The notes below the pieces were generated by a model. It saw only the letters and a program-made list of their open reading frames with translations. It did no database searches and was not told the DNA's origin. A stretch of DNA of 64,000 nt. Origin: Brevinematales bacterium. Its GTDB lineage: Bacteria > Spirochaetota > Brevinematia > Brevinematales > Thermospiraceae. The stretch lies in NCBI GenBank assembly GCA_026417555.1, contig JAOADA010000002.1, positions 62,001 through 126,000 on the forward strand, given 5' to 3'. Below are positions 1 through 64,000 of this stretch, in pieces (the first letter of the stretch is position 1; each line of letters begins with the position of its first letter). The translations under genes and the position numbers were made by a program.

Positions 1-455
1 TTCTCGATGAGATTCGTGACATACCCATTCTCATCCATCATCACCACCCCAAAGCGTCTTGGATCAGGAACACTCATCACCCCCAGCATATTGTCCTGAG
101 CCCCGATAATAGAGGAAAGATGCGCATTAAAAATAATATCTCCCAAAAGAATAACTACATCCTCATCATGTTCAAAAAGATTTCTTGCCTGATAAATCGC
201 GTGTCCCAGTCCTTTAAACTCCGTCTGACGAACAAACTTCATAGGAAAAGAATAGTGACTCTTGATGAAACTTTTGATCTGATCCCCCAGATGCCCAATG
301 ATAAACACCATCTCAGAGAAATTGAGAGAAAGACACTGAGAGAGAATATAATCAATAATCGGCTTGCCTGCTACACGAATAAGCGACTTTGGGGTCACAT
401 GGGTATGGGGTCTCAAACGACTTCCCACCCCTGCCACAGGAATAATAATCTTCAT
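1..455 (-). CDS. Sugar-phosphate nucleotidyltransferase, N-terminal part (cut by window edge)
   Basis: The reading frame starts at an ATG at 455 behind a GAGGAG ribosome site and runs off the left edge, so only the first 151 codons are visible. The N-terminus carries the nucleotidyltransferase signature: a hydrophobic strand, then GVGSRLRP and, nine residues on, PKSL. A later LLGDIIF segment fits the metal-binding GD motif. Enzymes of this family join a sugar 1-phosphate to an NTP to make NDP-sugars. Substrate (glucose-1-P with dTTP or UTP, or another sugar) cannot be told from this part. It is divergent from the arsR-like operon and has its own promoter. Confidence 0.85.
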   Translation of the reverse strand, partial: MKIIIPVAGVGSRLRPHTHVTPKSLIRVAGKPIIDYILSQCLSLNFSEMVFIIGHLGDQIKSFIKSHYSFPMKFVRQTEFKGLGHAIYQARNLFEHDEDVVILLGDIIFNAHLSSIIGAQDNMLGVMSVPDPRRFGVVMMDENGYVTNLIE

Positions 456-482
456 ATATTTCTCCTCTTTCCCCCTGAGAAT

Positions 483-511
483 ATTATAATGGAAAGGGGG
501 GATTTTGTAAA
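483..511 (-). promoter_or_regulatory. Promoter of the nucleotidyltransferase gene
   Basis: On the minus strand TTTACA (511-506) is followed after 17 bp by TATAAT (488-483). The predicted transcript starts about 20 nt before the ATG at 455. Confidence 0.65.
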
Positions 512-591
512 GGATTTGAGGGAACTGGGAAAAGGTAAAAAAAAATACTATGCCAGCAGGACAAGATTTTCCATCTTCCCTGAACAAGGAC

Positions 592-620
592 TTGATTTTT
601 TGCATCCTTTGCCTTATGAT
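592..620 (+). promoter_or_regulatory. Promoter of the ArsR/thioredoxin/permease operon
   Basis: TTGATT (592-597), 17 bp, TATGAT (615-620). The expected start of transcription is 626-628, on or next to the start codon at 628, so the mRNA may be leaderless. Confidence 0.65.
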
Positions 621-621
621 T

Positions 622-651
622 GTATATATGGACAAATATGCAAATATATCC
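622..651 (+). promoter_or_regulatory. Candidate ArsR-type operator
   Basis: An imperfect inverted repeat, arms 622-634 and 639-651, with 9 of 13 positions matching (core ATATAT plus outer positions). It covers the expected transcription start and the start codon of the ArsR-family gene, where autorepression would be effective. Binding is inferred from position and symmetry only. Confidence 0.4.
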
Positions 652-1050
652 CCATCTCACCCGGTGGTCTTATGGAAGGTTTTAAGTGACGCTACTCGAT
701 TCCGGATTGTCAAACTTCTTCTCCAGGCTGAGTGGCTGTACGTATGCGAGATCGCAGATATTCTGTCTCTCCCTTTTTATACCATCTCCCGACACCTCAA
801 AGAACTCAAATTCTCCGGTCTCATCCAGGAAAAGAGAGAAGGAAGGTTTATCCAGTATTTTCTTGTTCGCAGAGAGACCCCATACGAACAAAAACTCCTT
901 GAGATAATCGAGGTGTTTGAGGATGAAACAACCCACACAGACAGCCTGGCCCTTCACAAACGCCTTCTCCTAAGAAAGTCAAATACCTGTTCTCTTTCTC
1001 ACCCCCTTGAGACACCCACCATATCTGAAAAAAGGAGGAAAAAACCATGA
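628..1050 (+). CDS. ArsR/SmtB-family winged-helix repressor
   Basis: A 140-residue protein with an ArsR-type fold: LSDATRFRIVKLLL near residues 19-32, then the helix-turn-helix ending in SRHLKELKFSGLI and a wing. Such repressors leave DNA when they bind metal, metalloid or a redox signal. There is one cysteine in the usual sensing helix (WLYVCEI) and one near the C-terminus, so the classical arsenite ELCVC site is not complete. The frame is open further upstream, but that part lies over the promoter. I chose ATG 628, right at the predicted transcription start with no Shine-Dalgarno. The stop overlaps the next start as ATGA, so it is co-translated with the thioredoxin and permease genes. Confidence 0.85.
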   Translation: MDKYANISPSHPVVLWKVLSDATRFRIVKLLLQAEWLYVCEIADILSLPFYTISRHLKELKFSGLIQEKREGRFIQYFLVRRETPYEQKLLEIIEVFEDETTHTDSLALHKRLLLRKSNTCSLSHPLETPTISEKRRKKP

Positions 1051-1283
1051 AAATATCTATCCTCGGCAAAGGATGCCCAAATTGCCGTCGTCTTGAGGAA
1101 AACACTCGCCAAGCCCTCTCATTAGTGGGCAAAGAGGCCACCATAGAAAAAATTACCGACATGGATACCATCCTCGAATACGGGGTGATGCGAACCCCAG
1201 CTCTGGTCATTAACGAAAAGGTGGTGAGCTCTGGTACTGTCCTTTCTGTCGAGCAGATCGTTTCCCTCCTCAAAAACGAGTGA
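1047..1283 (+). CDS. Small redox-active thioredoxin-like protein (TM0996 family)
   Basis: A 78-residue protein with a thioredoxin fold and a CPNC active site at residues 10-13 directly after the first strand; the cis-proline loop is MRTPALVI. This small family is repeatedly found next to ArsR regulators and ArsP-type permeases (family knowledge). It may reduce a metal(loid) or pass it to the permease. The ATG overlaps the repressor stop codon and follows GGAGG. No signal peptide, so cytoplasmic. The substrate is unknown. Confidence 0.85.
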   Translation: MKISILGKGCPNCRRLEENTRQALSLVGKEATIEKITDMDTILEYGVMRTPALVINEKVVSSGTVLSVEQIVSLLKNE

Positions 1284-1296
1284 AAAGAAGGCTTGT

Positions 1297-2478
1297 ATGA
1301 TACTCTCGTCTTCTGAGAACAAAAGATTCTTTCTGTATATGGCTCTCTTCGTAGGAGTGTATCTTTGTCCTTTTGAGAGCCCTTCTCTCCAGAAGGCTCT
1401 TCTGGAGGCTTTTTTCATGTTAGGAGACTATGCTCGTCAGCATGTTCTTCTCTGCCTTGTGCCTGCCTTTTTTATTGCTGGGGCTATCACCGTGTTTGTA
1501 AATCAGCAGGCAGTGATTCGCTACCTTGGGCCCAAATCCCCCCCGTGGCTTGCCTACTCCGTGGCCTCTGTCTCTGGGGCTATCCTTGCTGTGTGTTCCT
1601 GTACTATCCTTCCTCTTTTCAAAGGCATCTACAAAAAGGGAGCAGGTCTTGGGCCTGCCATAAGCTTTCTTTACTCAGGCCCAGCTATCAATATTTTGGC
1701 AATTGTTCTCTCCATCAAAGTCCTTGGTTTTAGACTTGGGATAGCAAGAACAGCAGGGGCTATCCTCTTTTCAGTCATTGTTGGTTTCTTGATGCATCTT
1801 CTCTTTCGCAAAGAAGATGAAGCACGGCTTGCTGATGAACGTCTTTTTGCCGTTTCTTCTCACACCATGCCAAGAAAACTCTGGCAGGATGCCCTTTATC
1901 TTTTCATTATGGTAGGGATTCTCGTTTCGCTCAATTGGACTCCTTCCAGGGGAAATATCGTCTTTTGGGACACCATCTACCAAAACAAATGGATCATCAC
2001 CAGTATACTTGGCATCATGCTTCTTCTCATGCTTTGGCGATGGTTTAGCAAGGAAGAACGTGTGGATTGGATAGTGGCCACAAGGGATTTTTCCCTTCAG
2101 ATCCTTCCCTTACTTTTTTGGGGAATCCTTCTTGCTGGTTTTCTCCTCGGTCGTCCTGGGCAAGAAGCCCTCATCCCCTCTCAGTGGGTATCTTCATTGG
2201 TAGGGGGAAACTCATTCCAGGCAAACTTTTTTGCCTCTCTCGTGGGGGCTTTGATGTACTTTGCCACACTGACAGAAATCCCTATCCTTCAGGGACTGTT
2301 AGGTTCAGGTATGGGACAAGGTCCAGCTCTTGCCCTTCTTTTGGCTGGCCCATCGCTTTCCCTTCCCTCACTTATGGTTATCTGGGGGGAACTCGGGGCA
2401 AAGAAAACCCTTGCCTACCTTGTTCTCGTTGTCATACTTTCCACTCTCGCTGGTTGGTTTTTTGGGATGATCCCATAA
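1297..2478 (+). CDS. ArsP/DUF318-family permease
   Basis: A 393-residue inner-membrane protein with about ten hydrophobic segments in two repeated halves. It has the family hallmark CSCTILPL near residues 100-107, followed by SGPAINI. The second half has a matching conserved stretch with TEIPI and AGPSLSLPS. Relatives export organoarsenicals (ArsP) or copper and zinc (SO_0444 type). The operon with an ArsR regulator and a CxxC thioredoxin supports detoxifying efflux, but the ion is not predictable. The ATG at 1297 follows an AAGAAGG site 13 bp after the thioredoxin gene. No clear terminator follows. Confidence 0.85.
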   Translation: MILSSSENKRFFLYMALFVGVYLCPFESPSLQKALLEAFFMLGDYARQHVLLCLVPAFFIAGAITVFVNQQAVIRYLGPKSPPWLAYSVASVSGAILAVCSCTILPLFKGIYKKGAGLGPAISFLYSGPAINILAIVLSIKVLGFRLGIARTAGAILFSVIVGFLMHLLFRKEDEARLADERLFAVSSHTMPRKLWQDALYLFIMVGILVSLNWTPSRGNIVFWDTIYQNKWIITSILGIMLLLMLWRWFSKEERVDWIVATRDFSLQILPLLFWGILLAGFLLGRPGQEALIPSQWVSSLVGGNSFQANFFASLVGALMYFATLTEIPILQGLLGSGMGQGPALALLLAGPSLSLPSLMVIWGELGAKKTLAYLVLVVILSTLAGWFFGMIP

Positions 2479-2573
2479 TAGACAAAATACGCTGTACCAT
2501 AGCTATCCACTTTTCAGGAAAAACCTTTTCTTTGCTCTCGCCAAATTCGTGAGTAGCACACCATCCTCAGAAC

Positions 2574-2602
2574 TTGCTCTTTTTGAAAAAAAATGCTATA
2601 CT
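2574..2602 (+). promoter_or_regulatory. Promoter of the lipoprotein gene
   Basis: TTGCTC (2574-2579), 17 bp, TATACT (2597-2602); a second TATACT overlaps at 2602-2607. The region 2479-2631 otherwise holds nothing I can identify. Confidence 0.6.
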
Positions 2603-2631
2603 ATACTTTCCAAAGATCGATTGGAAGGAGT

Positions 2632-3318
2632 ATGTCTATGAGAATACCCGCCCTCCCCTTTTTTCTTGTGATGGTGCTAAGTATAGCAGGATGTTATAAT
2701 ATCGACAGGGTCCGTCCCCACAACATAGCAAGCTATATGCAAAAATATCCCGATCGCGGTATTATCTACCTCACTTACAGTTATGAAAATCCCAAGGGAG
2801 AATACCTTGATGCCCTTGGTATCTACCGATTCCTCTGGAACTACAAACAACCCCAGGAAACCTATTATCTGCTTGAGATGGAAAACACCAAAAGTAACGA
2901 AATGGTAGTCTATTATACTGCCCCTACCGTGATTAATCCTGTTGACTTTGTGATTAGTAACACTACATTCGCTACCACCATGCTTAGACATATCTTCCCT
3001 GAACAACCCCTCTATGTGCAAAGTGGAGAGATTGTCTATCTTGGCCATATCTATATCCATATCACCAACAGCAAAGTAGGATTTCTCCCCACCACAAGCT
3101 ACAAACTTTTCTGGGAAGATAGAGAGGCTACCGACAAGGATGCTTTTTTCAAAAGCTTCCCTCAACTCTCCAACTGGGTATGGAGAAAACAGATAGTGCA
3201 GCTTTACGTCTCACAAAAAAGTGCCACTCCTGAAACCCGTCCACAACCATCCACCCCTCCTCCCCAGGTTATCTATGTCACAAACGTGGTGGTCATCACC
3301 AATACAACAAACCAATAA
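2632..3318 (+). CDS. Predicted lipoprotein of unknown function
   Basis: A 228-residue protein with a short basic start, a hydrophobic stretch and a lipobox SIAGC with Cys 21, so it is probably lipidated after signal peptidase II cleavage. The body is rich in beta-strand-like Tyr/Ile/Val segments. The C-terminus has a proline-rich linker (around residue 205) and a Thr/Val/Asn-rich tail. I do not recognise the family. I chose ATG 2632, just after GGAAGGAG; the upstream ORF extension lies over the -10 box. It is a single-gene unit with its own promoter and a strong terminator. The periplasmic or surface face of the membrane cannot be decided. Confidence 0.75.
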   Translation: MSMRIPALPFFLVMVLSIAGCYNIDRVRPHNIASYMQKYPDRGIIYLTYSYENPKGEYLDALGIYRFLWNYKQPQETYYLLEMENTKSNEMVVYYTAPTVINPVDFVISNTTFATTMLRHIFPEQPLYVQSGEIVYLGHIYIHITNSKVGFLPTTSYKLFWEDREATDKDAFFKSFPQLSNWVWRKQIVQLYVSQKSATPETRPQPSTPPPQVIYVTNVVVITNTTNQ

Positions 3319-3326
3319 GATTTTTT

Positions 3327-3371
3327 CCCCTGTATAGATCCCGGAGGGCATCTATACAGGGGGTTTCTCTT
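3327..3371 (+). terminator. Rho-independent terminator after the lipoprotein gene
   Basis: A perfect 13-bp stem (3327-3339 with 3350-3362) with a 10-nt loop, followed by GTTTCTCTT. It lies 9 bp after the stop codon. Confidence 0.8.
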
Positions 3372-3436
3372 AACCCTTTTTCTTTTTCTGCAAACCACAT
3401 GCCCATCGTAAAACCGTTTGTCTTGAAACAAAAAAG

Positions 3437-3465
3437 TTGACTTTTTTTTCCTCTCTTAGTATGAT
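3437..3465 (+). promoter_or_regulatory. Promoter of the PilZ gene
   Basis: TTGACT (3437-3442), 17 bp, TATGAT (3460-3465), followed by a very strong AAAGGAGGT ribosome site at 3474-3482. Confidence 0.7.
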
Positions 3466-3487
3466 ATCCTTGCAAAGGAGGTGGATC

Positions 3488-4228
3488 ATGAAGGCGCTTC
3501 TCTATGCCTACAATCCAGAGTATGCCAAAGAACTGGCCATTCGGCTTATCCCTTTTGGTATCGAGGCTATACCCTGCTCTGAAACAGAGGATATCCTTGC
3601 CCAAAAATGCGATGATGAATCCCCTTTTCATCTCATTTTTACCGAAAAAACGGAAAAAGATTTCATCAGCAAACTCAAAGAAAAGTACCAAACTCCCCAT
3701 ACCATTGTTCTTAGTTCCAAGGATCTACCCCCTGCTGAATTAAAAGAACTTGTTCCCCTAGGAATTACTACTGTGATGCGGCTTAAAAACCAACCAGATG
3801 CCATGGTAGAGGAGATTGTCCAATTCATCGTTTCCCACAATATTCGCTCAAACGACAAACGCCTCCATATCCGTGTCCAACCTCAACCCCATGAGACAGC
3901 CACAGCCTCTGTCTTTCTCAAAAAAATGACTCGGTTTGTACGAGGTAAGATTCTGGATATCAGTGCTGGTGGGTTTGCTTTGCTCGCTGACGATACCCTC
4001 GAAATCAGTCTTCTCACACCAGGAGAACTCTACGACAATGTCATCCTTAGTCTCAACGGAAGAGAAATAAAAACCGTAGCCAAGATGATTGTGCGACGAG
4101 ACGTCATTGCCGGTTTCAAGTTCGAAAATGTCGAGCCTAAAGAAATGTTAGAGATTGCTTCCTATATTTACAACCACCTTGAAGATAACTATCGCCGAAA
4201 ACTTCGGGCAATGATGAATGACAACTAA
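3488..4228 (+). CDS. PilZ-domain c-di-GMP receptor with a pseudo-receiver N-terminus
   Basis: A 246-residue cytoplasmic protein. Residues 1-120 look like a response-regulator receiver fold, but the strand that should end in the phosphorylated Asp reads LIFTEKTE, so phosphorylation is unlikely. Residues 125-235 form a PilZ domain with both c-di-GMP contact motifs: RLHIR (RxxxR) and DISAGG (DxSxxG). PilZ proteins change motility or envelope output when they bind c-di-GMP. Start ATG 3488 is fixed by the ideal ribosome site just before it. The gene stands alone and converges on truD. Two HD-GYP genes and a degenerate GGDEF protein in this window could belong to the same signalling network. Confidence 0.8.
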   Translation: MKALLYAYNPEYAKELAIRLIPFGIEAIPCSETEDILAQKCDDESPFHLIFTEKTEKDFISKLKEKYQTPHTIVLSSKDLPPAELKELVPLGITTVMRLKNQPDAMVEEIVQFIVSHNIRSNDKRLHIRVQPQPHETATASVFLKKMTRFVRGKILDISAGGFALLADDTLEISLLTPGELYDNVILSLNGREIKTVAKMIVRRDVIAGFKFENVEPKEMLEIASYIYNHLEDNYRRKLRAMMNDN

Positions 4229-4315
4229 ACATTCTCCCCCCAACAAAGCCCTATGCGTTGCTTTCTCTGGGGCACAGGGGAAAAAACAAGCCGCCCCAAG
4301 AAAAGCAAATGTTTT

Positions 4316-5440
4316 TTACGAACCATGACAAAGAAATTTGAGCACCAACGTGGCATAACTTCCTGGTGGAAGAGAAAGCTCAAGGGAGAATCTCCAAAAA
4401 CCAGGGAAACACTCATCCTCAGACCATTCACTTCGTAATATGTGGGGATACACCCAAAAATCCCGTTTTTTGGCATGGACCGTGACTCCATAAATACCCC
4501 TCACTTTAAGATCAGAAAGAGATACCCCTTCTTCGATCAATACCCTTTCCATGTAGGGATCAAGCACCGGAACATCATAGGCCACTATCCATCCTTCTCT
4601 CTCAGAAAAAGTGACCTCTTCCGTAGGGAAAAAGAGACTTCCCTCTTTGCTCGAGAGATACACCCCCTTCTTCCCTTCCAGACGTAGGGAGAGCCCTCGA
4701 TTAAAAAGAAACGAGAGGTACGCATTCGCCACCAGGAGAAGATAACGATGATCAAGAAGCCCTACCGCATGACGAAATCCCTTTTCATGCCCCTCTTTCG
4801 CAAGAAAAGAAAAAACCCTCACCCCTACCTTCCAAGAATGGGTTTCAGAGAGAACAAGACACCGTTTCCAATCCCCCCATGATCGAGAAAGACGTTCTTG
4901 AAGCTTCTTTGGGGCATGGGTTCGTATATACGAGCAAAGCACCCTTTCCATTCTTCCTAGAAAGAGATTTTTTCCCACCCATTCCCCCTCCTCATAAGAC
5001 CCAAACCGCTGATCATCAAAGTAGTTGGGCATACCACAATGCTGCAAAAACTCCAGACGCCTCTCAAGCAGGGTCTTTTCCTCTTCTGAAACCTGCCGTA
5101 TCACAAGCACAAATTCATTGGAGAGAAGATCTTGGGCACTGAGGGGTTCATGGCAATATCCCACAAACCGAAGGATGACATCTTTCTCCTGTGGAAGATC
5201 CTTCACATGAGCTGGAACACTCATATATTGAAAGGTATGGGCGTGGGTATCCTTTATTCCAGCAATACCTATAGCTCGAGAAGGAAGCCTCCACCTGCGC
5301 TGAAGCCTTTGCAAGACCTCCAACGTTTCTCTGCCTTTTTTCTCAAGAAGAAGCACCCGAAATTTTCCCTCGGGGACAATCACACCCTCTTTAAGGCGCT
5401 CTGAAACCACAAAATCTTCTATCGTGTACTTATACCGCAT
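4316..5440 (-). CDS. truD: tRNA pseudouridine(13) synthase TruD
   Basis: A 374-residue protein matching TruD. It has the catalytic GIKDTHA motif (Asp 64, equivalent to Asp 80 in E. coli) and the conserved NYFDDQRFG, where most members have NYFGxQRFG. TruD isomerises U13 in tRNA-Glu. Its length is normal for the family. The start lies 2 bp after the mnmA stop, so it is the last gene of a fliO-like/mnmA/truD operon on the minus strand. Pairing with mnmA makes a tRNA-modification pair. The 87 bp to the convergent PilZ gene contain no convincing terminator. Confidence 0.9.
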   Translation of the reverse strand: MRYKYTIEDFVVSERLKEGVIVPEGKFRVLLLEKKGRETLEVLQRLQRRWRLPSRAIGIAGIKDTHAHTFQYMSVPAHVKDLPQEKDVILRFVGYCHEPLSAQDLLSNEFVLVIRQVSEEEKTLLERRLEFLQHCGMPNYFDDQRFGSYEEGEWVGKNLFLGRMERVLCSYIRTHAPKKLQERLSRSWGDWKRCLVLSETHSWKVGVRVFSFLAKEGHEKGFRHAVGLLDHRYLLLVANAYLSFLFNRGLSLRLEGKKGVYLSSKEGSLFFPTEEVTFSEREGWIVAYDVPVLDPYMERVLIEEGVSLSDLKVRGIYGVTVHAKKRDFWVYPHILRSEWSEDECFPGFWRFSLELSLPPGSYATLVLKFLCHGS

Positions 5441-5442
5441 GG

Positions 5443-6489
5443 CTACGTCTCAAGGATGGTTTTCTCAATGATACCAGAAGCTATCACCCTCTCCCCTCGA
5501 AAAAGAACCCCTAGTTGTCCAGGAGTCACAATCTCCGCCGGTTTTTCCAAAGAGAGAAAAAGACGATCCCCATCCCATTTTACTATACCCCCAATACGCT
5601 CACTTTGATACCGAAGCTGAATCTCATAAAAACCTTCCTCAAACGATGACACCAGACTATTGATATCCCGAAGCCAAACCTGACGACTCTTCGGCATCTC
5701 TCCCAAGAAAATATTCCCTGTGTTGGCGTCCATCTCTCGAATATAGAGACGTTTTCCAACCGAGACCCCAAGCCCCCGTCTCTGGCCAAGAGAGTAAAGG
5801 GCAAGCCCCTCATGCTTTCCAACTACTCGTCCCTCATAGAAAAAATCTCCTCTCTGAAGACAAACCCCATGAGAAAGAAGATACTCTCGATAATCCCCCG
5901 GTACAAAACAGATATCCTGACTCTCATTTTTCGTGGCGGAAAGAGGCATACCACTTTTGGCCACAACCTCGCGAACCTCATGTTTGCTTTTTTCTCCCAG
6001 GGGAAAAATCACATACGAAAACATTTCCCTGGGCACATACGCAAGAAAATACGCCTGATCCTTGGCCCTATCTTTTCCCCGATAGAGCCCAATATCCTCC
6101 CCCTCCCGAAGCACACGGGCATAATGCCCCGTAGCCACCATATCAGCCCCCCGACTCAGTGCCTCCTCGACCAAAGCCCCAAATTTGATAAACCGATTAC
6201 ACATCACACAAGGATTGGGAACGCGTGCCTTCTCATACCCCTCTACAAAATACCGGATCACCCTCACCTCAAAGACATCCTTAAGATCCACTACGTGATG
6301 AGCAATCCCAAGAAATCGACATACCCTCTTTGCTGCCTCGATCTCTTCAAGACTGCAGCATTTCTTGGTCCCTTCCTCAAAAGCAGCAACAAAGGTGATG
6401 CCTTCAACCTGATATCCCGATTGCAACAAAAGATACGCTGCGGCAGAGCTATCCACCCCACCGCTCATTCCAACAAAGACACGTTTCAT
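5443..6489 (-). CDS. mnmA: tRNA-specific 2-thiouridylase MnmA
   Basis: A 348-residue cytoplasmic enzyme that thiolates U34 of Lys, Glu and Gln tRNAs using persulfide sulfur and ATP. The PP-loop SGGVDSS is at residues 9-15. The two catalytic cysteines are visible: Cys 97 in NPCVMCN and Cys 194 in SQDICF. The GQRRGLG segment of the central domain is also present. An extra Cys-Cys pair at residues 44-45 is not part of the known mechanism. The ATG overlaps the upstream fliO-like stop codon as ATGA, which implies translational coupling to a flagellar gene. Confidence 0.95.
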   Translation of the reverse strand: MKRVFVGMSGGVDSSAAAYLLLQSGYQVEGITFVAAFEEGTKKCCSLEEIEAAKRVCRFLGIAHHVVDLKDVFEVRVIRYFVEGYEKARVPNPCVMCNRFIKFGALVEEALSRGADMVATGHYARVLREGEDIGLYRGKDRAKDQAYFLAYVPREMFSYVIFPLGEKSKHEVREVVAKSGMPLSATKNESQDICFVPGDYREYLLSHGVCLQRGDFFYEGRVVGKHEGLALYSLGQRRGLGVSVGKRLYIREMDANTGNIFLGEMPKSRQVWLRDINSLVSSFEEGFYEIQLRYQSERIGGIVKWDGDRLFLSLEKPAEIVTPGQLGVLFRGERVIASGIIEKTILET

Positions 6490-7034
6490 CAGAGTTTTTT
6501 GAGCCTGTCCTTCTGGCTCTTAATATATTGAGTTCTATCCACCTTTTTGACAAAAGGAAACATCTCCATAAGGTTCATAAACTCTTGAGGCTTTGGTTTA
6601 AGGGTATCTTTGTGAAGTTCAATATAATCAATGGTTTCTCTATCCACAATCTTGTCAAGAAGCCGCACCCCTCCATCCCCACTGGTCGCTACAAGATAAT
6701 AATTGGCTCCCACCTTAATCACCTCTATATATCCCCCAAGCCCAGTTTGTTTGACAGCAATCACTTCAATGAAGGTCGCATCCTCGGTTGTTTCTACCGC
6801 ACTCTTTTTCACAAAATAACGAACAAGAAAAAACCCCCCAACGGCAAAAACACTGGTGTAGAAAAAGATTTTCACCACCACCCAGAACCACCCACCCCCT
6901 TCTGTTTTCACCACTTGCGTGTTCTCCTCTTGATAAAAACGATCAAGAAAACCATTGGTCTCTATATTGGTGTTGACCTGAGCATGCACAAACAACGGCA
7001 GTCCTAATAGCAAAGCAAGAAGAAATTTTTGCAT
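6489..7034 (-). CDS. fliO: FliO-like flagellar export-gate assembly protein
   Basis: A 181-residue membrane protein. It has a cleavable-looking signal (LLALLLGLPLFVHA), a short periplasmic stretch, a transmembrane helix around residues 50-72, and a cytoplasmic FliO/FliZ-type domain. That domain has the pattern IEVIAVKQTGLGGYIEVIKV followed by YYLVATSGDGGVRLLD. FliO helps assemble the FliP ring of the flagellar type III export gate. It is usually beside fliP and fliQ, but here it leads an operon with mnmA and truD. The start at 7034 follows GAGGAGG. Identity rests on topology and a weakly conserved domain, so it is less certain than its neighbours. Confidence 0.65.
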   Translation of the reverse strand: MQKFLLALLLGLPLFVHAQVNTNIETNGFLDRFYQEENTQVVKTEGGGWFWVVVKIFFYTSVFAVGGFFLVRYFVKKSAVETTEDATFIEVIAVKQTGLGGYIEVIKVGANYYLVATSGDGGVRLLDKIVDRETIDYIELHKDTLKPKPQEFMNLMEMFPFVKKVDRTQYIKSQKDRLKKL

Positions 7035-7076
7035 GCGCCTCCTCCTCGATGCAAAACACCCTTTTTTCTTTCTTCT

Positions 7077-7105
7077 ACTATAAAGCAAAAAAAAAGAAAA
7101 AGCAA
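7077..7105 (-). promoter_or_regulatory. Promoter of the fliO-mnmA-truD operon
   Basis: On the minus strand TTGCTT (7105-7100), 17 bp of T-rich spacer, TATAGT (7082-7077). The region 7106-7223 beyond it shows nothing clear. Confidence 0.6.
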
Positions 7106-7223
7106 CCATCACAAGGACCTTTCACCCTATACCAAATCTCTCCCCTACAAAAAATCCTCTCAACCAACAGGTGTCCCTTTCTTCCCTCCAGTTTGACAAA
7201 AAACACAGAGGTTTTTCCCCTTC

Positions 7224-8426
7224 CTAGATCCCCTGAGAGACTATAGTGGTGAGAACATCAATCACCGTTTCTATATCCTCAGGGGTATGCGAAGAAGAAA
7301 GAGGCAAACTTATCTCTCCCTCGTAAAAGGCCTGGGTCACAGGAAAATCCTTTGCGGTATACCCAAGAGAGCGATAGGCGGGATGAGAATAGAGGGGGAT
7401 AAAATGAACATTGGCCTGAATACCCGCCAAAGCAAGATGTTTGAGAAGCGGATCACGCCAGCCAGGAGGAACTCTCAGAGGATAAAGATGATACGATGGT
7501 TCTCCCTCCCAAGGAGGATGAAAGGGGATTTTCACAAGGGGATGATTGGCAAACGCTTGATTATATCTCTGGGTATAGGCTTTTCTCCGAGCAAGCATGC
7601 TCTCATAGCGCCCCAACTGAGAAAGCCCTATAGCAGAAGCAATATCTGTCAGATTGCATTTGTACCCCGGAAGCTCTATAGCGTAATACCACCCTCCTCC
7701 CTCATATTTCTCACGAGCCGTCTTGTTCTGTCCATGAAGCATGAGAAGTCGAAGCCCTTTTTCTATCCTCTCATCGTAGGCTTGAAGCTTGTCTGACCAT
7801 GTCACACATCCACCCTCTGCGGTAGTCAAATTCTTGACGGCATGAAAAGAAAACACACTGACATCGGCTACAGCCCCAACTCTTTTTCCCTTATACGTTG
7901 CTCCCAAACTATGGGCCGCATCAGCCATCACAAGGATCCTTCCCAACCACTCCTGAGGGGTATTTCTTTTAGGACGAAAGTACCCACGAGAAGCAGAGGC
8001 CAGTTCAAGAAGTCTCTCGTAATCTGCACTCCATCCTCCATAATCAACGGCAAGGATAGCCTTGGTGCGTTTCGTGATCGCTTTGGCTACCAAAGAAGGG
8101 TGAATATGGTATGTGCCTGGTTCAATATCTACAAGGACAGGTTTTGCCCCCACATGAAGAATCACATTCAGGGTCGCAGCAAAGGTCAGGGGGGTCGTAA
8201 TCACCTCATCCCCCGGGCCTATACCCCAGAGTCGGAGCACCATTTCCATACCTGCTGTCGCGGAATTCATACACACCACCCGAGACACTCCAAGGAAGCG
8301 GGCTAATTCCTCCTCAAAGCGCTGAGTGACTGGTCCTGTGGTGATCCATCCCGAACGAAGAACATCCGTGACGGCCTGAATCTCCTTTTCTGTAATATCC
8401 GGCGGAGAAAACGAGACCTTTCTCAT
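7224..8426 (-). CDS. DegT/DnrJ/EryC1-family PLP sugar aminotransferase
   Basis: A 400-residue PLP enzyme that aminates a keto-sugar nucleotide. The Schiff-base lysine is in SFHAVKNLTTAEGG, and the PLP-phosphate contact region and DAAHSLGA (Asp stacking on the cofactor) are present. It follows a PglF-like dehydratase whose stop overlaps its start as ATGA. Together they would convert UDP-GlcNAc to a UDP-4-amino-4,6-dideoxysugar, as PglF/PglE or PseB/PseC do. The product may decorate flagellin, lipid-linked glycan or surface polysaccharide. The ATG at 8426 is preferred over an upstream alternative because of the coupling. The regiochemistry is an inference. Confidence 0.85.
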   Translation of the reverse strand: MRKVSFSPPDITEKEIQAVTDVLRSGWITTGPVTQRFEEELARFLGVSRVVCMNSATAGMEMVLRLWGIGPGDEVITTPLTFAATLNVILHVGAKPVLVDIEPGTYHIHPSLVAKAITKRTKAILAVDYGGWSADYERLLELASASRGYFRPKRNTPQEWLGRILVMADAAHSLGATYKGKRVGAVADVSVFSFHAVKNLTTAEGGCVTWSDKLQAYDERIEKGLRLLMLHGQNKTAREKYEGGGWYYAIELPGYKCNLTDIASAIGLSQLGRYESMLARRKAYTQRYNQAFANHPLVKIPFHPPWEGEPSYHLYPLRVPPGWRDPLLKHLALAGIQANVHFIPLYSHPAYRSLGYTAKDFPVTQAFYEGEISLPLSSSHTPEDIETVIDVLTTIVSQGI

Positions 8427-9817
8427 CCCAACTCCCCCTGATAACAGGGAAGCCACTTTTTCAAGAAGTGCCTCACCTTCTCTTTTTGATAGGTTTTGCT
8501 AACCTCTCTCGCTTCTTTTAAAAACTGCTCTCGTACCCTCAACGTCCATAGGTCTTTTTCTTCCGTACAGAAGAGTTTTTTGAATTCTGAAGGACGAAGT
8601 TTGTGAGGATCTTCTGTGAGTTCTTCTGTGAGTTTCTCCCCTGGTCTCAAGCCAGTAAACACAATCTCTATCTCATCCGGACGATGCCCATAAAGGGCAA
8701 TAAGGGTTTTTGCCATATCCAAAATAGCAATAGGCTCTCCCATATCAAGGATATGGATATCCCCCTCAGAAAGCGTGGCTGACTGAATAACAAGACGTGC
8801 TGCTTCACGAATCGACATAAAGTACCGTTTCATCTCTGGGTGGGTGATAGTAACCGGCCCCCCCTGTTGAATCTGTCTTACAAAAAGCGGAAGCACACTC
8901 CCCCGGGAACCCAAAACATTCCCAAAGCGAACCGCTGACACACGAATACGATCATCTTTCCCCGCACTCAATACCAGAAGTTCTGCCAACCGTTTGGTGG
9001 CTCCCATCACCGATGAAGGATTCACCGCTTTGTCCGTAGAGATCATAACAAACCTCTCTATACCTGCGTCCCTGGAAGCACAGTACACATGCCATGTTCC
9101 TATGATGTTATTCATCACCGCTTCATAAGGAAACTCCTCCATAAAAGGAACATGCTTATGCGCCGCAGCATGAAAAACAATATGAGGACGAAAAGTAGTA
9201 AACTCATACCTCATCAGTTCGCTATCGCGAATATCTGCAATCCGGTATTCCAAACGATCATCACGTACAGACTGGAGAAGATCATACAATGAGTTTTCCC
9301 CTCTTCCTACTGCCACCACCCTCTCAATAGGAAGTGAAAGAAGTTGACGAACCAATTCAGAGCCTATTGATCCCCCTCCCCCCGTTACCAAAACACGTTT
9401 TCCTTCATACTGAGGACGCAGCCTCTCTGTGTCGAGGGTAACCTCTTCTCTCCCCAAAAGATCCACTGGCTCTATCTGCCGAACATGACTGAGAGAAACA
9501 CTCCCCTCAATAATCTCTAAAAGCCCGGGCACCACCTTAATCTGAACAGGGGTATACGCAAGGGCCTGAAAGATTCGCTGCATGGTTTGCCGTCCAGCCG
9601 AGGGAATAGCCACCAAGACTTCGTCGATCTCATAGCGAAAGATCACATCCCTTGCCTGGTCCAAAGATCCAAGGATCGGTTTTCCACAACACTCTCGAAG
9701 ACAAGGGTTGTCATCCAAAAAACCAATCAGCTCATACCTATCACTTCGGTGGGCAAGAATCTCCTGAGCAAGACTCTGTCCCGCACTTCCTGCCCCGATA
9801 ATAAGAAGTCTTCGCAT
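8423..9817 (-). CDS. UDP-sugar 4,6-dehydratase, PglF/CapD-like, without membrane helices
   Basis: A 464-residue protein with two Rossmann folds. The N-terminal domain begins LLIIGAGSAGQSLA; the C-terminal SDR domain has GGGGSIGSELV and KAVNPSSVMGATK. The usual SDR Tyr is Met in this YxxxK position, as in PglF and WbpM 4,6-dehydratases, and STDK supplies the conserved Thr-Asp-Lys. These enzymes make UDP-4-keto-6-deoxy-GlcNAc. Full PglF/WbpM proteins have about four N-terminal membrane helices and some 600 residues. This one starts directly at the first Rossmann domain, so it is a soluble version. It sits between the LacI regulator and the aminotransferase. Confidence 0.85.
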   Translation of the reverse strand: MRRLLIIGAGSAGQSLAQEILAHRSDRYELIGFLDDNPCLRECCGKPILGSLDQARDVIFRYEIDEVLVAIPSAGRQTMQRIFQALAYTPVQIKVVPGLLEIIEGSVSLSHVRQIEPVDLLGREEVTLDTERLRPQYEGKRVLVTGGGGSIGSELVRQLLSLPIERVVAVGRGENSLYDLLQSVRDDRLEYRIADIRDSELMRYEFTTFRPHIVFHAAAHKHVPFMEEFPYEAVMNNIIGTWHVYCASRDAGIERFVMISTDKAVNPSSVMGATKRLAELLVLSAGKDDRIRVSAVRFGNVLGSRGSVLPLFVRQIQQGGPVTITHPEMKRYFMSIREAARLVIQSATLSEGDIHILDMGEPIAILDMAKTLIALYGHRPDEIEIVFTGLRPGEKLTEELTEDPHKLRPSEFKKLFCTEEKDLWTLRVREQFLKEAREVSKTYQKEKVRHFLKKWLPCYQGELG

Positions 9818-9837
9818 TCGCTTCTCCAGTTAGCCTC

Positions 9838-10860
9838 TCACTCTCTTTCTATAGCCTTCGTAGTTTTCCTCACCACCAATGTTGGAAGAAGAGCCACTTG
9901 TTCTGGTTTTGAACCAGGATGATGCATGGCCTGCGTCAACATATCCAAAGCAATTCGCGCAATCGTCTGAAACGACTGTTGTACCGTTGTCAAACCAAAA
10001 AAATCTGCAAAGTCCATATCATCATACCCTACAACCGAAACCTCATCAGGGACAGCCACCCCTGCTTCCTGACAGGCCTCAAGCACCCCAATGGCCTGCA
10101 AATCACTCGTTGCCATGATGGCTGTTGGACGATTTTTCATCCTCAGAATCTTGTGAGTAAGAAACCTCGCCCCTTGCCTTGACCAATCATTCACAAAAAC
10201 AAGCTCAGGGTCAAAAGCAATCTTTGCCATATCAAGGGCAAGACAATACCCCTCGTGGCGATTTCTGGCCACAGACAAATGAAACGGATCCTCGTGGGCC
10301 CCATTAATCAGGGCAATACGCCTATGTCCCATCTTCGTAAGATGCTGGGTAGCGTGAAACATACCCATCACATTGTCAAAATACACTGAAGGGAAACTTG
10401 GATGCACATTATCAAGAAGAACCAGAGGAAGATCTGATTGCATAGCAAGAAATGCCTCTTCCTTCAAAAGAGGAAGAGAAATCACAATAAGGCCATTGAG
10501 TTTTTTCTCACCAAAGATCTTTTGGAGCGTTCGGCTTTTGATCTCCGGAGTAGCCGCATCATAGAGAACCAATTCATAGGGAAAAGGGATCACTTGAGAG
10601 ATATGAGAAAGCACCTTGTAAAAAAACTCTCCAAAGAAGAAAGGCACAAGAATGCCAATCTGATTGGATTGGTGAGAGTGAAGCCCCGCTGCCAGAGGAG
10701 AGGGGTAATAATTTAACTCTTCAATAGCTTTCAGTACCTTTTCCTTTGTTTCATGAGCCACATTGGTTTTGCCATTGATGACACGCGAAACTGTCGCCGC
10801 CGTCACTCCCGCTCTCTCGGCCACATCATAGATAGTTACCCGTTTGTGATTTTGTCCCAT
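9838..10860 (-). CDS. LacI-family transcriptional regulator
   Basis: A 340-residue protein. The LacI helix-turn-helix TIYDVAERAGVTAATVSRVINGK covers about residues 9-31. The hinge helix PSPLAAGLHS comes near residue 53, then a periplasmic-binding-like effector domain (AIMATSDLQAIGVL, then SVVGYDDMDFADFF). Such regulators sense sugars or nucleosides. It is the first gene of the operon with the two amino-sugar genes, 20 bp upstream of the dehydratase. LacI regulators more often control catabolic genes, so this context is unusual. The effector cannot be inferred. Its promoter is a perfect consensus. Confidence 0.9.
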   Translation of the reverse strand: MGQNHKRVTIYDVAERAGVTAATVSRVINGKTNVAHETKEKVLKAIEELNYYPSPLAAGLHSHQSNQIGILVPFFFGEFFYKVLSHISQVIPFPYELVLYDAATPEIKSRTLQKIFGEKKLNGLIVISLPLLKEEAFLAMQSDLPLVLLDNVHPSFPSVYFDNVMGMFHATQHLTKMGHRRIALINGAHEDPFHLSVARNRHEGYCLALDMAKIAFDPELVFVNDWSRQGARFLTHKILRMKNRPTAIMATSDLQAIGVLEACQEAGVAVPDEVSVVGYDDMDFADFFGLTTVQQSFQTIARIALDMLTQAMHHPGSKPEQVALLPTLVVRKTTKAIERE

Positions 10861-10890
10861 CCTACCCTCATAAAAAAGTCAACTACATTT

Positions 10891-10919
10891 ATTATATACC
10901 CCTCTTTTCCCCCTGTCAA
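10891..10919 (-). promoter_or_regulatory. Consensus sigma70 promoter of the LacI operon
   Basis: On the minus strand TTGACA (10919-10914), exactly 17 bp, TATAAT (10896-10891). Both hexamers are perfect consensus. Such a strong promoter normally needs a repressor. Confidence 0.8.
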
Positions 10920-10985
10920 TGGGTTTGTAAAGGTTTTTCCTTTCTAAAAAACCTCAATCCATACGTTTCCCTATTCACTCAAAAA

Positions 10986-11013
10986 TTTCATATAAACACC
11001 TTTCATATGAAAC
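10986..11013 (+). promoter_or_regulatory. Tandem TTTCATAT operator candidate upstream of the hemerythrin operon
   Basis: Two copies of TTTCATAT occur 15 bp apart (10986-10993 and 11001-11008). The second is a perfect 12-bp palindrome, TTTCATATGAAA (11001-11012). It ends 27 bp before the -35 box of the plus-strand operon and could serve an activator there. The binding protein is unknown. Confidence 0.45.
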
Positions 11014-11039
11014 TTAAAACATAAAGCATACTAAAACAC

Positions 11040-11068
11040 TTGACTTTTAAACCCCCTAAAAGTATACT
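11040..11068 (+). promoter_or_regulatory. Promoter of the hemerythrin/D-lactate dehydrogenase operon
   Basis: TTGACT (11040-11045), 17 bp, TATACT (11063-11068), followed by AAAGGAG at 11081-11087. Confidence 0.65.
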
Positions 11069-11092
11069 ATTAAAGTAGGAAAAGGAGAAGCC

Positions 11093-11650
11093 ATGGAACC
11101 AAACGAAAAAAAACGTATTCCCGCCGAGGATACTATCTATGACATTGTCACTCGCTATCCCGAGATAAAAGCTCGACTTCTTGAACTTTCCCCTCGCTTC
11201 CAACGGCTCAATACCCTCCCACTCTTTCATACTGTCGCAAAATTCACCTCTGTCAAGAAAGCCGCCGCCATAGCAAACCTTTCTCTTCGAGAAATGCTTT
11301 ACCACCTCAATGACACCATTGGATTAAGAGAAGAATATCCTCATCAAGAAAAACGTGCTTCCTCTCTTTTCAAGAAAGAGGGTACAAGGAGAGCTCCTCA
11401 AGAAAAACCCTTTTGGTGGGAACAGCGTGTCTATTTTTCTTTTCTTGATGCACGAGGAAACACTCATCCTTTTGAGGAGATTACCACAAGAGTTCAGACC
11501 CTCAAAGAAGGAGAAGGGCTTCTGGTGTACCAAGAGTGTGTTCCCTATCCTGTGATGGACTACCTCACTCCCCAAGAGTTTGAGGTATATTATGAAAGAG
11601 AAGAATCTCTTGTTGGAGGAGGAATATACAAAAAAGGAGGCCTAACATGA
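11093..11650 (+). CDS. DUF1858-DUF2249 protein
   Basis: A 185-residue cytoplasmic protein. Residues 8-75 resemble DUF1858, the ScdA N-terminal type: TIYDIVTRYPEIKARLLEL, later IANLSLREMLYHLN. Residues 108-172 resemble DUF2249, a TusA-like fold (LDARGNTHPFEEI, then LKEGEGLLVYQE). The linker is charged. Both domains tend to occur with hemerythrin and ScdA-like iron-cluster repair or nitric-oxide-response proteins. No cysteine stands in the TusA sulfur-carrier position, so sulfur transfer is unlikely. The stop overlaps the next start, ATGA. The function is inferred from context only. Confidence 0.7.
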   Translation: MEPNEKKRIPAEDTIYDIVTRYPEIKARLLELSPRFQRLNTLPLFHTVAKFTSVKKAAAIANLSLREMLYHLNDTIGLREEYPHQEKRASSLFKKEGTRRAPQEKPFWWEQRVYFSFLDARGNTHPFEEITTRVQTLKEGEGLLVYQECVPYPVMDYLTPQEFEVYYEREESLVGGGIYKKGGLT

Positions 11651-12465
11651 CACACCCCCCTCTCTCCCCCTCACAGACAGAGATCCGAGAAAAACTCAAA
11701 ACCATGATACGGCACATCCAGAAAGAAACACAACCAGAAGAAATCGAAAAAATACAATCTGACTTTGCCTCTCTCATTGACAAGGCAGACCCCATCGTTA
11801 TTGCTTTAGCAGAACAAGACCTTGCTTCAGAAGGGATGAGTATGAATGAATTTCTCGCTGTGTGTGATATCCATCTCAAACTTTTTCGTGATAAGATACA
11901 AAATCCCGACCTCAAGGTTCCCGAGGACCATCCCATCGCCAGGTTTCAAAAAGATCATCGTATCATCCTTTCATGGATAGAAACCCTCAGAGAAACTCTC
12001 AAGGAAATGGAAAGACGTACCGCCTGGGAAGAAGGAAAAACAACACTCCCCCACATAAAATACCTTTTAGAAAAACTGATGGAGGCTGAAAATCACAACA
12101 TTCGCCAGGAAAGTGCTCTTTTTCCAGCCCTTGAACACAAAGGTATAGAAAAACCCCCCGCAATTATGTGGCAGGAACATACCGAGATGCGCCAGGATAA
12201 AAAGGCCCTTGTTGCTCTCTTTGAAAAGGCACTCCACATGGATATTGCTTCATGGATAAAGCAAATGTCCACGTTAGCTACAAAGCTTTACGAAAAATTT
12301 CTCTTGCATACGCAGAAAGAACAGTATATTCTTTACAAAGTAGCCCTCGAGGTTCTTTCACAACAAGACTGGAAAAATGTCAAAGAAGCCACAGAAGAGA
12401 TTGGTTTTTTTGCTATTTCTGATCACCAGAGTTACACTATACACGAAAAAGGAGGAAAACAATGA
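11647..12465 (+). CDS. DUF438/hemerythrin (HHE) domain protein
   Basis: A 272-residue protein. The first 85 residues match the DUF438 leader: two helices with EEIEKIQSDFASLI, then LAEQDLASEGMSMNEFL and HLKLF. Residues 95-250 form a four-helix hemerythrin-like domain with the expected ligands spread through KDHRII, AENHNIRQESALFPALEH, WQEHTEMR and LLHTQKEQY. It probably binds a di-iron centre that senses oxygen or NO. In the usual DUF438 family the same chain continues into a PAS domain. Here the PAS is a separate overlapping gene. Confidence 0.8.
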   Translation: MTHPPLSPSQTEIREKLKTMIRHIQKETQPEEIEKIQSDFASLIDKADPIVIALAEQDLASEGMSMNEFLAVCDIHLKLFRDKIQNPDLKVPEDHPIARFQKDHRIILSWIETLRETLKEMERRTAWEEGKTTLPHIKYLLEKLMEAENHNIRQESALFPALEHKGIEKPPAIMWQEHTEMRQDKKALVALFEKALHMDIASWIKQMSTLATKLYEKFLLHTQKEQYILYKVALEVLSQQDWKNVKEATEEIGFFAISDHQSYTIHEKGGKQ

Positions 12466-12869
12466 ATCTTCACGAACTTTCCATAGAAACCATTGAGGCT
12501 ATCATGGATGCTCTTCCAGTGGATATTTCCTTTGTTGACGCCGAGGATAGGGTGAAATTTTTTAACACCCCCCACCACGGCAGAATATTTCCACGAACGA
12601 AAATGGACCTTCAGCGCAAGGTGCAGAACTGTCATCCCCCAAAAAGTCTTTCTCTTGTGGAAAAGATCCTCACTGGATTCAAAGAAGGTTCCCGAGAGGA
12701 GGCTCGCTTCTGGATAGATCTCCATGGACGAAAAATTTTGATTGAGTACTCCCCTGTCCGGGATGCCCATGGGACCTACCTCGGAACCCTCGAGGTTACA
12801 CGAGATATTACTGACATCCAAAATCTTCAAGGGGAAAAACGCCTTTTAGATGAGCAAAATTTGAGATAG
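12462..12869 (+). CDS. Stand-alone PAS domain protein (DUF438 partner)
   Basis: A 135-residue cytoplasmic PAS protein: ALPVDISFVDAEDRVKFFN, NCHPPKSL near residue 59, and the closing strands IDLHGRKILIEYSPVRD and GTLEVTRDIT. The NCHPPKSL segment is typical of the PAS domain that closes DUF438-hemerythrin fusion proteins. It overlaps the hemerythrin gene by ATGA, so it looks like a fusion protein split in two. No output domain follows. It may sense a small ligand or haem and act through the hemerythrin protein. The next gene begins 12 bp later. Confidence 0.75.
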   Translation: MNLHELSIETIEAIMDALPVDISFVDAEDRVKFFNTPHHGRIFPRTKMDLQRKVQNCHPPKSLSLVEKILTGFKEGSREEARFWIDLHGRKILIEYSPVRDAHGTYLGTLEVTRDITDIQNLQGEKRLLDEQNLR

Positions 12870-12880
12870 AGAGGAGAGGT

Positions 12881-13933
12881 ATGGGTTTCAAGATAGCTTT
12901 CTTCGACTCCAAGCCCTATGATATGGAGAGTTTTGATTATTTCAATCAAGAGTACGGTTTTGAATTACGCTACTTCAAGGAAAAACTCTCTGATGACACG
13001 GTATTTATGGCCAAAGGATACGATGCTGTCTGTCTTTTTGTGAACGATGAGGTTACCGCCTATGTGGTTGATCAACTTGTCGCCATGGATGTAAAACTTA
13101 TTGCCATGCGCTGTGCAGGTTACAATAATGTTGATCTCAAAGCTGCCTACAACCGAATTCATGTAGTACGTGTCCCCGCCTATTCTCCTTATGCCGTAGC
13201 TGAACATGCACTCGCCCTGATGATGACCCTCAACCGAAAGATCCACAAGGCCTATACCCGTGTCCTTGACAAAAACTTTACCATCCAAGGGCTCATGGGA
13301 TTTGATATGCATGGGAAAACGGTTGGTGTGATTGGAACAGGGCAGATAGGACAAATCATGATCCAGATCCTCAAGGGATTGGGAATGCGGGTTCTGGCGT
13401 ATGATGCCTTTCCCCGACCAGAGCTTGCCCAAAATCTTGGGTTTGTCTATGTGGATCTTGATACCCTCTACCAGCAATCCGATATTATCACCCTCCATTG
13501 TCCTCTTTTACCATCCACGGAATACATGATCAATGCCAACAGTATCGCCAAAATGAAGGATGGGGTTATGATTATCAATACGAGTCGAGGTAAACTCATC
13601 GATACTAAAGCCCTCATCGATGGTCTCAAGAGCCGAAAAATAGGCTACGCAGGGCTTGATGTGTACGAAGAAGAGGGGGATTACTTTTTTGAGGACTACT
13701 CGACAGAGGTGTTAGATGATGATGTGTTGGCAAGGCTTCTCACCTTCAACAATGTTATCGTTACCTCTCACCAGGCCTTTTTCACCAAAGAAGCTATTGA
13801 TAATATTGCACGTACAACCCTCCAGAATATTAAGGATTTTATCGAAGGAAAACCCCTCACTAACGAGATCTGTTACCGATGCGGGCAGGATCCCTCCAAT
13901 TGCCAAAAAATCAAAACCGGCAAATGCTTTTAG
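12881..13933 (+). CDS. D-lactate dehydrogenase (D-2-hydroxyacid family) with a Cys-rich tail
   Basis: A 350-residue enzyme of the LdhA type that reduces pyruvate to D-lactate with NADH. The dinucleotide motif GTGQIG is at residues 152-157. The catalytic residues are Arg 236 (NTSRG), Glu 264 (VYEEEG) and His 297 (SHQAF). The last 20 residues carry four cysteines (331, 334, 341, 349) in a CxxC-x6-C-x7-CF pattern, not part of the fold in E. coli LdhA. It could bind zinc or act as a redox switch. It is the last gene of the hemerythrin operon, which suggests that fermentation is tied to an oxygen or NO sensor. Start ATG 12881 follows GAGAGGAG. Confidence 0.9.
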   Translation: MGFKIAFFDSKPYDMESFDYFNQEYGFELRYFKEKLSDDTVFMAKGYDAVCLFVNDEVTAYVVDQLVAMDVKLIAMRCAGYNNVDLKAAYNRIHVVRVPAYSPYAVAEHALALMMTLNRKIHKAYTRVLDKNFTIQGLMGFDMHGKTVGVIGTGQIGQIMIQILKGLGMRVLAYDAFPRPELAQNLGFVYVDLDTLYQQSDIITLHCPLLPSTEYMINANSIAKMKDGVMIINTSRGKLIDTKALIDGLKSRKIGYAGLDVYEEEGDYFFEDYSTEVLDDDVLARLLTFNNVIVTSHQAFFTKEAIDNIARTTLQNIKDFIEGKPLTNEICYRCGQDPSNCQKIKTGKCF

Positions 13934-14238
13934 CAGAAGGTTGACGGGGACGCTAACGAGACATCGTTAAGGGGAAGAGGATGAAAATGCCATAAAGAGA
14001 ACTCCCTCAAGAGGCCTCTGTAGGTAGAGATTTTTTCTTTTGTGCTGTATAATGTTTCCTTATGAGAATATCTTTTCAGAGAATGTTCTCAGAGGCATCT
14101 CATATCCTTCCAGAGATCGCGGAGAAAGGGATCTCCGCAGAGGAGCCTCATCACTTCAGAAAGTGAGGACTACCTTGAGAAAACTCTATCCTGCCTTTTG
14201 GGTGTTCACCCCATCCTTGATAAAAGAAAGGAGAGCAT
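13934..14238 (+). other. Intergenic region with a candidate -10 box and a folded 5' leader
   Basis: No gene is visible. A small stem TAACGA/TCGTTA near 13957-13972 may end the upstream operon, but no T-run follows. TATAAT at 14048-14053 is a good -10 without a clear -35. The predicted leader, about 180 nt, contains hairpins at 14063-14091 (9 bp), 14119-14138 (7 bp, GCGGAGA/TCTCCGC), 14151-14166 (6 bp) and 14200-14211 (4 bp). I could not match it to any riboswitch consensus I know. Confidence 0.45.
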
Positions 14239-15177
14239 ATGCGAGTTTTGGGAATCCTTGCTGTTTTGGGAGCGGCAGCCATATGGGCCTTAGAACCCAT
14301 CATTGCCCGTTTCATAGGAACAGAGGTTTCTTTTGATCATTTGCTTTTTTCTAGGGCAGCAGGATGTGTGGTGATCTCAGGGATAGTGTTTTCCCTTCAA
14401 CACGTGTTTCTCAAACGAAACGTTCCCATCAGGTGGAAAATGCGCCCTCATCATCTTCGTTCTCTTTTCCTTATTGGGGTTTTGGGAAGTTTTTTTTCTG
14501 ACCTTTTGTATTTTATTGCTATCCTCTTTTTTCACACTCCTGTGGTCAATGCTGTCCTTATCGCCCATCTTCAGCCTGTTTTTCTGGTATTGTTTGGGCA
14601 CCTTATCTTCCACGAGGGAAAATTCTCTCTCTGGGATTATGGGGGAATTCTTGCCATGCTTCTTTCTGCTCTCTTTGTTATGAGCGGAAGTCTTTCCAAT
14701 CTCCTTGCTATCCGTTTTGGCAGTCTGGGAGATCTTCTTGTTCTCCTTGCCACACTTTTCTGGGCTCTGTCGGGGCTTTTGGCAAAAAAATACCTCCAGG
14801 ATCTCCCCTCTTCTCTTATTACGTTAAACAGGTTTTTGGTAGCTACTCCTTTCTATTTTCTTTTGGCCCTCATCATGAGTCATTCTCTGCGTCTTTCGTG
14901 GCCTTCGTTGCTGTTTGGGGGGCTCATTGGAATAGGGTATTTCCTCTATTATGAGGGATTGAAGCGTCTCAAAACCGCTCAGGCCGCCGCATTAGAGCTT
15001 GCCTCCCCGGTATTTGCTACAGGATTAGGATTTGCGTTTTTTGGGGAAACCGTTTCCCTCTTCAAATGGATAGGAATTGCCCTCCTTTTTGTGGGTATTT
15101 TTGCTTTCGAAAGGGCTTCTCGATCTCATCCCATGCCGCATGAGACTCTCTCTCCTGGACGTGAGGAAAGCCTCTAA
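14239..15177 (+). CDS. EamA/DMT-superfamily transporter
   Basis: A 312-residue inner-membrane protein with about ten hydrophobic helices in two EamA repeats. Features include AAAIWALEPIIARFIG at the start, HTPVVNAVLIAHLQPVFLVLFG ending the first half, and a matching ELASPVFATGLGFAFFGE in the second. Members export metabolites, amino acids or drugs; the substrate cannot be told. The tail after the last helix is polar. Start ATG 14239 follows AAAGGAGAG. The long folded leader upstream suggests ligand- or attenuation-based control. Confidence 0.85.
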   Translation: MRVLGILAVLGAAAIWALEPIIARFIGTEVSFDHLLFSRAAGCVVISGIVFSLQHVFLKRNVPIRWKMRPHHLRSLFLIGVLGSFFSDLLYFIAILFFHTPVVNAVLIAHLQPVFLVLFGHLIFHEGKFSLWDYGGILAMLLSALFVMSGSLSNLLAIRFGSLGDLLVLLATLFWALSGLLAKKYLQDLPSSLITLNRFLVATPFYFLLALIMSHSLRLSWPSLLFGGLIGIGYFLYYEGLKRLKTAQAAALELASPVFATGLGFAFFGETVSLFKWIGIALLFVGIFAFERASRSHPMPHETLSPGREESL

Positions 15178-15182
15178 AAAAC

Positions 15183-15207
15183 CTCCTCTTGTCAGGAGTT
15201 TTCTTCT
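15183..15207 (+). terminator. Weak terminator after the EamA gene
   Basis: Short stem CTCCT (15183-15187) with AGGAG (15194-15198), 6-nt loop, followed by TTTTCTTCT and preceded by an A-run. Confidence 0.4.
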
Positions 15208-15246
15208 AGCCTAGGATTTTGCTTTCAGGATCCAGGAAAAGAAAAT

Positions 15247-15275
15247 TTGTTTTTTTCTCTTTGATGAGTTACAAT
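15247..15275 (+). promoter_or_regulatory. Promoter of the LPP20-like/CHAT operon
   Basis: TTGTTT (15247-15252), 17 bp, TACAAT (15270-15275), with AAGGAG just before the start codon at 15299. Confidence 0.6.
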
Positions 15276-15298
15276 AAACTATCTTCAAAGGAGAGAAA

Positions 15299-16162
15299 AT
15301 GATGAGAAAGGTGGTTTTTCTCTTCTGGCTTTTTGCCTTGTCTGGTTGGTGTGTGGATTTCTTTTGGGATATTGAAAAAGCCAAAACCACTGAGGTCGTT
15401 CAGGTTTTTCCTGCCTATCAAAGCACCATCAATTGGACACAGGGAAAAATCCGATGTGAGGTGCGCCTCCCTTTTTCTCCCAACTCTTCCCCTAACATAG
15501 GAAAAACACGTGCCCAGATAGAGAGTGAGGTAAGAAACGAGCTTCGTGATCGGTTGGTCAAAACCATGGGATATGTCCAGATTTCGGATCTCTTTCTCCT
15601 GAGAGATTATTATTCCCTTCAAAGCCAAATACGCAGTGAGCTTTTAGAAGGTGTCAATAATGCCTTTTACTATCCCCTGATTCACGAAAAAAACTTTGTC
15701 AAAGGTATAGCCGAATTGGATTTTTTCGGTCCCAAGGGTATTGCTCAGATCTTCTTCCGAGAGATAGCCCGGGTTTCGCTCTCCTCTTATATACAGAAAC
15801 AACGAGATCTTGCTTGGTATGACGGGGTTATCGTAGATGTTTTCCTCTATAGCCAATTCCTCCCTTCCCTGTATTTTCGTATATATGACGAAGATGGCAA
15901 TCTCATCTATGGTCCTGAGATCGTAGAAGAGAGCGTCCTTCTCAATCAGGGGGTATGTGAATACGTAGCAAGTCTTGGATCTGCGTTTCAAAGTCGTCGT
16001 TTGGGAACAAAGGTTTTTTATGTCGTTCCTCTTTCCCTTCGAGGAAGAAACCCTACCGAGCTTGTTATCAGTCGAAAAGACGCGAGAAAACTCCTTGCTA
16101 ACGCCAAAACCCACGAGGCCCTCAGAGCAGGTCGTGTAGTCGTGGTAAAACCTAACCCGTAG
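15299..16162 (+). CDS. Exported LPP20/FlgT-like protein of unknown function
   Basis: A 287-residue protein with an N-terminal signal (VVFLFWLFALSGWC). Residues 45-150 contain the repeated helix and strand pattern of LPP20-type proteins (ARTQA-like AQIESEVRNELRDRL). The C-terminal part follows a pattern I know from conserved LPP20-like proteins: GVIVDVF, RIYDEDGNLIYGP, then VISRKDARKLLAN and RVVVV. Such proteins are periplasmic or outer-membrane associated, and some take part in flagellar motor structures. The signal ends in CV without a full lipobox, so lipidation is doubtful. The CHAT-like gene starts 9 bp downstream. Confidence 0.65.
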   Translation: MMRKVVFLFWLFALSGWCVDFFWDIEKAKTTEVVQVFPAYQSTINWTQGKIRCEVRLPFSPNSSPNIGKTRAQIESEVRNELRDRLVKTMGYVQISDLFLLRDYYSLQSQIRSELLEGVNNAFYYPLIHEKNFVKGIAELDFFGPKGIAQIFFREIARVSLSSYIQKQRDLAWYDGVIVDVFLYSQFLPSLYFRIYDEDGNLIYGPEIVEESVLLNQGVCEYVASLGSAFQSRRLGTKVFYVVPLSLRGRNPTELVISRKDARKLLANAKTHEALRAGRVVVVKPNP

Positions 16163-16171
16163 AGATGTGGT

Positions 16172-17098
16172 ATGGCCTCTGCCATGGTGTTTTGGTGGGA
16201 AATCCCCTCCCCTCCATCTTTTGCCAACGTCGGTCATACCCTCCTCCAAACCAGAATCAAAACACCTCCTCTCCGCCTGTTTGTCTACCAAAAGCGCTCC
16301 AGTTATATCCGTCTCCAGCTCTCTCAAGAGGATATGCTCTTTGAAGCATATATTCCTTGGGAACGGTGGTCCCTCTTGATTCACAAACTGTCCGCAGGTG
16401 TTTCTCCCCCATTTCCACAAAAAAGGAGTGATGAGGCTTTTGGTCTTTTCTGTGAAGAGTGTCATCTCCCCCTAGAAAGGTTTTTTGCGGCAGGGTGGGT
16501 GCAACTCTACTCCCATGGGGAAATCCCTCTCTGGATATTTCCAGCACATAGAGAAGAGACTCTGTGGGAATTTTTCCTTCCCATAGCCACACGAAAGACC
16601 CTCCCTGACAATGGAAAACGCCTCATCATTGCTGACACTACCCTTGCTCATGCCAGAGAAGAGGTCGATGCCCTTCTTTCCTTAGGGTCTACCGATGTCA
16701 TAGAAGGAGATTTTCTCTTGTCGGTCGTATGGCAAACTCCCTATACCTCTCTCCATGTTATCTCCCACGGAAAAAAGGGATCTCTGCTCATAAACACCCT
16801 GACTCTTTCCTCTCTTCCTGTCCAAGCCAACGATCTGGTCTTTTTCCATTGCTGTGAGATTCTTGACTCCTCACAATCCCTCGCTGCCCACACCCTTTCC
16901 CAGGGAACCCGTTGTGTCATTGCCCCCACAACCCCCATCCCTGACGATGGTGCTCTCCTTCCCTCTCTTCAAGCGTTTTATCAGCTCTATGCTCTTGCCA
17001 ATGCTCGCTACAGTTTTCACGTCACCTCCCTGCTTTTTCCTGCCTTCAAACAAACTTTTCGATTGGCTCTCCCCTATCAGCGTCTCTACATCCCCTAA
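16172..17098 (+). CDS. Compact CHAT-like caspase-fold protease candidate
   Basis: A 308-residue protein. Its C-terminal 180 residues read like a CHAT domain (caspase HetF-associated with TPRs): SLHVISHGKKG with His 199, DLVFFHCCEIL with Cys 228 in the place of the LSACES cysteine, then RCVIAPTTPIPDDGALLPSLQAFY in the place of the usual helix after the second strand. His and Cys would form the catalytic dyad. The first 120 residues are unassigned and hold a CEEC pair. Most CHAT proteins have TPR repeats; this one has none. No signal peptide. The start is weak (no good ribosome site), and ATG 16184 is an alternative. No protein target is known. Confidence 0.55.
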   Translation: MASAMVFWWEIPSPPSFANVGHTLLQTRIKTPPLRLFVYQKRSSYIRLQLSQEDMLFEAYIPWERWSLLIHKLSAGVSPPFPQKRSDEAFGLFCEECHLPLERFFAAGWVQLYSHGEIPLWIFPAHREETLWEFFLPIATRKTLPDNGKRLIIADTTLAHAREEVDALLSLGSTDVIEGDFLLSVVWQTPYTSLHVISHGKKGSLLINTLTLSSLPVQANDLVFFHCCEILDSSQSLAAHTLSQGTRCVIAPTTPIPDDGALLPSLQAFYQLYALANARYSFHVTSLLFPAFKQTFRLALPYQRLYIP

Positions 17099-17106
17099 CC
17101 CAAAAA

Positions 17107-17136
17107 TTGACAAAAAAACCCTGTTCTCCCTACAAT
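17107..17136 (+). promoter_or_regulatory. Promoter of tRNA-Arg(CCT)
   Basis: TTGACA (17107-17112), 18 bp, TACAAT (17131-17136), ten bases before the tRNA. Confidence 0.7.
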
Positions 17137-17146
17137 ATACTATGAT

Positions 17147-17220
<74 letters not shown>

Positions 17221-17225
17221 CGTGT

Positions 17226-17264
17226 GGGGATATCCATGGGAGAGGATGTCCCCATCTTTATTTT
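17226..17264 (+). terminator. Terminator after tRNA-Arg(CCT)
   Basis: Stem 17226-17235 with 17244-17253 (GGGGATATCC with GGATGTCCCC, one U-G pair), 8-nt loop, followed by a T-rich stretch. Confidence 0.6.
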
Positions 17265-17278
17265 AGGGGACTCAAAAG

Positions 17279-17307
17279 TTGCCAAGAAACCAAAACCATC
17301 CTATAAT
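17279..17307 (+). promoter_or_regulatory. Promoter of the smc operon
   Basis: TTGCCA (17279-17284), 17 bp, TATAAT (17302-17307), followed by AAGAAGGAG before the ATG at 17335. Confidence 0.7.
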
Positions 17308-17334
17308 AAAAGGCTCTCGGAAGAAGGAGTATTC

Positions 17335-20300
17335 ATGGCACGCTACCTGAAAACCATCGAACTCGATGGCTTTAAGTCTTTTGCTGTCAAGACCACCCTC
17401 GAATGTGTGGATGGCATCACAGGCATTGTAGGAGCAAACGGTTCTGGAAAATCCAATATTGTTGAGGCCATCAAGTGGGTCCTTGGAGAGCAAAGCGCCA
17501 AAAGCCTTCGTGGCGAAAAGATGGAAGATGTTATCTTCAATGGTACTCAAAACCGATCCCCCAAAGGGATGGCAGAAGTCACCCTGACTTTCTCCAATGA
17601 AAATCACTGGCTTCCCCTTGAATTCAATGAAATCAGTATCGCCAGACGTATTTTTCGTTCAGGTGAAGGGCAGTACTTCATCAACAAGTCTCGGGTACGC
17701 CTCAAAGATATTGTCGAGATCTTTCTTGACACAGGCATTGGTCGAGATAGTTATGCCATCTTTGAACAAGGCAAAATTGATCGTCTTCTTTCAGAAAGCC
17801 CTGAAGAGAGACGTCTTCTCTTTGAAGAATTTGCAGGAATCTCCAAGTTTAAATTCAGAAAAGAAGAAGCTGAAAAAAAACTCGAGGCCGCCCGTCTGAA
17901 TCTTGAACGTGTCCAAGATGTGATTATCGAACTCGAAAAAGAACTGATCAAGCTTGAAAAACAAGCAGAAAATGCTCGTCGATACAACGAAATCAAAAAC
18001 GAACTCACGAACTGTGAACTTCGGTTTGAGGTCCTTCGAGTAAAAAACATGCAAGAAGAAATTGATGCCAAAACCACGGAGAAAAATAAACTCGAACAGA
18101 ACCTCATACAAAAACAGGCCAAACTCTCTGAGATTGAAGAAGCCCTCATTTCGCTTGATGAGGAACTTGCACAGAAAGAAACCCAACAAAACGAATGGCG
18201 AGATACCCTTACCTCGTTAGAGAAAAACATCACCGAGTACCAGACCCAACTCAAAGCTAACAAAGAAAGAAAAACCTTCCTTGAAAATCAAATCGAAACT
18301 CTCTCACATCGCCTCGCCGAAGGTATGGAAAGAGAAAAGCTTCTCCGTGACGAATACCAAAAAAAACTCGAGGCTCTCACTACCATTGAAGAGCTCAGAG
18401 AAAGCGCCAAAGAAAAACAGGCTGAGATCCAGCGTCACATCGACGAACTTCACGAGAATATGCGACTCCTGAACCAAGACCTCCTTCACAAATCCCGTGA
18501 GTTAGGTCTGTCCCAAACGGTGACACGAGACCATGTAGATACCCTCAAAAAAGAGATCCTCACTTTAGAATTTCAACGAGACAGCCTCCAGAAAAAACTT
18601 GAAGATCTTTTTCATCAAAAACAAACCATTTCTTCTCAAAAGCAAGAAAAGCTTTCGCTTCTTGAAGAACTCAAACAAAAACGCCAACGTATTGCCCTCG
18701 AGATGCAAGAGATTGCCAATCAGATGCAACAAAACACGAAGGAAGAAACGGATCTCAAGAGAGAAAACCAAAGCCTCTCACAAAGCATCCAGAATCTTCA
18801 GCAAAAACTCAAGACAGTAGATAGGATTATCATTGAATCCCTTGGAAAACAGGCTGAGGAAATCAAGACTTTTTCCCAACAAAAACCCCTGTTAGAAGCC
18901 AAACTCAATGATCTCTTTGCCAAAATCCAGACCTCTCTTGACCATGGTCAGTTCGAGGAAAGCAAGACCTATCTTCACTCTCTTCATGAGCTCTTTCAGA
19001 CAATCCAGTCCTCATATGAACGCATCCTCGGCATCCTCTACAGTGAAGAAGGCACCTACACTCAGAAAGAGCGCATTCAGGAAAACATAGAAGAGATTAC
19101 TGAGGTGATAGAACAAAATCGTCGAAAGATAGAATCCCTCCATGAACGTCTTCGAGAGCTTCATGCCCTCCGAGAAAACATACAAGCCTCCTATGCCCGA
19201 GTTGAGTATGAGGTACAACTCCTTGAAGAAGAAACCAAAAAACTCGAAAGAGAAGAAAACTCCTCGGAAGAAGCCTACGCCCATGTCCAGAATACCCTTT
19301 CACAGTATGGAGAACGAATCCTACAAAAACAAACCCAACTCGAGCGAATCATATCCCTCATTGAGGAGTACGAAACCAACATTGCCGAAACCAAAACGGA
19401 GGTCAATAGAGAAATAGAAAAACTCAACAACCAACGCATAGAAACCGTTCGTATCGATGAACAATACAAATCCCTCTCAAACGAAATCCAAAGGATTGGT
19501 CATCAGATAGAAGACATTGAACGAACCCGGGCAAATTATACCAAAGATATTGAAAACTCTACACACATCATCAAGCAACTCGAGGATATCATTGAAGAAA
19601 CCGAGGAAAAACTCTCCAGCCTTGGGCGTGATCTTGATCATTATCGAAAAAATCTCGCTGAGATTCGTTCTCAGGCAGAAGCCATCCTCAAACAAAGAAA
19701 ATCCCTCGAATCTCTCAGAAAAGACATCGAAGGAGATCTGCAAACCCTCGAAAAACGTATAGGTGGTCTTGAAAATGCCATCCAAGAACGCCACATAAAC
19801 CAAAACACTATCATCAGCCGTATCCAAGAAATCTACAATTGTACGCCGGATGAGGTGGAACTTCAGCCAAAAGACACTATTGATGCTCTTCATAAAACTA
19901 TCAGCAAGCTTCGACAAGATCTTGCTCAATTGGGAGATGTAAACCTTCTCGCCATTGATGAATATCGCAATGCCAAGGAACGCCGAGACTACCTCGAGCA
20001 ACAAAAACAAGACAGTGAAAAAGCCATGTACGATATTGTCAAACTCATCGAAGAAACCAACGAAAAATCTCGCGAACTCTTTGTTTCTTCATTTGAAGCT
20101 ATCCGAAAGTCTTTCCAAAAAATTTTTGCCCGTATGTTTGATGGGGGACGGGCTGACCTCATCCTCGTTGATGAAAACGACGTGTTAAATTCTGGAATCA
20201 ATATCATGGCAGAGCCACCCGGAAAAAAATTCCAATCTATCTCTCTTCTGTCTGGAGGAGAACGGGCCCTTGTGGCTATCTCCGTTATCTTCGCTATTCT

Positions 20301-20562
20301 TTATCTCAAACCTACTCCCTTTGTAGTCCTCGATGAGATGGATGCTCCCCTTGACGACGACAATATCGAACGGTTCAAGCGTCTTCTCCTCGATTTCAAA
20401 GAGGTTTCGCAGTTTCTCATCGTCTCACACTCAAAGTCTACCCTTGAAATCTGTGACGCCCTCTACGGGGTTACCATGGAAGAACAAGGTGTTTCAAAGG
20501 TGGTGAGTGTAGCGTTTGACGAAGCAGCCTCCCTCTTCATCAGGGAAGACGAGGAGGCATAG
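17335..20562 (+). CDS. smc: SMC chromosome segregation ATPase without a recognisable hinge
   Basis: A 1075-residue protein. The N-terminal ATPase half has Walker A GANGSGKSN at residues 33-41. The C-terminal half has the signature LLSGGE near 971-976 and Walker B VVLDEMDAPLDDD near 996-1007. Between them lie about 750 residues of charged heptad-rich coiled coil. SMC pairs with ScpA/ScpB to condense and separate chromosomes. A normal SMC has a globular hinge in the middle; residues 495-580 here contain only helix-like sequence with a less charged stretch around 530-575. Dimerisation may therefore differ. I chose ATG 17335 because of the strong ribosome site. Its stop overlaps the GTG start of the PHP gene. 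Confidence 0.9.
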   Translation: MARYLKTIELDGFKSFAVKTTLECVDGITGIVGANGSGKSNIVEAIKWVLGEQSAKSLRGEKMEDVIFNGTQNRSPKGMAEVTLTFSNENHWLPLEFNEISIARRIFRSGEGQYFINKSRVRLKDIVEIFLDTGIGRDSYAIFEQGKIDRLLSESPEERRLLFEEFAGISKFKFRKEEAEKKLEAARLNLERVQDVIIELEKELIKLEKQAENARRYNEIKNELTNCELRFEVLRVKNMQEEIDAKTTEKNKLEQNLIQKQAKLSEIEEALISLDEELAQKETQQNEWRDTLTSLEKNITEYQTQLKANKERKTFLENQIETLSHRLAEGMEREKLLRDEYQKKLEALTTIEELRESAKEKQAEIQRHIDELHENMRLLNQDLLHKSRELGLSQTVTRDHVDTLKKEILTLEFQRDSLQKKLEDLFHQKQTISSQKQEKLSLLEELKQKRQRIALEMQEIANQMQQNTKEETDLKRENQSLSQSIQNLQQKLKTVDRIIIESLGKQAEEIKTFSQQKPLLEAKLNDLFAKIQTSLDHGQFEESKTYLHSLHELFQTIQSSYERILGILYSEEGTYTQKERIQENIEEITEVIEQNRRKIESLHERLRELHALRENIQASYARVEYEVQLLEEETKKLEREENSSEEAYAHVQNTLSQYGERILQKQTQLERIISLIEEYETNIAETKTEVNREIEKLNNQRIETVRIDEQYKSLSNEIQRIGHQIEDIERTRANYTKDIENSTHIIKQLEDIIEETEEKLSSLGRDLDHYRKNLAEIRSQAEAILKQRKSLESLRKDIEGDLQTLEKRIGGLENAIQERHINQNTIISRIQEIYNCTPDEVELQPKDTIDALHKTISKLRQDLAQLGDVNLLAIDEYRNAKERRDYLEQQKQDSEKAMYDIVKLIEETNEKSRELFVSSFEAIRKSFQKIFARMFDGGRADLILVDENDVLNSGINIMAEPPGKKFQSISLLSGGERALVAISVIFAILYLKPTPFVVLDEMDAPLDDDNIERFKRLLLDFKEVSQFLIVSHSKSTLEICDALYGVTMEEQGVSKVVSVAFDEAASLFIREDEEA

Positions 20563-21317
20563 TGATCTTAGCAGATTCCCATATCCATAGCTTTTTCTCC
20601 TCTGATTCCACTTCCTCCCTTGAGGATATTGCCCTCATGGCAAAAAACAAAGGGCTCACCTTTTTCACCCTTTGTGACCACTATGAAGTCTGGGAAGAGG
20701 AAAAGTACACGTTCGATGTAGAAAAGCGGTGCCATATTCTTGTAGAAAAACAAAAACAATTTCCCGGTCTTCTCATCGGGGTAGAAGCAGGAGAAATCCA
20801 AAACAACCCCTCTCTCCTCCAAAGCTGGAAAAACCTACCTTTTGATCTTTTCCTTGGAGCTATTCACGTAGCTGAAGATGTTTTTGGACCTGGAGCCAAT
20901 CGTTCTGTGCCCGAAGAAACCATCTATCAACTCTATCTTCACGAGGTCAAACGTATGATAGAAACGACCGATATCGATGCCGTCGCTCATCTCGATTTTC
21001 CCAGGCGATATCTTTCCTCCTATCATATTCCTTGGGACATCGTGGATGAAATCCTCTCCCTTATCGTCGAAAAAGACATCGCTCTTGAAATCAACACCTC
21101 CCTCTGGAGAAAACAGTTGCCCTTCAGCATGCCAGACCTCGAGATTCTCAAAAGATACGCCAACAAAAAAGGGAAGAAAGTCATTCTCGGATCAGATGCT
21201 CACCATCCCGAGGATGTCGGAGAGGGAATTTTGAGAGCCTTCCTTTTGGCTCAAGAACTCAACCTTGTACCAGGTTACTATAAAAATCACATCTTTACCC
21301 CCCTGGAGGAAATATGA
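20562..21317 (+). CDS. PHP-domain phosphoesterase (histidinol-phosphatase-like)
   Basis: A 251-residue PHP enzyme with the four metal motifs: DSHIHS at residues 5-10, CDHYE, GVEAGE and GSDAHHPED near the end, plus GAIHVAED and AHLDFPRR in between. This matches the HisK branch of histidinol-phosphate phosphatases, but no other histidine gene is present here, so another phosphate ester is possible. Start GTG 20562 is set by GAGGAGG and a one-base overlap with the smc stop. It overlaps the next start as ATGA. Confidence 0.8.
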   Translation: MILADSHIHSFFSSDSTSSLEDIALMAKNKGLTFFTLCDHYEVWEEEKYTFDVEKRCHILVEKQKQFPGLLIGVEAGEIQNNPSLLQSWKNLPFDLFLGAIHVAEDVFGPGANRSVPEETIYQLYLHEVKRMIETTDIDAVAHLDFPRRYLSSYHIPWDIVDEILSLIVEKDIALEINTSLWRKQLPFSMPDLEILKRYANKKGKKVILGSDAHHPEDVGEGILRAFLLAQELNLVPGYYKNHIFTPLEEI

Positions 21318-23269
21318 GATATCTTTTTTGGTTTTTCTTTTTTCTTTCTTCGTTTGTGTACAGCCAAACATATATCGGATCAGAAAAAGGTCTTTTTGTC
21401 CAGAAAAACAAGGAGTTTCTCCCCCTCTGGACCAATGGAGCAGTATGGGAGATCGTTTCTGTTCCTTCTGGTCTCGTTCTTCGTACCTCGCATGGCATTT
21501 TTCTTCTCTCTTTTGCCTCTGGGGAAATACTTCCAAAAAATAAAGGCATACGTACCTGGATGATACAGGATATTCAGGATGGAAACGTTCAGTACCTGTC
21601 GGATCCAGAACCCCTCATGGATATTGCCGTAGCCCAAGACAATCCTTCGGTTTGGGCAAGCTGTTCCAAAAGCACCGTCTACCTTTCCACCAATGCTGGC
21701 GACAGCTGGATATCCCTTGGTTCACCTACCTACCGGGGATGGCTCAGTGTCTCTCTTCAGGCCCACCCTTCTCTTGTTCTCTGGGCTGGGCATGCTCTCA
21801 ATGGCATTTTTCGCTATGAAAAAGGATGGAAACGAGAAAGTACCGGACTTTTTGCTGACATCCTTTACAACGAAGAAGTCTCCTCTCTTCTTGCCCTTCC
21901 TCAGGGGAAATTTCAAGGGATATGGGCACTCAACAACTTTTTTCCGCACCTCTACCGTTACGAAAACAACCAGTGGAAAAAGATCCAGAAACTTTCTCAC
22001 GATGATGGTTTTGTCTCCAGCCTCAGTTTCTCTGAAGAAGGACTTCTTGTCACAAGCGACAAGGGTATCATGATCACAGATGGCACAAACCTCTCACCCT
22101 GGAAAAGAAACCAAGAAATACTTTCCCTTTGCCAGGCATTCAGAGAAAAAACCCATAGCACAGTTCATACCCTCTACCGAGATGGGGTGGTTCTCTCTGA
22201 CCTGTGGGTCATTCAATCCCCCTTTCTTTCCGAAAGACAACAAAAAGCCCATAACAAAGTAGCCTTTTATATTCCCCCTTCTGTTGTCGCCAAACCCTCT
22301 CGTTTCAAAACCATCGTATCTCTCATGGAAAAGAAAAACGCCAATGCCCTGGTTATCGATCTCAAGGACGATTGGGGTAATCTTAGATTTTCCCCTCATG
22401 ATCCCCTATTACAACAGTTGGGCCATTCAAGGCCGCTTCCGCTAAAAAGTATCCTTGACGAAGCAAAAAAAAGAGGCTGGTACCTCATTGCAAGAATTGT
22501 CCTCTTTCAGGATAGGGTTCTCTACAGTACAAGCAACTTTATGCTCGCTAGTTGGGACAAAGCCCAGGACAAACCCTGGCAGGGCATCAAGACCACACCA
22601 CAAGGAAAAAAAGATATCCAGGAGTATTGGGTCGATGCGTATCATCCCCTTGTGTGGAGATACAACCTCGCCATTGCCAAAGAAGCCATTGCGTTAGGCT
22701 TTGATGAGATTCAATTTGATTATGTACGCTTTCCCACCGACGGAGAAAACCTCTCACATCTTGTATATAGGGCCAAACACCCCGGGATGACCCATGAATC
22801 CTTGTTATACTCCTTTCTCCGATATATGCGACGCCACCTTGATGTTCCTCTCAGTATGGATATTTATGGAGCCAATGGTTGGTATAGAACCAGCCTCCGG
22901 ACCTATCAGGAGATCGATCTTCTCTCCTCATCTATCGATGTCTTTTGTCCAATGTACTATCCTTCTCATTTTGATCAGGGCTTTATGGCATACGATCCCC
23001 CTGAAGAAAGGCCTTATCGGATCTATTTTTATGGGAGTAAGCGTAACCGATGGATAGCCAAACACCAGTCTCTTGTGAGACCTTACGTCCAGGCCTTCAA
23101 GATAGGGGTGAGTTATGACCGAAAATACTACAATGAAGCCTATGTGCAACGGGAAATAGAAGGGGTGTGGAAAGGAGAAGGATCAGGATATACCTTGTGG
23201 AACATGGGAGGGGATTATCGAATTGTAACCAATCTGAATCTCTCTCCACTAGACACTATTTTTCAATAA
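21314..23269 (+). CDS. Secreted propeller plus DUF4015 glycoside-hydrolase-like protein
   Basis: A 651-residue exported protein with an N-terminal signal (FWFFFFLSSFVYSQ). Residues 20-300 contain beta-propeller or sialidase-like repeats, for example VYLSTNAGDSWISLG near residue 116. Residues 320-640 match DUF4015, a putative TIM-barrel glycosyl hydrolase: ANALVIDLKDDWGNLRF, GFDEIQFDYVRFPTDGE and SSIDVFCPMYYPSH. The paired Asp residues in the FDYVRFP strand are likely catalytic. It may act on envelope or extracellular glycan. The 3' end overlaps the convergent anti-sigma gene by 14 bp. The combination of propeller and DUF4015 is uncommon as far as I know. Confidence 0.75.
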   Translation: MRYLFWFFFFLSSFVYSQTYIGSEKGLFVQKNKEFLPLWTNGAVWEIVSVPSGLVLRTSHGIFLLSFASGEILPKNKGIRTWMIQDIQDGNVQYLSDPEPLMDIAVAQDNPSVWASCSKSTVYLSTNAGDSWISLGSPTYRGWLSVSLQAHPSLVLWAGHALNGIFRYEKGWKRESTGLFADILYNEEVSSLLALPQGKFQGIWALNNFFPHLYRYENNQWKKIQKLSHDDGFVSSLSFSEEGLLVTSDKGIMITDGTNLSPWKRNQEILSLCQAFREKTHSTVHTLYRDGVVLSDLWVIQSPFLSERQQKAHNKVAFYIPPSVVAKPSRFKTIVSLMEKKNANALVIDLKDDWGNLRFSPHDPLLQQLGHSRPLPLKSILDEAKKRGWYLIARIVLFQDRVLYSTSNFMLASWDKAQDKPWQGIKTTPQGKKDIQEYWVDAYHPLVWRYNLAIAKEAIALGFDEIQFDYVRFPTDGENLSHLVYRAKHPGMTHESLLYSFLRYMRRHLDVPLSMDIYGANGWYRTSLRTYQEIDLLSSSIDVFCPMYYPSHFDQGFMAYDPPEERPYRIYFYGSKRNRWIAKHQSLVRPYVQAFKIGVSYDRKYYNEAYVQREIEGVWKGEGSGYTLWNMGGDYRIVTNLNLSPLDTIFQ

Positions 23270-24953
23270 TCGTCACTCCAACGGCACCTACAACCGCCAC
23301 CCGATTGTTGACAAATGTAAACCGTTTCGGTTCACGGATAGTTGTAACAAAGTGGAGTCTCTCCTCATCTGGCGCAAGACGATAGACCTCCCCCTCCTCC
23401 GTGAGGAGATACCACACTCCTTTGTCTTTGAGGGTGTCTTTGATCCTTCCAGCAAGGGAAAATCGCATCCTCATGACCCCCTCACGGGGGGCGTACAAAC
23501 GAATTTCACTTTTTCCAGAGGAATCCAAAAGAAGAACCAAGTTCTCCCCAATCATATCCATTTTCTGAAGAGGTGCCTCCAAAGAAACACTCCATACAAA
23601 ATGTCCATCCCTCACATCTACGGCGATTAGGGTATTCCCTGTTCCACCATACAGATAGGCAATTTCCTCTCGTCCAACAATAGGCGCTCCCACAAATTCC
23701 CTTACCAAACGATGCGTCCACAAAATCTCCCTCTTGCCTATACTGTAGCCTGCAATACTCCCTGCTTCATTTGCATAGAGGAGAACATCCCAACGTTCGT
23801 TGTAATAGGGCCTACTCTTGACAAGAAAAGATGCCTCTGCTGGAAGGGTCCAAAAATTCCCCTCCCAGAGACATACGGTGAGTCCATGGGATTGCATCAG
23901 CACCACCCCCCGCGTTGTCACCACCGGTTCCCCTATCACTCTACCGTCGACAGGCCGCAGTTTAAAAAGAATTTTCCCATCATAGCGAAAACGAAGAATA
24001 ATGCCTGTATACGAGACCACCACCACTGAATCCTCAAGCAACACAGGGGAAAACCACTGTCTTGCCCAGCCAGAGAGATCAATTGCTACTTCTTTCCCTT
24101 CCGCTATGGGCACAATCTCCAACCTTTGGGAGGAAGACAATCTCACCCTATAACCTCTGTTTTCCTGATAGGAAACAACCTCTCCCCCTGCCATTCCAAC
24201 CGAAAACAGTTCTCTTTTCTCTTCCGAAGAAGAAACTTTTTTGGAGACTTGTGTGTTCGAAGAGACACCCTCTTTACGAACAAGCTTTTCATCCGGCTTG
24301 CTCCGCCATACGTGCTGCTCTCCCTGAACTAATACCACCTGCCCTGGGGGAGGAGAAATCGCATCCACCACTTTGCCCAGCGTATACCCCTCCGAACGAA
24401 GGTAACACCACACTTTGCCCTCATCTACTTTCACCAAGGTTTCTTCAGCCACGACTCGAACATGAAATACTGTTCCCACCACACGAATGTAGAGGTGAGG
24501 AGTTTCTACCACATATCGAACATTTCCAGGAAGTTTCTCTGGTTCAAAGGTTGCTTCGCCACTCTCAAGTACAAAATGAATAATCTCAATTCCCTCTCTC
24601 GTATACCGAGAAGCGTGGAGACGGGCTCCCTCCTCTACTTTGACACGCCCCATCTGTTTGGCCACACTATCCTCAGAGGAAGAAACAAAAAAGACCCCTC
24701 GTCCTACCAAAAAACCAAGAACAAGCACGCAAGCCAGCACTAACCCCCAGCGCAGAGAGAGAGTCCCCCTCCTCGCAGCCAGCATGCGTGCCTTTCTTTG
24801 GGCTGCCAGCCGATATTCACACTGGCGCACAAACTCGGAGAAAGGTGGTTTTTCCACCTTCAGAGAATCCCGAAAGGAGAGAAGAAGCCCTTTCACCAAG
24901 GCTTCTTTCTCTCGTTGCCCCTTAAATCTTCTTGTTTGCCCCTTATCTCTCAT
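23256..24953 (-). CDS. FecR-type anti-sigma regulator with a PQQ-like propeller domain
   Basis: A 565-residue protein. Residues 1-65 are basic and probably bind the sigma factor. A transmembrane helix (WGLVLACVLVLGFLVG) lies near residues 68-85. Residues 95-235 resemble a FecR domain (FVLESGEATFEPE, VETPHLYIRVVGTVFHVRV, VKVDEGKVW). Residues 260-565 form a PQQ-like propeller with repeats such as LIAVDVRDGHFVWSVSL. The outer part could sense ligand or envelope state and release the sigma factor. The start overlaps the sigma stop by 11 bp. I preferred ATG 24953 over TTG 24959, though the ribosome site is compatible with either. Confidence 0.75.
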   Translation of the reverse strand: MRDKGQTRRFKGQREKEALVKGLLLSFRDSLKVEKPPFSEFVRQCEYRLAAQRKARMLAARRGTLSLRWGLVLACVLVLGFLVGRGVFFVSSSEDSVAKQMGRVKVEEGARLHASRYTREGIEIIHFVLESGEATFEPEKLPGNVRYVVETPHLYIRVVGTVFHVRVVAEETLVKVDEGKVWCYLRSEGYTLGKVVDAISPPPGQVVLVQGEQHVWRSKPDEKLVRKEGVSSNTQVSKKVSSSEEKRELFSVGMAGGEVVSYQENRGYRVRLSSSQRLEIVPIAEGKEVAIDLSGWARQWFSPVLLEDSVVVVSYTGIILRFRYDGKILFKLRPVDGRVIGEPVVTTRGVVLMQSHGLTVCLWEGNFWTLPAEASFLVKSRPYYNERWDVLLYANEAGSIAGYSIGKREILWTHRLVREFVGAPIVGREEIAYLYGGTGNTLIAVDVRDGHFVWSVSLEAPLQKMDMIGENLVLLLDSSGKSEIRLYAPREGVMRMRFSLAGRIKDTLKDKGVWYLLTEEGEVYRLAPDEERLHFVTTIREPKRFTFVNNRVAVVGAVGVTIIEK

Positions 24954-25530
24954 CACCAATGTCCCTCCCCAGTCGTTGTCTTACCCACTCCAAGGCTTTG
25001 TCATAACGATTTCTTACTTGACGGGAGGAAATATTAAGTATATGAGCTATTTCATCAAAACTCATGTCTTCTAAGAGATGCCACATCACCACCACACGAA
25101 GCTTCTCTGGCATTTCGTATAATATACCTTGAAAAACATGCCAAAATTGAAACTTTTCCGAAAAATTTTTTTCTTCTTCAGGAATATCCTCAAAAGCCAT
25201 GTGTTCCTCAAGAGAGAAATAGCGCTGTTGACGTTTGAGATACGTCATCGAAAGATTATACACTAACTTGAAAAACCAGAAACGAAAAGGCCGTGAAGGA
25301 TCATAACTATGACAGCGATAATACAGACGGATAAAAGCCTCCTGCGCCACATCCCCTGCCTCTTGTTTCTTGACTCCTGCCATTTGCGCCCATTGGGTCA
25401 CCTTGTCGAAATACCTCTCATACAAAACCTCAAGATAAGGAAGCGCTTCTGGAGCAAAGGTATCTCCATCCGTGGCCACCCGTTGTAAACAGGCTACAAC
25501 TTCTTCATCAGAAAGCTTTTTTAGATCCAT
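24943..25530 (-). CDS. ECF-family RNA polymerase sigma factor
   Basis: A 195-residue sigma factor with region 2 (YLEVLYERYFDKVTQWAQMAG, DVAQEAFIRLYYRCHSYDP, PFRFWFFKLVYNL) and region 4 (LPEKLR-like MPEKLRVVVMWHLLEDMSFDEIAHILNISSRQVRNRYDKALEWVRQRL). It recruits polymerase to a regulon that probably includes its own operon. The start at 25530 follows AAGGGA; an ATG at 25554 is in frame but lacks a ribosome site. It is transcribed before the FecR-PQQ anti-sigma gene. Confidence 0.9.
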   Translation of the reverse strand: MDLKKLSDEEVVACLQRVATDGDTFAPEALPYLEVLYERYFDKVTQWAQMAGVKKQEAGDVAQEAFIRLYYRCHSYDPSRPFRFWFFKLVYNLSMTYLKRQQRYFSLEEHMAFEDIPEEEKNFSEKFQFWHVFQGILYEMPEKLRVVVMWHLLEDMSFDEIAHILNISSRQVRNRYDKALEWVRQRLGRDIGDER

Positions 25531-25580
25531 GACTTTCCCTTTTTCCTTCAACATTCATAAGGGCATTTCTATTCTCTATT

Positions 25581-25609
25581 ACTATAGCATAAAAACACAA
25601 AAAAAACAA
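25581..25609 (-). promoter_or_regulatory. Promoter of the sigma/anti-sigma operon
   Basis: On the minus strand TTGTTT (25609-25604), 17 bp, TATAGT (25586-25581). Confidence 0.5.
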
Positions 25610-25638
25610 CTTCTTTCCCGCCCCCTTTTCCCTGAGAC

Positions 25639-25687
25639 AAAAAAAGAGCCCTCCTGAAAACACCCACCATGCCTTCAAGAAGGGCTC
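25639..25687 (-). terminator. Terminator of the nine-gene metG/ackA operon
   Basis: GAGCCCT (25687-25681) pairs with AGGGCTC (25652-25646) around a partly paired inner stem; a T-run follows on the minus strand. It lies 32 bp after the ackA stop. Confidence 0.75.
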
Positions 25688-25718
25688 AAAAAATCAACCA
25701 AAATTCAGCAAATAAGAA

Positions 25719-26924
25719 TTATTCTTTCTCTTCGAGAACCCATTGAGTCTCAAGAGCAATCATAAGCTCCTCATTTGTAGGCACTACAAGAATTTTCGAG
25801 GGAGAAGAGAAAGTACTGATCTCCGCAAGTGTCCCACGGGTGGTACGGTTTTTTTCTTTGTCAAGCACAAATCCCCAGTTTTCCATACGAGCCATACACA
25901 TTTCTCGCACCACCCAGTCATTCTCTCCAATCCCCGCCGTAAACACTACCGCATCCACCCGACCAAGCTCCACCATGTATGCCCCTATGTATTTTCTGAC
26001 CGAGTGAACAAGAACTTCAAGGGTTAATTTGGCACGAGAGTGGCCTTTTTCCACAGCATCGTGAATCTCTCGCATGTCATGGGAAATTCCTGAAAGCCCC
26101 AAAATACCAGATTTCTTATTTAAAAGGTCAGACATGTGTCTTGGGGTGAGGTTTTCCTTCTCCATAATATAGAGAAGAACTGCTGGATCAAGAGATCCAG
26201 ACCTTGTCCCCATCACGACCCCTTCCAGAGGAGTAAATCCCATAGAGGTGTCTCGTGACTTTCCCCCAGCAATAGCGGTAATACTTGAACCATTCCCAAG
26301 GTGACAGGTGATAAGATGAAGATTTTCTAACGGTTTGCCCAAAAATTCTGCTGTTTTCATCGCTACATAGCGATGGGATGTTCCATGGAAACCATACCGA
26401 CGGATTTTGTACTTTTCGTAGTACTCATAGGGAAGGGCATACATAGAGCTGTATTCAGGCATACTCTGATGAAAAGCTGTATCAAACACCGCTACCTGTT
26501 TCTTGTTAGGCAAAACCTCCCTACATGCCAGGATACCCTGAAGGTTAGGAGGATTATGAAGAGGCGCAAGCTCCCCATTTGCTTCAATGGCTTTGATCAC
26601 CTCATCGGTAATTAAAGCCGAATGATAAAACGACTCTCCCCCGTGTACCACTCGATGTCCAATAGCCTCAATCTCCTCAAGAGAAGAGAGAACCCCATAC
26701 GGCTCTGAAACAAGTTTCCCAAGAACCTCCCTGAGGGCCTCTGTGTGATTCTTTGATTGTATACCTACCTTTACTTTTGGTCTCTCTCCATGGGTAAAGG
26801 AGTACTCAGCCTCACCAAGGCCAATTCTTTCCACAAGCCCTTTGGCCAGAACAGCAGAGGTTGTGGTTTCAATGAGCTGATACTTGAGAGATGAGCTTCC
26901 ACAATTGACAACAAGTACCTTCAT
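25719..26924 (-). CDS. ackA: Acetate kinase
   Basis: A 401-residue acetokinase that makes ATP from acetyl phosphate. The motif VLVVNCGSSSLKYQL starts at residue 3; HRVVHGGE, the catalytic region DTAFHQSMPE, RRYGFHGTSHRYV, HLGNGSS and FTAGIGEN are all present. Length is normal. It is the last gene of the operon, 9 bp after metG, and marks mixed-acid fermentation together with the D-lactate dehydrogenase. No pta gene is in the window. Confidence 0.97.
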   Translation of the reverse strand: MKVLVVNCGSSSLKYQLIETTTSAVLAKGLVERIGLGEAEYSFTHGERPKVKVGIQSKNHTEALREVLGKLVSEPYGVLSSLEEIEAIGHRVVHGGESFYHSALITDEVIKAIEANGELAPLHNPPNLQGILACREVLPNKKQVAVFDTAFHQSMPEYSSMYALPYEYYEKYKIRRYGFHGTSHRYVAMKTAEFLGKPLENLHLITCHLGNGSSITAIAGGKSRDTSMGFTPLEGVVMGTRSGSLDPAVLLYIMEKENLTPRHMSDLLNKKSGILGLSGISHDMREIHDAVEKGHSRAKLTLEVLVHSVRKYIGAYMVELGRVDAVVFTAGIGENDWVVREMCMARMENWGFVLDKEKNRTTRGTLAEISTFSSPSKILVVPTNEELMIALETQWVLEEKE

Positions 26925-26933
26925 ACCTACTCC

Positions 26934-28979
26934 TTAGCTTATTTTCGCACCACTTTCAATATCCTTTTCTGGGGTGAGAAAGATCACCTTTGTCTTGCCT
27001 TCATCACTTGCCGCAAGCAGCATACCCTCCGACACCTCTCCCATAAGCTTGGCAGGTTGAAGATTGTTGATAATCACAATCTTTTTTCCCTTGAGTTCTT
27101 CGGGGGCATAGTGTTGCTTGATACCCGCTAAGATCTGTTTCTCGGTATCCCCCACCTTGACTTTGAGTTTGTAGAGTTTGTTGGATTTGGGCATGTCCAT
27201 AACCTCAACAATCTCAGCCACCCTCAGATCAAAGCGCTTGAAATCCTCAATGGTCACGAGGAGCTGCTCTGTTTGGGATTCCATAGGTTTCTCCTGTACT
27301 TTCTGAGATTTTTGGATGAGTCTATTTATCTGTTTCTGGATGAGTTCATCATCATACTTCACAAACAAGATCTCTATTTCTCCAATTTTCCTGGCTGGCA
27401 TACGATAATCAGCAACAGTAGCCCAACGTTCATAAAGAATATCCCGTGTTTCACCCACCATACGCCACAGTTTCAACGCCGAATCTGGCATAAGAGGATA
27501 CATCACCACAGCCAAAAGACGACAGAGATGCACACACACCGAAAGAACCTGCCCCAATCTTTCAGGATTCTCTTTGCGAAGGATCCAGGGTTTCTGTTCG
27601 TCGTAGTAACGATTACCCAGACGGGCAATATCCATCATCGTTTTGGTGGCCTCTCGTACCTGAAAACGGGAGAGAAGAGCAGCATAAGCCAAGGTTTTTT
27701 CCCTCACTTCTGCCCAAAACACCTCGTCCTCTTTTGACCACGCCACGGGCTTTATTTCCCCATCGGCGTGATTTTTCACAAAGGTAAGGGTACGGTTAAT
27801 AAAATTGCCCAGAATATTTGCCAGCTCTTCGTTATTGCGTTGTTGAAAAGCCTTCCAAGCAAAGTCTGCATCCTTATTTTCCGGGGCATTGGCAGCAAGA
27901 TAGTACCTCAGAGGATCAGGCGGGAAGTATTCCAGATACTCATCCACCCATACTGCCCAATTCATCGAGGTGGAAAACTTTTCTCCTTCCAGGGTGAGGT
28001 ATTCATTGGCAGGAATATCATAGGGAAGAACATAAGGGGTATTTTGTCCCATGATCATTGCTGGCCAAATAATCGCATGAAAGGGAATATTGTCCTTGCC
28101 AATGAAATGCACCAACCGTGTATCGGGAGAGAGCCAATATTTCTTCCATTCCTCGGGTTTGCCTATCTTTTCAGCCCATTCTATGGTAGAGGAAATATAT
28201 CCTATGGGGGCATCAAACCAAACATAGAGAACCTTGCCCTTGGCTTCTTCAAGGGGAACAGGAACCCCCCAATCAAGGTCACGAGTTATCGCCCGTTCTT
28301 TGAGGCCCTCTTTTTGGATCCAGCCCAAAACAAAATTTCTCACATTGTCTTTCCAATGTGTCTTTGAAAAGATCCATTTCTCCAAACGTTCACTAAACGC
28401 TGCAAGATCAAGGTACCAATGTTCTGTTTCTTTCTGAACAGGGGTGGTATGTGAAAGCACACTCTTTGGGTTTATTAATTGATCAGGGTTAAGCAATTTC
28501 CCACACTTATCACATTGATCCCCCCGCGCCCGTTCATACCCGCAATGGGGACAGGTCCCCTCAATATACCTGTCCGCCAAGAAGCGCTTTTTCTCCTCAT
28601 CGTAAAACTGTTTTTCTTTGTGCTTGGTGATATACCCATTCTGATAAAGATCCAAAAAAAACTGCTGAGAAAGACGATAATGATGGGGTCTACTCGTCCC
28701 AGAGAAATTGTCAAAATCAATCCGCATGCCAGCAAAACTTTCTTTGATATGATTATGATAACGAGCAACCACCTCAGCTGGACTCACTCCCTCTTGCTCA
28801 GCACGCAGGGTAATAGGCACCCCATGCTCATCGGTTCCACAGACATACACCACCTCATCTCCATTGAGTTTCAGGTAACGGACATAGATATCAGCGGGTA
28901 AATAAGCACCCGCAAGATGTCCCAAATGGATAGGGCCATTGGCATAGGGCAAGGCAGAGGTGACGAGATAACGGGCCAT
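26934..28979 (-). CDS. metG: Methionyl-tRNA synthetase with C-terminal tRNA-binding domain
   Basis: A 681-residue class I synthetase. The HIGH motif HLGH is at residues 18-21 and KFSTS (KMSKS) at 334-338. A zinc knuckle has Cys 143, 146, 156 and 159. The C-terminal 110 residues form a Trbp111-type OB fold (TIEDFKRFDLRVAEIVEV, LAGIKQHYAPEELKGKKI). It charges initiator and elongator tRNA-Met. It lies between the CBS gene and ackA in the long operon. Confidence 0.97.
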   Translation of the reverse strand: MARYLVTSALPYANGPIHLGHLAGAYLPADIYVRYLKLNGDEVVYVCGTDEHGVPITLRAEQEGVSPAEVVARYHNHIKESFAGMRIDFDNFSGTSRPHHYRLSQQFFLDLYQNGYITKHKEKQFYDEEKKRFLADRYIEGTCPHCGYERARGDQCDKCGKLLNPDQLINPKSVLSHTTPVQKETEHWYLDLAAFSERLEKWIFSKTHWKDNVRNFVLGWIQKEGLKERAITRDLDWGVPVPLEEAKGKVLYVWFDAPIGYISSTIEWAEKIGKPEEWKKYWLSPDTRLVHFIGKDNIPFHAIIWPAMIMGQNTPYVLPYDIPANEYLTLEGEKFSTSMNWAVWVDEYLEYFPPDPLRYYLAANAPENKDADFAWKAFQQRNNEELANILGNFINRTLTFVKNHADGEIKPVAWSKEDEVFWAEVREKTLAYAALLSRFQVREATKTMMDIARLGNRYYDEQKPWILRKENPERLGQVLSVCVHLCRLLAVVMYPLMPDSALKLWRMVGETRDILYERWATVADYRMPARKIGEIEILFVKYDDELIQKQINRLIQKSQKVQEKPMESQTEQLLVTIEDFKRFDLRVAEIVEVMDMPKSNKLYKLKVKVGDTEKQILAGIKQHYAPEELKGKKIVIINNLQPAKLMGEVSEGMLLAASDEGKTKVIFLTPEKDIESGAKIS

Positions 28980-29002
28980 TGTTTTCTCCTTGGGGAAAAG
29001 TT

Positions 29003-29404
29003 TCAGAGTTTCTCTCGAACAAAATGGGCAATATCTGTGAGGGATATTTTTCCAACAAGAGTATCATTTTCATCGAGAACAGGCAGGGCTCGTACTCCCT
29101 TATCAAGCATGAGATTCAGAGCATCGCGCAAGCTCACCTCTTCATAGACAAAGAAAAATTTTTTCTTGTCCAAAACTTTGCTCACGGGCATATCTTTGCC
29201 ACTCTCCCCCATAAACGTTACCTTCATCACATCCCAGCTGTCCAAAATACCCACTGGTTTTCCCTTGGCATCAATAACAATCAGGGAGTGTACCTTCTCC
29301 CGAAGCATCTTGTCCGCTGCTTTGGTGATAGGCATATCCTCAGTGACAGTAAACGGTACCTTTCTCCCCAAGACACCAACCTTTACTTCATCAAGTTCGT
29401 TCAT
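29003..29404 (-). CDS. Two-CBS-domain protein
   Basis: A 133-residue protein made of a CBS pair: TVTEDMPITKAADKML then SLIVIDAKGKPVGILDSWDVM, and VSLRDALNLMLDKGVRALPVLDEND then LVGKISLTDIA. CBS pairs bind adenosyl ligands such as AMP, ATP or c-di-AMP and usually control a partner. There is no other domain in the chain. It is 24 bp upstream of metG. Confidence 0.85.
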   Translation of the reverse strand: MNELDEVKVGVLGRKVPFTVTEDMPITKAADKMLREKVHSLIVIDAKGKPVGILDSWDVMKVTFMGESGKDMPVSKVLDKKKFFFVYEEVSLRDALNLMLDKGVRALPVLDENDTLVGKISLTDIAHFVREKL

Positions 29405-29425
29405 AGTGTACCCCTTTTTTGTATT

Positions 29426-29704
29426 TTACTCTCTTCCATCATGGGTCATCTTAGAAAAACCCCAGATGAGAAATAACGCTCCACTGATAGTGGCAACATA
29501 GTTTACCGTTGTGATATTGTTGACCATCCAGGCAAAGATATCATTGAGAAAAAAACCTCCAAGCACACTTCCAATGATACCCACCACCGTAGCACCCCAC
29601 AGCATTCCCAAAAAGCGTCGTTTAAGAATACGCACATAGAAAAAAGCCACCGCAAAACCAATAAAAATCTGGATGGCAATTGCCAATATCTTTATCCAGT
29701 TCAT
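29426..29704 (-). CDS. Small three-helix membrane protein, GlsB/YeaQ-like
   Basis: A 92-residue inner-membrane protein with three hydrophobic helices. The middle segment LWGATVVGIIGSVLGGFF recalls the glycine-rich repeats of the GlsB/YeaQ/YmgE family, but the match is weak and function is unknown. The ATG overlaps the FkbM stop as ATGA, so translation is coupled. It may be spirochaete-specific. Confidence 0.6.
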   Translation of the reverse strand: MNWIKILAIAIQIFIGFAVAFFYVRILKRRFLGMLWGATVVGIIGSVLGGFFLNDIFAWMVNNITTVNYVATISGALFLIWGFSKMTHDGRE

Positions 29705-30516
29705 GAGATCCTCCTTCGAGAACTCTTATAGGCAACAAGGGTGGGATATCTCTCTCGCTTTTTCTCCACAAGGGTATAACCAAGAGAGGTGAGAAATTCC
29801 TTGACTACACCAGCGGTGTCCTTTCCTTCACTCTGGTGGGTTTCAATAAGAAGCGTAGGAGAGAGCTCAGAAAGAAGTGTTCTGGCCCCTTCAAGAGCCT
29901 GTACTTCACTCCCTTCAATATCCATCTTGATAAAATCAATCTTTTCCCATCGATACTTGTGATACTCCTCATCCAAGCTCACCACGGGAACCATCGTCAC
30001 ATCGTATCGAGAAGGATCCTCATTGATATAGTTCGTCTTGAGAAAAGAAGAGGTATATGTCCCTCCCTCGTAGAAGGTGAGATTCCCGCTTTCGTTCCAT
30101 ACCCCACAGGGAACCAGGGTTACATTCGTTACCCCATTGAGTTCGAGGTGTTTCTGAAGAAGCTTTTGGTTTTTTCTATCAGGTTCATATACCCACACAT
30201 GGCCTGTCGGTCCAACCTTGTAAGCCATATAGATCGCCACCATCCCAATATTCCCGCCCAAATCAAGCACCTTCTCTCCAGGGGAAAGGGACTGAAGTTC
30301 TGGATCACTGAGGGGAGCTGGATCAAAATCTCGAAGAGAAAGAAGCGTCACCCCATCTCTCGTAACAATTTTCCAGCAACACCATTTTTTGTCATATGTG
30401 TAGGATTTCACCACCGAAGGGTGGAGAAACCGATACACCTTCCCTACCAAAACACGCTTGACATATCCCTCTGGAAGTGCATGGTAACAACGACGAAGAA
30501 TCTGATACCACCCCAT
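29701..30516 (-). CDS. FkbM-family SAM-dependent methyltransferase
   Basis: A 271-residue enzyme with a class I methyltransferase core: VLDLGGNIGMVAIYMA for SAM binding, EPDRKNQKLLQKHLELNG, and the FkbM signature IDFIKMDIEGSEVQALEG. FkbM enzymes often O-methylate sugars. The ATG overlaps the upstream stop as TGATG; the in-frame extension to 30663 lies inside the neighbouring gene and is not the start. The GT-C membrane protein next to it suggests glycan methylation. Confidence 0.85.
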   Translation of the reverse strand: MGWYQILRRCYHALPEGYVKRVLVGKVYRFLHPSVVKSYTYDKKWCCWKIVTRDGVTLLSLRDFDPAPLSDPELQSLSPGEKVLDLGGNIGMVAIYMAYKVGPTGHVWVYEPDRKNQKLLQKHLELNGVTNVTLVPCGVWNESGNLTFYEGGTYTSSFLKTNYINEDPSRYDVTMVPVVSLDEEYHKYRWEKIDFIKMDIEGSEVQALEGARTLLSELSPTLLIETHQSEGKDTAGVVKEFLTSLGYTLVEKKRERYPTLVAYKSSRRRIS

Positions 30517-32210
30517 CAAGACTTCGCCTCTCGCTCTTTTTGAAAATACACTTTCCATTGGCCAGAGAAAAGATCCAGAAGAGCCTGGTATCCAAACCCA
30601 AGAAAGATGGCATACACCCAGAAATTCTGGATATGCATCACCACTTGAAAACTCTGGGTCCATGCATCCACTTCAGGATTCACAAACTTGATCAGAGAAA
30701 CCGTGAGGAGTGTCATAGCCCACAAGAGGTAGGTAGCCCAGATCTTTTCTCGCACAAGCATAAAGGCAAACCCACATGCCCCAATCAAAACATTGACAAG
30801 ACCAAATTGACTCACCAAAAACCTTCCTACCCATGCAAGTTGCCCCCAAAAGTAATTGATCCCCCCACTTGCGGCTCGACCACCATACTGTTTTCGAAGC
30901 ATCTGGTTAAAAAGCACCTCCAGACTCCTTGTGTCTCCCCAGCTCAGAGGTTTAGGATCAGGCAGGTCAGCCAAGGCATTGGCTCGCACCATCATATAAA
31001 GATAAATCGTCATTGCAAAGATAAAAAGCAAAGACCCCACGCCCATGATTTCCATCACCCTATCCACCCAGTTCCGCTCAACCCCCAAAAGTTTGACCAC
31101 GGCTGTATACACCATCAAGTACACCGGAACAAGAAAGATAGAAAAGAGAATCCATCCCACATCCTGAGGATAGATGAGTCTGGCGAGATACGCCCTGTTG
31201 AGAAAGATCAAGACACTGATAGCGGCAAAAAAAGCCAAAACCAAAACATAACCAAGTCGTTTGCGAAATCCCTCCGCATACTCTGGTTTGAGCCGAGAAA
31301 GAAGAATACCAAAGAAAGAATATGCTCCCAACGCTCCCAACAGGAGAATAACCAACGCCAACCGACTGTGAAATTGCATGACTACAAGTGCAGCCAGGGG
31401 AGCCACCAACACACCCCACCAGATATCAAATACCGAGGAAAGAGAATGATGCTCTGTATCCTGAACCTTATTGGCAAAAAGAGCAAAAAAGGTCAAAGGA
31501 AACATCACAAGAAAAAAGGCCACAATATACCACAACGGCAACTGATGATCCGTCAGGGAGAGCCCCATCACATATGCAAGCAACAGAGACTTCCGATACG
31601 CAAAATCTATCTCCTCCTGATGACGATACGCCAAAAGCTCCTCATACCACCATACCATCACAAAAATCATCATGGATACAAGAAACACATTCAAGGAATA
31701 CACCTCTCCCCCCACTGCCTGTTGCCAATGATCAGAAGCAAAAGCAAAAGCCAAAGACGCCGCCAGGGCAGGAACATGAACACTCAGAAGAGCACGAGGT
31801 TTTTTATTCTCGAAAGTCACCTGTCGGTTCAATCCCAAGAGTTTCACCAAGGTAAGAAAAAGAAAAAGCACAGCACCGGCCGCCGTAGTAGCCGTATAAA
31901 TATTTACCCTATACCCAATATCTCCAAACGCAAGATAGGTAAAAAGCTTTCCCACAATCCCATAGAGGGGAAAACCAGGGGCATGGCTTGCCCCCATATT
32001 GTAGAGAGTGGTAGTCAATTCCCCACTATCCCCAGCCCCTATAGAGGGGGTCAAGGTTTTGATATACCCAGTGAAAGCCACAAGAAACACAAGAAACGCC
32101 AGCACATAATCAAACCATTGAAAACTGTAGGGATGATAGCCCCACGGATAGATCCGCTCAAAGAGGCTCTTGTGTTTTTTGATGGTATGCCCTTCCTTAC
32201 TTGTTGTCAT
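30516..32210 (-). CDS. DUF2723 multi-pass membrane protein (GT-C-like)
   Basis: A 564-residue membrane protein with about 12 helices. The first loop has the DUF2723 pattern GAGDSGELTTTLYNMGASHAPGFP, where the acidic residues resemble the catalytic Asp/Glu loop of GT-C glycosyltransferases. It probably moves sugars from a lipid donor to protein or glycan outside the membrane. Both ends overlap neighbouring genes: ATGA with greA, TGATG with the FkbM gene. Substrate unknown. Confidence 0.8.
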   Translation of the reverse strand: MTTSKEGHTIKKHKSLFERIYPWGYHPYSFQWFDYVLAFLVFLVAFTGYIKTLTPSIGAGDSGELTTTLYNMGASHAPGFPLYGIVGKLFTYLAFGDIGYRVNIYTATTAAGAVLFLFLTLVKLLGLNRQVTFENKKPRALLSVHVPALAASLAFAFASDHWQQAVGGEVYSLNVFLVSMMIFVMVWWYEELLAYRHQEEIDFAYRKSLLLAYVMGLSLTDHQLPLWYIVAFFLVMFPLTFFALFANKVQDTEHHSLSSVFDIWWGVLVAPLAALVVMQFHSRLALVILLLGALGAYSFFGILLSRLKPEYAEGFRKRLGYVLVLAFFAAISVLIFLNRAYLARLIYPQDVGWILFSIFLVPVYLMVYTAVVKLLGVERNWVDRVMEIMGVGSLLFIFAMTIYLYMMVRANALADLPDPKPLSWGDTRSLEVLFNQMLRKQYGGRAASGGINYFWGQLAWVGRFLVSQFGLVNVLIGACGFAFMLVREKIWATYLLWAMTLLTVSLIKFVNPEVDAWTQSFQVVMHIQNFWVYAIFLGFGYQALLDLFSGQWKVYFQKEREAKS

Positions 32211-34936
32211 GATTCTCCCCCTTCATCACTAAAATCAGCCATTTCGATGGATTCTATGGTATAGATCTTTCTCTCATTGCCAAAGGAAAACTCTACCACA
32301 TCCCCCTTCTGCTTGTCAAGCAGTGCTGCCCCAAGAGGAGAAAGATAAGAGATAATATTTTTCTCAAAATCCACATCCCACTGCCCAAGGATCTGGTAGG
32401 TGACCCGTTTTCCATCCTCTGTCTTGAGGGTAACCTTTGTCCCCACATCCACGATTGAGGTATCAACCATTGATTTTTCGATAACTTTTGCCTTGGCAAG
32501 TTCCGATTCCAGGCGAGCCACAGCCGCTTTGAGTTGATCCTGCTTCTCAAGAGCAGCTTTGTATTCAGCATTTTCCCTAAGGTCGCCCTTCTCCATGGCT
32601 TCCCCAATCGCTCGACTATTCTCAGGGATTTCTACAGTCACCAACCGGTTAAGTTCTGCACGCTTGGTCTCAAGACTCTTTTTCGTAACAAGAAGGGGAG
32701 GACGAATCTTGGCTCCCTGCTTGGTTTTCTCCTGCATCTCCTTGCTGGCAAGATCAGGATATTTTTGAAGAAGTTGCTCAAGATATTTCTGTTTGTATCC
32801 CTCAGGAAAATAGGTTGAGGTATCCAGCTGCGCATAAAGAGAAAGGGCTGTCGATGGCTCTATGTGATGCATCATACTCTCGAGAAGATCCCTTTCAAAC
32901 AAAAGATTCTCTATCATGGCACACAGCCGCTTGTTCAGTGAAACATTCACCTTGTCCTCAATCTCCTGACCCAGTCGCTCATAAATATCCAGTAAACGGA
33001 AAACCATCTCACTCTCTTTGAGACCAAATCGCTGGGAAATCTCCTTTTCCTCAAGAACCCGTTGAACAAACCAGATATAAAGTTCTGGTTTTTCCGCGTA
33101 ACTGGAAAAGGCAACTTCCATAATCTCCTGAATGGCGTCCCACTCTCCTTGGGCAAGGAGTTCCTCAAGCATGAAATGGGAAAAACGGTGGATCGGGGTT
33201 TTGAGAACCAAATCCACATACTTTGCTGGCCATTCCTTCAGCCGTTGGCGCAAAAGATGGAGAAACTCCTTCTTTAACTCAATATCCAGGTGAGTATAAA
33301 ACTCTCCTATATTTTTTATACCGTAGAGCCAACTCTGATCAAGAAGATCATAAGACACCGTTCCTCCACGCACAAACCTCAACACCAAAAAAGCCACAAG
33401 TTTTCTCTCCTGCGTTTCAGTAGAAGATTTGAGGATATCCTCAAAATAGCCAATCATGGCTGATGCACTCGCCTCCTCAAAACTCCCCCCACGGAGTTTA
33501 TAATCTATGACATACTTCACCTTGGTTTCCATAGTTCCCGACTTTTTAAATTTGCTCACCAACTCATCAAGCACAGAAACCTCGGAATTTCTTAGATCAA
33601 AAACATTTTTTCTGCTCAAACTCGGAACAATCGTGTTGCTACTTTCGATACGCTTCCGAGCCACAATCCACCACTTGCTCCATCCTGACTCAGACAACAC
33701 ATCTGGCACAAGCCATTCCTTGATCTGGGTGGCCGAGGCACTTCCCCCCAAGCTCTTGAGAATAATCTCTACCACCTTGAGAGGATCTTCCTGAAGCAAC
33801 CTCTGAAGCTCGTCGAGGCGTTTCTTTTTCCACAAGAGGATGTGATCATCATCAAGAACCGTCAAAGCCCGCAATGCAATCTCGAGAGACATCTTGTGCC
33901 CCGGTTTGTTTTCAAAATCAAGAAGCACATTTTCATCTTCCATCGCCTTCACCTGCCCAAATCCCCAGCTCTTGTGATAGACATACTTTCCCACATCAAA
34001 GGCAATATGGCTCTCAAAAATACGGATGGCATCCCGATAGGGTTTCCAGGTCTGCCCAATATTTGAAAGCTTGAGATACTTCTCCAATTGTGAATGGTTC
34101 TGGTAAATAGCCCGATAACAATCCTCGAGTGCTTTTCTGATCTGTTTATCATCTGGGCGCCATTCCACAATGACCTTCAAAACCTTGAGAGCATCCTCAT
34201 ACTTGCCGGCTTTCATGAGACTATGAACATAGTCATTGTAGACCGTCTCGGCCACCCGAGCATCTCCCTGGACCTCTCGAAGTTTTCTCGCAAACATCAA
34301 AACAAGATTGATATCCTCATGAAACAACTTAACCATCTTTCCCCAGAGTTCCTCAAGGGTACGGATAGTTTTAAGCTTAATATAACGCTCAAAAGCCAAC
34401 CGATAATAAAACGCTGCCTGATCCTTATCCCCTTGGGCCTCGTAATATTCCCCCAAATACTTGGCCGTTGCCGCATTTTTCGCATCTACCAACACAAGGC
34501 GCCGACGAATATTTAAGAGCTCTTCCTGGTTGCCCTGGCTCTCATAGATCATCTCAAGGGCACGAAGGGCTTCCTGATCCTCCCGATACCCCAACAGTTT
34601 CTCACACAGATACTCGGTAATCTTGTATTTTTTGTGTTCCAAGAAACGGCGAATCAAATCAGGGATAAGATTATTCCCCACAGAATTCTCTTCAAAAGGA
34701 AGCATCCCCAAAATATACGAGGCAATCACACTATTTTGTTTACTTGCAAGAGCATCATTACAGAGTTCCTTCAGTTCATCCTGAAACCCTTCCTCCACCG
34801 CAATGTGAATAATGTTATCAAGTTCCACAAACATCTTGACAGAATACTCGTTTATGGCTGTTTGGGTCCATTGTTCTTCCTTGATCCGTTCCTTCAGGCT
34901 TTTGAGAATATCCTCTTTTTTCTGGATATCGGTCAT
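32207..34936 (-). CDS. greA: Transcript cleavage factor GreA with a long N-terminal helical extension
   Basis: A 909-residue protein. The last 160 residues are GreA: a coiled coil with the acidic tip AMEKGDLRENAEYKAALEKQ, then the C-terminal FKBP-like domain (SIVDVGTKVTL, SPLGAALLDKQKGDVVEF). GreA restarts backtracked RNA polymerase. The first 740 residues are helical repeats, TPR-like near residues 115-290, of unknown role. Normal GreA has about 158 residues. This layout is known in Borrelia and Treponema and is the best lineage marker in the window. Confidence 0.9.
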   Translation of the reverse strand: MTDIQKKEDILKSLKERIKEEQWTQTAINEYSVKMFVELDNIIHIAVEEGFQDELKELCNDALASKQNSVIASYILGMLPFEENSVGNNLIPDLIRRFLEHKKYKITEYLCEKLLGYREDQEALRALEMIYESQGNQEELLNIRRRLVLVDAKNAATAKYLGEYYEAQGDKDQAAFYYRLAFERYIKLKTIRTLEELWGKMVKLFHEDINLVLMFARKLREVQGDARVAETVYNDYVHSLMKAGKYEDALKVLKVIVEWRPDDKQIRKALEDCYRAIYQNHSQLEKYLKLSNIGQTWKPYRDAIRIFESHIAFDVGKYVYHKSWGFGQVKAMEDENVLLDFENKPGHKMSLEIALRALTVLDDDHILLWKKKRLDELQRLLQEDPLKVVEIILKSLGGSASATQIKEWLVPDVLSESGWSKWWIVARKRIESSNTIVPSLSRKNVFDLRNSEVSVLDELVSKFKKSGTMETKVKYVIDYKLRGGSFEEASASAMIGYFEDILKSSTETQERKLVAFLVLRFVRGGTVSYDLLDQSWLYGIKNIGEFYTHLDIELKKEFLHLLRQRLKEWPAKYVDLVLKTPIHRFSHFMLEELLAQGEWDAIQEIMEVAFSSYAEKPELYIWFVQRVLEEKEISQRFGLKESEMVFRLLDIYERLGQEIEDKVNVSLNKRLCAMIENLLFERDLLESMMHHIEPSTALSLYAQLDTSTYFPEGYKQKYLEQLLQKYPDLASKEMQEKTKQGAKIRPPLLVTKKSLETKRAELNRLVTVEIPENSRAIGEAMEKGDLRENAEYKAALEKQDQLKAAVARLESELAKAKVIEKSMVDTSIVDVGTKVTLKTEDGKRVTYQILGQWDVDFEKNIISYLSPLGAALLDKQKGDVVEFSFGNERKIYTIESIEMADFSDEGGES

Positions 34937-34961
34937 GGGATGTCCTCCTCATTATTCTCTT

Positions 34962-35867
34962 TCACAGAAATACCATCCGACGGTACTCAGACCATCGCCT
35001 TTGAATATCCTTCCAGGGATGGGGCGCAATACCTTCTACCCCAAAGTCTTCCACACAAAAAGACGCCACGACACTTGCATAAGAAGCCGCTTTTTTCACG
35101 ACAGAAGGAGACAAACGAGAAACATGGTGGGCATCGAGATAACTACAAAAAGCCCCCGCAAAACTATCCCCGGCTCCCGTTGGGTCAACAACGTGTGTCG
35201 TCGGATATGCAGGCAAAATCACTCGAAAATCTCTCCCCTGGATAATCACACCGTTAGATCCTCTTTTCATGATGAGAATCTCAAAATGTGGACGATAGAT
35301 AGCCTCCAAGGCCTCGATGGGATGGTTTTTCCCTGAAAGGAGTTTTGCCTCTCCCTCATTCACAATAAGCCCATTCACAAGCTGAAGCACCTCATCAAGT
35401 TCCTTGGGTTTTGTCGTGATCCAAAAATTCATGGTATCCAAAAACTTCCAGCGCATCTGGGGCATTTGCAAAGCCACCTTTTTCTGGATCTTCGGATCAA
35501 TATTCGCAAGAAAGAGTATGCCCCTCCGGGGATACTTCTGAGGAATATAGGGCTCAAACTCAGCAAAAACACCCAACTCTGTTGTTTTTGTCATCGCCTC
35601 ATTCATATCCCCACTATATACCCCTTCCCAGAAGAAGGTCTTGCCCGGTCTTACCAAAACCCCTTGATAAGACCTCGTTTTCTGCTTAAGAAAACTCCAA
35701 CTTGCCTCACTAAAATCCTGTCCCACCACCCCTACAATGTAGGGCCGGGAAAGAAAACTCGCCGCATTGGAAAAATGGGTCACTGACCCCCCTAACATGC
35801 GCTCTCGCTTTCCTCGGGGAGTTTCTACACTATCATAAGCCAAAGAACCTACCACCACTATTGCCAC
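34962..35867 (-). CDS. PfkB-family carbohydrate/nucleoside kinase
   Basis: A 301-residue ribokinase-fold enzyme. The N-terminus VVVGSLAYDSVETP and GGSVTHFSNAA form the substrate lid region, and the C-terminal PfkB signature DPTGAGDSFAGAF holds the catalytic Asp. Substrate cannot be told; adenosine, ribose or fructose phosphates are all possible. It lies between the TPR gene (4 bp) and greA (25 bp). Confidence 0.85.
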   Translation of the reverse strand: MAIVVVGSLAYDSVETPRGKRERMLGGSVTHFSNAASFLSRPYIVGVVGQDFSEASWSFLKQKTRSYQGVLVRPGKTFFWEGVYSGDMNEAMTKTTELGVFAEFEPYIPQKYPRRGILFLANIDPKIQKKVALQMPQMRWKFLDTMNFWITTKPKELDEVLQLVNGLIVNEGEAKLLSGKNHPIEALEAIYRPHFEILIMKRGSNGVIIQGRDFRVILPAYPTTHVVDPTGAGDSFAGAFCSYLDAHHVSRLSPSVVKKAASYASVVASFCVEDFGVEGIAPHPWKDIQRRWSEYRRMVFL

Positions 35868-35871
35868 GTTT

Positions 35872-36873
35872 TCACCTCGCTAGGATTTTTTCCATTTGAG
35901 CAAATACCTGTACAAACCTTTCAAGAAGATGATCCCTCACCTGAGGCACCGTTACTCCCTTGTCTACTACCTGAACAATTTTTGTTGCCAAAGCCCGGGC
36001 ATTATTCTTTGCCTTGGCCTGATAAAGATAGTAGTCAAGAAGCCAAAGGTAACTATTAATCAAACGGGGAAGCAGCACATCAAGGGCTTTCTTGTCGTAT
36101 TTAATTGTTTGTTCCAACATCAGTATCCTCTGTTTGAGTTCATAATGAGCCCTAGAGGAAAGCTCTCGCTTATGCTTCAATGCCCCATGGACAAACGCAT
36201 ACACAGCCAACCATTCCCCAATCAACTCTCTTTTCACCCCATGAGAAGCAATGAGCTCAATGAGTTTCTGCAGGGGAGGATAGCTAATCTTCTCTATTTC
36301 TACCATGGGTGGATTCACATACAAGGCATCATTGTACATCACCGAGGCCATATCCTCTTGCCCAGCTTCCACGTAAGCGTTTCCCAGAAGCACATAGAGA
36401 GAAACATCTTCCTCACTCTTTCCTAGGCTGAGGGCATATTCAAGGGTTTCAATGGCCCTTTCTACCATGCCAAGTGTGAGAAAAACCTCTCCCAACATAA
36501 CAAGAACATCGCGTCGTGGCACTGGTGAGAGCTGATAGAGTTCGACAAGGATATCCACCAACCGTGAGAATACAAAATACCTCATGGCCTGGTATACCTT
36601 GAGGCTGGTATAGTGGTTTTCCTGGCGAAAATGCTCATACTTCCACCATTCCTGAAAGAGCTCTTCTCCTCCTGTAGCGTCATCTTGCAGAAGAAAATAC
36701 TCCTGCCTGTGCATCCAAAAACGAACTGTGGCAAGAATCTCTTCCAGATCCCTATCCTGGGGATAGACACTCATCAACTCCAGAGCCCGCTGTTGGACCT
36801 CATCAAGCTTTCCCTCGCTCAGAAGCTGATACAACTGGTGTTTCGCCTCTACTAACTCCACCACCATCCCCAT
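35872..36873 (-). CDS. TPR-like helical repeat protein
   Basis: A 333-residue cytoplasmic protein with helical pairs typical of TPR: LMLGEVFLTLGMVERAIETLEYALSLG and LYVLLGNAYVEAGQEDMASVMYNDALYVNP. The rest is predicted helix with no recognised domain. It is the first gene of the nine-gene minus-strand operon. The start is either ATG 36873 or GTG 36879; both lie near AGGATAGGG. Confidence 0.7.
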   Translation of the reverse strand: MGMVVELVEAKHQLYQLLSEGKLDEVQQRALELMSVYPQDRDLEEILATVRFWMHRQEYFLLQDDATGGEELFQEWWKYEHFRQENHYTSLKVYQAMRYFVFSRLVDILVELYQLSPVPRRDVLVMLGEVFLTLGMVERAIETLEYALSLGKSEEDVSLYVLLGNAYVEAGQEDMASVMYNDALYVNPPMVEIEKISYPPLQKLIELIASHGVKRELIGEWLAVYAFVHGALKHKRELSSRAHYELKQRILMLEQTIKYDKKALDVLLPRLINSYLWLLDYYLYQAKAKNNARALATKIVQVVDKGVTVPQVRDHLLERFVQVFAQMEKILAR

Positions 36874-36901
36874 TCTCACCCTATCCTACTAACATTTATA
36901 T

Positions 36902-36930
36902 ATTATAGAGAAGAAAAAGAAAAAAATCAA
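36902..36930 (-). promoter_or_regulatory. Promoter of the nine-gene minus-strand operon
   Basis: On the minus strand TTGATT (36930-36925), 17 bp, TATAAT (36907-36902). The leader is about 24 nt. Confidence 0.7.
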
Positions 36931-36995
36931 CTTCATACAACACTTACAAAACACAAGCTCGTTGGCCTCTTTTCTCTCATCCCATGAAAAAAAAT

Positions 36996-37003
36996 GTCGA
37001 TAA
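36996..37003 (+). promoter_or_regulatory. Possible sigma28-type -10 box of the FliK-like/FlhB-C operon
   Basis: GTCGATAA differs by one base from the flagellar sigma28 -10 consensus GCCGATAA. The matching -35 (TAAA) is not clear. An alternative sigma70 -10, GATAAT at 36999-37004, has no good -35 either. Confidence 0.3.
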
Positions 37004-37020
37004 TATTCTACAAGAAGAAT

Positions 37021-38001
37021 ATGATATCGATAGGACAGATTTCGTTCCCTCTTGGGGAAACGGCCATAGAAAGCCGTATTGTACAGGTAGAGGTGATAGA
37101 ACAAAGGGGAGATACCGTGCGTCTTCGGATCAACCAGGTAGAAACCACCGCAAAAGCCACAGGGCCAGTACCCGAAGAGTTTTTGGCATTGGCCGAGGTG
37201 CATACCCAAGACAAAAAAACTCTCGTGAAACTCACCCCTCTTGAATGGCTCCAGGGAGAAAAACTTTCCCTTCACCAAGAAAGAAGCCTCCTCTCGATGG
37301 TGAGTGAGCGACTTTTCTTTTTGGGAATGGCTCCCATCGCTGATTACCTCCCGTGGGGATACGCCCTTGCCAAAGTAGGACTTCCTCTCTCAAAAGAACT
37401 CCTTGAAGCGGTGTTTCGCCTCTCTAGAAAATACGACAAGCATACTATACCATGGATTCTTGTGGCATGGCGAGAGGGATTTCCACCAAGCGAGGAGGTG
37501 GCTGACTTTTTACGCCATATTACCTCTTGGGTAATGGCATCCCTTCCCGAAGAAAACACCCCCCTCCCTCAGCAAAGGCTTGAGAAATTCTCCCAAGAAG
37601 AAAAACTTTTTCCCCCATGGCTCGGACAACTTTTTGCCACATTTTCCTGGACTCAAAACTTGATAGGCCTGTGGAGGGATAGTGACACCCTGGCAATGGC
37701 AAAATGGGATGACAAGAAGCACGTATTTCACCTGCTGATTGAAGATGAAATCACGGGACGATGGGATATCCGAATAGAAGTCTCGAAAGAACAGCTCACG
37801 GTTATCATCATGATGGATCCAGAACTCTGGAAAATCCGACAAGACCACATGAAACCATGGGCCATCGAGTGTGAAAGACGCTGGAGCCGTAACCTCGATC
37901 GACGGGTAAGCGTACACCTTCGCCCGTGGGAGGATCCGTGGCAATTTTTTCTCCCTGACAACCCAGAGTCCCAAGTGCGAGGTATCAACCTTTATGCCTA
38001 A
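37021..38001 (+). CDS. FliK-like protein upstream of the FlhB C-domain gene
   Basis: A 326-residue cytoplasmic protein. The last 120 residues (WDIRIEVSKEQLTVIIMMDPELWKIR and onwards) resemble the C-terminal domain of flagellar hook-length control proteins only weakly. The main support is context: a stand-alone FlhB-C gene follows 21 bp later, as ylqG/ylqH do in Bacillus. The middle is helical and Pro/Leu-rich. ATG 37021 follows AAGAAG; an earlier in-frame ATG at 36994 lies over the possible -10 box. FliK-type proteins tell the export gate to switch substrates. Confidence 0.45.
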   Translation: MISIGQISFPLGETAIESRIVQVEVIEQRGDTVRLRINQVETTAKATGPVPEEFLALAEVHTQDKKTLVKLTPLEWLQGEKLSLHQERSLLSMVSERLFFLGMAPIADYLPWGYALAKVGLPLSKELLEAVFRLSRKYDKHTIPWILVAWREGFPPSEEVADFLRHITSWVMASLPEENTPLPQQRLEKFSQEEKLFPPWLGQLFATFSWTQNLIGLWRDSDTLAMAKWDDKKHVFHLLIEDEITGRWDIRIEVSKEQLTVIIMMDPELWKIRQDHMKPWAIECERRWSRNLDRRVSVHLRPWEDPWQFFLPDNPESQVRGINLYA

Positions 38002-38022
38002 AAAGACAAAAAGGAGGACACA

Positions 38023-38274
38023 ATGAATAAAACCGTTGCCTTAAAGTATGAGCCAGAACTAGACAACGCCCCAAAAATCTTAGCCAAAGGAGAAGGAGAG
38101 ATTGGGAAATACATCCTCGAGCTTGCCCAAAAAAACCACGTCCCTATCTACAAAAACGACAAACTCCTTGAATCCCTCTACAGACTCAAGCAAAATCAAG
38201 AAATTCCCCCAGAACTCTATCAAATAGTTGCAGAAATTTTCAGTTTTGTGTATGCTTTAAGAAACAAAAAATAA
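38023..38274 (+). CDS. Stand-alone FlhB C-terminal domain homologue (FhlB/YlqH type)
   Basis: An 83-residue protein resembling the cytoplasmic switch domain of FlhB, the flagellar export gate component. Matching parts are AVALKYEPE-like VALKYEPELDNAPKILAKGEG and the helix ending VPIYKNDKLLESLYRL. The autocleavage motif NPTH of full FlhB is absent, as in YlqH. It may substitute for, or compete with, cleaved FlhB in choosing export substrates. AGGAGG precedes the ATG. Confidence 0.8.
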   Translation: MNKTVALKYEPELDNAPKILAKGEGEIGKYILELAQKNHVPIYKNDKLLESLYRLKQNQEIPPELYQIVAEIFSFVYALRNKK

Positions 38275-38289
38275 AAGGTAGGCCCCCTT

Positions 38290-39477
38290 ATGCCGGAGAT
38301 GAGACGTATCCCTCTTTCCGATCTTCGCCCAGGAATGGTGTTTGACAAGTCTCTTTTCGATAGCAATTACAATATCGTTCTCCCGGCAAGAAAGCCCCTC
38401 GATAGAGCCACTATCACTATGCTCTATAACCGAGGCATTCTCGAGGTGCAAACAGCGGGTGAGATTGTTGAGGTTGTTGATGAATCCAAAATCAAGTCCC
38501 CCCAACCCCACACCCCCTCTGACACAGATTCCCCCAAAAAAGTCGTCATCGACAAAGAAGCCGCCAAACATATCGAGTTTTACAAAAATACTATTGCCAA
38601 GGTCAATGCCCTCTACCAAAAGTACAAACGGGGAGAAAGTCTTGACGTCAACCAGTTTCAACAGCTCGCCCATGAATTCGTCAACACCATCATGGGAGAA
38701 AAAAAGATTGAGGTTTGGATTAACCTCATCAATGCGGCAGGACGAGGGGATTATCTCTCGCTCCATATCGTGAACACCACTATTCTTGCCCTCCTTCTTG
38801 GAAAAAAACTTGGGTATTCTGCGGTCAAACTCTTCAATCTCGCCATGGCAGCTCTTCTCTTTGATATCGGTATGCTCAAAATCCCCACCTACATTGTAGA
38901 AAAAGAAGAAAAACTCACCCCAGAAGAATTCAATCAGATCAAAACCCATCCTATCTACAGTTACCAGGTTATCTCTCGAGAGCTCAATCTCCCCGTCGAG
39001 ATTGCAAGGGTGGGACTTGAACACCACGAACGCTTTGATGGGACAGGCTATCCTCGAAGACTTCGAGGACAAGAGATCTCCGAAATGAGCCGCATCATGG
39101 CCATCGTTGATACGTATGAGGCCGTCACCAAAAACCGTTCCTACCGAGAAAAAAAAGAATCCTACGATGCCATGAAACTCATCCTGGGTGAAGGCTCAAG
39201 AAAATTCGACCCAGATATTCTCAAGGTTTTTCTCTCCCTTATGTCTGTCTACCCTGTCGGAAGCTACGTCCAACTCAACAACAAATGCATTGCTCGGGTA
39301 ATCGCCTCAGATAGTGTATCCCCTTTCCGACCGACCATCAAGATTGTGAGAGATGAATTCGGAGATACTATTGAGAACGGAGAGATCATCCGCCTCTCCA
39401 AGGAACCCGATCTCTATATTGTCAAGGTTGTGTATTCCAATGAAATCCAGTCGGGATCCCAAGAACCCATCCCCTAA
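38290..39477 (+). CDS. HD-GYP domain protein with a mutated HD motif
   Basis: A 395-residue protein. Residues 5-65 form an N-terminal DUF3391-like domain; residues 160-330 form the HD-GYP domain. Most metal ligands and the GYP signature are there: SLHIVN, KTHPIYS, EHHERFDGTGYP and IVDTYEA. The HD pair itself reads LLFDIGM in place of LLHDIGK, so the His ligand is Phe. c-di-GMP hydrolysis is therefore doubtful; it may only bind the nucleotide. A C-terminal beta domain follows (VGSYVQLNN). Its last 38 bases overlap yraN. The second HD-GYP in the window has an intact motif. Confidence 0.85.
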   Translation: MPEMRRIPLSDLRPGMVFDKSLFDSNYNIVLPARKPLDRATITMLYNRGILEVQTAGEIVEVVDESKIKSPQPHTPSDTDSPKKVVIDKEAAKHIEFYKNTIAKVNALYQKYKRGESLDVNQFQQLAHEFVNTIMGEKKIEVWINLINAAGRGDYLSLHIVNTTILALLLGKKLGYSAVKLFNLAMAALLFDIGMLKIPTYIVEKEEKLTPEEFNQIKTHPIYSYQVISRELNLPVEIARVGLEHHERFDGTGYPRRLRGQEISEMSRIMAIVDTYEAVTKNRSYREKKESYDAMKLILGEGSRKFDPDILKVFLSLMSVYPVGSYVQLNNKCIARVIASDSVSPFRPTIKIVRDEFGDTIENGEIIRLSKEPDLYIVKVVYSNEIQSGSQEPIP

Positions 39478-39823
39478 TCGTTTCCTGCTTGGAAGATGGG
39501 CTGAGGAGAAGGCTTGTCAGTATCTCCAAAATCAAGGGTGTATCATCCTGGCACGCAACTATAGAACTGTCCACGGAGAAATAGACATCATCGCCCTTGA
39601 AAAAGAAACGCTGGTGCTTATCGAGGTGAAGTGCCGCAAGTTCCACCAGAGACAATGGTGTGACGTGGCCATATCTCCTCAAAAAATTAAACGAATTCTG
39701 AAAACAGCCGAAATATATATAGAAGAAAACGAGATAGTATTTCAAGAGATGCGGGTGGATGTGATATGGCTCATACGAAACCAGAACAGTGTCGAACTGA
39801 GACACCAGAGAGAGTTCGTGTAG
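39440..39823 (+). CDS. YraN/UPF0102-family endonuclease-like protein
   Basis: A 127-residue protein of the restriction-endonuclease fold. It has GRWAEEKACQYLQNQGCIILARNYRT, then GEIDIIA and LVLIEVKCR, the D...ExK nuclease core. YraN proteins are thought to act on DNA branches, but the role is not settled. The ATG at 39440 lies inside the HD-GYP gene; an earlier start is possible but would lengthen the N-terminus beyond the family norm. The 3' end overlaps the FlgM-like gene by 58 bp. Confidence 0.85.
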   Translation: MKSSRDPKNPSPNRFLLGRWAEEKACQYLQNQGCIILARNYRTVHGEIDIIALEKETLVLIEVKCRKFHQRQWCDVAISPQKIKRILKTAEIYIEENEIVFQEMRVDVIWLIRNQNSVELRHQREFV

Positions 39824-40056
39824 ACCCTCCTGAAGCACTTCCTGGTCTTGAGGAGGTGATTCTCAAGACGCAGAAGCGCAAGAATTTTCACCGACTGATT
39901 GTCAAAACCAATTCCAGTTCTTTATCAGAAGAAAGAATGCAAATCCTGCGACAAAAAATCCATGATCCCAATTACATCCGCTTCGCTATCGACAAACTCG
40001 CCGAAAATATCAGCAAGGCCCTTATCGAAGGCTACTTAGAACAAAAAGAGAAATAA
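39766..40056 (+). CDS. Small FlgM-like protein (anti-sigma28 candidate)
   Basis: A 96-residue protein, disordered-looking at first and helical at the end. The last 40 residues (SEERMQILRQKIHDPNYIRFAIDKLAENI) resemble the FlgM region that grips sigma28, with the pattern LR..I..xxY....D.(I/L)A. Flagellar neighbours support this. FlgM holds sigma28 until the hook is complete and is then exported. The match is short and needs a profile search. It overlaps yraN by 58 bases in another frame, so its N-terminal part shares DNA with a coding gene. Confidence 0.45.
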   Translation: MAHTKPEQCRTETPERVRVDPPEALPGLEEVILKTQKRKNFHRLIVKTNSSSLSEERMQILRQKIHDPNYIRFAIDKLAENISKALIEGYLEQKEK

Positions 40057-40274
40057 CACCTGGATCTCATTTTTTCCCCTTTTTGAGAGAAGCAAAGCCC
40101 CACCTCCGCCTGGGTTACTTCCCACCCTGACCCCACTCCGTTTTTTCACGAGCCCTTTATCACAAAAGTCCAGAAACCTCTCCTCTCCTTTGGGAGTGAC
40201 ACCTGAGGGATGCTTTTTCAGAAAGTCCTCATTCAGATTGCGAGGAGAGTGACGCATGTATTCTCACGGGGCTT

Positions 40275-41099
40275 TCACAGGATAACAGTTATACCTTCTC
40301 GAGCAAGAAAGGTAGGTGGGAAAATCCTCTGGGCTTCCTTTTCAATAGCAAAACACGACTCATCACTTCTATCTGGATCATGATGGAAAAGGGCAAGTTT
40401 TTCCACTTTCGCCTGCTGGGCCACCTGAATAGCCTGGCCCCATGTACTGTGTCCCCACCCCAACTTCGCCTCAATCTCTTCATCCGTGTACTGGGCATCA
40501 TGAATCAAGAGATGGGCTCCCTTGGAAATCTCTACTACCCGATCATCAAGCCCACCCTTGAAATGCTCAGTATCTGTAGCATACACAAGGGTTTTTCCTC
40601 CATACTCAATGCGATAGGTATACGCTATTCCTGGATGGATATGGCGTTTTGCTTGTACCTTTATCCCCTCTAATTGGTATCCTCCCTCCGATAAATCATA
40701 AAAGGCTATCTTTGCTGGCAAATGAGAGATTTTCACAGGCCAGTAATCATACTGCATCTGCCCAGAGAAGACATCAGAAAAATGTCGATTGGCCCGGCCA
40801 GGTCCAAATAAATGCATCTCAAAGGCAGGAATATAAATAGGAGCAAAAAAGATAAATCCTTGGATATGATCCCAATGGGTATGGCTGAAAAAGATATAGA
40901 GTTTAGGGGCTTTGCCTGTTTTTTGAAATTCCTGAACAAGCTGTTTGCCTAACATCCGGATGCCTGTCCCTGCATCCAGGATAACCTTTTTCTCCTCATC
41001 AATACTTACCTCAACGCACGAGGTATTCCCTCCCACCTCAAGCTTATCCCTATCAGTGAGAGGACTTGACCCACGAACACCCCAGAAGCGAACAAGCAT
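40275..41099 (-). CDS. MBL-fold metal-dependent hydrolase
   Basis: A 274-residue metallo-beta-lactamase-fold enzyme. It begins with VRFWGVRGSSP and has the metal motif SHTHWDHIQG near residue 74, then HIHPGIAYTYRIEYGGKTLVYATDTEH and LLIHDAQYTDEE and FHHDP near the C-terminus. It is of the RNase Z/PhnP-like branch, probably a phosphodiesterase. It is downstream of DUF1015 with a 77-bp gap and likely cotranscribed. The 218 bp to the convergent FlgM-like gene hold no supported gene. Confidence 0.85.
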   Translation of the reverse strand: MLVRFWGVRGSSPLTDRDKLEVGGNTSCVEVSIDEEKKVILDAGTGIRMLGKQLVQEFQKTGKAPKLYIFFSHTHWDHIQGFIFFAPIYIPAFEMHLFGPGRANRHFSDVFSGQMQYDYWPVKISHLPAKIAFYDLSEGGYQLEGIKVQAKRHIHPGIAYTYRIEYGGKTLVYATDTEHFKGGLDDRVVEISKGAHLLIHDAQYTDEEIEAKLGWGHSTWGQAIQVAQQAKVEKLALFHHDPDRSDESCFAIEKEAQRIFPPTFLAREGITVIL

Positions 41100-41176
41100 A
41101 GCACCTCCTTCTTCTCCAGATTATCGGAGAGAGAAAAACGAAAATAAAGCCCCACGACCTTATCTTCTTCACCTCA

Positions 41177-42412
41177 TTACTTGGCATCCTCGGCAAAAGC
41201 CTCATCAAGGGGATAGGCGAGCACGCCATCCTTGAGTTTTGGTTCAAACCACGTGGATTTTGGAGGCATAATTTTGTTTTCATCTGCCACAGCCAGAAGT
41301 TCAGAGAGACTCACAGGATACATGGCAAAGGCCACAGCTGCCTCCCCACTATCCACAGACCGAACAAGACTCTGGGTTCCTCGGATGCCACCAACAAACT
41401 GAATCCGCTGGGAGGTTCTCGGGTCGTCTATACCCAACATGGGATGAAGAATCAGCTTCTGCAAAAGACTCACATCAAGAGACTCAATAGGATCAGAGGG
41501 AATAATCTTTGAAGGAATAGTGATATGATATGCCTGTCCTTGGAGATACATCCCTATGACACCTTTCCGAGGAGAATCGAGATGTGGGCTAATATCAATG
41601 GCAAATCGTTCCGCCAGCCTCTCCAAAAAACGGTCTGGTGTCATCCCATTGAGATCTAACACCAAACGATGGTAGGGAAGAATGGCCAACTCATGAGAAG
41701 GAAAAAGTGCGGCCATGAAATACCCATATCCTTCCCCTCTGTCTTTATACCTTTTCCAGACATTATAGGCGGAGGCTGCACGATGATGACCATCGGCAAT
41801 ATACAACCGTTCCACATCCTCAAAGTACCCTTGAATGGTATGAATCATTTCTTCATTTTCAATAACCCAGAGTTTGTGTTCTACCTCTTGGGAGTCTACA
41901 AAATGGTATTCAGGGGTATAAGACATAATGGTGGTTTTTATGCTCTCCCATGCTCCAATATCCCGAAAAGTCAAAAAAACAGGCCCCGTACCCACCCCCG
42001 TTACCGCAATATGGAGAGTCCTATCTTCTTCCTTGTCTTTGCGGGTGAGTTCGTGCCGGCGTATATCCCCCCTTTCATAATCCTCACACCGGACAGCAGC
42101 ATACACAGCCGTTTGCTCTCTCCCCTGCCATTTTTGCCACAGAAAATAAAAACACGGTTTTTTTTCTCTGAAAAGCCAGCCCCGCTTTCGAAAATCCTCT
42201 ATCCTCTTTTTTGCCTCTTCATAGAGCCTTGGATCATGTTCATCCCACTCAGGATAGAGGGCATCTGGCCTGGTGATCTGAAGAAAACTTTTTTCTTTTC
42301 CCTTGATCATTTGGATCGCTTCTTCTCTTGACATCACATCATACGGTGGAGACTGCACCTCGGTAACCAACTGAACAGGCGGACGAAGGGCAGAAAACGG
42401 CCGAATGATCAT
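41177..42412 (-). CDS. DUF1015 family protein
   Basis: A 411-residue cytoplasmic protein matching the DUF1015 family (PFSALRPP at the start, SPPYDVMSREEA, YIADGHHRAASAYNVW, SHELAILPYHRLVLDLNG, and the C-terminal PPKSTWFEPKLKDGV). The conserved His-His of ADGHHR suggests an enzyme, but the reaction is unknown to me. ATG 42412 follows GAGGAGG; the upstream extension lies over the promoter. Confidence 0.85.
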   Translation of the reverse strand: MIIRPFSALRPPVQLVTEVQSPPYDVMSREEAIQMIKGKEKSFLQITRPDALYPEWDEHDPRLYEEAKKRIEDFRKRGWLFREKKPCFYFLWQKWQGREQTAVYAAVRCEDYERGDIRRHELTRKDKEEDRTLHIAVTGVGTGPVFLTFRDIGAWESIKTTIMSYTPEYHFVDSQEVEHKLWVIENEEMIHTIQGYFEDVERLYIADGHHRAASAYNVWKRYKDRGEGYGYFMAALFPSHELAILPYHRLVLDLNGMTPDRFLERLAERFAIDISPHLDSPRKGVIGMYLQGQAYHITIPSKIIPSDPIESLDVSLLQKLILHPMLGIDDPRTSQRIQFVGGIRGTQSLVRSVDSGEAAVAFAMYPVSLSELLAVADENKIMPPKSTWFEPKLKDGVLAYPLDEAFAEDAK

Positions 42413-42446
42413 GAAAACCTCCTCGAAACTCATCCAGAGAAGACAT

Positions 42447-42476
42447 ATTATACAGGGGAAAATATCTTTTTTGCAA
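42447..42476 (-). promoter_or_regulatory. Promoter of the DUF1015/MBL operon
   Basis: On the minus strand TTGCAA (42476-42471), 18 bp, TATAAT (42452-42447). Confidence 0.6.
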
Positions 42477-42631
42477 TGAAAGACTTGTTTCCTTCTTGCC
42501 CTATAAAAACCCATAGAAGTTGCCGGGTTTCTCTGTTCTCGAAAATCTTTTCGTCACATTTTCACACCAATGCTCCCATCACCCAAGAGACATACTCCTC
42601 ATGGCGACTTTTCTCCCCATGTCCTCTGTGT

Positions 42632-42666
42632 AAAAAAAAGCCTGCCCTTTCAGGCAGGCTTTTTTC
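42632..42666 (-). terminator. Strong terminator after the MalK/UgpC-type gene
   Basis: Stem AAGCCTGCC (42638-42646) with GGCAGGCTT (42653-42661), 6-nt loop, T-runs on both strands, so it works in either direction. It lies 14 bp after the ATPase stop. Confidence 0.9.
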
Positions 42667-42679
42667 TTCGTGAGAAAAG

Positions 42680-43789
42680 TTAGTAGATAGCCATCTCAGT
42701 CTCTTTGTCAAAGAGGTGAGACCGATTGAGATCGAAGATAACCTCTCTATTGGTATCTCCCATATGGACATTCACCTGGGGATCGTACTTCGCAATGAAA
42801 GAGTACCCTCCATTGGTAGCAAAGTACACAAACTCTTCTGCTCCCAGACGTTCTACAATTTCTACGTTGGCCAGCGTGGTGTTGGAATCAATAGATCCCT
42901 GGTACATACTGCGGTCGTAGATATCCTCAGGACGAATACCAAATGTCACCTCTCGTCCCACATAGGAACGAACTTTGTCCACAAATTGAGAAGGTATCTT
43001 GAGCTGGAATTCATTGAAATCAAGCCACAAAGCCCCATTGGAATCCTTCACCGTACAATCCAGGAAGTTCATGGGAGGGCTTCCAATAAACCCGGCAACA
43101 AACTTGTTCACAGGGCTATTGTACACTTCAAGTGGTGTCCCAATCTGCTGAACAAGCTTGTTATTCATCACAACAATCTTGTCGCCCATGGTCATAGCCT
43201 CAATCTGATCGTGAGTCACATAGATCGAGGTGGTTTTCATCCTGGCATGGATCTTGATGAGCTCCGCACGCATTTGAACACGAAGTTTCGCATCAAGGTT
43301 GGAGAGGGGTTCATCGAAAAGATACACCTTGGGCTTACGCACAATGGCACGGCCAATAGCCACACGCTGACGCTGACCACCCGAAAGAGCCTTGGGCTTG
43401 CGGTTCAGATACTCGGTGAGTCCAAGAATCTGGGCGGCTTCATTGACACGCTTCTTGATCTCTTCAGGCGGAAAATGCCTGAGTTTAAGCCCAAAAGCCA
43501 TGTTCTCTGCTACCGTCATGTGAGGGTAGAGAGCATAATTCTGGAACACCATGGCGATATCACGATCTTTGGGAGGTTTGTTGTTTACCACCACCCCATC
43601 GATCAGAATTTCACCTTTGGTAATCTCCTCGAGCCCTGCGATCATACGCAGTGTCGTGGATTTCCCACACCCCGAAGGGCCTACCAACACGACAAACTCC
43701 TTGTCGTTGATTTCCAGGTTTACGTCCTGAACGGCAACGACGTTCCCTTCGTAAACCTTGGACACGTTTCTTAACACAACGTGTGCCAT
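42680..43789 (-). CDS. MalK/UgpC-type sugar ABC transporter ATPase
   Basis: A 369-residue ATPase. Walker [10 protein letters not shown] near residues 38-46, Q-loop FQNYALYP, signature LSGGQRQR and Walker [13 protein letters not shown]. After residue 235 comes the MalK-type TOBE regulatory region ([10 protein letters not shown]). It would power carbohydrate or glycerol-phosphate importers. No permease or binding protein lies nearby, so it may be shared by several importers, as MsmK is. It has a promoter with a palindrome and a strong terminator, forming a single-gene unit. Confidence 0.9.
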
Positions 43790-43824
43790 ATCTATCCTCC
43801 ACGGATTTTATTTGCTTTTTGAGA

Positions 43825-43859
43825 CAATACTATTGTAAGACAAAAAAAAATCCGGTCAA
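43825..43859 (-). promoter_or_regulatory. Promoter and palindromic operator of the MalK/UgpC-type gene
   Basis: On the minus strand TTGACC (43859-43854), 16 bp, TACAAT (43837-43832). The -10 lies in a perfect palindrome ACAATA-C-TATTGT (43825-43837), a likely repressor site. Which protein binds is unknown; the window's LacI regulator is only one possibility. Confidence 0.55.
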
Positions 43860-43959
43860 GTATTTTGGAAAAAAAATGTTTTTTTCTCAACAAAAATCTC
43901 CCCCTTGAAAGAAAAATACCAAGACCTTAAAAAGACCGCAAGTGCCCTCCGGGGTTTCA

Positions 43960-43988
43960 TTGCTTTTTTGTCTGATGTTCTTTACAAT
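43960..43988 (+). promoter_or_regulatory. Promoter of the ArnT-like gene
   Basis: TTGCTT (43960-43965), 17 bp, TACAAT (43983-43988), followed by TAGGAG before the ATG at 44014. Confidence 0.6.
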
Positions 43989-44013
43989 ACCTGTATATTC
44001 TTAGGAGTGGAGC

Positions 44014-45513
44014 ATGTCTCTCTGGAAAAAATATCAGTATCCCCTTCTTTGGGGGCTCGTGGTTTTTTTGGCGGTATTCAATAGTTTTGTCAATCTTGGT
44101 CAGTTTGAGATAGAAACGTGGGATGAGGCAAGGCACGCTCTCAATGCTTACGAAATGATGAAAAACCATGAGTATATTGCCATGACGTATGACGGGCAAT
44201 TGGATTACTGGAATCTCAAGCCTCCCCTTGGGGCGTGGTTGATTGTGATAGGGTATAGGCTTTTTGGGGTAAATCTTTGGGGTCTTCGCTTTTCCTCGGC
44301 TCTCTCCGTCGTTTTGACGGTGATTGTGACAATGAGTATAGCGAGACGCTTTCACAAAAAGATTGCCATCACCAGTGGACTCATTCTTTCAACTCTGTAT
44401 ACTTTTCTGGCATTCCATACGGGAAGGTATGGGGATTATGATGCCCAGATGGCTCTCTTCATGACTCTTGCTGTCTGGGGAATGATGAAATGGACAGAAA
44501 ACCATCGCTGGGGACTCTTTCTCTCTTCTTTGATGGTGTCATTATCATTTCTTTTGAAATCCTTTTCTGCTGTTATGCCACTGACTTTTATCCTTCTTGT
44601 TCTTCTCACAGAAAAGCGGTACAAAAAACTTCATGTTTTCGATGTTCTTTGTTCTCTTTTTCTGATGGCTTTCCCCGTGTTTCTTTGGGCATGGGCACGG
44701 TATCAGGAAGATGGACTGACATTTTTTCAGAAGATGCTGGGTTACGATCTTTTGAAAAGAAGTGCTGAAGCGATAGAAGGCCACCCAAGTTCCAATCTTC
44801 ATTATCTTGAACCCCTCTTTTTCAAGACCCTTCTCTGGTCGCTTTTTTTGTTTTTCGTCATCCCTTTTATGGGGTTTGGGGTTTCATTGAAAAGAAAGGA
44901 AAATGAAATGGTGTTGCATGTGAAAACCTCGGGTTTTGGACCGTCTTTTTTCTGGTTGTGGCTTTTGGCTACCCTCCTCTTTCCTCTTCTTGTGAAGACA
45001 AAAAGTGACTGGTATCTCAATCCCTTCTATCCTGCTCTCAGTGTCTTCATAGCCTGGCATTTTTGGAATGGCAAGAGCACCTATGCTTGGGTAAATCGTC
45101 TCATGAAGCATCGGCTGGCTCTCCTTCTCTGGGGAGCAGGAATCACCGAGCTTATCTTGTTGGCTGTGGTTATTTTCCCTTCTGAATGGGTATTTGAAAC
45201 CAAGATCCGCTCCTTTCCTTCTTCTCAACGGATTCTCTTCTCTCTTTGGAAAAATCCTGAAAAACCAGACAAGGCGCTTCTCTATTTTCCGGCATGGGTA
45301 GACCAATCAGAGCGTTTTCTTGTCAAGGGGATGCTTGGCTATGATTTTGTGTCAGAGGATCACCTTCTCGAGGCTTTGAAAAAGAAAGAAAAGGTTATCT
45401 TTGTCGGCCCTCGACACCATCTCGAAAAGACACAAACCACGTATACTCTTCAAACAAACAGCGTGTTAGGAGAATATCAGGATTGGGTAGCGGTATCTCT
45501 CTCCCTTCCATAA
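44014..45513 (+). CDS. ArnT-like GT-C glycosyltransferase (GT39/PMT family)
   Basis: A 499-residue membrane protein with about ten helices. The first external loop has ETWDEARHALNAYEM, the acidic catalytic site of PMT/ArnT enzymes, followed by WNLKPPLGAWLI, whose KPP is a hallmark. Enzymes of this group transfer a sugar from polyprenyl phosphate to lipid A or protein. There is a soluble C-terminal part of about 90 residues. Target unknown. It is a single-gene unit and adds to the glycan genes in the window. Confidence 0.85.
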   Translation: MSLWKKYQYPLLWGLVVFLAVFNSFVNLGQFEIETWDEARHALNAYEMMKNHEYIAMTYDGQLDYWNLKPPLGAWLIVIGYRLFGVNLWGLRFSSALSVVLTVIVTMSIARRFHKKIAITSGLILSTLYTFLAFHTGRYGDYDAQMALFMTLAVWGMMKWTENHRWGLFLSSLMVSLSFLLKSFSAVMPLTFILLVLLTEKRYKKLHVFDVLCSLFLMAFPVFLWAWARYQEDGLTFFQKMLGYDLLKRSAEAIEGHPSSNLHYLEPLFFKTLLWSLFLFFVIPFMGFGVSLKRKENEMVLHVKTSGFGPSFFWLWLLATLLFPLLVKTKSDWYLNPFYPALSVFIAWHFWNGKSTYAWVNRLMKHRLALLLWGAGITELILLAVVIFPSEWVFETKIRSFPSSQRILFSLWKNPEKPDKALLYFPAWVDQSERFLVKGMLGYDFVSEDHLLEALKKKEKVIFVGPRHHLEKTQTTYTLQTNSVLGEYQDWVAVSLSLP

Positions 45514-45561
45514 AAGGGGTGTCGTGTCGATGATGGCTAACGTTTTTCACAATAGTTGAGA

Positions 45562-45590
45562 TTGACATAAATCTTTTTTCCTTTTACAAT
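45562..45590 (+). promoter_or_regulatory. Promoter of the valS operon
   Basis: TTGACA (45562-45567), 17 bp, TACAAT (45585-45590), followed by GAGAGGGAG before the ATG at 45620. No T-box is seen; the leader is only about 20 nt. Confidence 0.75.
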
Positions 45591-45619
45591 TTAAGAGAGA
45601 AAAAAGAGAGGGAGTACGC

Positions 45620-48259
45620 ATGCGGTATCAATCGCTCGAAGGAAACTATACCCCGGGACAGTTTGAACACGAGATCTATCACTACTGGATGAAAGAGGGG
45701 TTTTTTGCCAGTGAGATCAATCCCAACAAGAAACCCTATACTATTGTCATGCCGCCACCCAATGTAACAGGGATTCTCACTATGGGGCATATTCTCAACA
45801 ATACGATCCAAGATGTGCTCATCCGATATTATCGTATGAATGGGTATGAGGCATGCTGGATCCCGGGAACAGACCATGCTTCGATAGCCACAGAGGCCAA
45901 GGTGACCAAATACCTTGCCGAAAAGGGTATCAACAAATGGGAAATTGGTCGAGAGAAGTTTCTTGACTATGCGTGGGAATGGAAAAACAAATACGGTGGG
46001 ATTATCATAGAACAGCTCAAGAAGTTGGGAACAAGCTGCGATTGGAAGCGAGAACGCTTTACTATGGACGATGGGTACTATCGTGCCGTCATTCATGCTT
46101 TTGTCAAGCTTTACAAAAAAGGCTATATCTATCGTGGCTACCGGCTCGTAAACTGGTGCCCGGTATCCAAGTCAGCCATTTCCGATGAAGAGGTCTATTA
46201 TCAAGAGGTTGATGGCCACCTTTGGTATTTTCGTTACCCTCTCAAAGATCTTCATGAACATCTTGTTGTGGCCACCACTCGTCCAGAGACTATGTTGGGG
46301 GATACGGCTGTGGCCGTTAACCCCAATGACAAACGCTATAGGCATCTTATTGGCAAGACGGTTATCCTTCCTCTCGCAGAGAGAGAAATTCCGATTATTG
46401 CTGACGAGTATGTAGATCCTGAGTTTGGGACAGGGGTGGTAAAGATTACCCCTGCGCATGATCCCAATGACTATGAAGTGGCTCTCCGTCACAATCTCCC
46501 AATGATCAATATCATGAATCCAGATGCCACGCTCAATGATCTTGTTCCAGAGGATTTCCGTGGATTGGATAGGTATGAGGCCCGAGAGGCTGTCGTTGAG
46601 GCCATGAAAGAACGCAAACTCCTTGAAAAGATCGAAAAATATACCCACAAAGTGGGATACTCTGAACGTGGACACGTCCCTATCGAGTACTATCTCTCCG
46701 AACAATGGTATATGAAAATGACCGAATTGGTCAAGCCTGCCATTGATGTGGTCAAAAAGGGAGAGATTACCTTTTATCCTGAACGTTGGACCAAGGTGTA
46801 TTTCCACTGGCTTGAAAATATCAAGGATTGGTGTATTTCTCGCCAGCTTTGGTGGGGACACCGTATCCCTGTGTATTACTGCGATGCCTGTGGTTTTATG
46901 GATGCGTATGAAAACAATCCTCAAACATGCCCCACGTGTGGCATGACTCTACGCCAGGATCCCGACGTGCTTGATACCTGGGCTTCTTCGTGGATATGGC
47001 CCTTTGCCGTCCATGACTGGCCCAATCCTGATCCTAACCTCGACTACTATTATCCTACAGATACGTTAGTGACAGGGCCAGATATTATTTTCTTTTGGGT
47101 TGCTCGAATGATCATTGCAGGCATGGAGTTCATGGGCAAGATTCCATTTCGGCGGGTGTATTTCACCGGCATAGTCCGGGATGATCTTGGCCGCAAGATG
47201 AGTAAATCCCTTGGGAATTCTCCAGATCCCCTGGATGTGATCCAAGAGTACGGGGCTGATGCACTCCGGTATACCATGACGCGTCTTGCCCCTCTTGGAA
47301 ACGATATCCTCTACAGTAACGAAAAGTGTGAACTTGGTAGAAACTTTGCCAACAAGATTTGGAATGCAGCCAAGTTTATCCTCTCCCATCTCACAGAAAA
47401 GCCCCTCCCCTCGTTGGATTCCATCTCCCTGGATCTTTTTGACAAGTGGATTCTCTCTCGATACCAGCAAACCATTGCACAGGTAAGAGAGGCTATTGAA
47501 GCATTTCATTTCAATGAAGCGACGGTACTTTTGTACGATTTCATATGGGATGATTTTTGTTCTTGGTACATTGAGGTGTCCAAGGTCACACTTACCCAGG
47601 GAGAGGAAGTGGAGAAACAAGCAAAACGGGCGATTCTTCTCCATGTGCTTGAGGGAAGCCTCAAACTTCTTCATCCTTTCATGCCTTTTGTGACAGAGCG
47701 TATCTACCTCACCCTCCCCAACCATGAAAAGACGATCATGTATGCCCCTTACCCTGTCGTGGACAATCACTTCTTTTTTGAAAAGGAAATGAACGAGGCA
47801 AAACTTATCCAAGATGCGGTATATGTGATTCGCAATGTTCGAGGAGAGAACAAGATTGCCCCAGGACAAGAGGTTGAGGTTTCTCTTGTGATAGAAAACG
47901 AAGCAGACAAGAACATCCTCAAAACCTATACCCCCTTTGTAGAAAGGCTCACCAAATCCAACCTCCACTTCATCTCGAAACGGGAGCCTCAACCTATGGA
48001 GGCCGTAGGACACGGCAAAGGGTTTGACGTGTATGTTTCCCTTGAGGGAACCATCGACAAGGAAAAAGAACGTACCCGCTTTGAAGAGGAATTAAAACGA
48101 TTGCAAGGACAAAAACAAGCAACAGAGGCCAAACTAGCCAACCCAAACTTTGCCACAAAAGCCCCATCAGCCGTTATTCAAAAAGAAAAAGACAAACTTG
48201 CCTATTATACAGCTGAGATTGAAAAGATTACCAAAATCCTTGAGAGTCTCAAGGGATAA
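45620..48259 (+). CDS. valS: Valyl-tRNA synthetase
   Basis: An 879-residue class I synthetase. HIGH motif TMGH at residues 54-57, KMSKS at 526-530, an editing CP1 domain (ATTRPETMLGDTAVAV), a CDACG...CPTCG zinc pair near residues 420-440, and a C-terminal coiled coil starting near residue 815 (KEKERTRFEEELKRLQGQ). Length is normal. It heads a seven-gene unit extending to the amidohydrolase at 52925. The dcd gene begins 9 bp later. Confidence 0.98.
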   Translation: MRYQSLEGNYTPGQFEHEIYHYWMKEGFFASEINPNKKPYTIVMPPPNVTGILTMGHILNNTIQDVLIRYYRMNGYEACWIPGTDHASIATEAKVTKYLAEKGINKWEIGREKFLDYAWEWKNKYGGIIIEQLKKLGTSCDWKRERFTMDDGYYRAVIHAFVKLYKKGYIYRGYRLVNWCPVSKSAISDEEVYYQEVDGHLWYFRYPLKDLHEHLVVATTRPETMLGDTAVAVNPNDKRYRHLIGKTVILPLAEREIPIIADEYVDPEFGTGVVKITPAHDPNDYEVALRHNLPMINIMNPDATLNDLVPEDFRGLDRYEAREAVVEAMKERKLLEKIEKYTHKVGYSERGHVPIEYYLSEQWYMKMTELVKPAIDVVKKGEITFYPERWTKVYFHWLENIKDWCISRQLWWGHRIPVYYCDACGFMDAYENNPQTCPTCGMTLRQDPDVLDTWASSWIWPFAVHDWPNPDPNLDYYYPTDTLVTGPDIIFFWVARMIIAGMEFMGKIPFRRVYFTGIVRDDLGRKMSKSLGNSPDPLDVIQEYGADALRYTMTRLAPLGNDILYSNEKCELGRNFANKIWNAAKFILSHLTEKPLPSLDSISLDLFDKWILSRYQQTIAQVREAIEAFHFNEATVLLYDFIWDDFCSWYIEVSKVTLTQGEEVEKQAKRAILLHVLEGSLKLLHPFMPFVTERIYLTLPNHEKTIMYAPYPVVDNHFFFEKEMNEAKLIQDAVYVIRNVRGENKIAPGQEVEVSLVIENEADKNILKTYTPFVERLTKSNLHFISKREPQPMEAVGHGKGFDVYVSLEGTIDKEKERTRFEEELKRLQGQKQATEAKLANPNFATKAPSAVIQKEKDKLAYYTAEIEKITKILESLKG

Positions 48260-48268
48260 GGGGGAAGT

Positions 48269-48787
48269 ATGATTATCACGGCTTCGGAAATTCGGAAAGC
48301 CATCAAAAGAAAAGATATTATCATCGAGCCCTATGATGAACGGCAACTCAATCCCAACTCGTACAATTTGCGTCTTCACAATGAGCTTTATGTGCTCCGA
48401 GAGGGATGCCTAGACATGAAACAGGCCTGTGGCTACGATGTGCTTTCTATTCCCCCTGAGGGTATTGTGCTTGAACCTAACAAACTTTACCTCGGTCGCA
48501 CGGTGGAACATACCACTTCAAAAAAATACGTCCCCCTTATTGAAGGACGTTCTAGTATTGGAAGACTGGGTATATTCATCCATGCCACGGCCGGATTTGG
48601 GGATGTCGGTTTCTCTGGATATTGGACACTTGAGATCTCGGTGATTCAACCTATCCGTGTTTACCCTTTTGTCGAGATTGCTCAGATTTACTTTCATACA
48701 GTCAAGGGCAAGATAGAACCCTACCAGGGAAAATATCAGAACAACAGGGGGATTCAGATAAGCGGAATCTACAAGGAGTTTGAGTAG
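48269..48787 (+). CDS. dcd: dCTP deaminase
   Basis: A 172-residue trimeric nucleotide enzyme. It has the family core EGRSSIGRLGIFIHATAGFGDVGFSGYWTLE with the catalytic Glu after TL, and the closing GKYQNNRGIQ segment. It turns dCTP into dUTP on the way to dTTP. Whether it also cleaves dUTP, as bifunctional archaeal enzymes do, cannot be judged. The ATG follows GGGGGAAG. Confidence 0.92.
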   Translation: MIITASEIRKAIKRKDIIIEPYDERQLNPNSYNLRLHNELYVLREGCLDMKQACGYDVLSIPPEGIVLEPNKLYLGRTVEHTTSKKYVPLIEGRSSIGRLGIFIHATAGFGDVGFSGYWTLEISVIQPIRVYPFVEIAQIYFHTVKGKIEPYQGKYQNNRGIQISGIYKEFE

Positions 48788-48791
48788 GCTC

Positions 48792-49931
48792 ATGCTCGAG
48801 AAAGAAAAATTCGAAGCCGTTGAGGTGCGATTTCTCAAGCCGGGAACCGTTCTTTCCGGTATTGTCTATGATGAAAATGGGACTATGCTCTGGCCAGCAA
48901 GAAAGGTTCTCACGGATGCTTTTCTGTCTCGTTTGAAGGTGAAAGGTATCACAACGGTCTATTATGCCCCTCCCAAATGGAAAGAGTCTCCCCAAAAAAC
49001 CCCTATGTTCAGTGAGGCTAGCCTTGGATTTGCTCAGACAGCCTTTGATGAGATCGTCACCGAGATCCGGTATGGGAAACTCCCTGATACCAATAGGGCA
49101 CGAGAGGCTATTAACCGGTTTTTTACCGAAATGGAGGCTCGACCCAATGGATTTCTGAATCTTTTGGTTCTCAAGGACTATGACAGTTATACCTACCAGC
49201 ATTCTATCAATGTGGGAATCCTCTCGATGTTTCTCACCAAAAAACTGGGATTCAATACCTTTTTTATCAAAGAGGTCGGCGTTGGGGGGTTCTTGCACGA
49301 TATTGGGAAAATCAAGGTTCCCTTGGCTATTCTCAACAAACACGACAACCTTACCGAAGAAGAATTCCGGGTGATGAAGTACCATCCCGTCTATGGGTTC
49401 AATATCCTCAAAAGTGACCCTTCCCTGAGTTCCTACATCAAAAAGATGATTCTCTTCCATCACGAAAAGTGGGACGGGAGTGGATACCCTTTGAAACTTA
49501 AGGGTGACGCTATAGGAAACTTTGCCAGTATTGTCTCTGTGTGTGACGTTTTTGATGCCCTAACAACGGAACGAGCCTACAAAAAACCCTATACCGTAAA
49601 TGAGGCCCTAATCTATATCATGCGCAACACAGGCAACCATTTTTCTCCGTATGTGTCTCAAAGGTTTATCAATGAACTCTCAAAGATGTACGATTTGGGG
49701 TCCTTTTATCCTGTGGGGGCATTTGTATATCTCAGTACGGGGGAGATTGCCTATATCACTGGCAAGAAAGAGGAGTACACCCTTCGTCCTCAGATAGCCA
49801 TTGTGGTAAATCACAAAGGGGTTCCTCTCCGCACCCCCCTGCAGGTAGATCTTCAACGGGACGTAGATAGGCATATTGTGAAAACCATTGATGATCCTGA
49901 TGAAATTGAACGGCTTTCTCTCTTGTTGTAG
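48792..49931 (+). CDS. HD-GYP c-di-GMP phosphodiesterase with an intact motif
   Basis: A 379-residue protein with the same two-domain layout as the HD-GYP gene at 38290. The HD-GYP core is complete: YQHSINV, FLHDIGKIKVP, KYHPVYG, FHHEKWDGSGYP and SVCDVFDALTTERAYKKP. It should hydrolyse c-di-GMP to pGpG or GMP. The N-terminal part resembles DUF3391. The ATG at 48792 is preferred, but its ribosome site is weak and translation may be coupled to dcd, 4 bp upstream. A CheY-like gene follows 32 bp later, and such pairs often form a signal module. Confidence 0.9.
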   Translation: MLEKEKFEAVEVRFLKPGTVLSGIVYDENGTMLWPARKVLTDAFLSRLKVKGITTVYYAPPKWKESPQKTPMFSEASLGFAQTAFDEIVTEIRYGKLPDTNRAREAINRFFTEMEARPNGFLNLLVLKDYDSYTYQHSINVGILSMFLTKKLGFNTFFIKEVGVGGFLHDIGKIKVPLAILNKHDNLTEEEFRVMKYHPVYGFNILKSDPSLSSYIKKMILFHHEKWDGSGYPLKLKGDAIGNFASIVSVCDVFDALTTERAYKKPYTVNEALIYIMRNTGNHFSPYVSQRFINELSKMYDLGSFYPVGAFVYLSTGEIAYITGKKEEYTLRPQIAIVVNHKGVPLRTPLQVDLQRDVDRHIVKTIDDPDEIERLSLLL

Positions 49932-49963
49932 GACAAGGGAGTGAAATAGAGTGGGAGGGCTGT

Positions 49964-50341
49964 ATGGCAGACAAATTTCCTCTAAAGGTTTTGTATGTGG
50001 AGGATGACAGTATCACCCGCCTTGAGGTATCCAAATACCTGGAGAATCGTGTCGAAAAACTCATGGTGGCTTCGAATGGTCAAGAGGGATTGAGGCTCTA
50101 CCAAGAGGATCCAGCTGATGTAGTGATTACCGATATTCGGATGCCTATTATGGGAGGGCTTGAGATGATAAGGGCTATCAAAGAATTCAAGAAACCAAAA
50201 TCTATTATTGTAACCACCGCCTACAATGAAACAGATCTCCTCATTGAATGTATTGATGTAGGGGTGAATAAATTTCTTCTCAAGCCTCTTGTGCTTCATA
50301 AGCTCGACAGTGTTCTTCAAAATATTCTTTCGGAGGCATAG
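49964..50341 (+). CDS. Single-domain response regulator (CheY-like)
   Basis: A 125-residue receiver domain. The acidic pair EDD is at residues 13-15, the phospho-acceptor Asp 57 in VITDIRMP, Thr 84/85 and Lys 107 in LLKPL. It has no output domain, so it signals by binding a partner. The cognate histidine kinase is not in the window. It sits between the HD-GYP gene and a TPR gene and probably links phosphorylation to c-di-GMP turnover or motility. Confidence 0.9.
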   Translation: MADKFPLKVLYVEDDSITRLEVSKYLENRVEKLMVASNGQEGLRLYQEDPADVVITDIRMPIMGGLEMIRAIKEFKKPKSIIVTTAYNETDLLIECIDVGVNKFLLKPLVLHKLDSVLQNILSEA

Positions 50342-50342
50342 G

Positions 50343-51068
50343 ATGAGGCTGACGCCATACCTTCGGTGGATAGGGATATTTTTGCTTGGTGGAGGAATAG
50401 GTTTTCTTCTCGGGGTGTCCCAGAATCCGGTCACCCGTGCTATACGGGTAGCTGAAAAACTCGCAGCAAGCCAAAAAATCGAGGATAAAAAAGCCTCTCT
50501 TGAAAGATTAACAAAACAAAAAGATCTCATCACCCTAGCCACCCTCAATGCTCGTGTAGAAAACGCACGCCGACTTGTTGCTCTTTCTCTCGCCGATCGT
50601 CTCATTGCCCAAAAGATGTGGAATGAGGCAGCCCGATACATGGAAATTGCCCGAGACATCACCCCAGGCAGTACGGGGATTGCCTATCGAGAGGGTCTCA
50701 TCTACTATAACCTCGCTTATACAGCAGTTACCCCCTCAGAGAGGGATGCCTACGCCAAAAAAGCAGAAGAAAGGCTTCGCTTCGTTCTCAAACAAGAACC
50801 AGAGAATCCTGATGCTCTCTATCTTTTGACGTTGATGGCACTTGAGTCAAGAGATGCAAAACAGGCATATGAGTATATTGCCCGTGCCTACAAAGTAAAT
50901 CCAAAAAATGTAGACATTCTCTTTGCTCTGGCAAGGGTATATTATGAACTGGGAGAGTATGAGCAGGCAAAAAAGGTTTACGGAAGACTCCAGACCCTCC
51001 TTCCCAAGAATGATAGTCGTCTGGAAACAGTGGAGAGAAATTTGGACATCTTAAATCAAAAACCATAA
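50343..51068 (+). CDS. Membrane-anchored TPR protein
   Basis: A 241-residue protein with a short N-terminal transmembrane anchor (WIGIFLLGGGIGFLLG) and mostly helical TPR repeats, for example PDALYLLTLMALESRDAKQAYEYIARAYKVNP and VDILFALARVYYELGEYEQAKKVYGRL. The repeat region probably lies outside the inner membrane and acts as a scaffold. ATG 50343 follows GGAGG; the earlier in-frame start is inside the CheY gene. Confidence 0.8.
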   Translation: MRLTPYLRWIGIFLLGGGIGFLLGVSQNPVTRAIRVAEKLAASQKIEDKKASLERLTKQKDLITLATLNARVENARRLVALSLADRLIAQKMWNEAARYMEIARDITPGSTGIAYREGLIYYNLAYTAVTPSERDAYAKKAEERLRFVLKQEPENPDALYLLTLMALESRDAKQAYEYIARAYKVNPKNVDILFALARVYYELGEYEQAKKVYGRLQTLLPKNDSRLETVERNLDILNQKP

Positions 51069-51078
51069 CGAGGAAGAT

Positions 51079-52158
51079 ATGTCTTCTTCTCTTTTGTATT
51101 ATGCTGCTTTGAGTAGCAACGATCTGATAGGCCCAAAGCGCTTTGAAAAGATCATGGCAAGCTGTGGATCAGTGAGGGATTTTTTCTCTCTTGGTGTGGA
51201 AGACCAGATGCGCTGTGTTGGGGTTTCTCCACATCACAGAGAGCTCTTTTCCTCTATGCTTAAAAAAGGAGAAGAAATTCTCTCCCTCTGTGAAAAACAA
51301 AAAATTACTGTTCTTTCTCTTGAGGATGTCCGGTTCCCTCGAAGTCTCCGAGAGATTCCCGATGCCCCCTTTCTGCTCTACGTGAAGGGAAACCTTCTCC
51401 CTGACTATCCCTTGGTTGGGGTAGTAGGCACACGAGAGGCAACCACTGAAGCCCTAGAAGTGAACCGCTATTTTTGTCGAGAGTTTGTGGCTTTTGGGGT
51501 AGGGGTGGTAAGTGGGCTTGCCCAGGGCCATGATGAAATGGCTCACCACACAGTCTTGACGTATGGTGGGTACACTATCGCTGTTCTGGGAACTTCTTTT
51601 GCTCAAGTAGCAGAACATAGGCGAGCCCTCTTTGAGGAGATCTGTGAACATGGGGCGGTCATCAGTGAATACCATCCCCTGACAACAAATCAGAAGTGGC
51701 GATTCCGTTTTCGAAATCGTCTCATTGCCGGCCTCTCGAAAGCTGTGGTGATCATGCAAGCACCGGAAAAGTCTGGTGCGCTTATTACAGCAGAGTTTGC
51801 AAGAGTCCAACAAAAACCCCTCTTTTTCATCCCTGGAAACCCTCTTGATCCGCATTTCGTAGGGAGTAATGCCCTCGCGAAAAAGGGGGGAATAATGGTT
51901 ACGCTTCCAGAGGATGTGGTCAAGGTCGTTTTTTCTCAGCTCCCTTCGAAACCAGCACCGGTATGTTCCGACCAGCTTGCCCTTTTGACAGCAGAAGAAC
52001 ACCGTTTTCTTGCAGGATTACCAGTCCAGTTTTCTCTAGACAGCCTGATAGAGGATTCAGGAAAAACTCTTGGAGAGATTCTTCATCTTCTCACCCAATT
52101 GGAGATCAAAGGGTATCTGATCCAATACCCTGGCAATATCTATGAGAAAAGATTATGA
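51079..52158 (+). CDS. dprA: DNA-processing protein DprA
   Basis: A 359-residue DprA/Smf protein. The Rossmann core has VGTREAT, SGLAQGHDEMAHH, AVLGTSF, the FRFRNRLIAGLS helix, SGALITAE and PGNPLDPHFVGSNALAKKG. A C-terminal winged helix follows from about residue 300. DprA loads RecA on incoming single strands in natural transformation. SGLAxGID is SGLAQGHD here. The stop overlaps the next start as ATGA. Confidence 0.93.
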   Translation: MSSSLLYYAALSSNDLIGPKRFEKIMASCGSVRDFFSLGVEDQMRCVGVSPHHRELFSSMLKKGEEILSLCEKQKITVLSLEDVRFPRSLREIPDAPFLLYVKGNLLPDYPLVGVVGTREATTEALEVNRYFCREFVAFGVGVVSGLAQGHDEMAHHTVLTYGGYTIAVLGTSFAQVAEHRRALFEEICEHGAVISEYHPLTTNQKWRFRFRNRLIAGLSKAVVIMQAPEKSGALITAEFARVQQKPLFFIPGNPLDPHFVGSNALAKKGGIMVTLPEDVVKVVFSQLPSKPAPVCSDQLALLTAEEHRFLAGLPVQFSLDSLIEDSGKTLGEILHLLTQLEIKGYLIQYPGNIYEKRL

Positions 52159-52925
52159 TTGATAGTCATATGCATCTTTCGTTAGGAATGGTCTATGCAC
52201 CTTTTAACGAGGAAAAACTCCTTGAAGCAATGGACACGATGAGTATTTCTCTTGGGTTGGTTTCTCTTGTTGATGTGATGGAGTATGGAAACCAAGATCA
52301 GCATGATCCCCTTCCCACGCTTTCAGAGTATGAAGGGGCACAAAGGGTGCTTGAGATGCTTTCCTCGGGGAGACTTTTTCCTTTGGTGTGGGTACGCCCC
52401 ATGGATACCAAGAAAGAGATATTTTTTCAGTATCTTGCGGATAACACAAAGAGATTCTATGGGTTTAAGTTTCATCCCTTTCATTCCAGGCTTCCTTTGA
52501 ATCATGACAGGTGGGAGATCTATTTTGAGGTGGCAAAGTGTTTCCATTGGCCTATAGTTATCCACACAGCTATTGATGAGTTTTCTCAACCTATCTTGGT
52601 ATCCCGATGGGCAGAAAAGTACGAGGTTCCTGTCGTTCTTGTCCACATGGGTCTCTATACTGACCATCGGCAGGCTCTAGAAATGATGCTTCGATATCCC
52701 CACGTCTATGGGGATACCACCTGGGTGAAAGAGGTTGACCTCTGGCCTATTTTGGAAAAAGCAGGACCAGAGAAGGTGCTTTTTGGGAGTGACGCCCTTG
52801 TGGGCGGAGAAAGAACCTATGAGTTTTACCATACCATGTGTGACACCCTACGAAGATCGTCTCAGGTAGGGGATTGGGTACTGAAACGAAATGCAGAACG
52901 ACTTTTTGGTATCGTGGGACAATAA
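52155..52925 (+). CDS. Amidohydrolase-2-family metal-dependent hydrolase
   Basis: A 256-residue TIM-barrel enzyme with HxH at residues 5-7 (DSHMHL), FKFHPFH, VIHTA, LVHMG and GSDA near residue 213. These positions match amidohydrolase-2 enzymes, which cleave C-N or C-C bonds or decarboxylate. Substrate unknown. It is the last gene of the valS unit. The downstream region 52926-53215 contains only weak stems and no convincing gene. Confidence 0.75.
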   Translation: MIDSHMHLSLGMVYAPFNEEKLLEAMDTMSISLGLVSLVDVMEYGNQDQHDPLPTLSEYEGAQRVLEMLSSGRLFPLVWVRPMDTKKEIFFQYLADNTKRFYGFKFHPFHSRLPLNHDRWEIYFEVAKCFHWPIVIHTAIDEFSQPILVSRWAEKYEVPVVLVHMGLYTDHRQALEMMLRYPHVYGDTTWVKEVDLWPILEKAGPEKVLFGSDALVGGERTYEFYHTMCDTLRRSSQVGDWVLKRNAERLFGIVGQ

Positions 52926-53215
52926 GGGAAAAGGATAAAAAGCCTCACCTCCCCCTTTTTTGACGTCTCGTGTTTCCAGAGAAAAGGTGGGGTGTGGTGA
53001 AATTTTCCAGAAAAATCTGCTCCTTCTCTGGTTTCTTCCCTCAGGAGAGGTTTTCGTAGGAGTGCAAAGTGACAGATGATATGGGGAAAATAGAGACAAC
53101 CACATCGCACTTTTGTGAGAGGACTTTCTCTCCCCGTGTTATGAGCATCTCTCAGTGAAAAAGAAAAGTAGTATGCAAGCCCACCAGAAAGAGCAAGGAA
53201 AAACACGAAGTGAAA
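52926..53215 (+). other. Gene-free stretch before the ABC transporter promoter
   Basis: About 290 bases without a supported gene. There are several weak stems, e.g. CCAGA/TCTGG and GAGAG/CTCTC. I see no terminator with a good stem and T-run and no riboswitch I recognise. A minus-strand open frame here lacks a ribosome site and family features. Confidence 0.4.
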
Positions 53216-53244
53216 TTGCCAAAAAACTTCTTTTCCGTTATAAT
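53216..53244 (+). promoter_or_regulatory. Promoter of the ABC transporter operon
   Basis: TTGCCA (53216-53221), 17 bp, TATAAT (53239-53244). Confidence 0.7.
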
Positions 53245-53273
53245 AAGCCACCAAAATGCACAAAGGGGCTCGG

Positions 53274-54173
53274 ATGGTAGAGGGTATTCTGGTTGAGGGT
53301 CTGATTTACGCGTTAATGGTGCTTGGGGTATTTATTACCTTTCGCATTATGCATTTTCCTGATCTCACCGTGGATGGAGCTTTTCCCTTGGGGGCGGCGG
53401 TGATGGCAGCCACTCTCGTGAATGGTTTGGGAAGTGGGTGGGGGCTTTTCTTTGCTTTTGTGGGTGGTTTTGTGGCAGGTATGGCAACGGCTTTGATTCA
53501 CAATAAACTCAAAATCCCTGGGCTTCTTGCAAGTATCCTGACCATGACTATGTTATACTCTGTGAACATCCGTGTGTTGGGCAATAAACCAAATGTTCAA
53601 CTCTTACGAGTGGATCATTTGTTGTCTCGTTTTGAATCCATGACACATGAATATCTTCCCAGAGAATGGGCACTTTTTCTATTTTTCTTGGTGGTTGTAT
53701 TGGTTGTAAAGATACTTCTTGATCTCTTTTTTCGGACAGATATGGGGCTCACGATTGGGGCAATGGGAAACAATGAACAGATGGTCATTTCCCAGGGGGT
53801 AAACCCGGCTACTCTAAAGTATATTGGAATTGGTCTCTCCAATGCTCTCGTCGGACTTTCCGGGGCTTTTGCAGCAATGTACATGGGGTATGCGGATGTA
53901 GGACTTGGACAGGGTATTATTATCAGTGGACTTGCCTCAGTGATGCTTGGAGAACTCTTCTTCCGTTCGAATCGTATCTTCATTCTCACCTTAGGGGCTG
54001 TGTTTGGTTCTCTGATTTACAAGGCCATCATGTTTTTTGGGCGTTACTACGGATATTATATAGGGATGACACCTAACGACCTCAAACTTATCAGTGGTCT
54101 TCTCATCATTGTCTCTATCATTGTGAGTAGGCTTCAGCAAAAATCCTCCCAGAAACTTCGGAGGGATGTATGA
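53274..54173 (+). CDS. ABC transporter permease, COG4120 type
   Basis: A 299-residue permease with about eight helices, matching the COG4120 group (HFPDLTVDGAFPLGAAV near the start, PGLLASILTMTMLYSVNIRV, DVGLGQGIIISGLASVMLGE). These systems often import aromatic amino acids or other small molecules in partnership with a COG2984 binding protein, which I did not find here. ATG 53274 is preferred because AAAGGGG precedes it; ATG 53256 is in frame but would be nearly leaderless. It overlaps the ATPase gene as ATGA. Confidence 0.85.
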   Translation: MVEGILVEGLIYALMVLGVFITFRIMHFPDLTVDGAFPLGAAVMAATLVNGLGSGWGLFFAFVGGFVAGMATALIHNKLKIPGLLASILTMTMLYSVNIRVLGNKPNVQLLRVDHLLSRFESMTHEYLPREWALFLFFLVVVLVVKILLDLFFRTDMGLTIGAMGNNEQMVISQGVNPATLKYIGIGLSNALVGLSGAFAAMYMGYADVGLGQGIIISGLASVMLGELFFRSNRIFILTLGAVFGSLIYKAIMFFGRYYGYYIGMTPNDLKLISGLLIIVSIIVSRLQQKSSQKLRRDV

Positions 54174-54967
54174 TCGAACTTCGAAACCTTACCCATGTGT
54201 TTCATCCTAATTCTCCTGATGAACGCATCGCTCTCAAAAATATAAACCTCAAGGTTAACGAAGGGGATTTCATCACCATCATTGGAAGTAATGGGGCAGG
54301 AAAAACAACACTTTTTAATCTGATAGCCGGCACCTATACCCCAACAAAAGGACACATCCTCATCAATGGGATAGATGTCACAAACGACCCAGAGTACAAA
54401 AGGGCAAAGTATATTGGCCGGATATTTCAAAATCCCCTCCTTGGAACGGCCTCCAACATGAGTTTAGAAGACAATATGATGATCTGTTATCGCAAGGGAT
54501 TCAAATGGCCGGTGGTGAGCCTCAATCACTCAATGCGAGAAACCTTCCGAGAGGAACTCAAGCGTCTACAAATGGGCCTTGAAAACCGAATGAAAGATAA
54601 TCTTGCGCTTTTTTCTGGGGGGCAACGTCAGGCGCTTACTCTTCTCATGATGGTTCTGTCTCGGCCTGCTCTGATCCTTCTTGATGAGCATACAGCAGCC
54701 CTCGATCCAAAAAATGCCAGCAAGATTCTTGCCCTTACTAAAGAGTTTATTGAGGAGTACCACTTGACGGCTATGATGATCACACACAACATGAGCCAGG
54801 CTATTGAGTATGGGAATCGGTTACTCATGATGGATGAGGGTGAAATTATCTTGGATATCTCGGGTGAGGAGAAGACACGTCTTACTGTAGATGATCTGAT
54901 CGCTCGTTTCCATAAACTGAGGCACAAGTCCTATGAAAATGACCGTGCCTTGCTCTCAGAAGACTAA
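54170..54967 (+). CDS. ABC transporter ATPase, COG1101 type
   Basis: A 265-residue ATPase: Walker A GSNGAGKTT near residues 38-46, Q-loop FQNP, signature LFSGGQRQ, Walker B LILLDEHTAALDP and switch THNMSQA. It is the partner of the upstream COG4120 permease. The ATPase, permease and citrate synthase genes follow each other closely, and citrate synthase starts 13 bp after the ATPase stop. Confidence 0.9.
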   Translation: MIELRNLTHVFHPNSPDERIALKNINLKVNEGDFITIIGSNGAGKTTLFNLIAGTYTPTKGHILINGIDVTNDPEYKRAKYIGRIFQNPLLGTASNMSLEDNMMICYRKGFKWPVVSLNHSMRETFREELKRLQMGLENRMKDNLALFSGGQRQALTLLMMVLSRPALILLDEHTAALDPKNASKILALTKEFIEEYHLTAMMITHNMSQAIEYGNRLLMMDEGEIILDISGEEKTRLTVDDLIARFHKLRHKSYENDRALLSED

Positions 54968-54980
54968 CGAGGAGTATGGT

Positions 54981-56339
54981 ATGAAAGAACCCCAACCAAA
55001 AAACCTGACTTCTTTGGCTTCCTATGTAGACTATCTAGAGAAAAATGACGTTATTCCTAATGAGTTGTATATAGAGTACAATGTGAAACGGGGGCTCCGG
55101 AATGCTGACGGCACAGGGGTCCTTGTGGGACTTACCCATATTGGGGAGGTGCATGGGTACGTGATGGATGAGGGGGTACCCGTTCCCGTGGAGGGAAGAC
55201 TTCGATATCGGGGGATTGATATCTTTGATCTTGTCCAAGGATTTCAATCTGAACATCGCTATGGTTTTGAGGAGACCGCCTTTTTGCTTCTCTTTGGCAA
55301 GTTGCCCACAAAAAAAGAGCTCGAGGACTTTTCGGCTCTTTTGAAGCAGTATCGTCACCTCCCCGATGGCTTCAAAGAAAATATCATTCTCAAATCCCCA
55401 AGTCGAGATATTATGAATCTCTTGACAAGAGAGGTGAGTGCCTTGTATGCGTATGATCCTCAGCCTGATGATATTTCTATCGCCAATGTTCTGGACCAGA
55501 GCCTTCGACTTTTGGCGCAGTTTCCTGCTATGGTTGCCTATGGATACCATGCCAAAAGGCATTATTATGAAAAGGAGAGTCTCTACCTTCATCACCAGGA
55601 TGAAAACCTTTCTCATGTAGAGAATTTCCTCTCTCTTCTCCGTCCACATCGGGAGTTTGATCCCATTGAGGCCCAGATTCTCGACCTGGCTTTTGTACTC
55701 CATGCTGAGCATGGTGGGGGAAATAATTCTACCTTTACCTTGCACGTCGTTTCTTCAACCAATACCGATACCTATTCCGCTATTGTGGCTGCACTCTGTT
55801 CTCTCAAAGGGCCTCGTCACGGAGGGGCAAATGCTGAGGTAGTAAACATGATGGACGATGTCAAGCGAGAAATCAAGGACTGGACAAACGAAAATCAAAT
55901 CAAAGACTATATTCGCCGTCTTCTCAACAAGGAAGCCTATGATAGACGTGGACTCATTTATGGTATGGGACATGCTGTGTATTCCCTCTCTGATCCGAGG
56001 GCCATCCTTCTCAAGAAAAAGGCCGAGGAATTGGCAAAGCATAAAAAACGAGAGGAAGAGTTTCAGCTTTATAATCTTTTTGAGCATTTTTCCAAGCAAC
56101 TCTTTGCTGAAAAAGCCAAAAACAAGATCATCTGTGCCAATGTAGATTTTTACGCAGGATTTGTCTATGATATGCTGGGAATTCCCCGCGAGTTATATAC
56201 CCCTATTTTTGCCCTTTCTCGTATGGCCGGATGGACAGCCCACAGATTAGAGGAGTTGATTGCTGGAGGAAGAATCATTCGTCCAGCATATAAATGTATC
56301 GCCCCACAACAAGCCTACGTACCACTTGAGAAGAGGTAA
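54981..56339 (+). CDS. gltA: Citrate synthase
   Basis: A 452-residue protein of the GltA type that condenses oxaloacetate and acetyl-CoA. Catalytic residues are seen in HAEHGGGNNSTFTLHVVSST, GPRHGGA and ANVDFYAG (Asp). RGIDIFDL and GYHAKRHYYEKESLYLHH are typical of the longer bacterial subgroup. ATG 54981 follows GAGGAG. No other TCA-cycle genes lie near, so the enzyme probably works in glutamate synthesis. Confidence 0.93.
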   Translation: MKEPQPKNLTSLASYVDYLEKNDVIPNELYIEYNVKRGLRNADGTGVLVGLTHIGEVHGYVMDEGVPVPVEGRLRYRGIDIFDLVQGFQSEHRYGFEETAFLLLFGKLPTKKELEDFSALLKQYRHLPDGFKENIILKSPSRDIMNLLTREVSALYAYDPQPDDISIANVLDQSLRLLAQFPAMVAYGYHAKRHYYEKESLYLHHQDENLSHVENFLSLLRPHREFDPIEAQILDLAFVLHAEHGGGNNSTFTLHVVSSTNTDTYSAIVAALCSLKGPRHGGANAEVVNMMDDVKREIKDWTNENQIKDYIRRLLNKEAYDRRGLIYGMGHAVYSLSDPRAILLKKKAEELAKHKKREEEFQLYNLFEHFSKQLFAEKAKNKIICANVDFYAGFVYDMLGIPRELYTPIFALSRMAGWTAHRLEELIAGGRIIRPAYKCIAPQQAYVPLEKR

Positions 56340-56441
56340 GATAAAAATGTTTCTTGCGTTGAATAAAAATTTCTAAAAGATGGTGGCTCATCCTTCCTCC
56401 AGGAAAAAAGAAACGATGTTTTGGCAGAAAAAATCCAAAAA

Positions 56442-56470
56442 TTGCCTTTTCCCCCTCATTGCTTTATGAT
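56442..56470 (+). promoter_or_regulatory. Promoter of the GH13 gene
   Basis: TTGCCT (56442-56447), 17 bp, TATGAT (56465-56470), with GAGAGGGAAG before the ATG at 56489. Confidence 0.65.
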
Positions 56471-56488
56471 AGAAGAGAGGGAAGAACC

Positions 56489-58351
56489 ATGATTGATTGG
56501 AAGGAAATGGTCTTTTCTGATGTGACTCGGGATTATGTGTCCCATATTCGTCCAAGGGTGGGAGATATGGTGTTTGTGCGTCTCAGGATGGGAAAACATC
56601 ACCCTGTACAAAAGGTTCTTCTCTGGACGATTGTGAATGGTGATGGACACTGGCAGGAGATGAAAAAAGTCCATACCACCCAGCGTTTTGAGTATTACCA
56701 AACAGAGTTGCTGGTAAATGAGACTTATAAACAATATCGCTTTGTGTTTGTGACATCTGAGAGGGTGTGGTACTATACCCGCCAGGGTATAGTAGACTAT
56801 CCTCCCACAGAGGATCATGATTTTGTTCTCCTCGCCCAGGATGACATTCCAGATTGGGTATCACGAGGAACGTTTTATCATATCTTCCCTGATAGGTTTG
56901 CCAGGGGAGGATATCAGACATTGAAGCCTTATACGTATCATGGATTTACCGCCAGAGAGATGGCCTGGGAAACAAAACCTCTCCCCTATCACGAGGCAGG
57001 ATGCATGGATTTTTATATGGGAGATCTGGAGGGGATTCGGCAAAAGATCCCCTATCTCAAATCTCTGGGGATAACAGCGCTCTATCTCAATCCTATCTTT
57101 GAAGCCCCTACCACACATCGGTATGATTGCGTCGATTATACCCGTGTGGATGAAAAATTAGGGGGGAACCCTGCCTTGATCCGGCTTTCTGAGAGTCTGC
57201 ATGAGGAGGGGATGCGGCTTCTTTTGGATATCTCCATCAACCACACAGGCAAAAATCACCACTGGTTTCAAAAGGCACTGGCAGATCCTTCTTCTGAAGA
57301 AAGAGGGTTTTACTATTTTGATGAAAAGGGAAATTACCTTTCATGGTACAATATCCCTACTCTCCCGCAGCTCAATTATCATTCCCAAAAACTTCGGGAA
57401 AAGATCTATAGGGCCACAGATTCTATTTTGCAAATGTATCTCAAGTCTCCCTACTTTATTGATGGGTGGCGTTTTGATGTAGGAAATCAAACGGCGCGTC
57501 GAGATGCAGACCAACTTGGACACGAGCTCTTCGCGGAAATTCGACAGGCCTTGAAAGGAGTCAAAAAAGACGTCTATTTGATTGGAGAACACTGGGAAGA
57601 CAACATTACCTATCATCTTGGAAACGAATGGGATGGGGCAATGAACTACTTTGCTTGTTTAAGGCCCCTTCGTTTTTTTGCTGGCGAGATGGATCACTTT
57701 CTCAAACCAAAACTTCCCATAGGATTTCGAGGGAAAAGAGGTTCGGCCAAGGCAGTGGCCAACCAGATACTCCAGCACTATACACGGCTTCCCAATCCTT
57801 TGGTTCATACCCAGTTCAATCTTTTGGATTCACACGATATTGTTCGTTTTCATAACCAGCCGGATCTCTTTCGAAAAGAGTGGTACCGGGGAATGATCTC
57901 GGCAGCTTTTCTTCTCCCAGGGACTTTCTCTCTTTATTATGGGGATGAGGTTTTACTGGAAGGGGATACGCACGCGATTGAGGGGTGTCGTTATCCTATG
58001 GTTTGGGACGAGTCTCGATGGGATAGAGAGGTCTTTTCCTGGTATCAGCAGCTTGCTTTCTGGAAAAAAGAAAACGTGGCACTCCAGGAAGGAAGCTTTA
58101 AAGTTCTTTATGCCGATGAGGAGGTACTTGTCTTGGCCCGTTTTACCATGGAAGAAGGGTGGCTGCTTGCCCTCTCCAATGGTGATGAAAACCGTGAAGT
58201 AATGGTTGATGTGGGATGTTTAGGGGTAGAAGAAGGTCAAACCTTTGTTTCCGCGTGGGAAAAAACCTCCTATACGCTGGAAGGGACAAAGTGGAGAGTG
58301 AAACTTGCCCCATGGGGACATGAATTAGTACATCTGAGGCTTTATCCTTGA
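56489..58351 (+). CDS. GH13 alpha-amylase-family enzyme (neopullulanase/cyclomaltodextrinase-like)
   Basis: A 620-residue enzyme. Residues 1-115 form an N-terminal beta domain like those of neopullulanases. The TIM barrel follows with FYHIFPDRFA, GITALYLNPIFEAPTTHRYDC, and catalytic Asp 330 (WRFDV), Glu 367 (GEHW) and Asp 450 (LLDSHD). A C-terminal beta domain closes the chain. No signal peptide, so it probably cuts imported maltodextrins in the cytoplasm. The MalK-type ATPase could energise such an importer. The 3' end overlaps the convergent RluA-family gene by 10 bp. Confidence 0.9.
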   Translation: MIDWKEMVFSDVTRDYVSHIRPRVGDMVFVRLRMGKHHPVQKVLLWTIVNGDGHWQEMKKVHTTQRFEYYQTELLVNETYKQYRFVFVTSERVWYYTRQGIVDYPPTEDHDFVLLAQDDIPDWVSRGTFYHIFPDRFARGGYQTLKPYTYHGFTAREMAWETKPLPYHEAGCMDFYMGDLEGIRQKIPYLKSLGITALYLNPIFEAPTTHRYDCVDYTRVDEKLGGNPALIRLSESLHEEGMRLLLDISINHTGKNHHWFQKALADPSSEERGFYYFDEKGNYLSWYNIPTLPQLNYHSQKLREKIYRATDSILQMYLKSPYFIDGWRFDVGNQTARRDADQLGHELFAEIRQALKGVKKDVYLIGEHWEDNITYHLGNEWDGAMNYFACLRPLRFFAGEMDHFLKPKLPIGFRGKRGSAKAVANQILQHYTRLPNPLVHTQFNLLDSHDIVRFHNQPDLFRKEWYRGMISAAFLLPGTFSLYYGDEVLLEGDTHAIEGCRYPMVWDESRWDREVFSWYQQLAFWKKENVALQEGSFKVLYADEEVLVLARFTMEEGWLLALSNGDENREVMVDVGCLGVEEGQTFVSAWEKTSYTLEGTKWRVKLAPWGHELVHLRLYP

Positions 58352-59037
58352 GGGCGGAAATATCCCTCAAAGAGAATCCAGGGATACACCGCTGGGGGCT
58401 TTCTAGTAAAGCTGAGATACTCTCCTGTCTTTGGATGGGAAAAACTGAGTCGGTATGACCACAAACCAAGCCGTTGCCCACCCCGGGTGAATCCTCGTCC
58501 GTATTTCTGATCCCCATAGAGGGGGTGCCCACGCGATTGCCACTGCACCCGGATCTGGTGATGGCGACCAGTATGAAGTTCTACCTCAAGCAAAGAGAGA
58601 TTTTTTTCCTGGTGGTAGGCCAACACTCGATAGGAGAGGGTGGCTTTCTTGGCCAAAGGGTGGGAAGAAGAAACGACACGTGAGAGGTTTCGATGAGGAT
58701 CCTTGGTGAGAAAATCCTCAAGGGTCCCACTCGGAGGAAAAACCTCCCCATATACAACGGCAAGGTAGTATTTTTCGCACTCCCGTGTTTTCATTTGGGT
58801 GGAAAGCTTTTCGGCCGCCTTTCTATTTTTGGCAAACACCATAAGCCCCCCAACAGGCCGGTCCAACCTGTGGACAACCCCGATATATGCCTTCTTTCCC
58901 CGAGAAGAGAGGTATGTTTCAAGAAATGTTGAGAGGGCTTCATCTCCCGTCTTATCCGGCTGAGAAGGCATATTGACGGGTTTTTCTACTACCACAAGAT
59001 CATCGTCCTCATAGACAAGAATATCATCACATGTCAT
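58342..59037 (-). CDS. RluA-family pseudouridine synthase
   Basis: A 231-residue enzyme with the catalytic motif HRLDRPVGGLMVFAKN (Asp in RLD), VVEKPVNMPSQPD near the start, and HTGRHHQIRVQWQSRGHPLYGD at the C-terminus. It lacks an S4 domain. It converts uridines in rRNA or tRNA; the exact site is not predictable. ATG 59037 follows GGGGAAG. The longer open frame above it overlaps tRNA-Gly and is not used. It lies just after the tRNA-Gly terminator, so it may be made by read-through. Confidence 0.85.
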   Translation of the reverse strand: MTCDDILVYEDDDLVVVEKPVNMPSQPDKTGDEALSTFLETYLSSRGKKAYIGVVHRLDRPVGGLMVFAKNRKAAEKLSTQMKTRECEKYYLAVVYGEVFPPSGTLEDFLTKDPHRNLSRVVSSSHPLAKKATLSYRVLAYHQEKNLSLLEVELHTGRHHQIRVQWQSRGHPLYGDQKYGRGFTRGGQRLGLWSYRLSFSHPKTGEYLSFTRKPPAVYPWILFEGYFRPQG

Positions 59038-59056
59038 ATCTTCCCCAAAAATAAAA

Positions 59057-59077
59057 AAGGGGCACACGCCCCTTCTA
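59057..59077 (-). terminator. Terminator after tRNA-Gly(GCC)
   Basis: Stem AAGGGGC/GCCCCTT (59074-59068 with 59063-59057), 4-nt loop, then a T-rich run on the minus strand. Confidence 0.75.
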
Positions 59078-59149
59078 GCGGGAAACGGGACTCGAACCCG
59101 CGACATCTACCTTGGCAAGGTAGCGCTCTACCAACTGAGCTATTCCCGC
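59077..59149 (-). tRNA. tRNA-Gly (anticodon GCC)
   Basis: Cloverleaf on the minus strand: acceptor GCGGGAA with TTCCCGC, D arm AGCTCAGTTGGTAGAGC, anticodon stem CTACC/GGTAG with loop TTGCCAA, T arm GCGGG-TTCGAGT-CCCGT. CCA is not encoded. It reads GGC and GGU. Confidence 0.95.
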
Positions 59150-59159
59150 AAGAGAATAT

Positions 59160-59189
59160 ATTCTAAAGCAAAAAAGAAAGGCTTGTCAA
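59160..59189 (-). promoter_or_regulatory. Promoter of tRNA-Gly(GCC)
   Basis: On the minus strand TTGACA (59189-59184), 18 bp, TAGAAT (59165-59160), ten bases before the tRNA. Confidence 0.7.
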
Positions 59190-59222
59190 GCCACTTTCTT
59201 GCCCAGAGGTAGGCAGATCCAA

Positions 59223-59258
59223 GCAAAATCGCCACCCGCGTGGGGGTGGCGATTTTGC
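59223..59258 (-). terminator. Strong hairpin after tRNA-Arg(CCG)
   Basis: A perfect 15-bp stem (59244-59258 with 59223-59237) around a 6-nt loop. It includes the last three bases of the tRNA (59256-59258), so the terminator and the acceptor end compete for pairing. The tail has few T residues. Confidence 0.65.
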
Positions 59259-59329
59259 GCCCAAGAGGAGTCGAACCTCTGGCCTTCGGCTCCGGAGGCC
59301 GACGCTCTATCCAACTGAGCTATGGGCGC
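59256..59329 (-). tRNA. tRNA-Arg (anticodon CCG)
   Basis: Cloverleaf on the minus strand: acceptor GCGCCCA with TGGGCGC, D arm AGCTCAGTTGGATAGAGC, anticodon stem TCGGC/GCCGA with loop CTCCGGA, T arm AGAGG-TTCGACT-CCTCT. The discriminator is A; CCA is not encoded. It reads CGG. Its 5' ten bases are also the 3' end of the upstream protein gene. Confidence 0.95.
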
Positions 59330-62300
59330 TTGGACGTGTAGATCTCTTTCAACACAGCATTTGCTCTTGCCCGAAGAGCCATATCCTTGGCAACATGAAC
59401 CAAGCTCTCTGGAGATTCAGGGCAGGTATGATAATCAACAATACCTATATGGCACTGAATCTCAAAACTCTGGTGTGTTTTTTCTTTTGGGAGAAGTTTG
59501 GCAACATCACGAAGTTCAGAGAGAGGCGAGGTAAAAAATCGCTCCATCCGCTTCACAAACTGTTGCACATTTTCGGAGCGGCTCTCAGGGAAAAGAATGA
59601 TCACCCCACCCTCTGGCATGTAGCCCACCATGTCCACTTCTCTCACACTTCGCTCAAGATGTTGACGAAACCGTTTGAGAAAAAAATTGGTGAGGTTTTC
59701 CCCATATTTTTCCCGAAAATGGAAGAGATTCTCAAGCATAATGTAGGCTATCGCAAAATTGCGCATCTTTTTGCCATAACGCTCAATCCTCGCACTTTCA
59801 CGGCGCATCTGCTGGATGATCTCTTCTCCCTTATAAAAACCAGTGATAATATCATAATTCAAAAACCGAAGATTGTCAAGTAATTTCTTGTAGTACACCT
59901 GCACTGCAAGGTACTCGCCAAGCATCGAAAGAATATCTTCTTGCTCTCGACCCAACGAAAAGGAAGCATTCCACAGAAGAAGCAAAGCCCCCTCCCAGGT
60001 ATAGCGCCGTCGCAAAGGAATCAGGTACACCTTGCCCTTGAAAGGAAGAAGCTTTTCCCAATAAGGCTGAGACGTCAGTTCAACAACCTTTTGCTCCACG
60101 GGAATTTCTCGATACACCTTTTCTATCACAAAAATAGGATCAAAAATATGGGTATCATTGACAGAGGCAGCATTTTGCCAATGAAAGTCCTCTATGAGAA
60201 GAAAAAAACCCGAAGAAAGAGGAAGATAATTTGCAATAACCTTGAGGATCTTTTGAAAAAGATGACTTGAGAGAGAGGTATTAGCCATAATAGAATAAAT
60301 CTGTCTGAGAAAATGCATCCGCACCAGATTCTGCTCCAATGACTGAAGGGTAGAAAATTCATGAGCAAGGGCAATACATTCCTCCCTACTCCAGAAAAGG
60401 CTCACAGGAGAAAGAGGAGGAAGAGAGGTGATAAGCCGCTGTAACTCCGGAGCCAAAAGCTGTTGGTTTTCAAGACGGGAAAGGATCCCCTGAAAGGAAA
60501 CCCTCTCAGGAGACATTTCTTTGAAAACCTCATAAAAGAGTTCGCAACCACGACGCCAGAGAAGCCACAGCGATGGACGATACTCTGCCATGAGAAGTAC
60601 CCATTTGTGAAGGACTCGAGCACACTCCTCAAGGCGATTCTCTTCAAAAAAGAAGTACGCCTGGAAGAGAAGCCAAAGGATATCTTCATAGGCAGAGTGA
60701 GAATTCACCTCCATCAGAGCCTTGACTCTCTGATAAAGCCCAAAAAGCTTCAAAGATTGGTGGGTTTTGGCATAACATATACCAAGGTAACATCCCAACT
60801 CCTCATTGGAATGATAGGGAAGATGAGCAATACCAGCAATGCGTTTCATTTCCTCAAGAGTACGAAAAAGGAGAATAGCCTCCTCATACTGGGCAGTTCC
60901 CACAAGCATCACCGCCATATTAACCAGGGTAAGCATAACCTCCGTCAAACTTCCTATGGTTCGGATGGCATTGATATTTTGTTGGAGAAAACCAGCAGCT
61001 TCGTCATATTTTTCTGCAAGAAGATACCCATAGGCAATACCATTTCGTATCTGAGCAAGCTCAAGAGAATTTTGAAAACGCTCCTTGAGGGAGAGACTCT
61101 TTCGGTAATAGGCAAACGCCTCTTCGTGTTTGTTAAGATGGGAGAGAATCATGGCTTTGTTGTGGTAAGCAGCAGCAAGCCGAGCTTCGTTACCTAATGT
61201 TTCAGCAATTTTGATCATCTCCTCACATACCTGAAAGAGAAGGGAACTCTTGGCGGTAACAAACCCTCCCTGCATATTCTCAATAAAGTATACCCCAAGA
61301 ATATACGCCTTCATATTGAGAAATCCCCACCGATCAGCCTCAGCCAACACCTGTTGCATGAGACTCTCAAGATCTGAAGACCATCTTCCCTGGTAGGCAG
61401 AGGTGATGAGCAGATAATAAAAGAGATATCCAAAGGTTTCGGCTATACTCTGGGAATAAGCGTGGTGATACACCACATAAATGTGTTTGTAGGCCTGTTC
61501 AAGATCCCCCTGCCCTAAGTAACTGAGGGCCAAATAAAATTGAAAATGTTGAGATTGTTCCTCATTTGCGATATCAAAACTTTTTTCAAGACCATTGTGA
61601 AAAGACTCGATGGCCTGCTGAAATTCTCTCTGATAGTAATGAGCCATTCCCTTGAGGTAGAAGTACATGATCTCATCTTCAGTCAAATACATATCACTAC
61701 GGATACTCTCCAAAAGATCAATAGCCTCACTGAAATGGAAATAGTGGAGAAGAAGACGTACTTTGCTGAAGGCCTCCTGAATACTCAAAGGACGGGGAGT
61801 TTCTTTGAGAGGGGAAGGAAGAGCGTCCAGTTCATATGCCAACCCATCCTGAAGAAGTTCTTCCCAAAAATCTGTAAAAACAAACTGCTGATCAAGGGAG
61901 GGTGTGATAAGAAATATCTGGAGATGGTGAGATTTAAGCTTCATGAGACGGCGAAGAAAGGCAAGGGTTTTCTTTTGAAGGTAATGAGCCTCAGTAATGA
62001 CCCAAAGCGTAGGACACGTTGAGGAAAGGATTTCCACCTGGGCATAAAGACTTTCCTCAAGAGAAAGGCTTTCAAAACTGAGTTCCTCGAGGAAGAGGAT
62101 ATCCCTGTGGATAATCTTCCCCTCATACATGCCCTCAAAAAGGCTTCGATGAAGAGGATAGACGTGACTCTTTTCAAGAAGGGTCGAGGTTGGAATTTGG
62201 GTCTCTTGATGAAGGTGCTTCAGTAACTCAAAAAGCGGGGGATAAGGCTCAAGAACCTGGGAAGGACAGGAAGTAACCAAAAAATGATACCCTTCTGCAG

Positions 62301-62421
62301 AAGAGATCTCCGTAAGAATATTGAGTACAGGTTCATAATGGGTTGTTTTTATTGCCCAGAGAGGGGAAAGTTTTCCTCGCAAGCGAAGAATCTCTTGCCA
62401 TTCTCCCACCGTGAGTGGCAT
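59320..62421 (-). CDS. Large pseudo-STAND/TPR/GAF/degenerate-GGDEF signalling protein
   Basis: A 1033-residue cytoplasmic protein. Residues 1-200 resemble an AAA_16/STAND ATPase that has lost its P-loop: [15 protein letters not shown] near 60 and [21 protein letters not shown] in the Walker B place. Residues 230-640 are TPR repeats ([27 protein letters not shown] and others). About 700-860 looks like a GAF domain, and 875-1025 is a GGDEF fold whose signature reads PEGGVIIL in place of GGDEF. Cyclase activity is improbable. The start at ATG 62421 follows GGAGG; the longer frame to 62442 uses TTG. The TAG stop lies within tRNA-Arg. Confidence 0.75.
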
Positions 62422-62434
62422 ACAGCCTCCTTCA

Positions 62435-62785
62435 TTAGGCAAACCAGGTAGTGATCAGATCTATACCATCCCCAAAGGGATCACGAGCGATAACAGTGTT
62501 TGGTTCTATTGGCGCTTCAAGGGAAAGGCTATGGCACAGGGAAATCCACCGAGGAATATCCTCTTTCAAAATAGGCGCAGAAGTCATCACTGGAACAAGA
62601 GGGAATTTTCCCCCTTTCACCTGTACCGATGATGTAAATAATCGGCGTGGGGCACGGATTTCTTGAATGGCAAATTCCTCTCCCAGTTTACACGAGTTGC
62701 CTTGTATTGTCGAGAAAGCCTCTGATATCTCTACCTGAAGAAGACAGCCCCGAGGGCAGCGAAGACAGTAGATCTCACGAGTCAT
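62435..62785 (-). CDS. DUF1667 Cys-rich redox partner protein
   Basis: A 116-residue protein with the DUF1667 cysteine pattern CLRCPRGC at residues 7-14 and NSCKLGEEFA near 30-39, and the conserved PLVPVMTSAPILKEDI. Four cysteines may hold an iron-sulfur cluster. This family nearly always follows an FAD oxidoreductase related to GlpA/GlpB, as here. The start overlaps the oxidoreductase stop by 11 bp. The partnership is inferred from neighbours. Confidence 0.85.
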   Translation of the reverse strand: MTREIYCLRCPRGCLLQVEISEAFSTIQGNSCKLGEEFAIQEIRAPRRLFTSSVQVKGGKFPLVPVMTSAPILKEDIPRWISLCHSLSLEAPIEPNTVIARDPFGDGIDLITTWFA

Positions 62786-64000
62786 AGGTTATCTCCCAAA
62801 AAAGCCGCGATGGAGGGTGATTTTTCCACGTCTGAACAAGAGAGGGATCAAGAGAGACACTAATCATTTCTGCTGGTCGAACATACGGAAGTTTCTTCTG
62901 AAAGAAGAGAGAATCTTCTCCTCTAAGACTGAGGGTAACGGAAGATTCCCATGGGGTATGTACACGAAGAAAAAAAGAGAGCGGTTCTTCTGTGGTTTTT
63001 GAGAGAAGAATTTTTTGGGGCACAACACTTCGGAGAGGAAAATTCCACCCGATGGAGAGAGAGGGTTCACTCCAGAGAGCAAGATTTTTGGCAAATCTGG
63101 CGGCAAAGCGTCCTGCAAGCTCTCCATGGTCAGAAACATCATCGACGAGATCATAAATATGTACCACATTGCCGGCAGCAAAGATTCCATACACAGATGT
63201 CTGGCTAAACTGATCAACAACAGGCCCTCCGGTAACAGGATCAAGGACAATACCAAGCCGACGACTGAGTTCATTTTCAGGAATGAGCCCTACCGAAAGC
63301 AGCAGAGTATCACAATCTACCCACTCACTCTTGTCCTTGATGGGACAAAAGTTTTCATCAAGAGGGGTGATTTCAACCCTTTCCACACGCTCATACCCAT
63401 CGATTCTGGTGATGGTATGACGAAGAAAGAGTGGGATACCAAAATCCTGTAAACACTGCACATAATTTCTTCGTAAACCGGTGAGGTAGGGAAGGGCTTC
63501 TACCACACGAAGAACCTCTCCACCCTCAATGGTAATACGTCGTGCCATAATCATACCAATATCCCCTGAACCAAGGATGATGAAACGTTTCCCCGGCATC
63601 CAATTTTCACGATTGATCATACGCTGAACCGTCCCTGCCGTATAAACACCGGCAGGGTGTGTGCCCGGAATATTGATCTGGGAACGAGTGCGTTCTCGAC
63701 ATCCCATCGCCAAAACAATACTCCTTGCCTCAATCTCGTAATATCCCTTTGGAGAGAGAACTGTCACCCGTCGAGAGGGACTTATATCCATGACAAAACT
63801 CTCAAGCCAAAGCTCTATCTCTCGTTTACGAATTTCGTTGAGAAAATGGTAGGCATAAAGGGGGCCAGGAAGATCTTGCTTGAATCTTCGAGCCCCAAAC
63901 CCAGCATGAATACACTGGGGAAGAATACCCCCTGGTTCGTTATTTCGATCGAGAATGAGTACACGAGCCCCCTCATCATGAGCCGCAATGGCGGCAGCCA
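62775..64000 (-). CDS. FAD/NAD-dependent oxidoreductase (partial, cut by right edge)
   Basis: About 408 codons are visible; the frame continues beyond the right edge, so no start is seen. The conserved FAD part AAAIAAHDEGARVLILDR, EPGGILPQCIHAGFGARRF matches this oxidoreductase family. A second dinucleotide fold follows (MPGKRFIILGSGDIGMIMARRI) and FAAGNVVHIYD lies near the end. It is probably an electron-transfer or glycerol-3-phosphate dehydrogenase-like subunit that works with the DUF1667 protein downstream and a GlpA-like subunit outside the window. Confidence 0.85.
   Translation of the reverse strand, partial: AAAIAAHDEGARVLILDRNNEPGGILPQCIHAGFGARRFKQDLPGPLYAYHFLNEIRKREIELWLESFVMDISPSRRVTVLSPKGYYEIEARSIVLAMGCRERTRSQINIPGTHPAGVYTAGTVQRMINRENWMPGKRFIILGSGDIGMIMARRITIEGGEVLRVVEALPYLTGLRRNYVQCLQDFGIPLFLRHTITRIDGYERVERVEITPLDENFCPIKDKSEWVDCDTLLLSVGLIPENELSRRLGIVLDPVTGGPVVDQFSQTSVYGIFAAGNVVHIYDLVDDVSDHGELAGRFAARFAKNLALWSEPSLSIGWNFPLRSVVPQKILLSKTTEEPLSFFLRVHTPWESSVTLSLRGEDSLFFQKKLPYVRPAEMISVSLDPSLVQTWKNHPPSRLFWEITYDS

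Follow-up and report, generated by a model that had tools for sequence, protein, structure and literature searches.

The Brevinematales genomes encode a compact CHAT-type protein whose gene is fixed directly behind that of an exported protein, a pairing that is seen only in this order. In the 64,000 bp stretch of Brevinematales DNA analyzed here (the window; contig JAOADA010000002.1, positions 62,001 to 126,000) the second gene of the pair encodes a compact 308-residue CHAT (clan CD) protein with an H199/C228 dyad and a caspase-like fold, and the first encodes an exported relative of Treponema Tp0624, here called the partner. The fixed pairing of the two suggests that the role of the enzyme lies with the cell envelope and not with defence against phage.

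Both open reading frames proposed in the initial annotation are present and are separated by the predicted short gap (Table 1). The upstream EamA-like open reading frame, which from inspection of its sequence we take to be an EamA-type transporter, ends at position 15177, approximately 120 nt before the partner gene, and the tRNA-Arg gene downstream of the pair has a promoter-like site of its own, rated strong, just to its 5' side; a transcription unit of two genes is therefore plausible. The tRNA is the only RNA element found around the pair. To its right, the SMC-like open reading frame (window 17224-17350 for the segment concerned) is called from a GTG codon at 17224, and because its relatives begin at MARYLKTIELDGFKSF the true start is probably an ATG near 17335.

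Table 1. Features of the two-gene locus and its right flank, in window coordinates.
Feature	Coordinates	Strand	Remarks
Exported Tp0624 D1-D2-type protein, 287 aa	15299..16162	+	N-terminal signal peptide; without OmpA domain
Intergenic spacer between partner and CHAT gene, 9 nt	16163..16171	+	Stop-to-start gap
Compact CHAT-type His-Cys peptidase (predicted), 308 aa	16172..17098	+	Without signal peptide; without TPR
Codon of Glu164	16661..16663	+	Aligns with invariant Glu of TPR-CHAT proteins
Codon of predicted catalytic His199 (HG motif)	16766..16768	+	Invariant in all aligned homologues
Codon of predicted catalytic Cys228	16853..16855	+	Invariant in all aligned homologues
Promoter-like site TTGACA-18-TACAAT before tRNA-Arg	17107..17136	+	Separates tRNA from two-gene unit

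The putative catalytic residues lie in the CHAT-like contexts to which the initial annotation had drawn attention, with H199 in HVISHG and C228 in HCCEIL, followed by APTTPIPDDG. Alignment of 13 Brevinematales orthologues from four families (14-58% aa identity to the window protein) reveals eight invariant columns, including H199, G200, C228 and E164, and these four residues are unchanged down to 14-20% identity. The conservation of the dyad is beyond chance, because the window protein contains 11 His and 5 Cys residues and all of them vary other than H199 and C228. Addition of ten CHAT proteins from the Brachyspira-type family and class outgroups, together with six TPR-CHAT proteins, leaves H199, C228 and E164 invariant; the G200 position is Ala in one distant outgroup protein. 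A 365-aa CHAT-like protein of a sister family in the class (L099:6336-7430, genome G014) retains both H and C, with HA for HG, and its gene does not adjoin a Tp0624-like gene.

Taken alone, the window protein is too divergent to be recognized by sequence searches. Neither it nor the partner has a significant match in Pfam (CHAT included), NCBIfam or PADLOC, and searches of the PDB by phmmer with the single CHAT sequence and by hmmsearch with its profile return only noise. The Pfam CHAT family (PF12770) matches six of the 13 members (best E=8.1e-8), and hhalign against six spirochaete TPR-CHAT proteins gives a high probability match (92.6%, E=4.7e-7) in which H aligns with H and C with C. An AlphaFold2 model built from the window and related-locus proteins is of medium confidence (pLDDT 56, pTM 0.61, with most of the core at 60-80), and its best Foldseek matches in the PDB are to the Craspase TPR-CHAT protein (2.1e-5), gingipain R (4.6e-4) and separase (1.4e-3), with all of matches 1-7 belonging to these three types; the structural models of the two proteins rest on six and seven sequences. 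These results bear out the CHAT caspase-fold assignment of the initial annotation, and the two points on which it had staked that assignment, a caspase-like fold and conservation of His 199 and Cys 228 in orthologues, are both found. The reported lack of repeats is likewise confirmed, with no Pfam TPR match in the 308-aa protein, and there is no N-terminal hydrophobic segment; the enzyme is therefore compact and probably cytosolic. We infer both peptidase activity and a cytosolic location.

Several CHAT proteins (PF12770) of described function invite comparison. Csx29, the TPR-CHAT protein of type III-E CRISPR (Craspase), shares with the window protein the caspase-like fold, the HG and Cys motifs, a conserved upstream Glu and an aligned dyad, but the window protein is 308 aa long and lacks TPRs and a CRISPR or gRAMP partner, the Brevinematales proteins have Cys contexts of HCC or NSC rather than SAC and an order-specific Arg297, and their genes are fixed beside an exported-protein gene. 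PADLOC matches no type III-E or other known defence model in any of the 13 members, and the neighbours are housekeeping genes. Borvo, a single-gene CHAT defence system (PMC10952713), is likewise a compact CHAT protease, a comparison that we make by description and not by sequence; unlike Borvo, the Brevinematales CHAT gene is vertically inherited, universal in the order and tied to a fixed partner gene, and has no PADLOC match. HetF of Anabaena, a membrane-bound component of the divisome linked to septal peptidoglycan, is also a CHAT protein tied to the cell envelope (PMC8406250), so that the link to the envelope, proposed initially as a new context, has a partial precedent among CHAT proteins. 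HetF, however, carries a transmembrane segment and TPRs in one chain, whereas neither is present here and the partner is separately encoded. Among the open-access papers searched we found none in which a CHAT gene is described as forming a pair with the gene for a Tp0624 or LPP20 protein.

Other CHAT genes are present in the phylum. At L094:6400-10850 (genome G018) the gene for an exported DUF4384 protein, which matches LPP20 weakly, adjoins that of a 997-aa TPR-CHAT protein whose N-terminus is hydrophobic, and this represents another CHAT-envelope pairing of a different type. At L012:6380-9547 (genome G049, of the Brachyspira-type family) a compact 443-aa CHAT protein (PF12770, 1.5e-11) is encoded between NYN-domain and N-acetylmuramoyl-alanine amidase-like genes, and similar CHAT proteins are present in approximately 25 genomes of this family.

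The partner had been described as an exported LPP20-like protein, and the first part of this description stands while the second needs correction. A signal-peptide-like N-terminus is present in the partner and its orthologues and, of the pair, in the partner only; on sequence grounds the partner looks periplasmic and the CHAT enzyme cytosolic. Pfam LPP20 (PF02169) gives no match at E<=1 in any of the 13 partner members, and the lipobox cysteine is not kept: where the window partner has Cys in SGWC, close relatives carry PLWA and MAWS instead, and several orthologues lack the residue. We therefore reject LPP20 membership. The window's genome (G000) does contain an LPP20 match, the sole one there in a genome search, and it sits at another locus. 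The nearest relative of known structure is domain 2 of Treponema Tp0624 (5jir, chain residues 166-262; E=5.4e-8), to which the C-terminal half of the partner is matched. The nearest structure to the partner model is Helicobacter pylori Lpp20 (5ok8, E=0.09), followed by trigger factor (0.2), both being weak matches that concern the N-terminal domain; the latter agrees with the description of Tp0624 D1 as trigger-factor-like, and D1 and D2 together are a known arrangement of the family, to which treponemes add an OmpA-like domain (PMC5104382). Like Treponema pallidum Tp0624 the partner is exported, but it lacks the C-terminal OmpA-like domain and is followed by the CHAT gene. The partner profile, which covers D1-D2, matches 330 of 393 Spirochaetota genomes (143 of 168 genera), a wider distribution than in the 2016 publication, which gave approximately 50 sequences with D1-D2 but lacking D3.

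Both genes are present in all 13 Brevinematales genomes, with CHAT in single copy; seven of the CHAT matches (G004-G008, G011 and G012) are to proteins absent from the profile that found them. In 12 of the genomes the CHAT gene lies directly behind the partner gene, adjacent and co-oriented. The contigs break in the thirteenth (G011), where the peptidase starts 3 nt past the partner stop codon at the tail of one contig, and both contig ends fit adjacency. Among the orthologous pairs the spacer measures 9 or 3 nt, or else a single base belongs to both the stop and the start codon, and translational coupling of the two genes is therefore plausible.

Every other neighbour changes between the Brevinematales families. 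In the window's group the neighbours are EamA and SMC genes, and G001 has rhamnose genes. Families f2 and f4 have UPF0182 upstream together with a gene for a 140-aa TPR-like protein; rpsB-tsf or aspS is downstream in other genomes, with the f2 pair sitting just before rpsB-tsf. The view of the partner as the only operon neighbour of the CHAT gene thus holds in the window's genus and fails in the eight of 13 genomes with the TPR-like gene directly upstream; the remaining genomes carry the 140-aa gene at another site. Three loci (L062:1086-7082, L063:905-6811 and L064:983-6832) contain a conserved cluster of a 275-aa membrane protein, UPF0182 (1.5e-180), the 140-aa TPR-like protein, the Tp0624-like protein and CHAT; in the window's genus we saw none of the first three close to the pair. 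We also considered a split TPR-CHAT system with the TPR supplied in trans, and set it aside as no more than an idea because the 140-aa gene is upstream in only these eight genomes and its TPR matches are below the cut-off.

At seven partner loci inspected outside the order there is no CHAT neighbour, and other genes flank the partner. The CHAT matches outside the order are of the Brachyspira-type (~440 aa, in an NYN-CHAT-amidase context) or generic. Conservation of the pair across spirochaetes, which the initial annotation had proposed to check, is therefore rejected: it extends throughout the Brevinematales and was not seen beyond, although the partner itself is phylum-wide. Because it is present elsewhere in the phylum with no CHAT neighbour, the partner does not need the peptidase.

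The evidence for the history of the pair is carried by 13 related genomes. In a tree of 29 CHAT domains the Brevinematales proteins are monophyletic (95/92) and the four host families are recovered, and the pairwise distances of the CHAT and partner proteins correlate (r=0.94). The CHAT gene is therefore vertically inherited at a fixed locus in Brevinematales and does not behave as a mobile defence gene would. Of the two products CHAT is the faster evolving, with 58% aa identity in the closest pair against 84% for the partner.

The computations thus show the fold, the dyad, a vertical line of descent and a pair that is exclusively retained. As to function, we give about an even chance to the proposal that the protein is a compact CHAT cysteine endopeptidase, inherited vertically in Brevinematales within a probably coupled unit, which serves the envelope through specific cuts. 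The predicted enzyme would act in the cytosol or on the inner side of the membrane. It would cut, at one specific site or a few, a protein connected with the assembly of the envelope or with the regulation of this assembly, and the two genes would for that reason need matched expression. Known CHAT enzymes are able to cleave a partner at one specific site, as Csx29 does with Csx30 (PMC10028731). Candidate substrates are the exported partner, which could be cut before or during export, and a regulator that governs the same envelope process from the cytosol. The main difficulty for the mechanism is that the predicted compartments of the two products differ. More tentatively, and with rather less than an even chance, the order may have recruited a CHAT peptidase, dedicated to a core envelope protein of spirochaetes, which would process or regulate this periplasmic protein of Tp0624 type in a housekeeping role unconnected with defence.

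Other explanations of the pairing can be weighed against the same observations. The CHAT gene could, in the ancestor of the order, have come to lie behind a housekeeping gene with good expression and been kept there for expression alone, with an unrelated cytosolic role; the independence of the partner from CHAT elsewhere and the position of the f2 pair before rpsB-tsf are consistent with this, but we find it doubtful given that the partner-CHAT junction is retained while every other neighbour has been exchanged between families. Exclusive adjacency, coupling and the differing compartments would all be accounted for if the peptidase cut unexported or misfolded forms of the partner as precursor quality control, since the two would meet only before export. 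Such a role is unlikely, as spirochaetes beyond the order keep the partner with no CHAT neighbour and no order-specific cleavage site is identified. A defence or cell-death peptidase resembling Csx29 or Borvo, switched on by infection to cut a partner and stop growth, is distinctly unlikely: CHAT proteases with known targets do act in defence (Csx29 on Csx30; Borvo) and the Brevinematales protein evolves fast, but a single-copy gene at a fixed locus in 13 of 13 genomes, with a tree tracking the host families, is unlike the patchy distribution of mobile genes, the partner is a phylum-wide protein, and there is no PADLOC match. Finally, a catalytically dead CHAT scaffold would be in keeping with the divergence of the region and of a window protein below Pfam detection, but is very improbable because H199 and C228, which a dead enzyme would not need, are invariant in 13 divergent orthologues.

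To our knowledge, the CHAT peptidases of known role act mostly in defence or cell death, HetF being the exception that we found. A small CHAT peptidase that is universal in an order, and fixed beside a phylum-wide protein predicted to be periplasmic, would offer a testable example of a housekeeping, envelope-linked caspase-like enzyme, and the CHAT-partner pair provides a genetic lead on the Tp0624 family.
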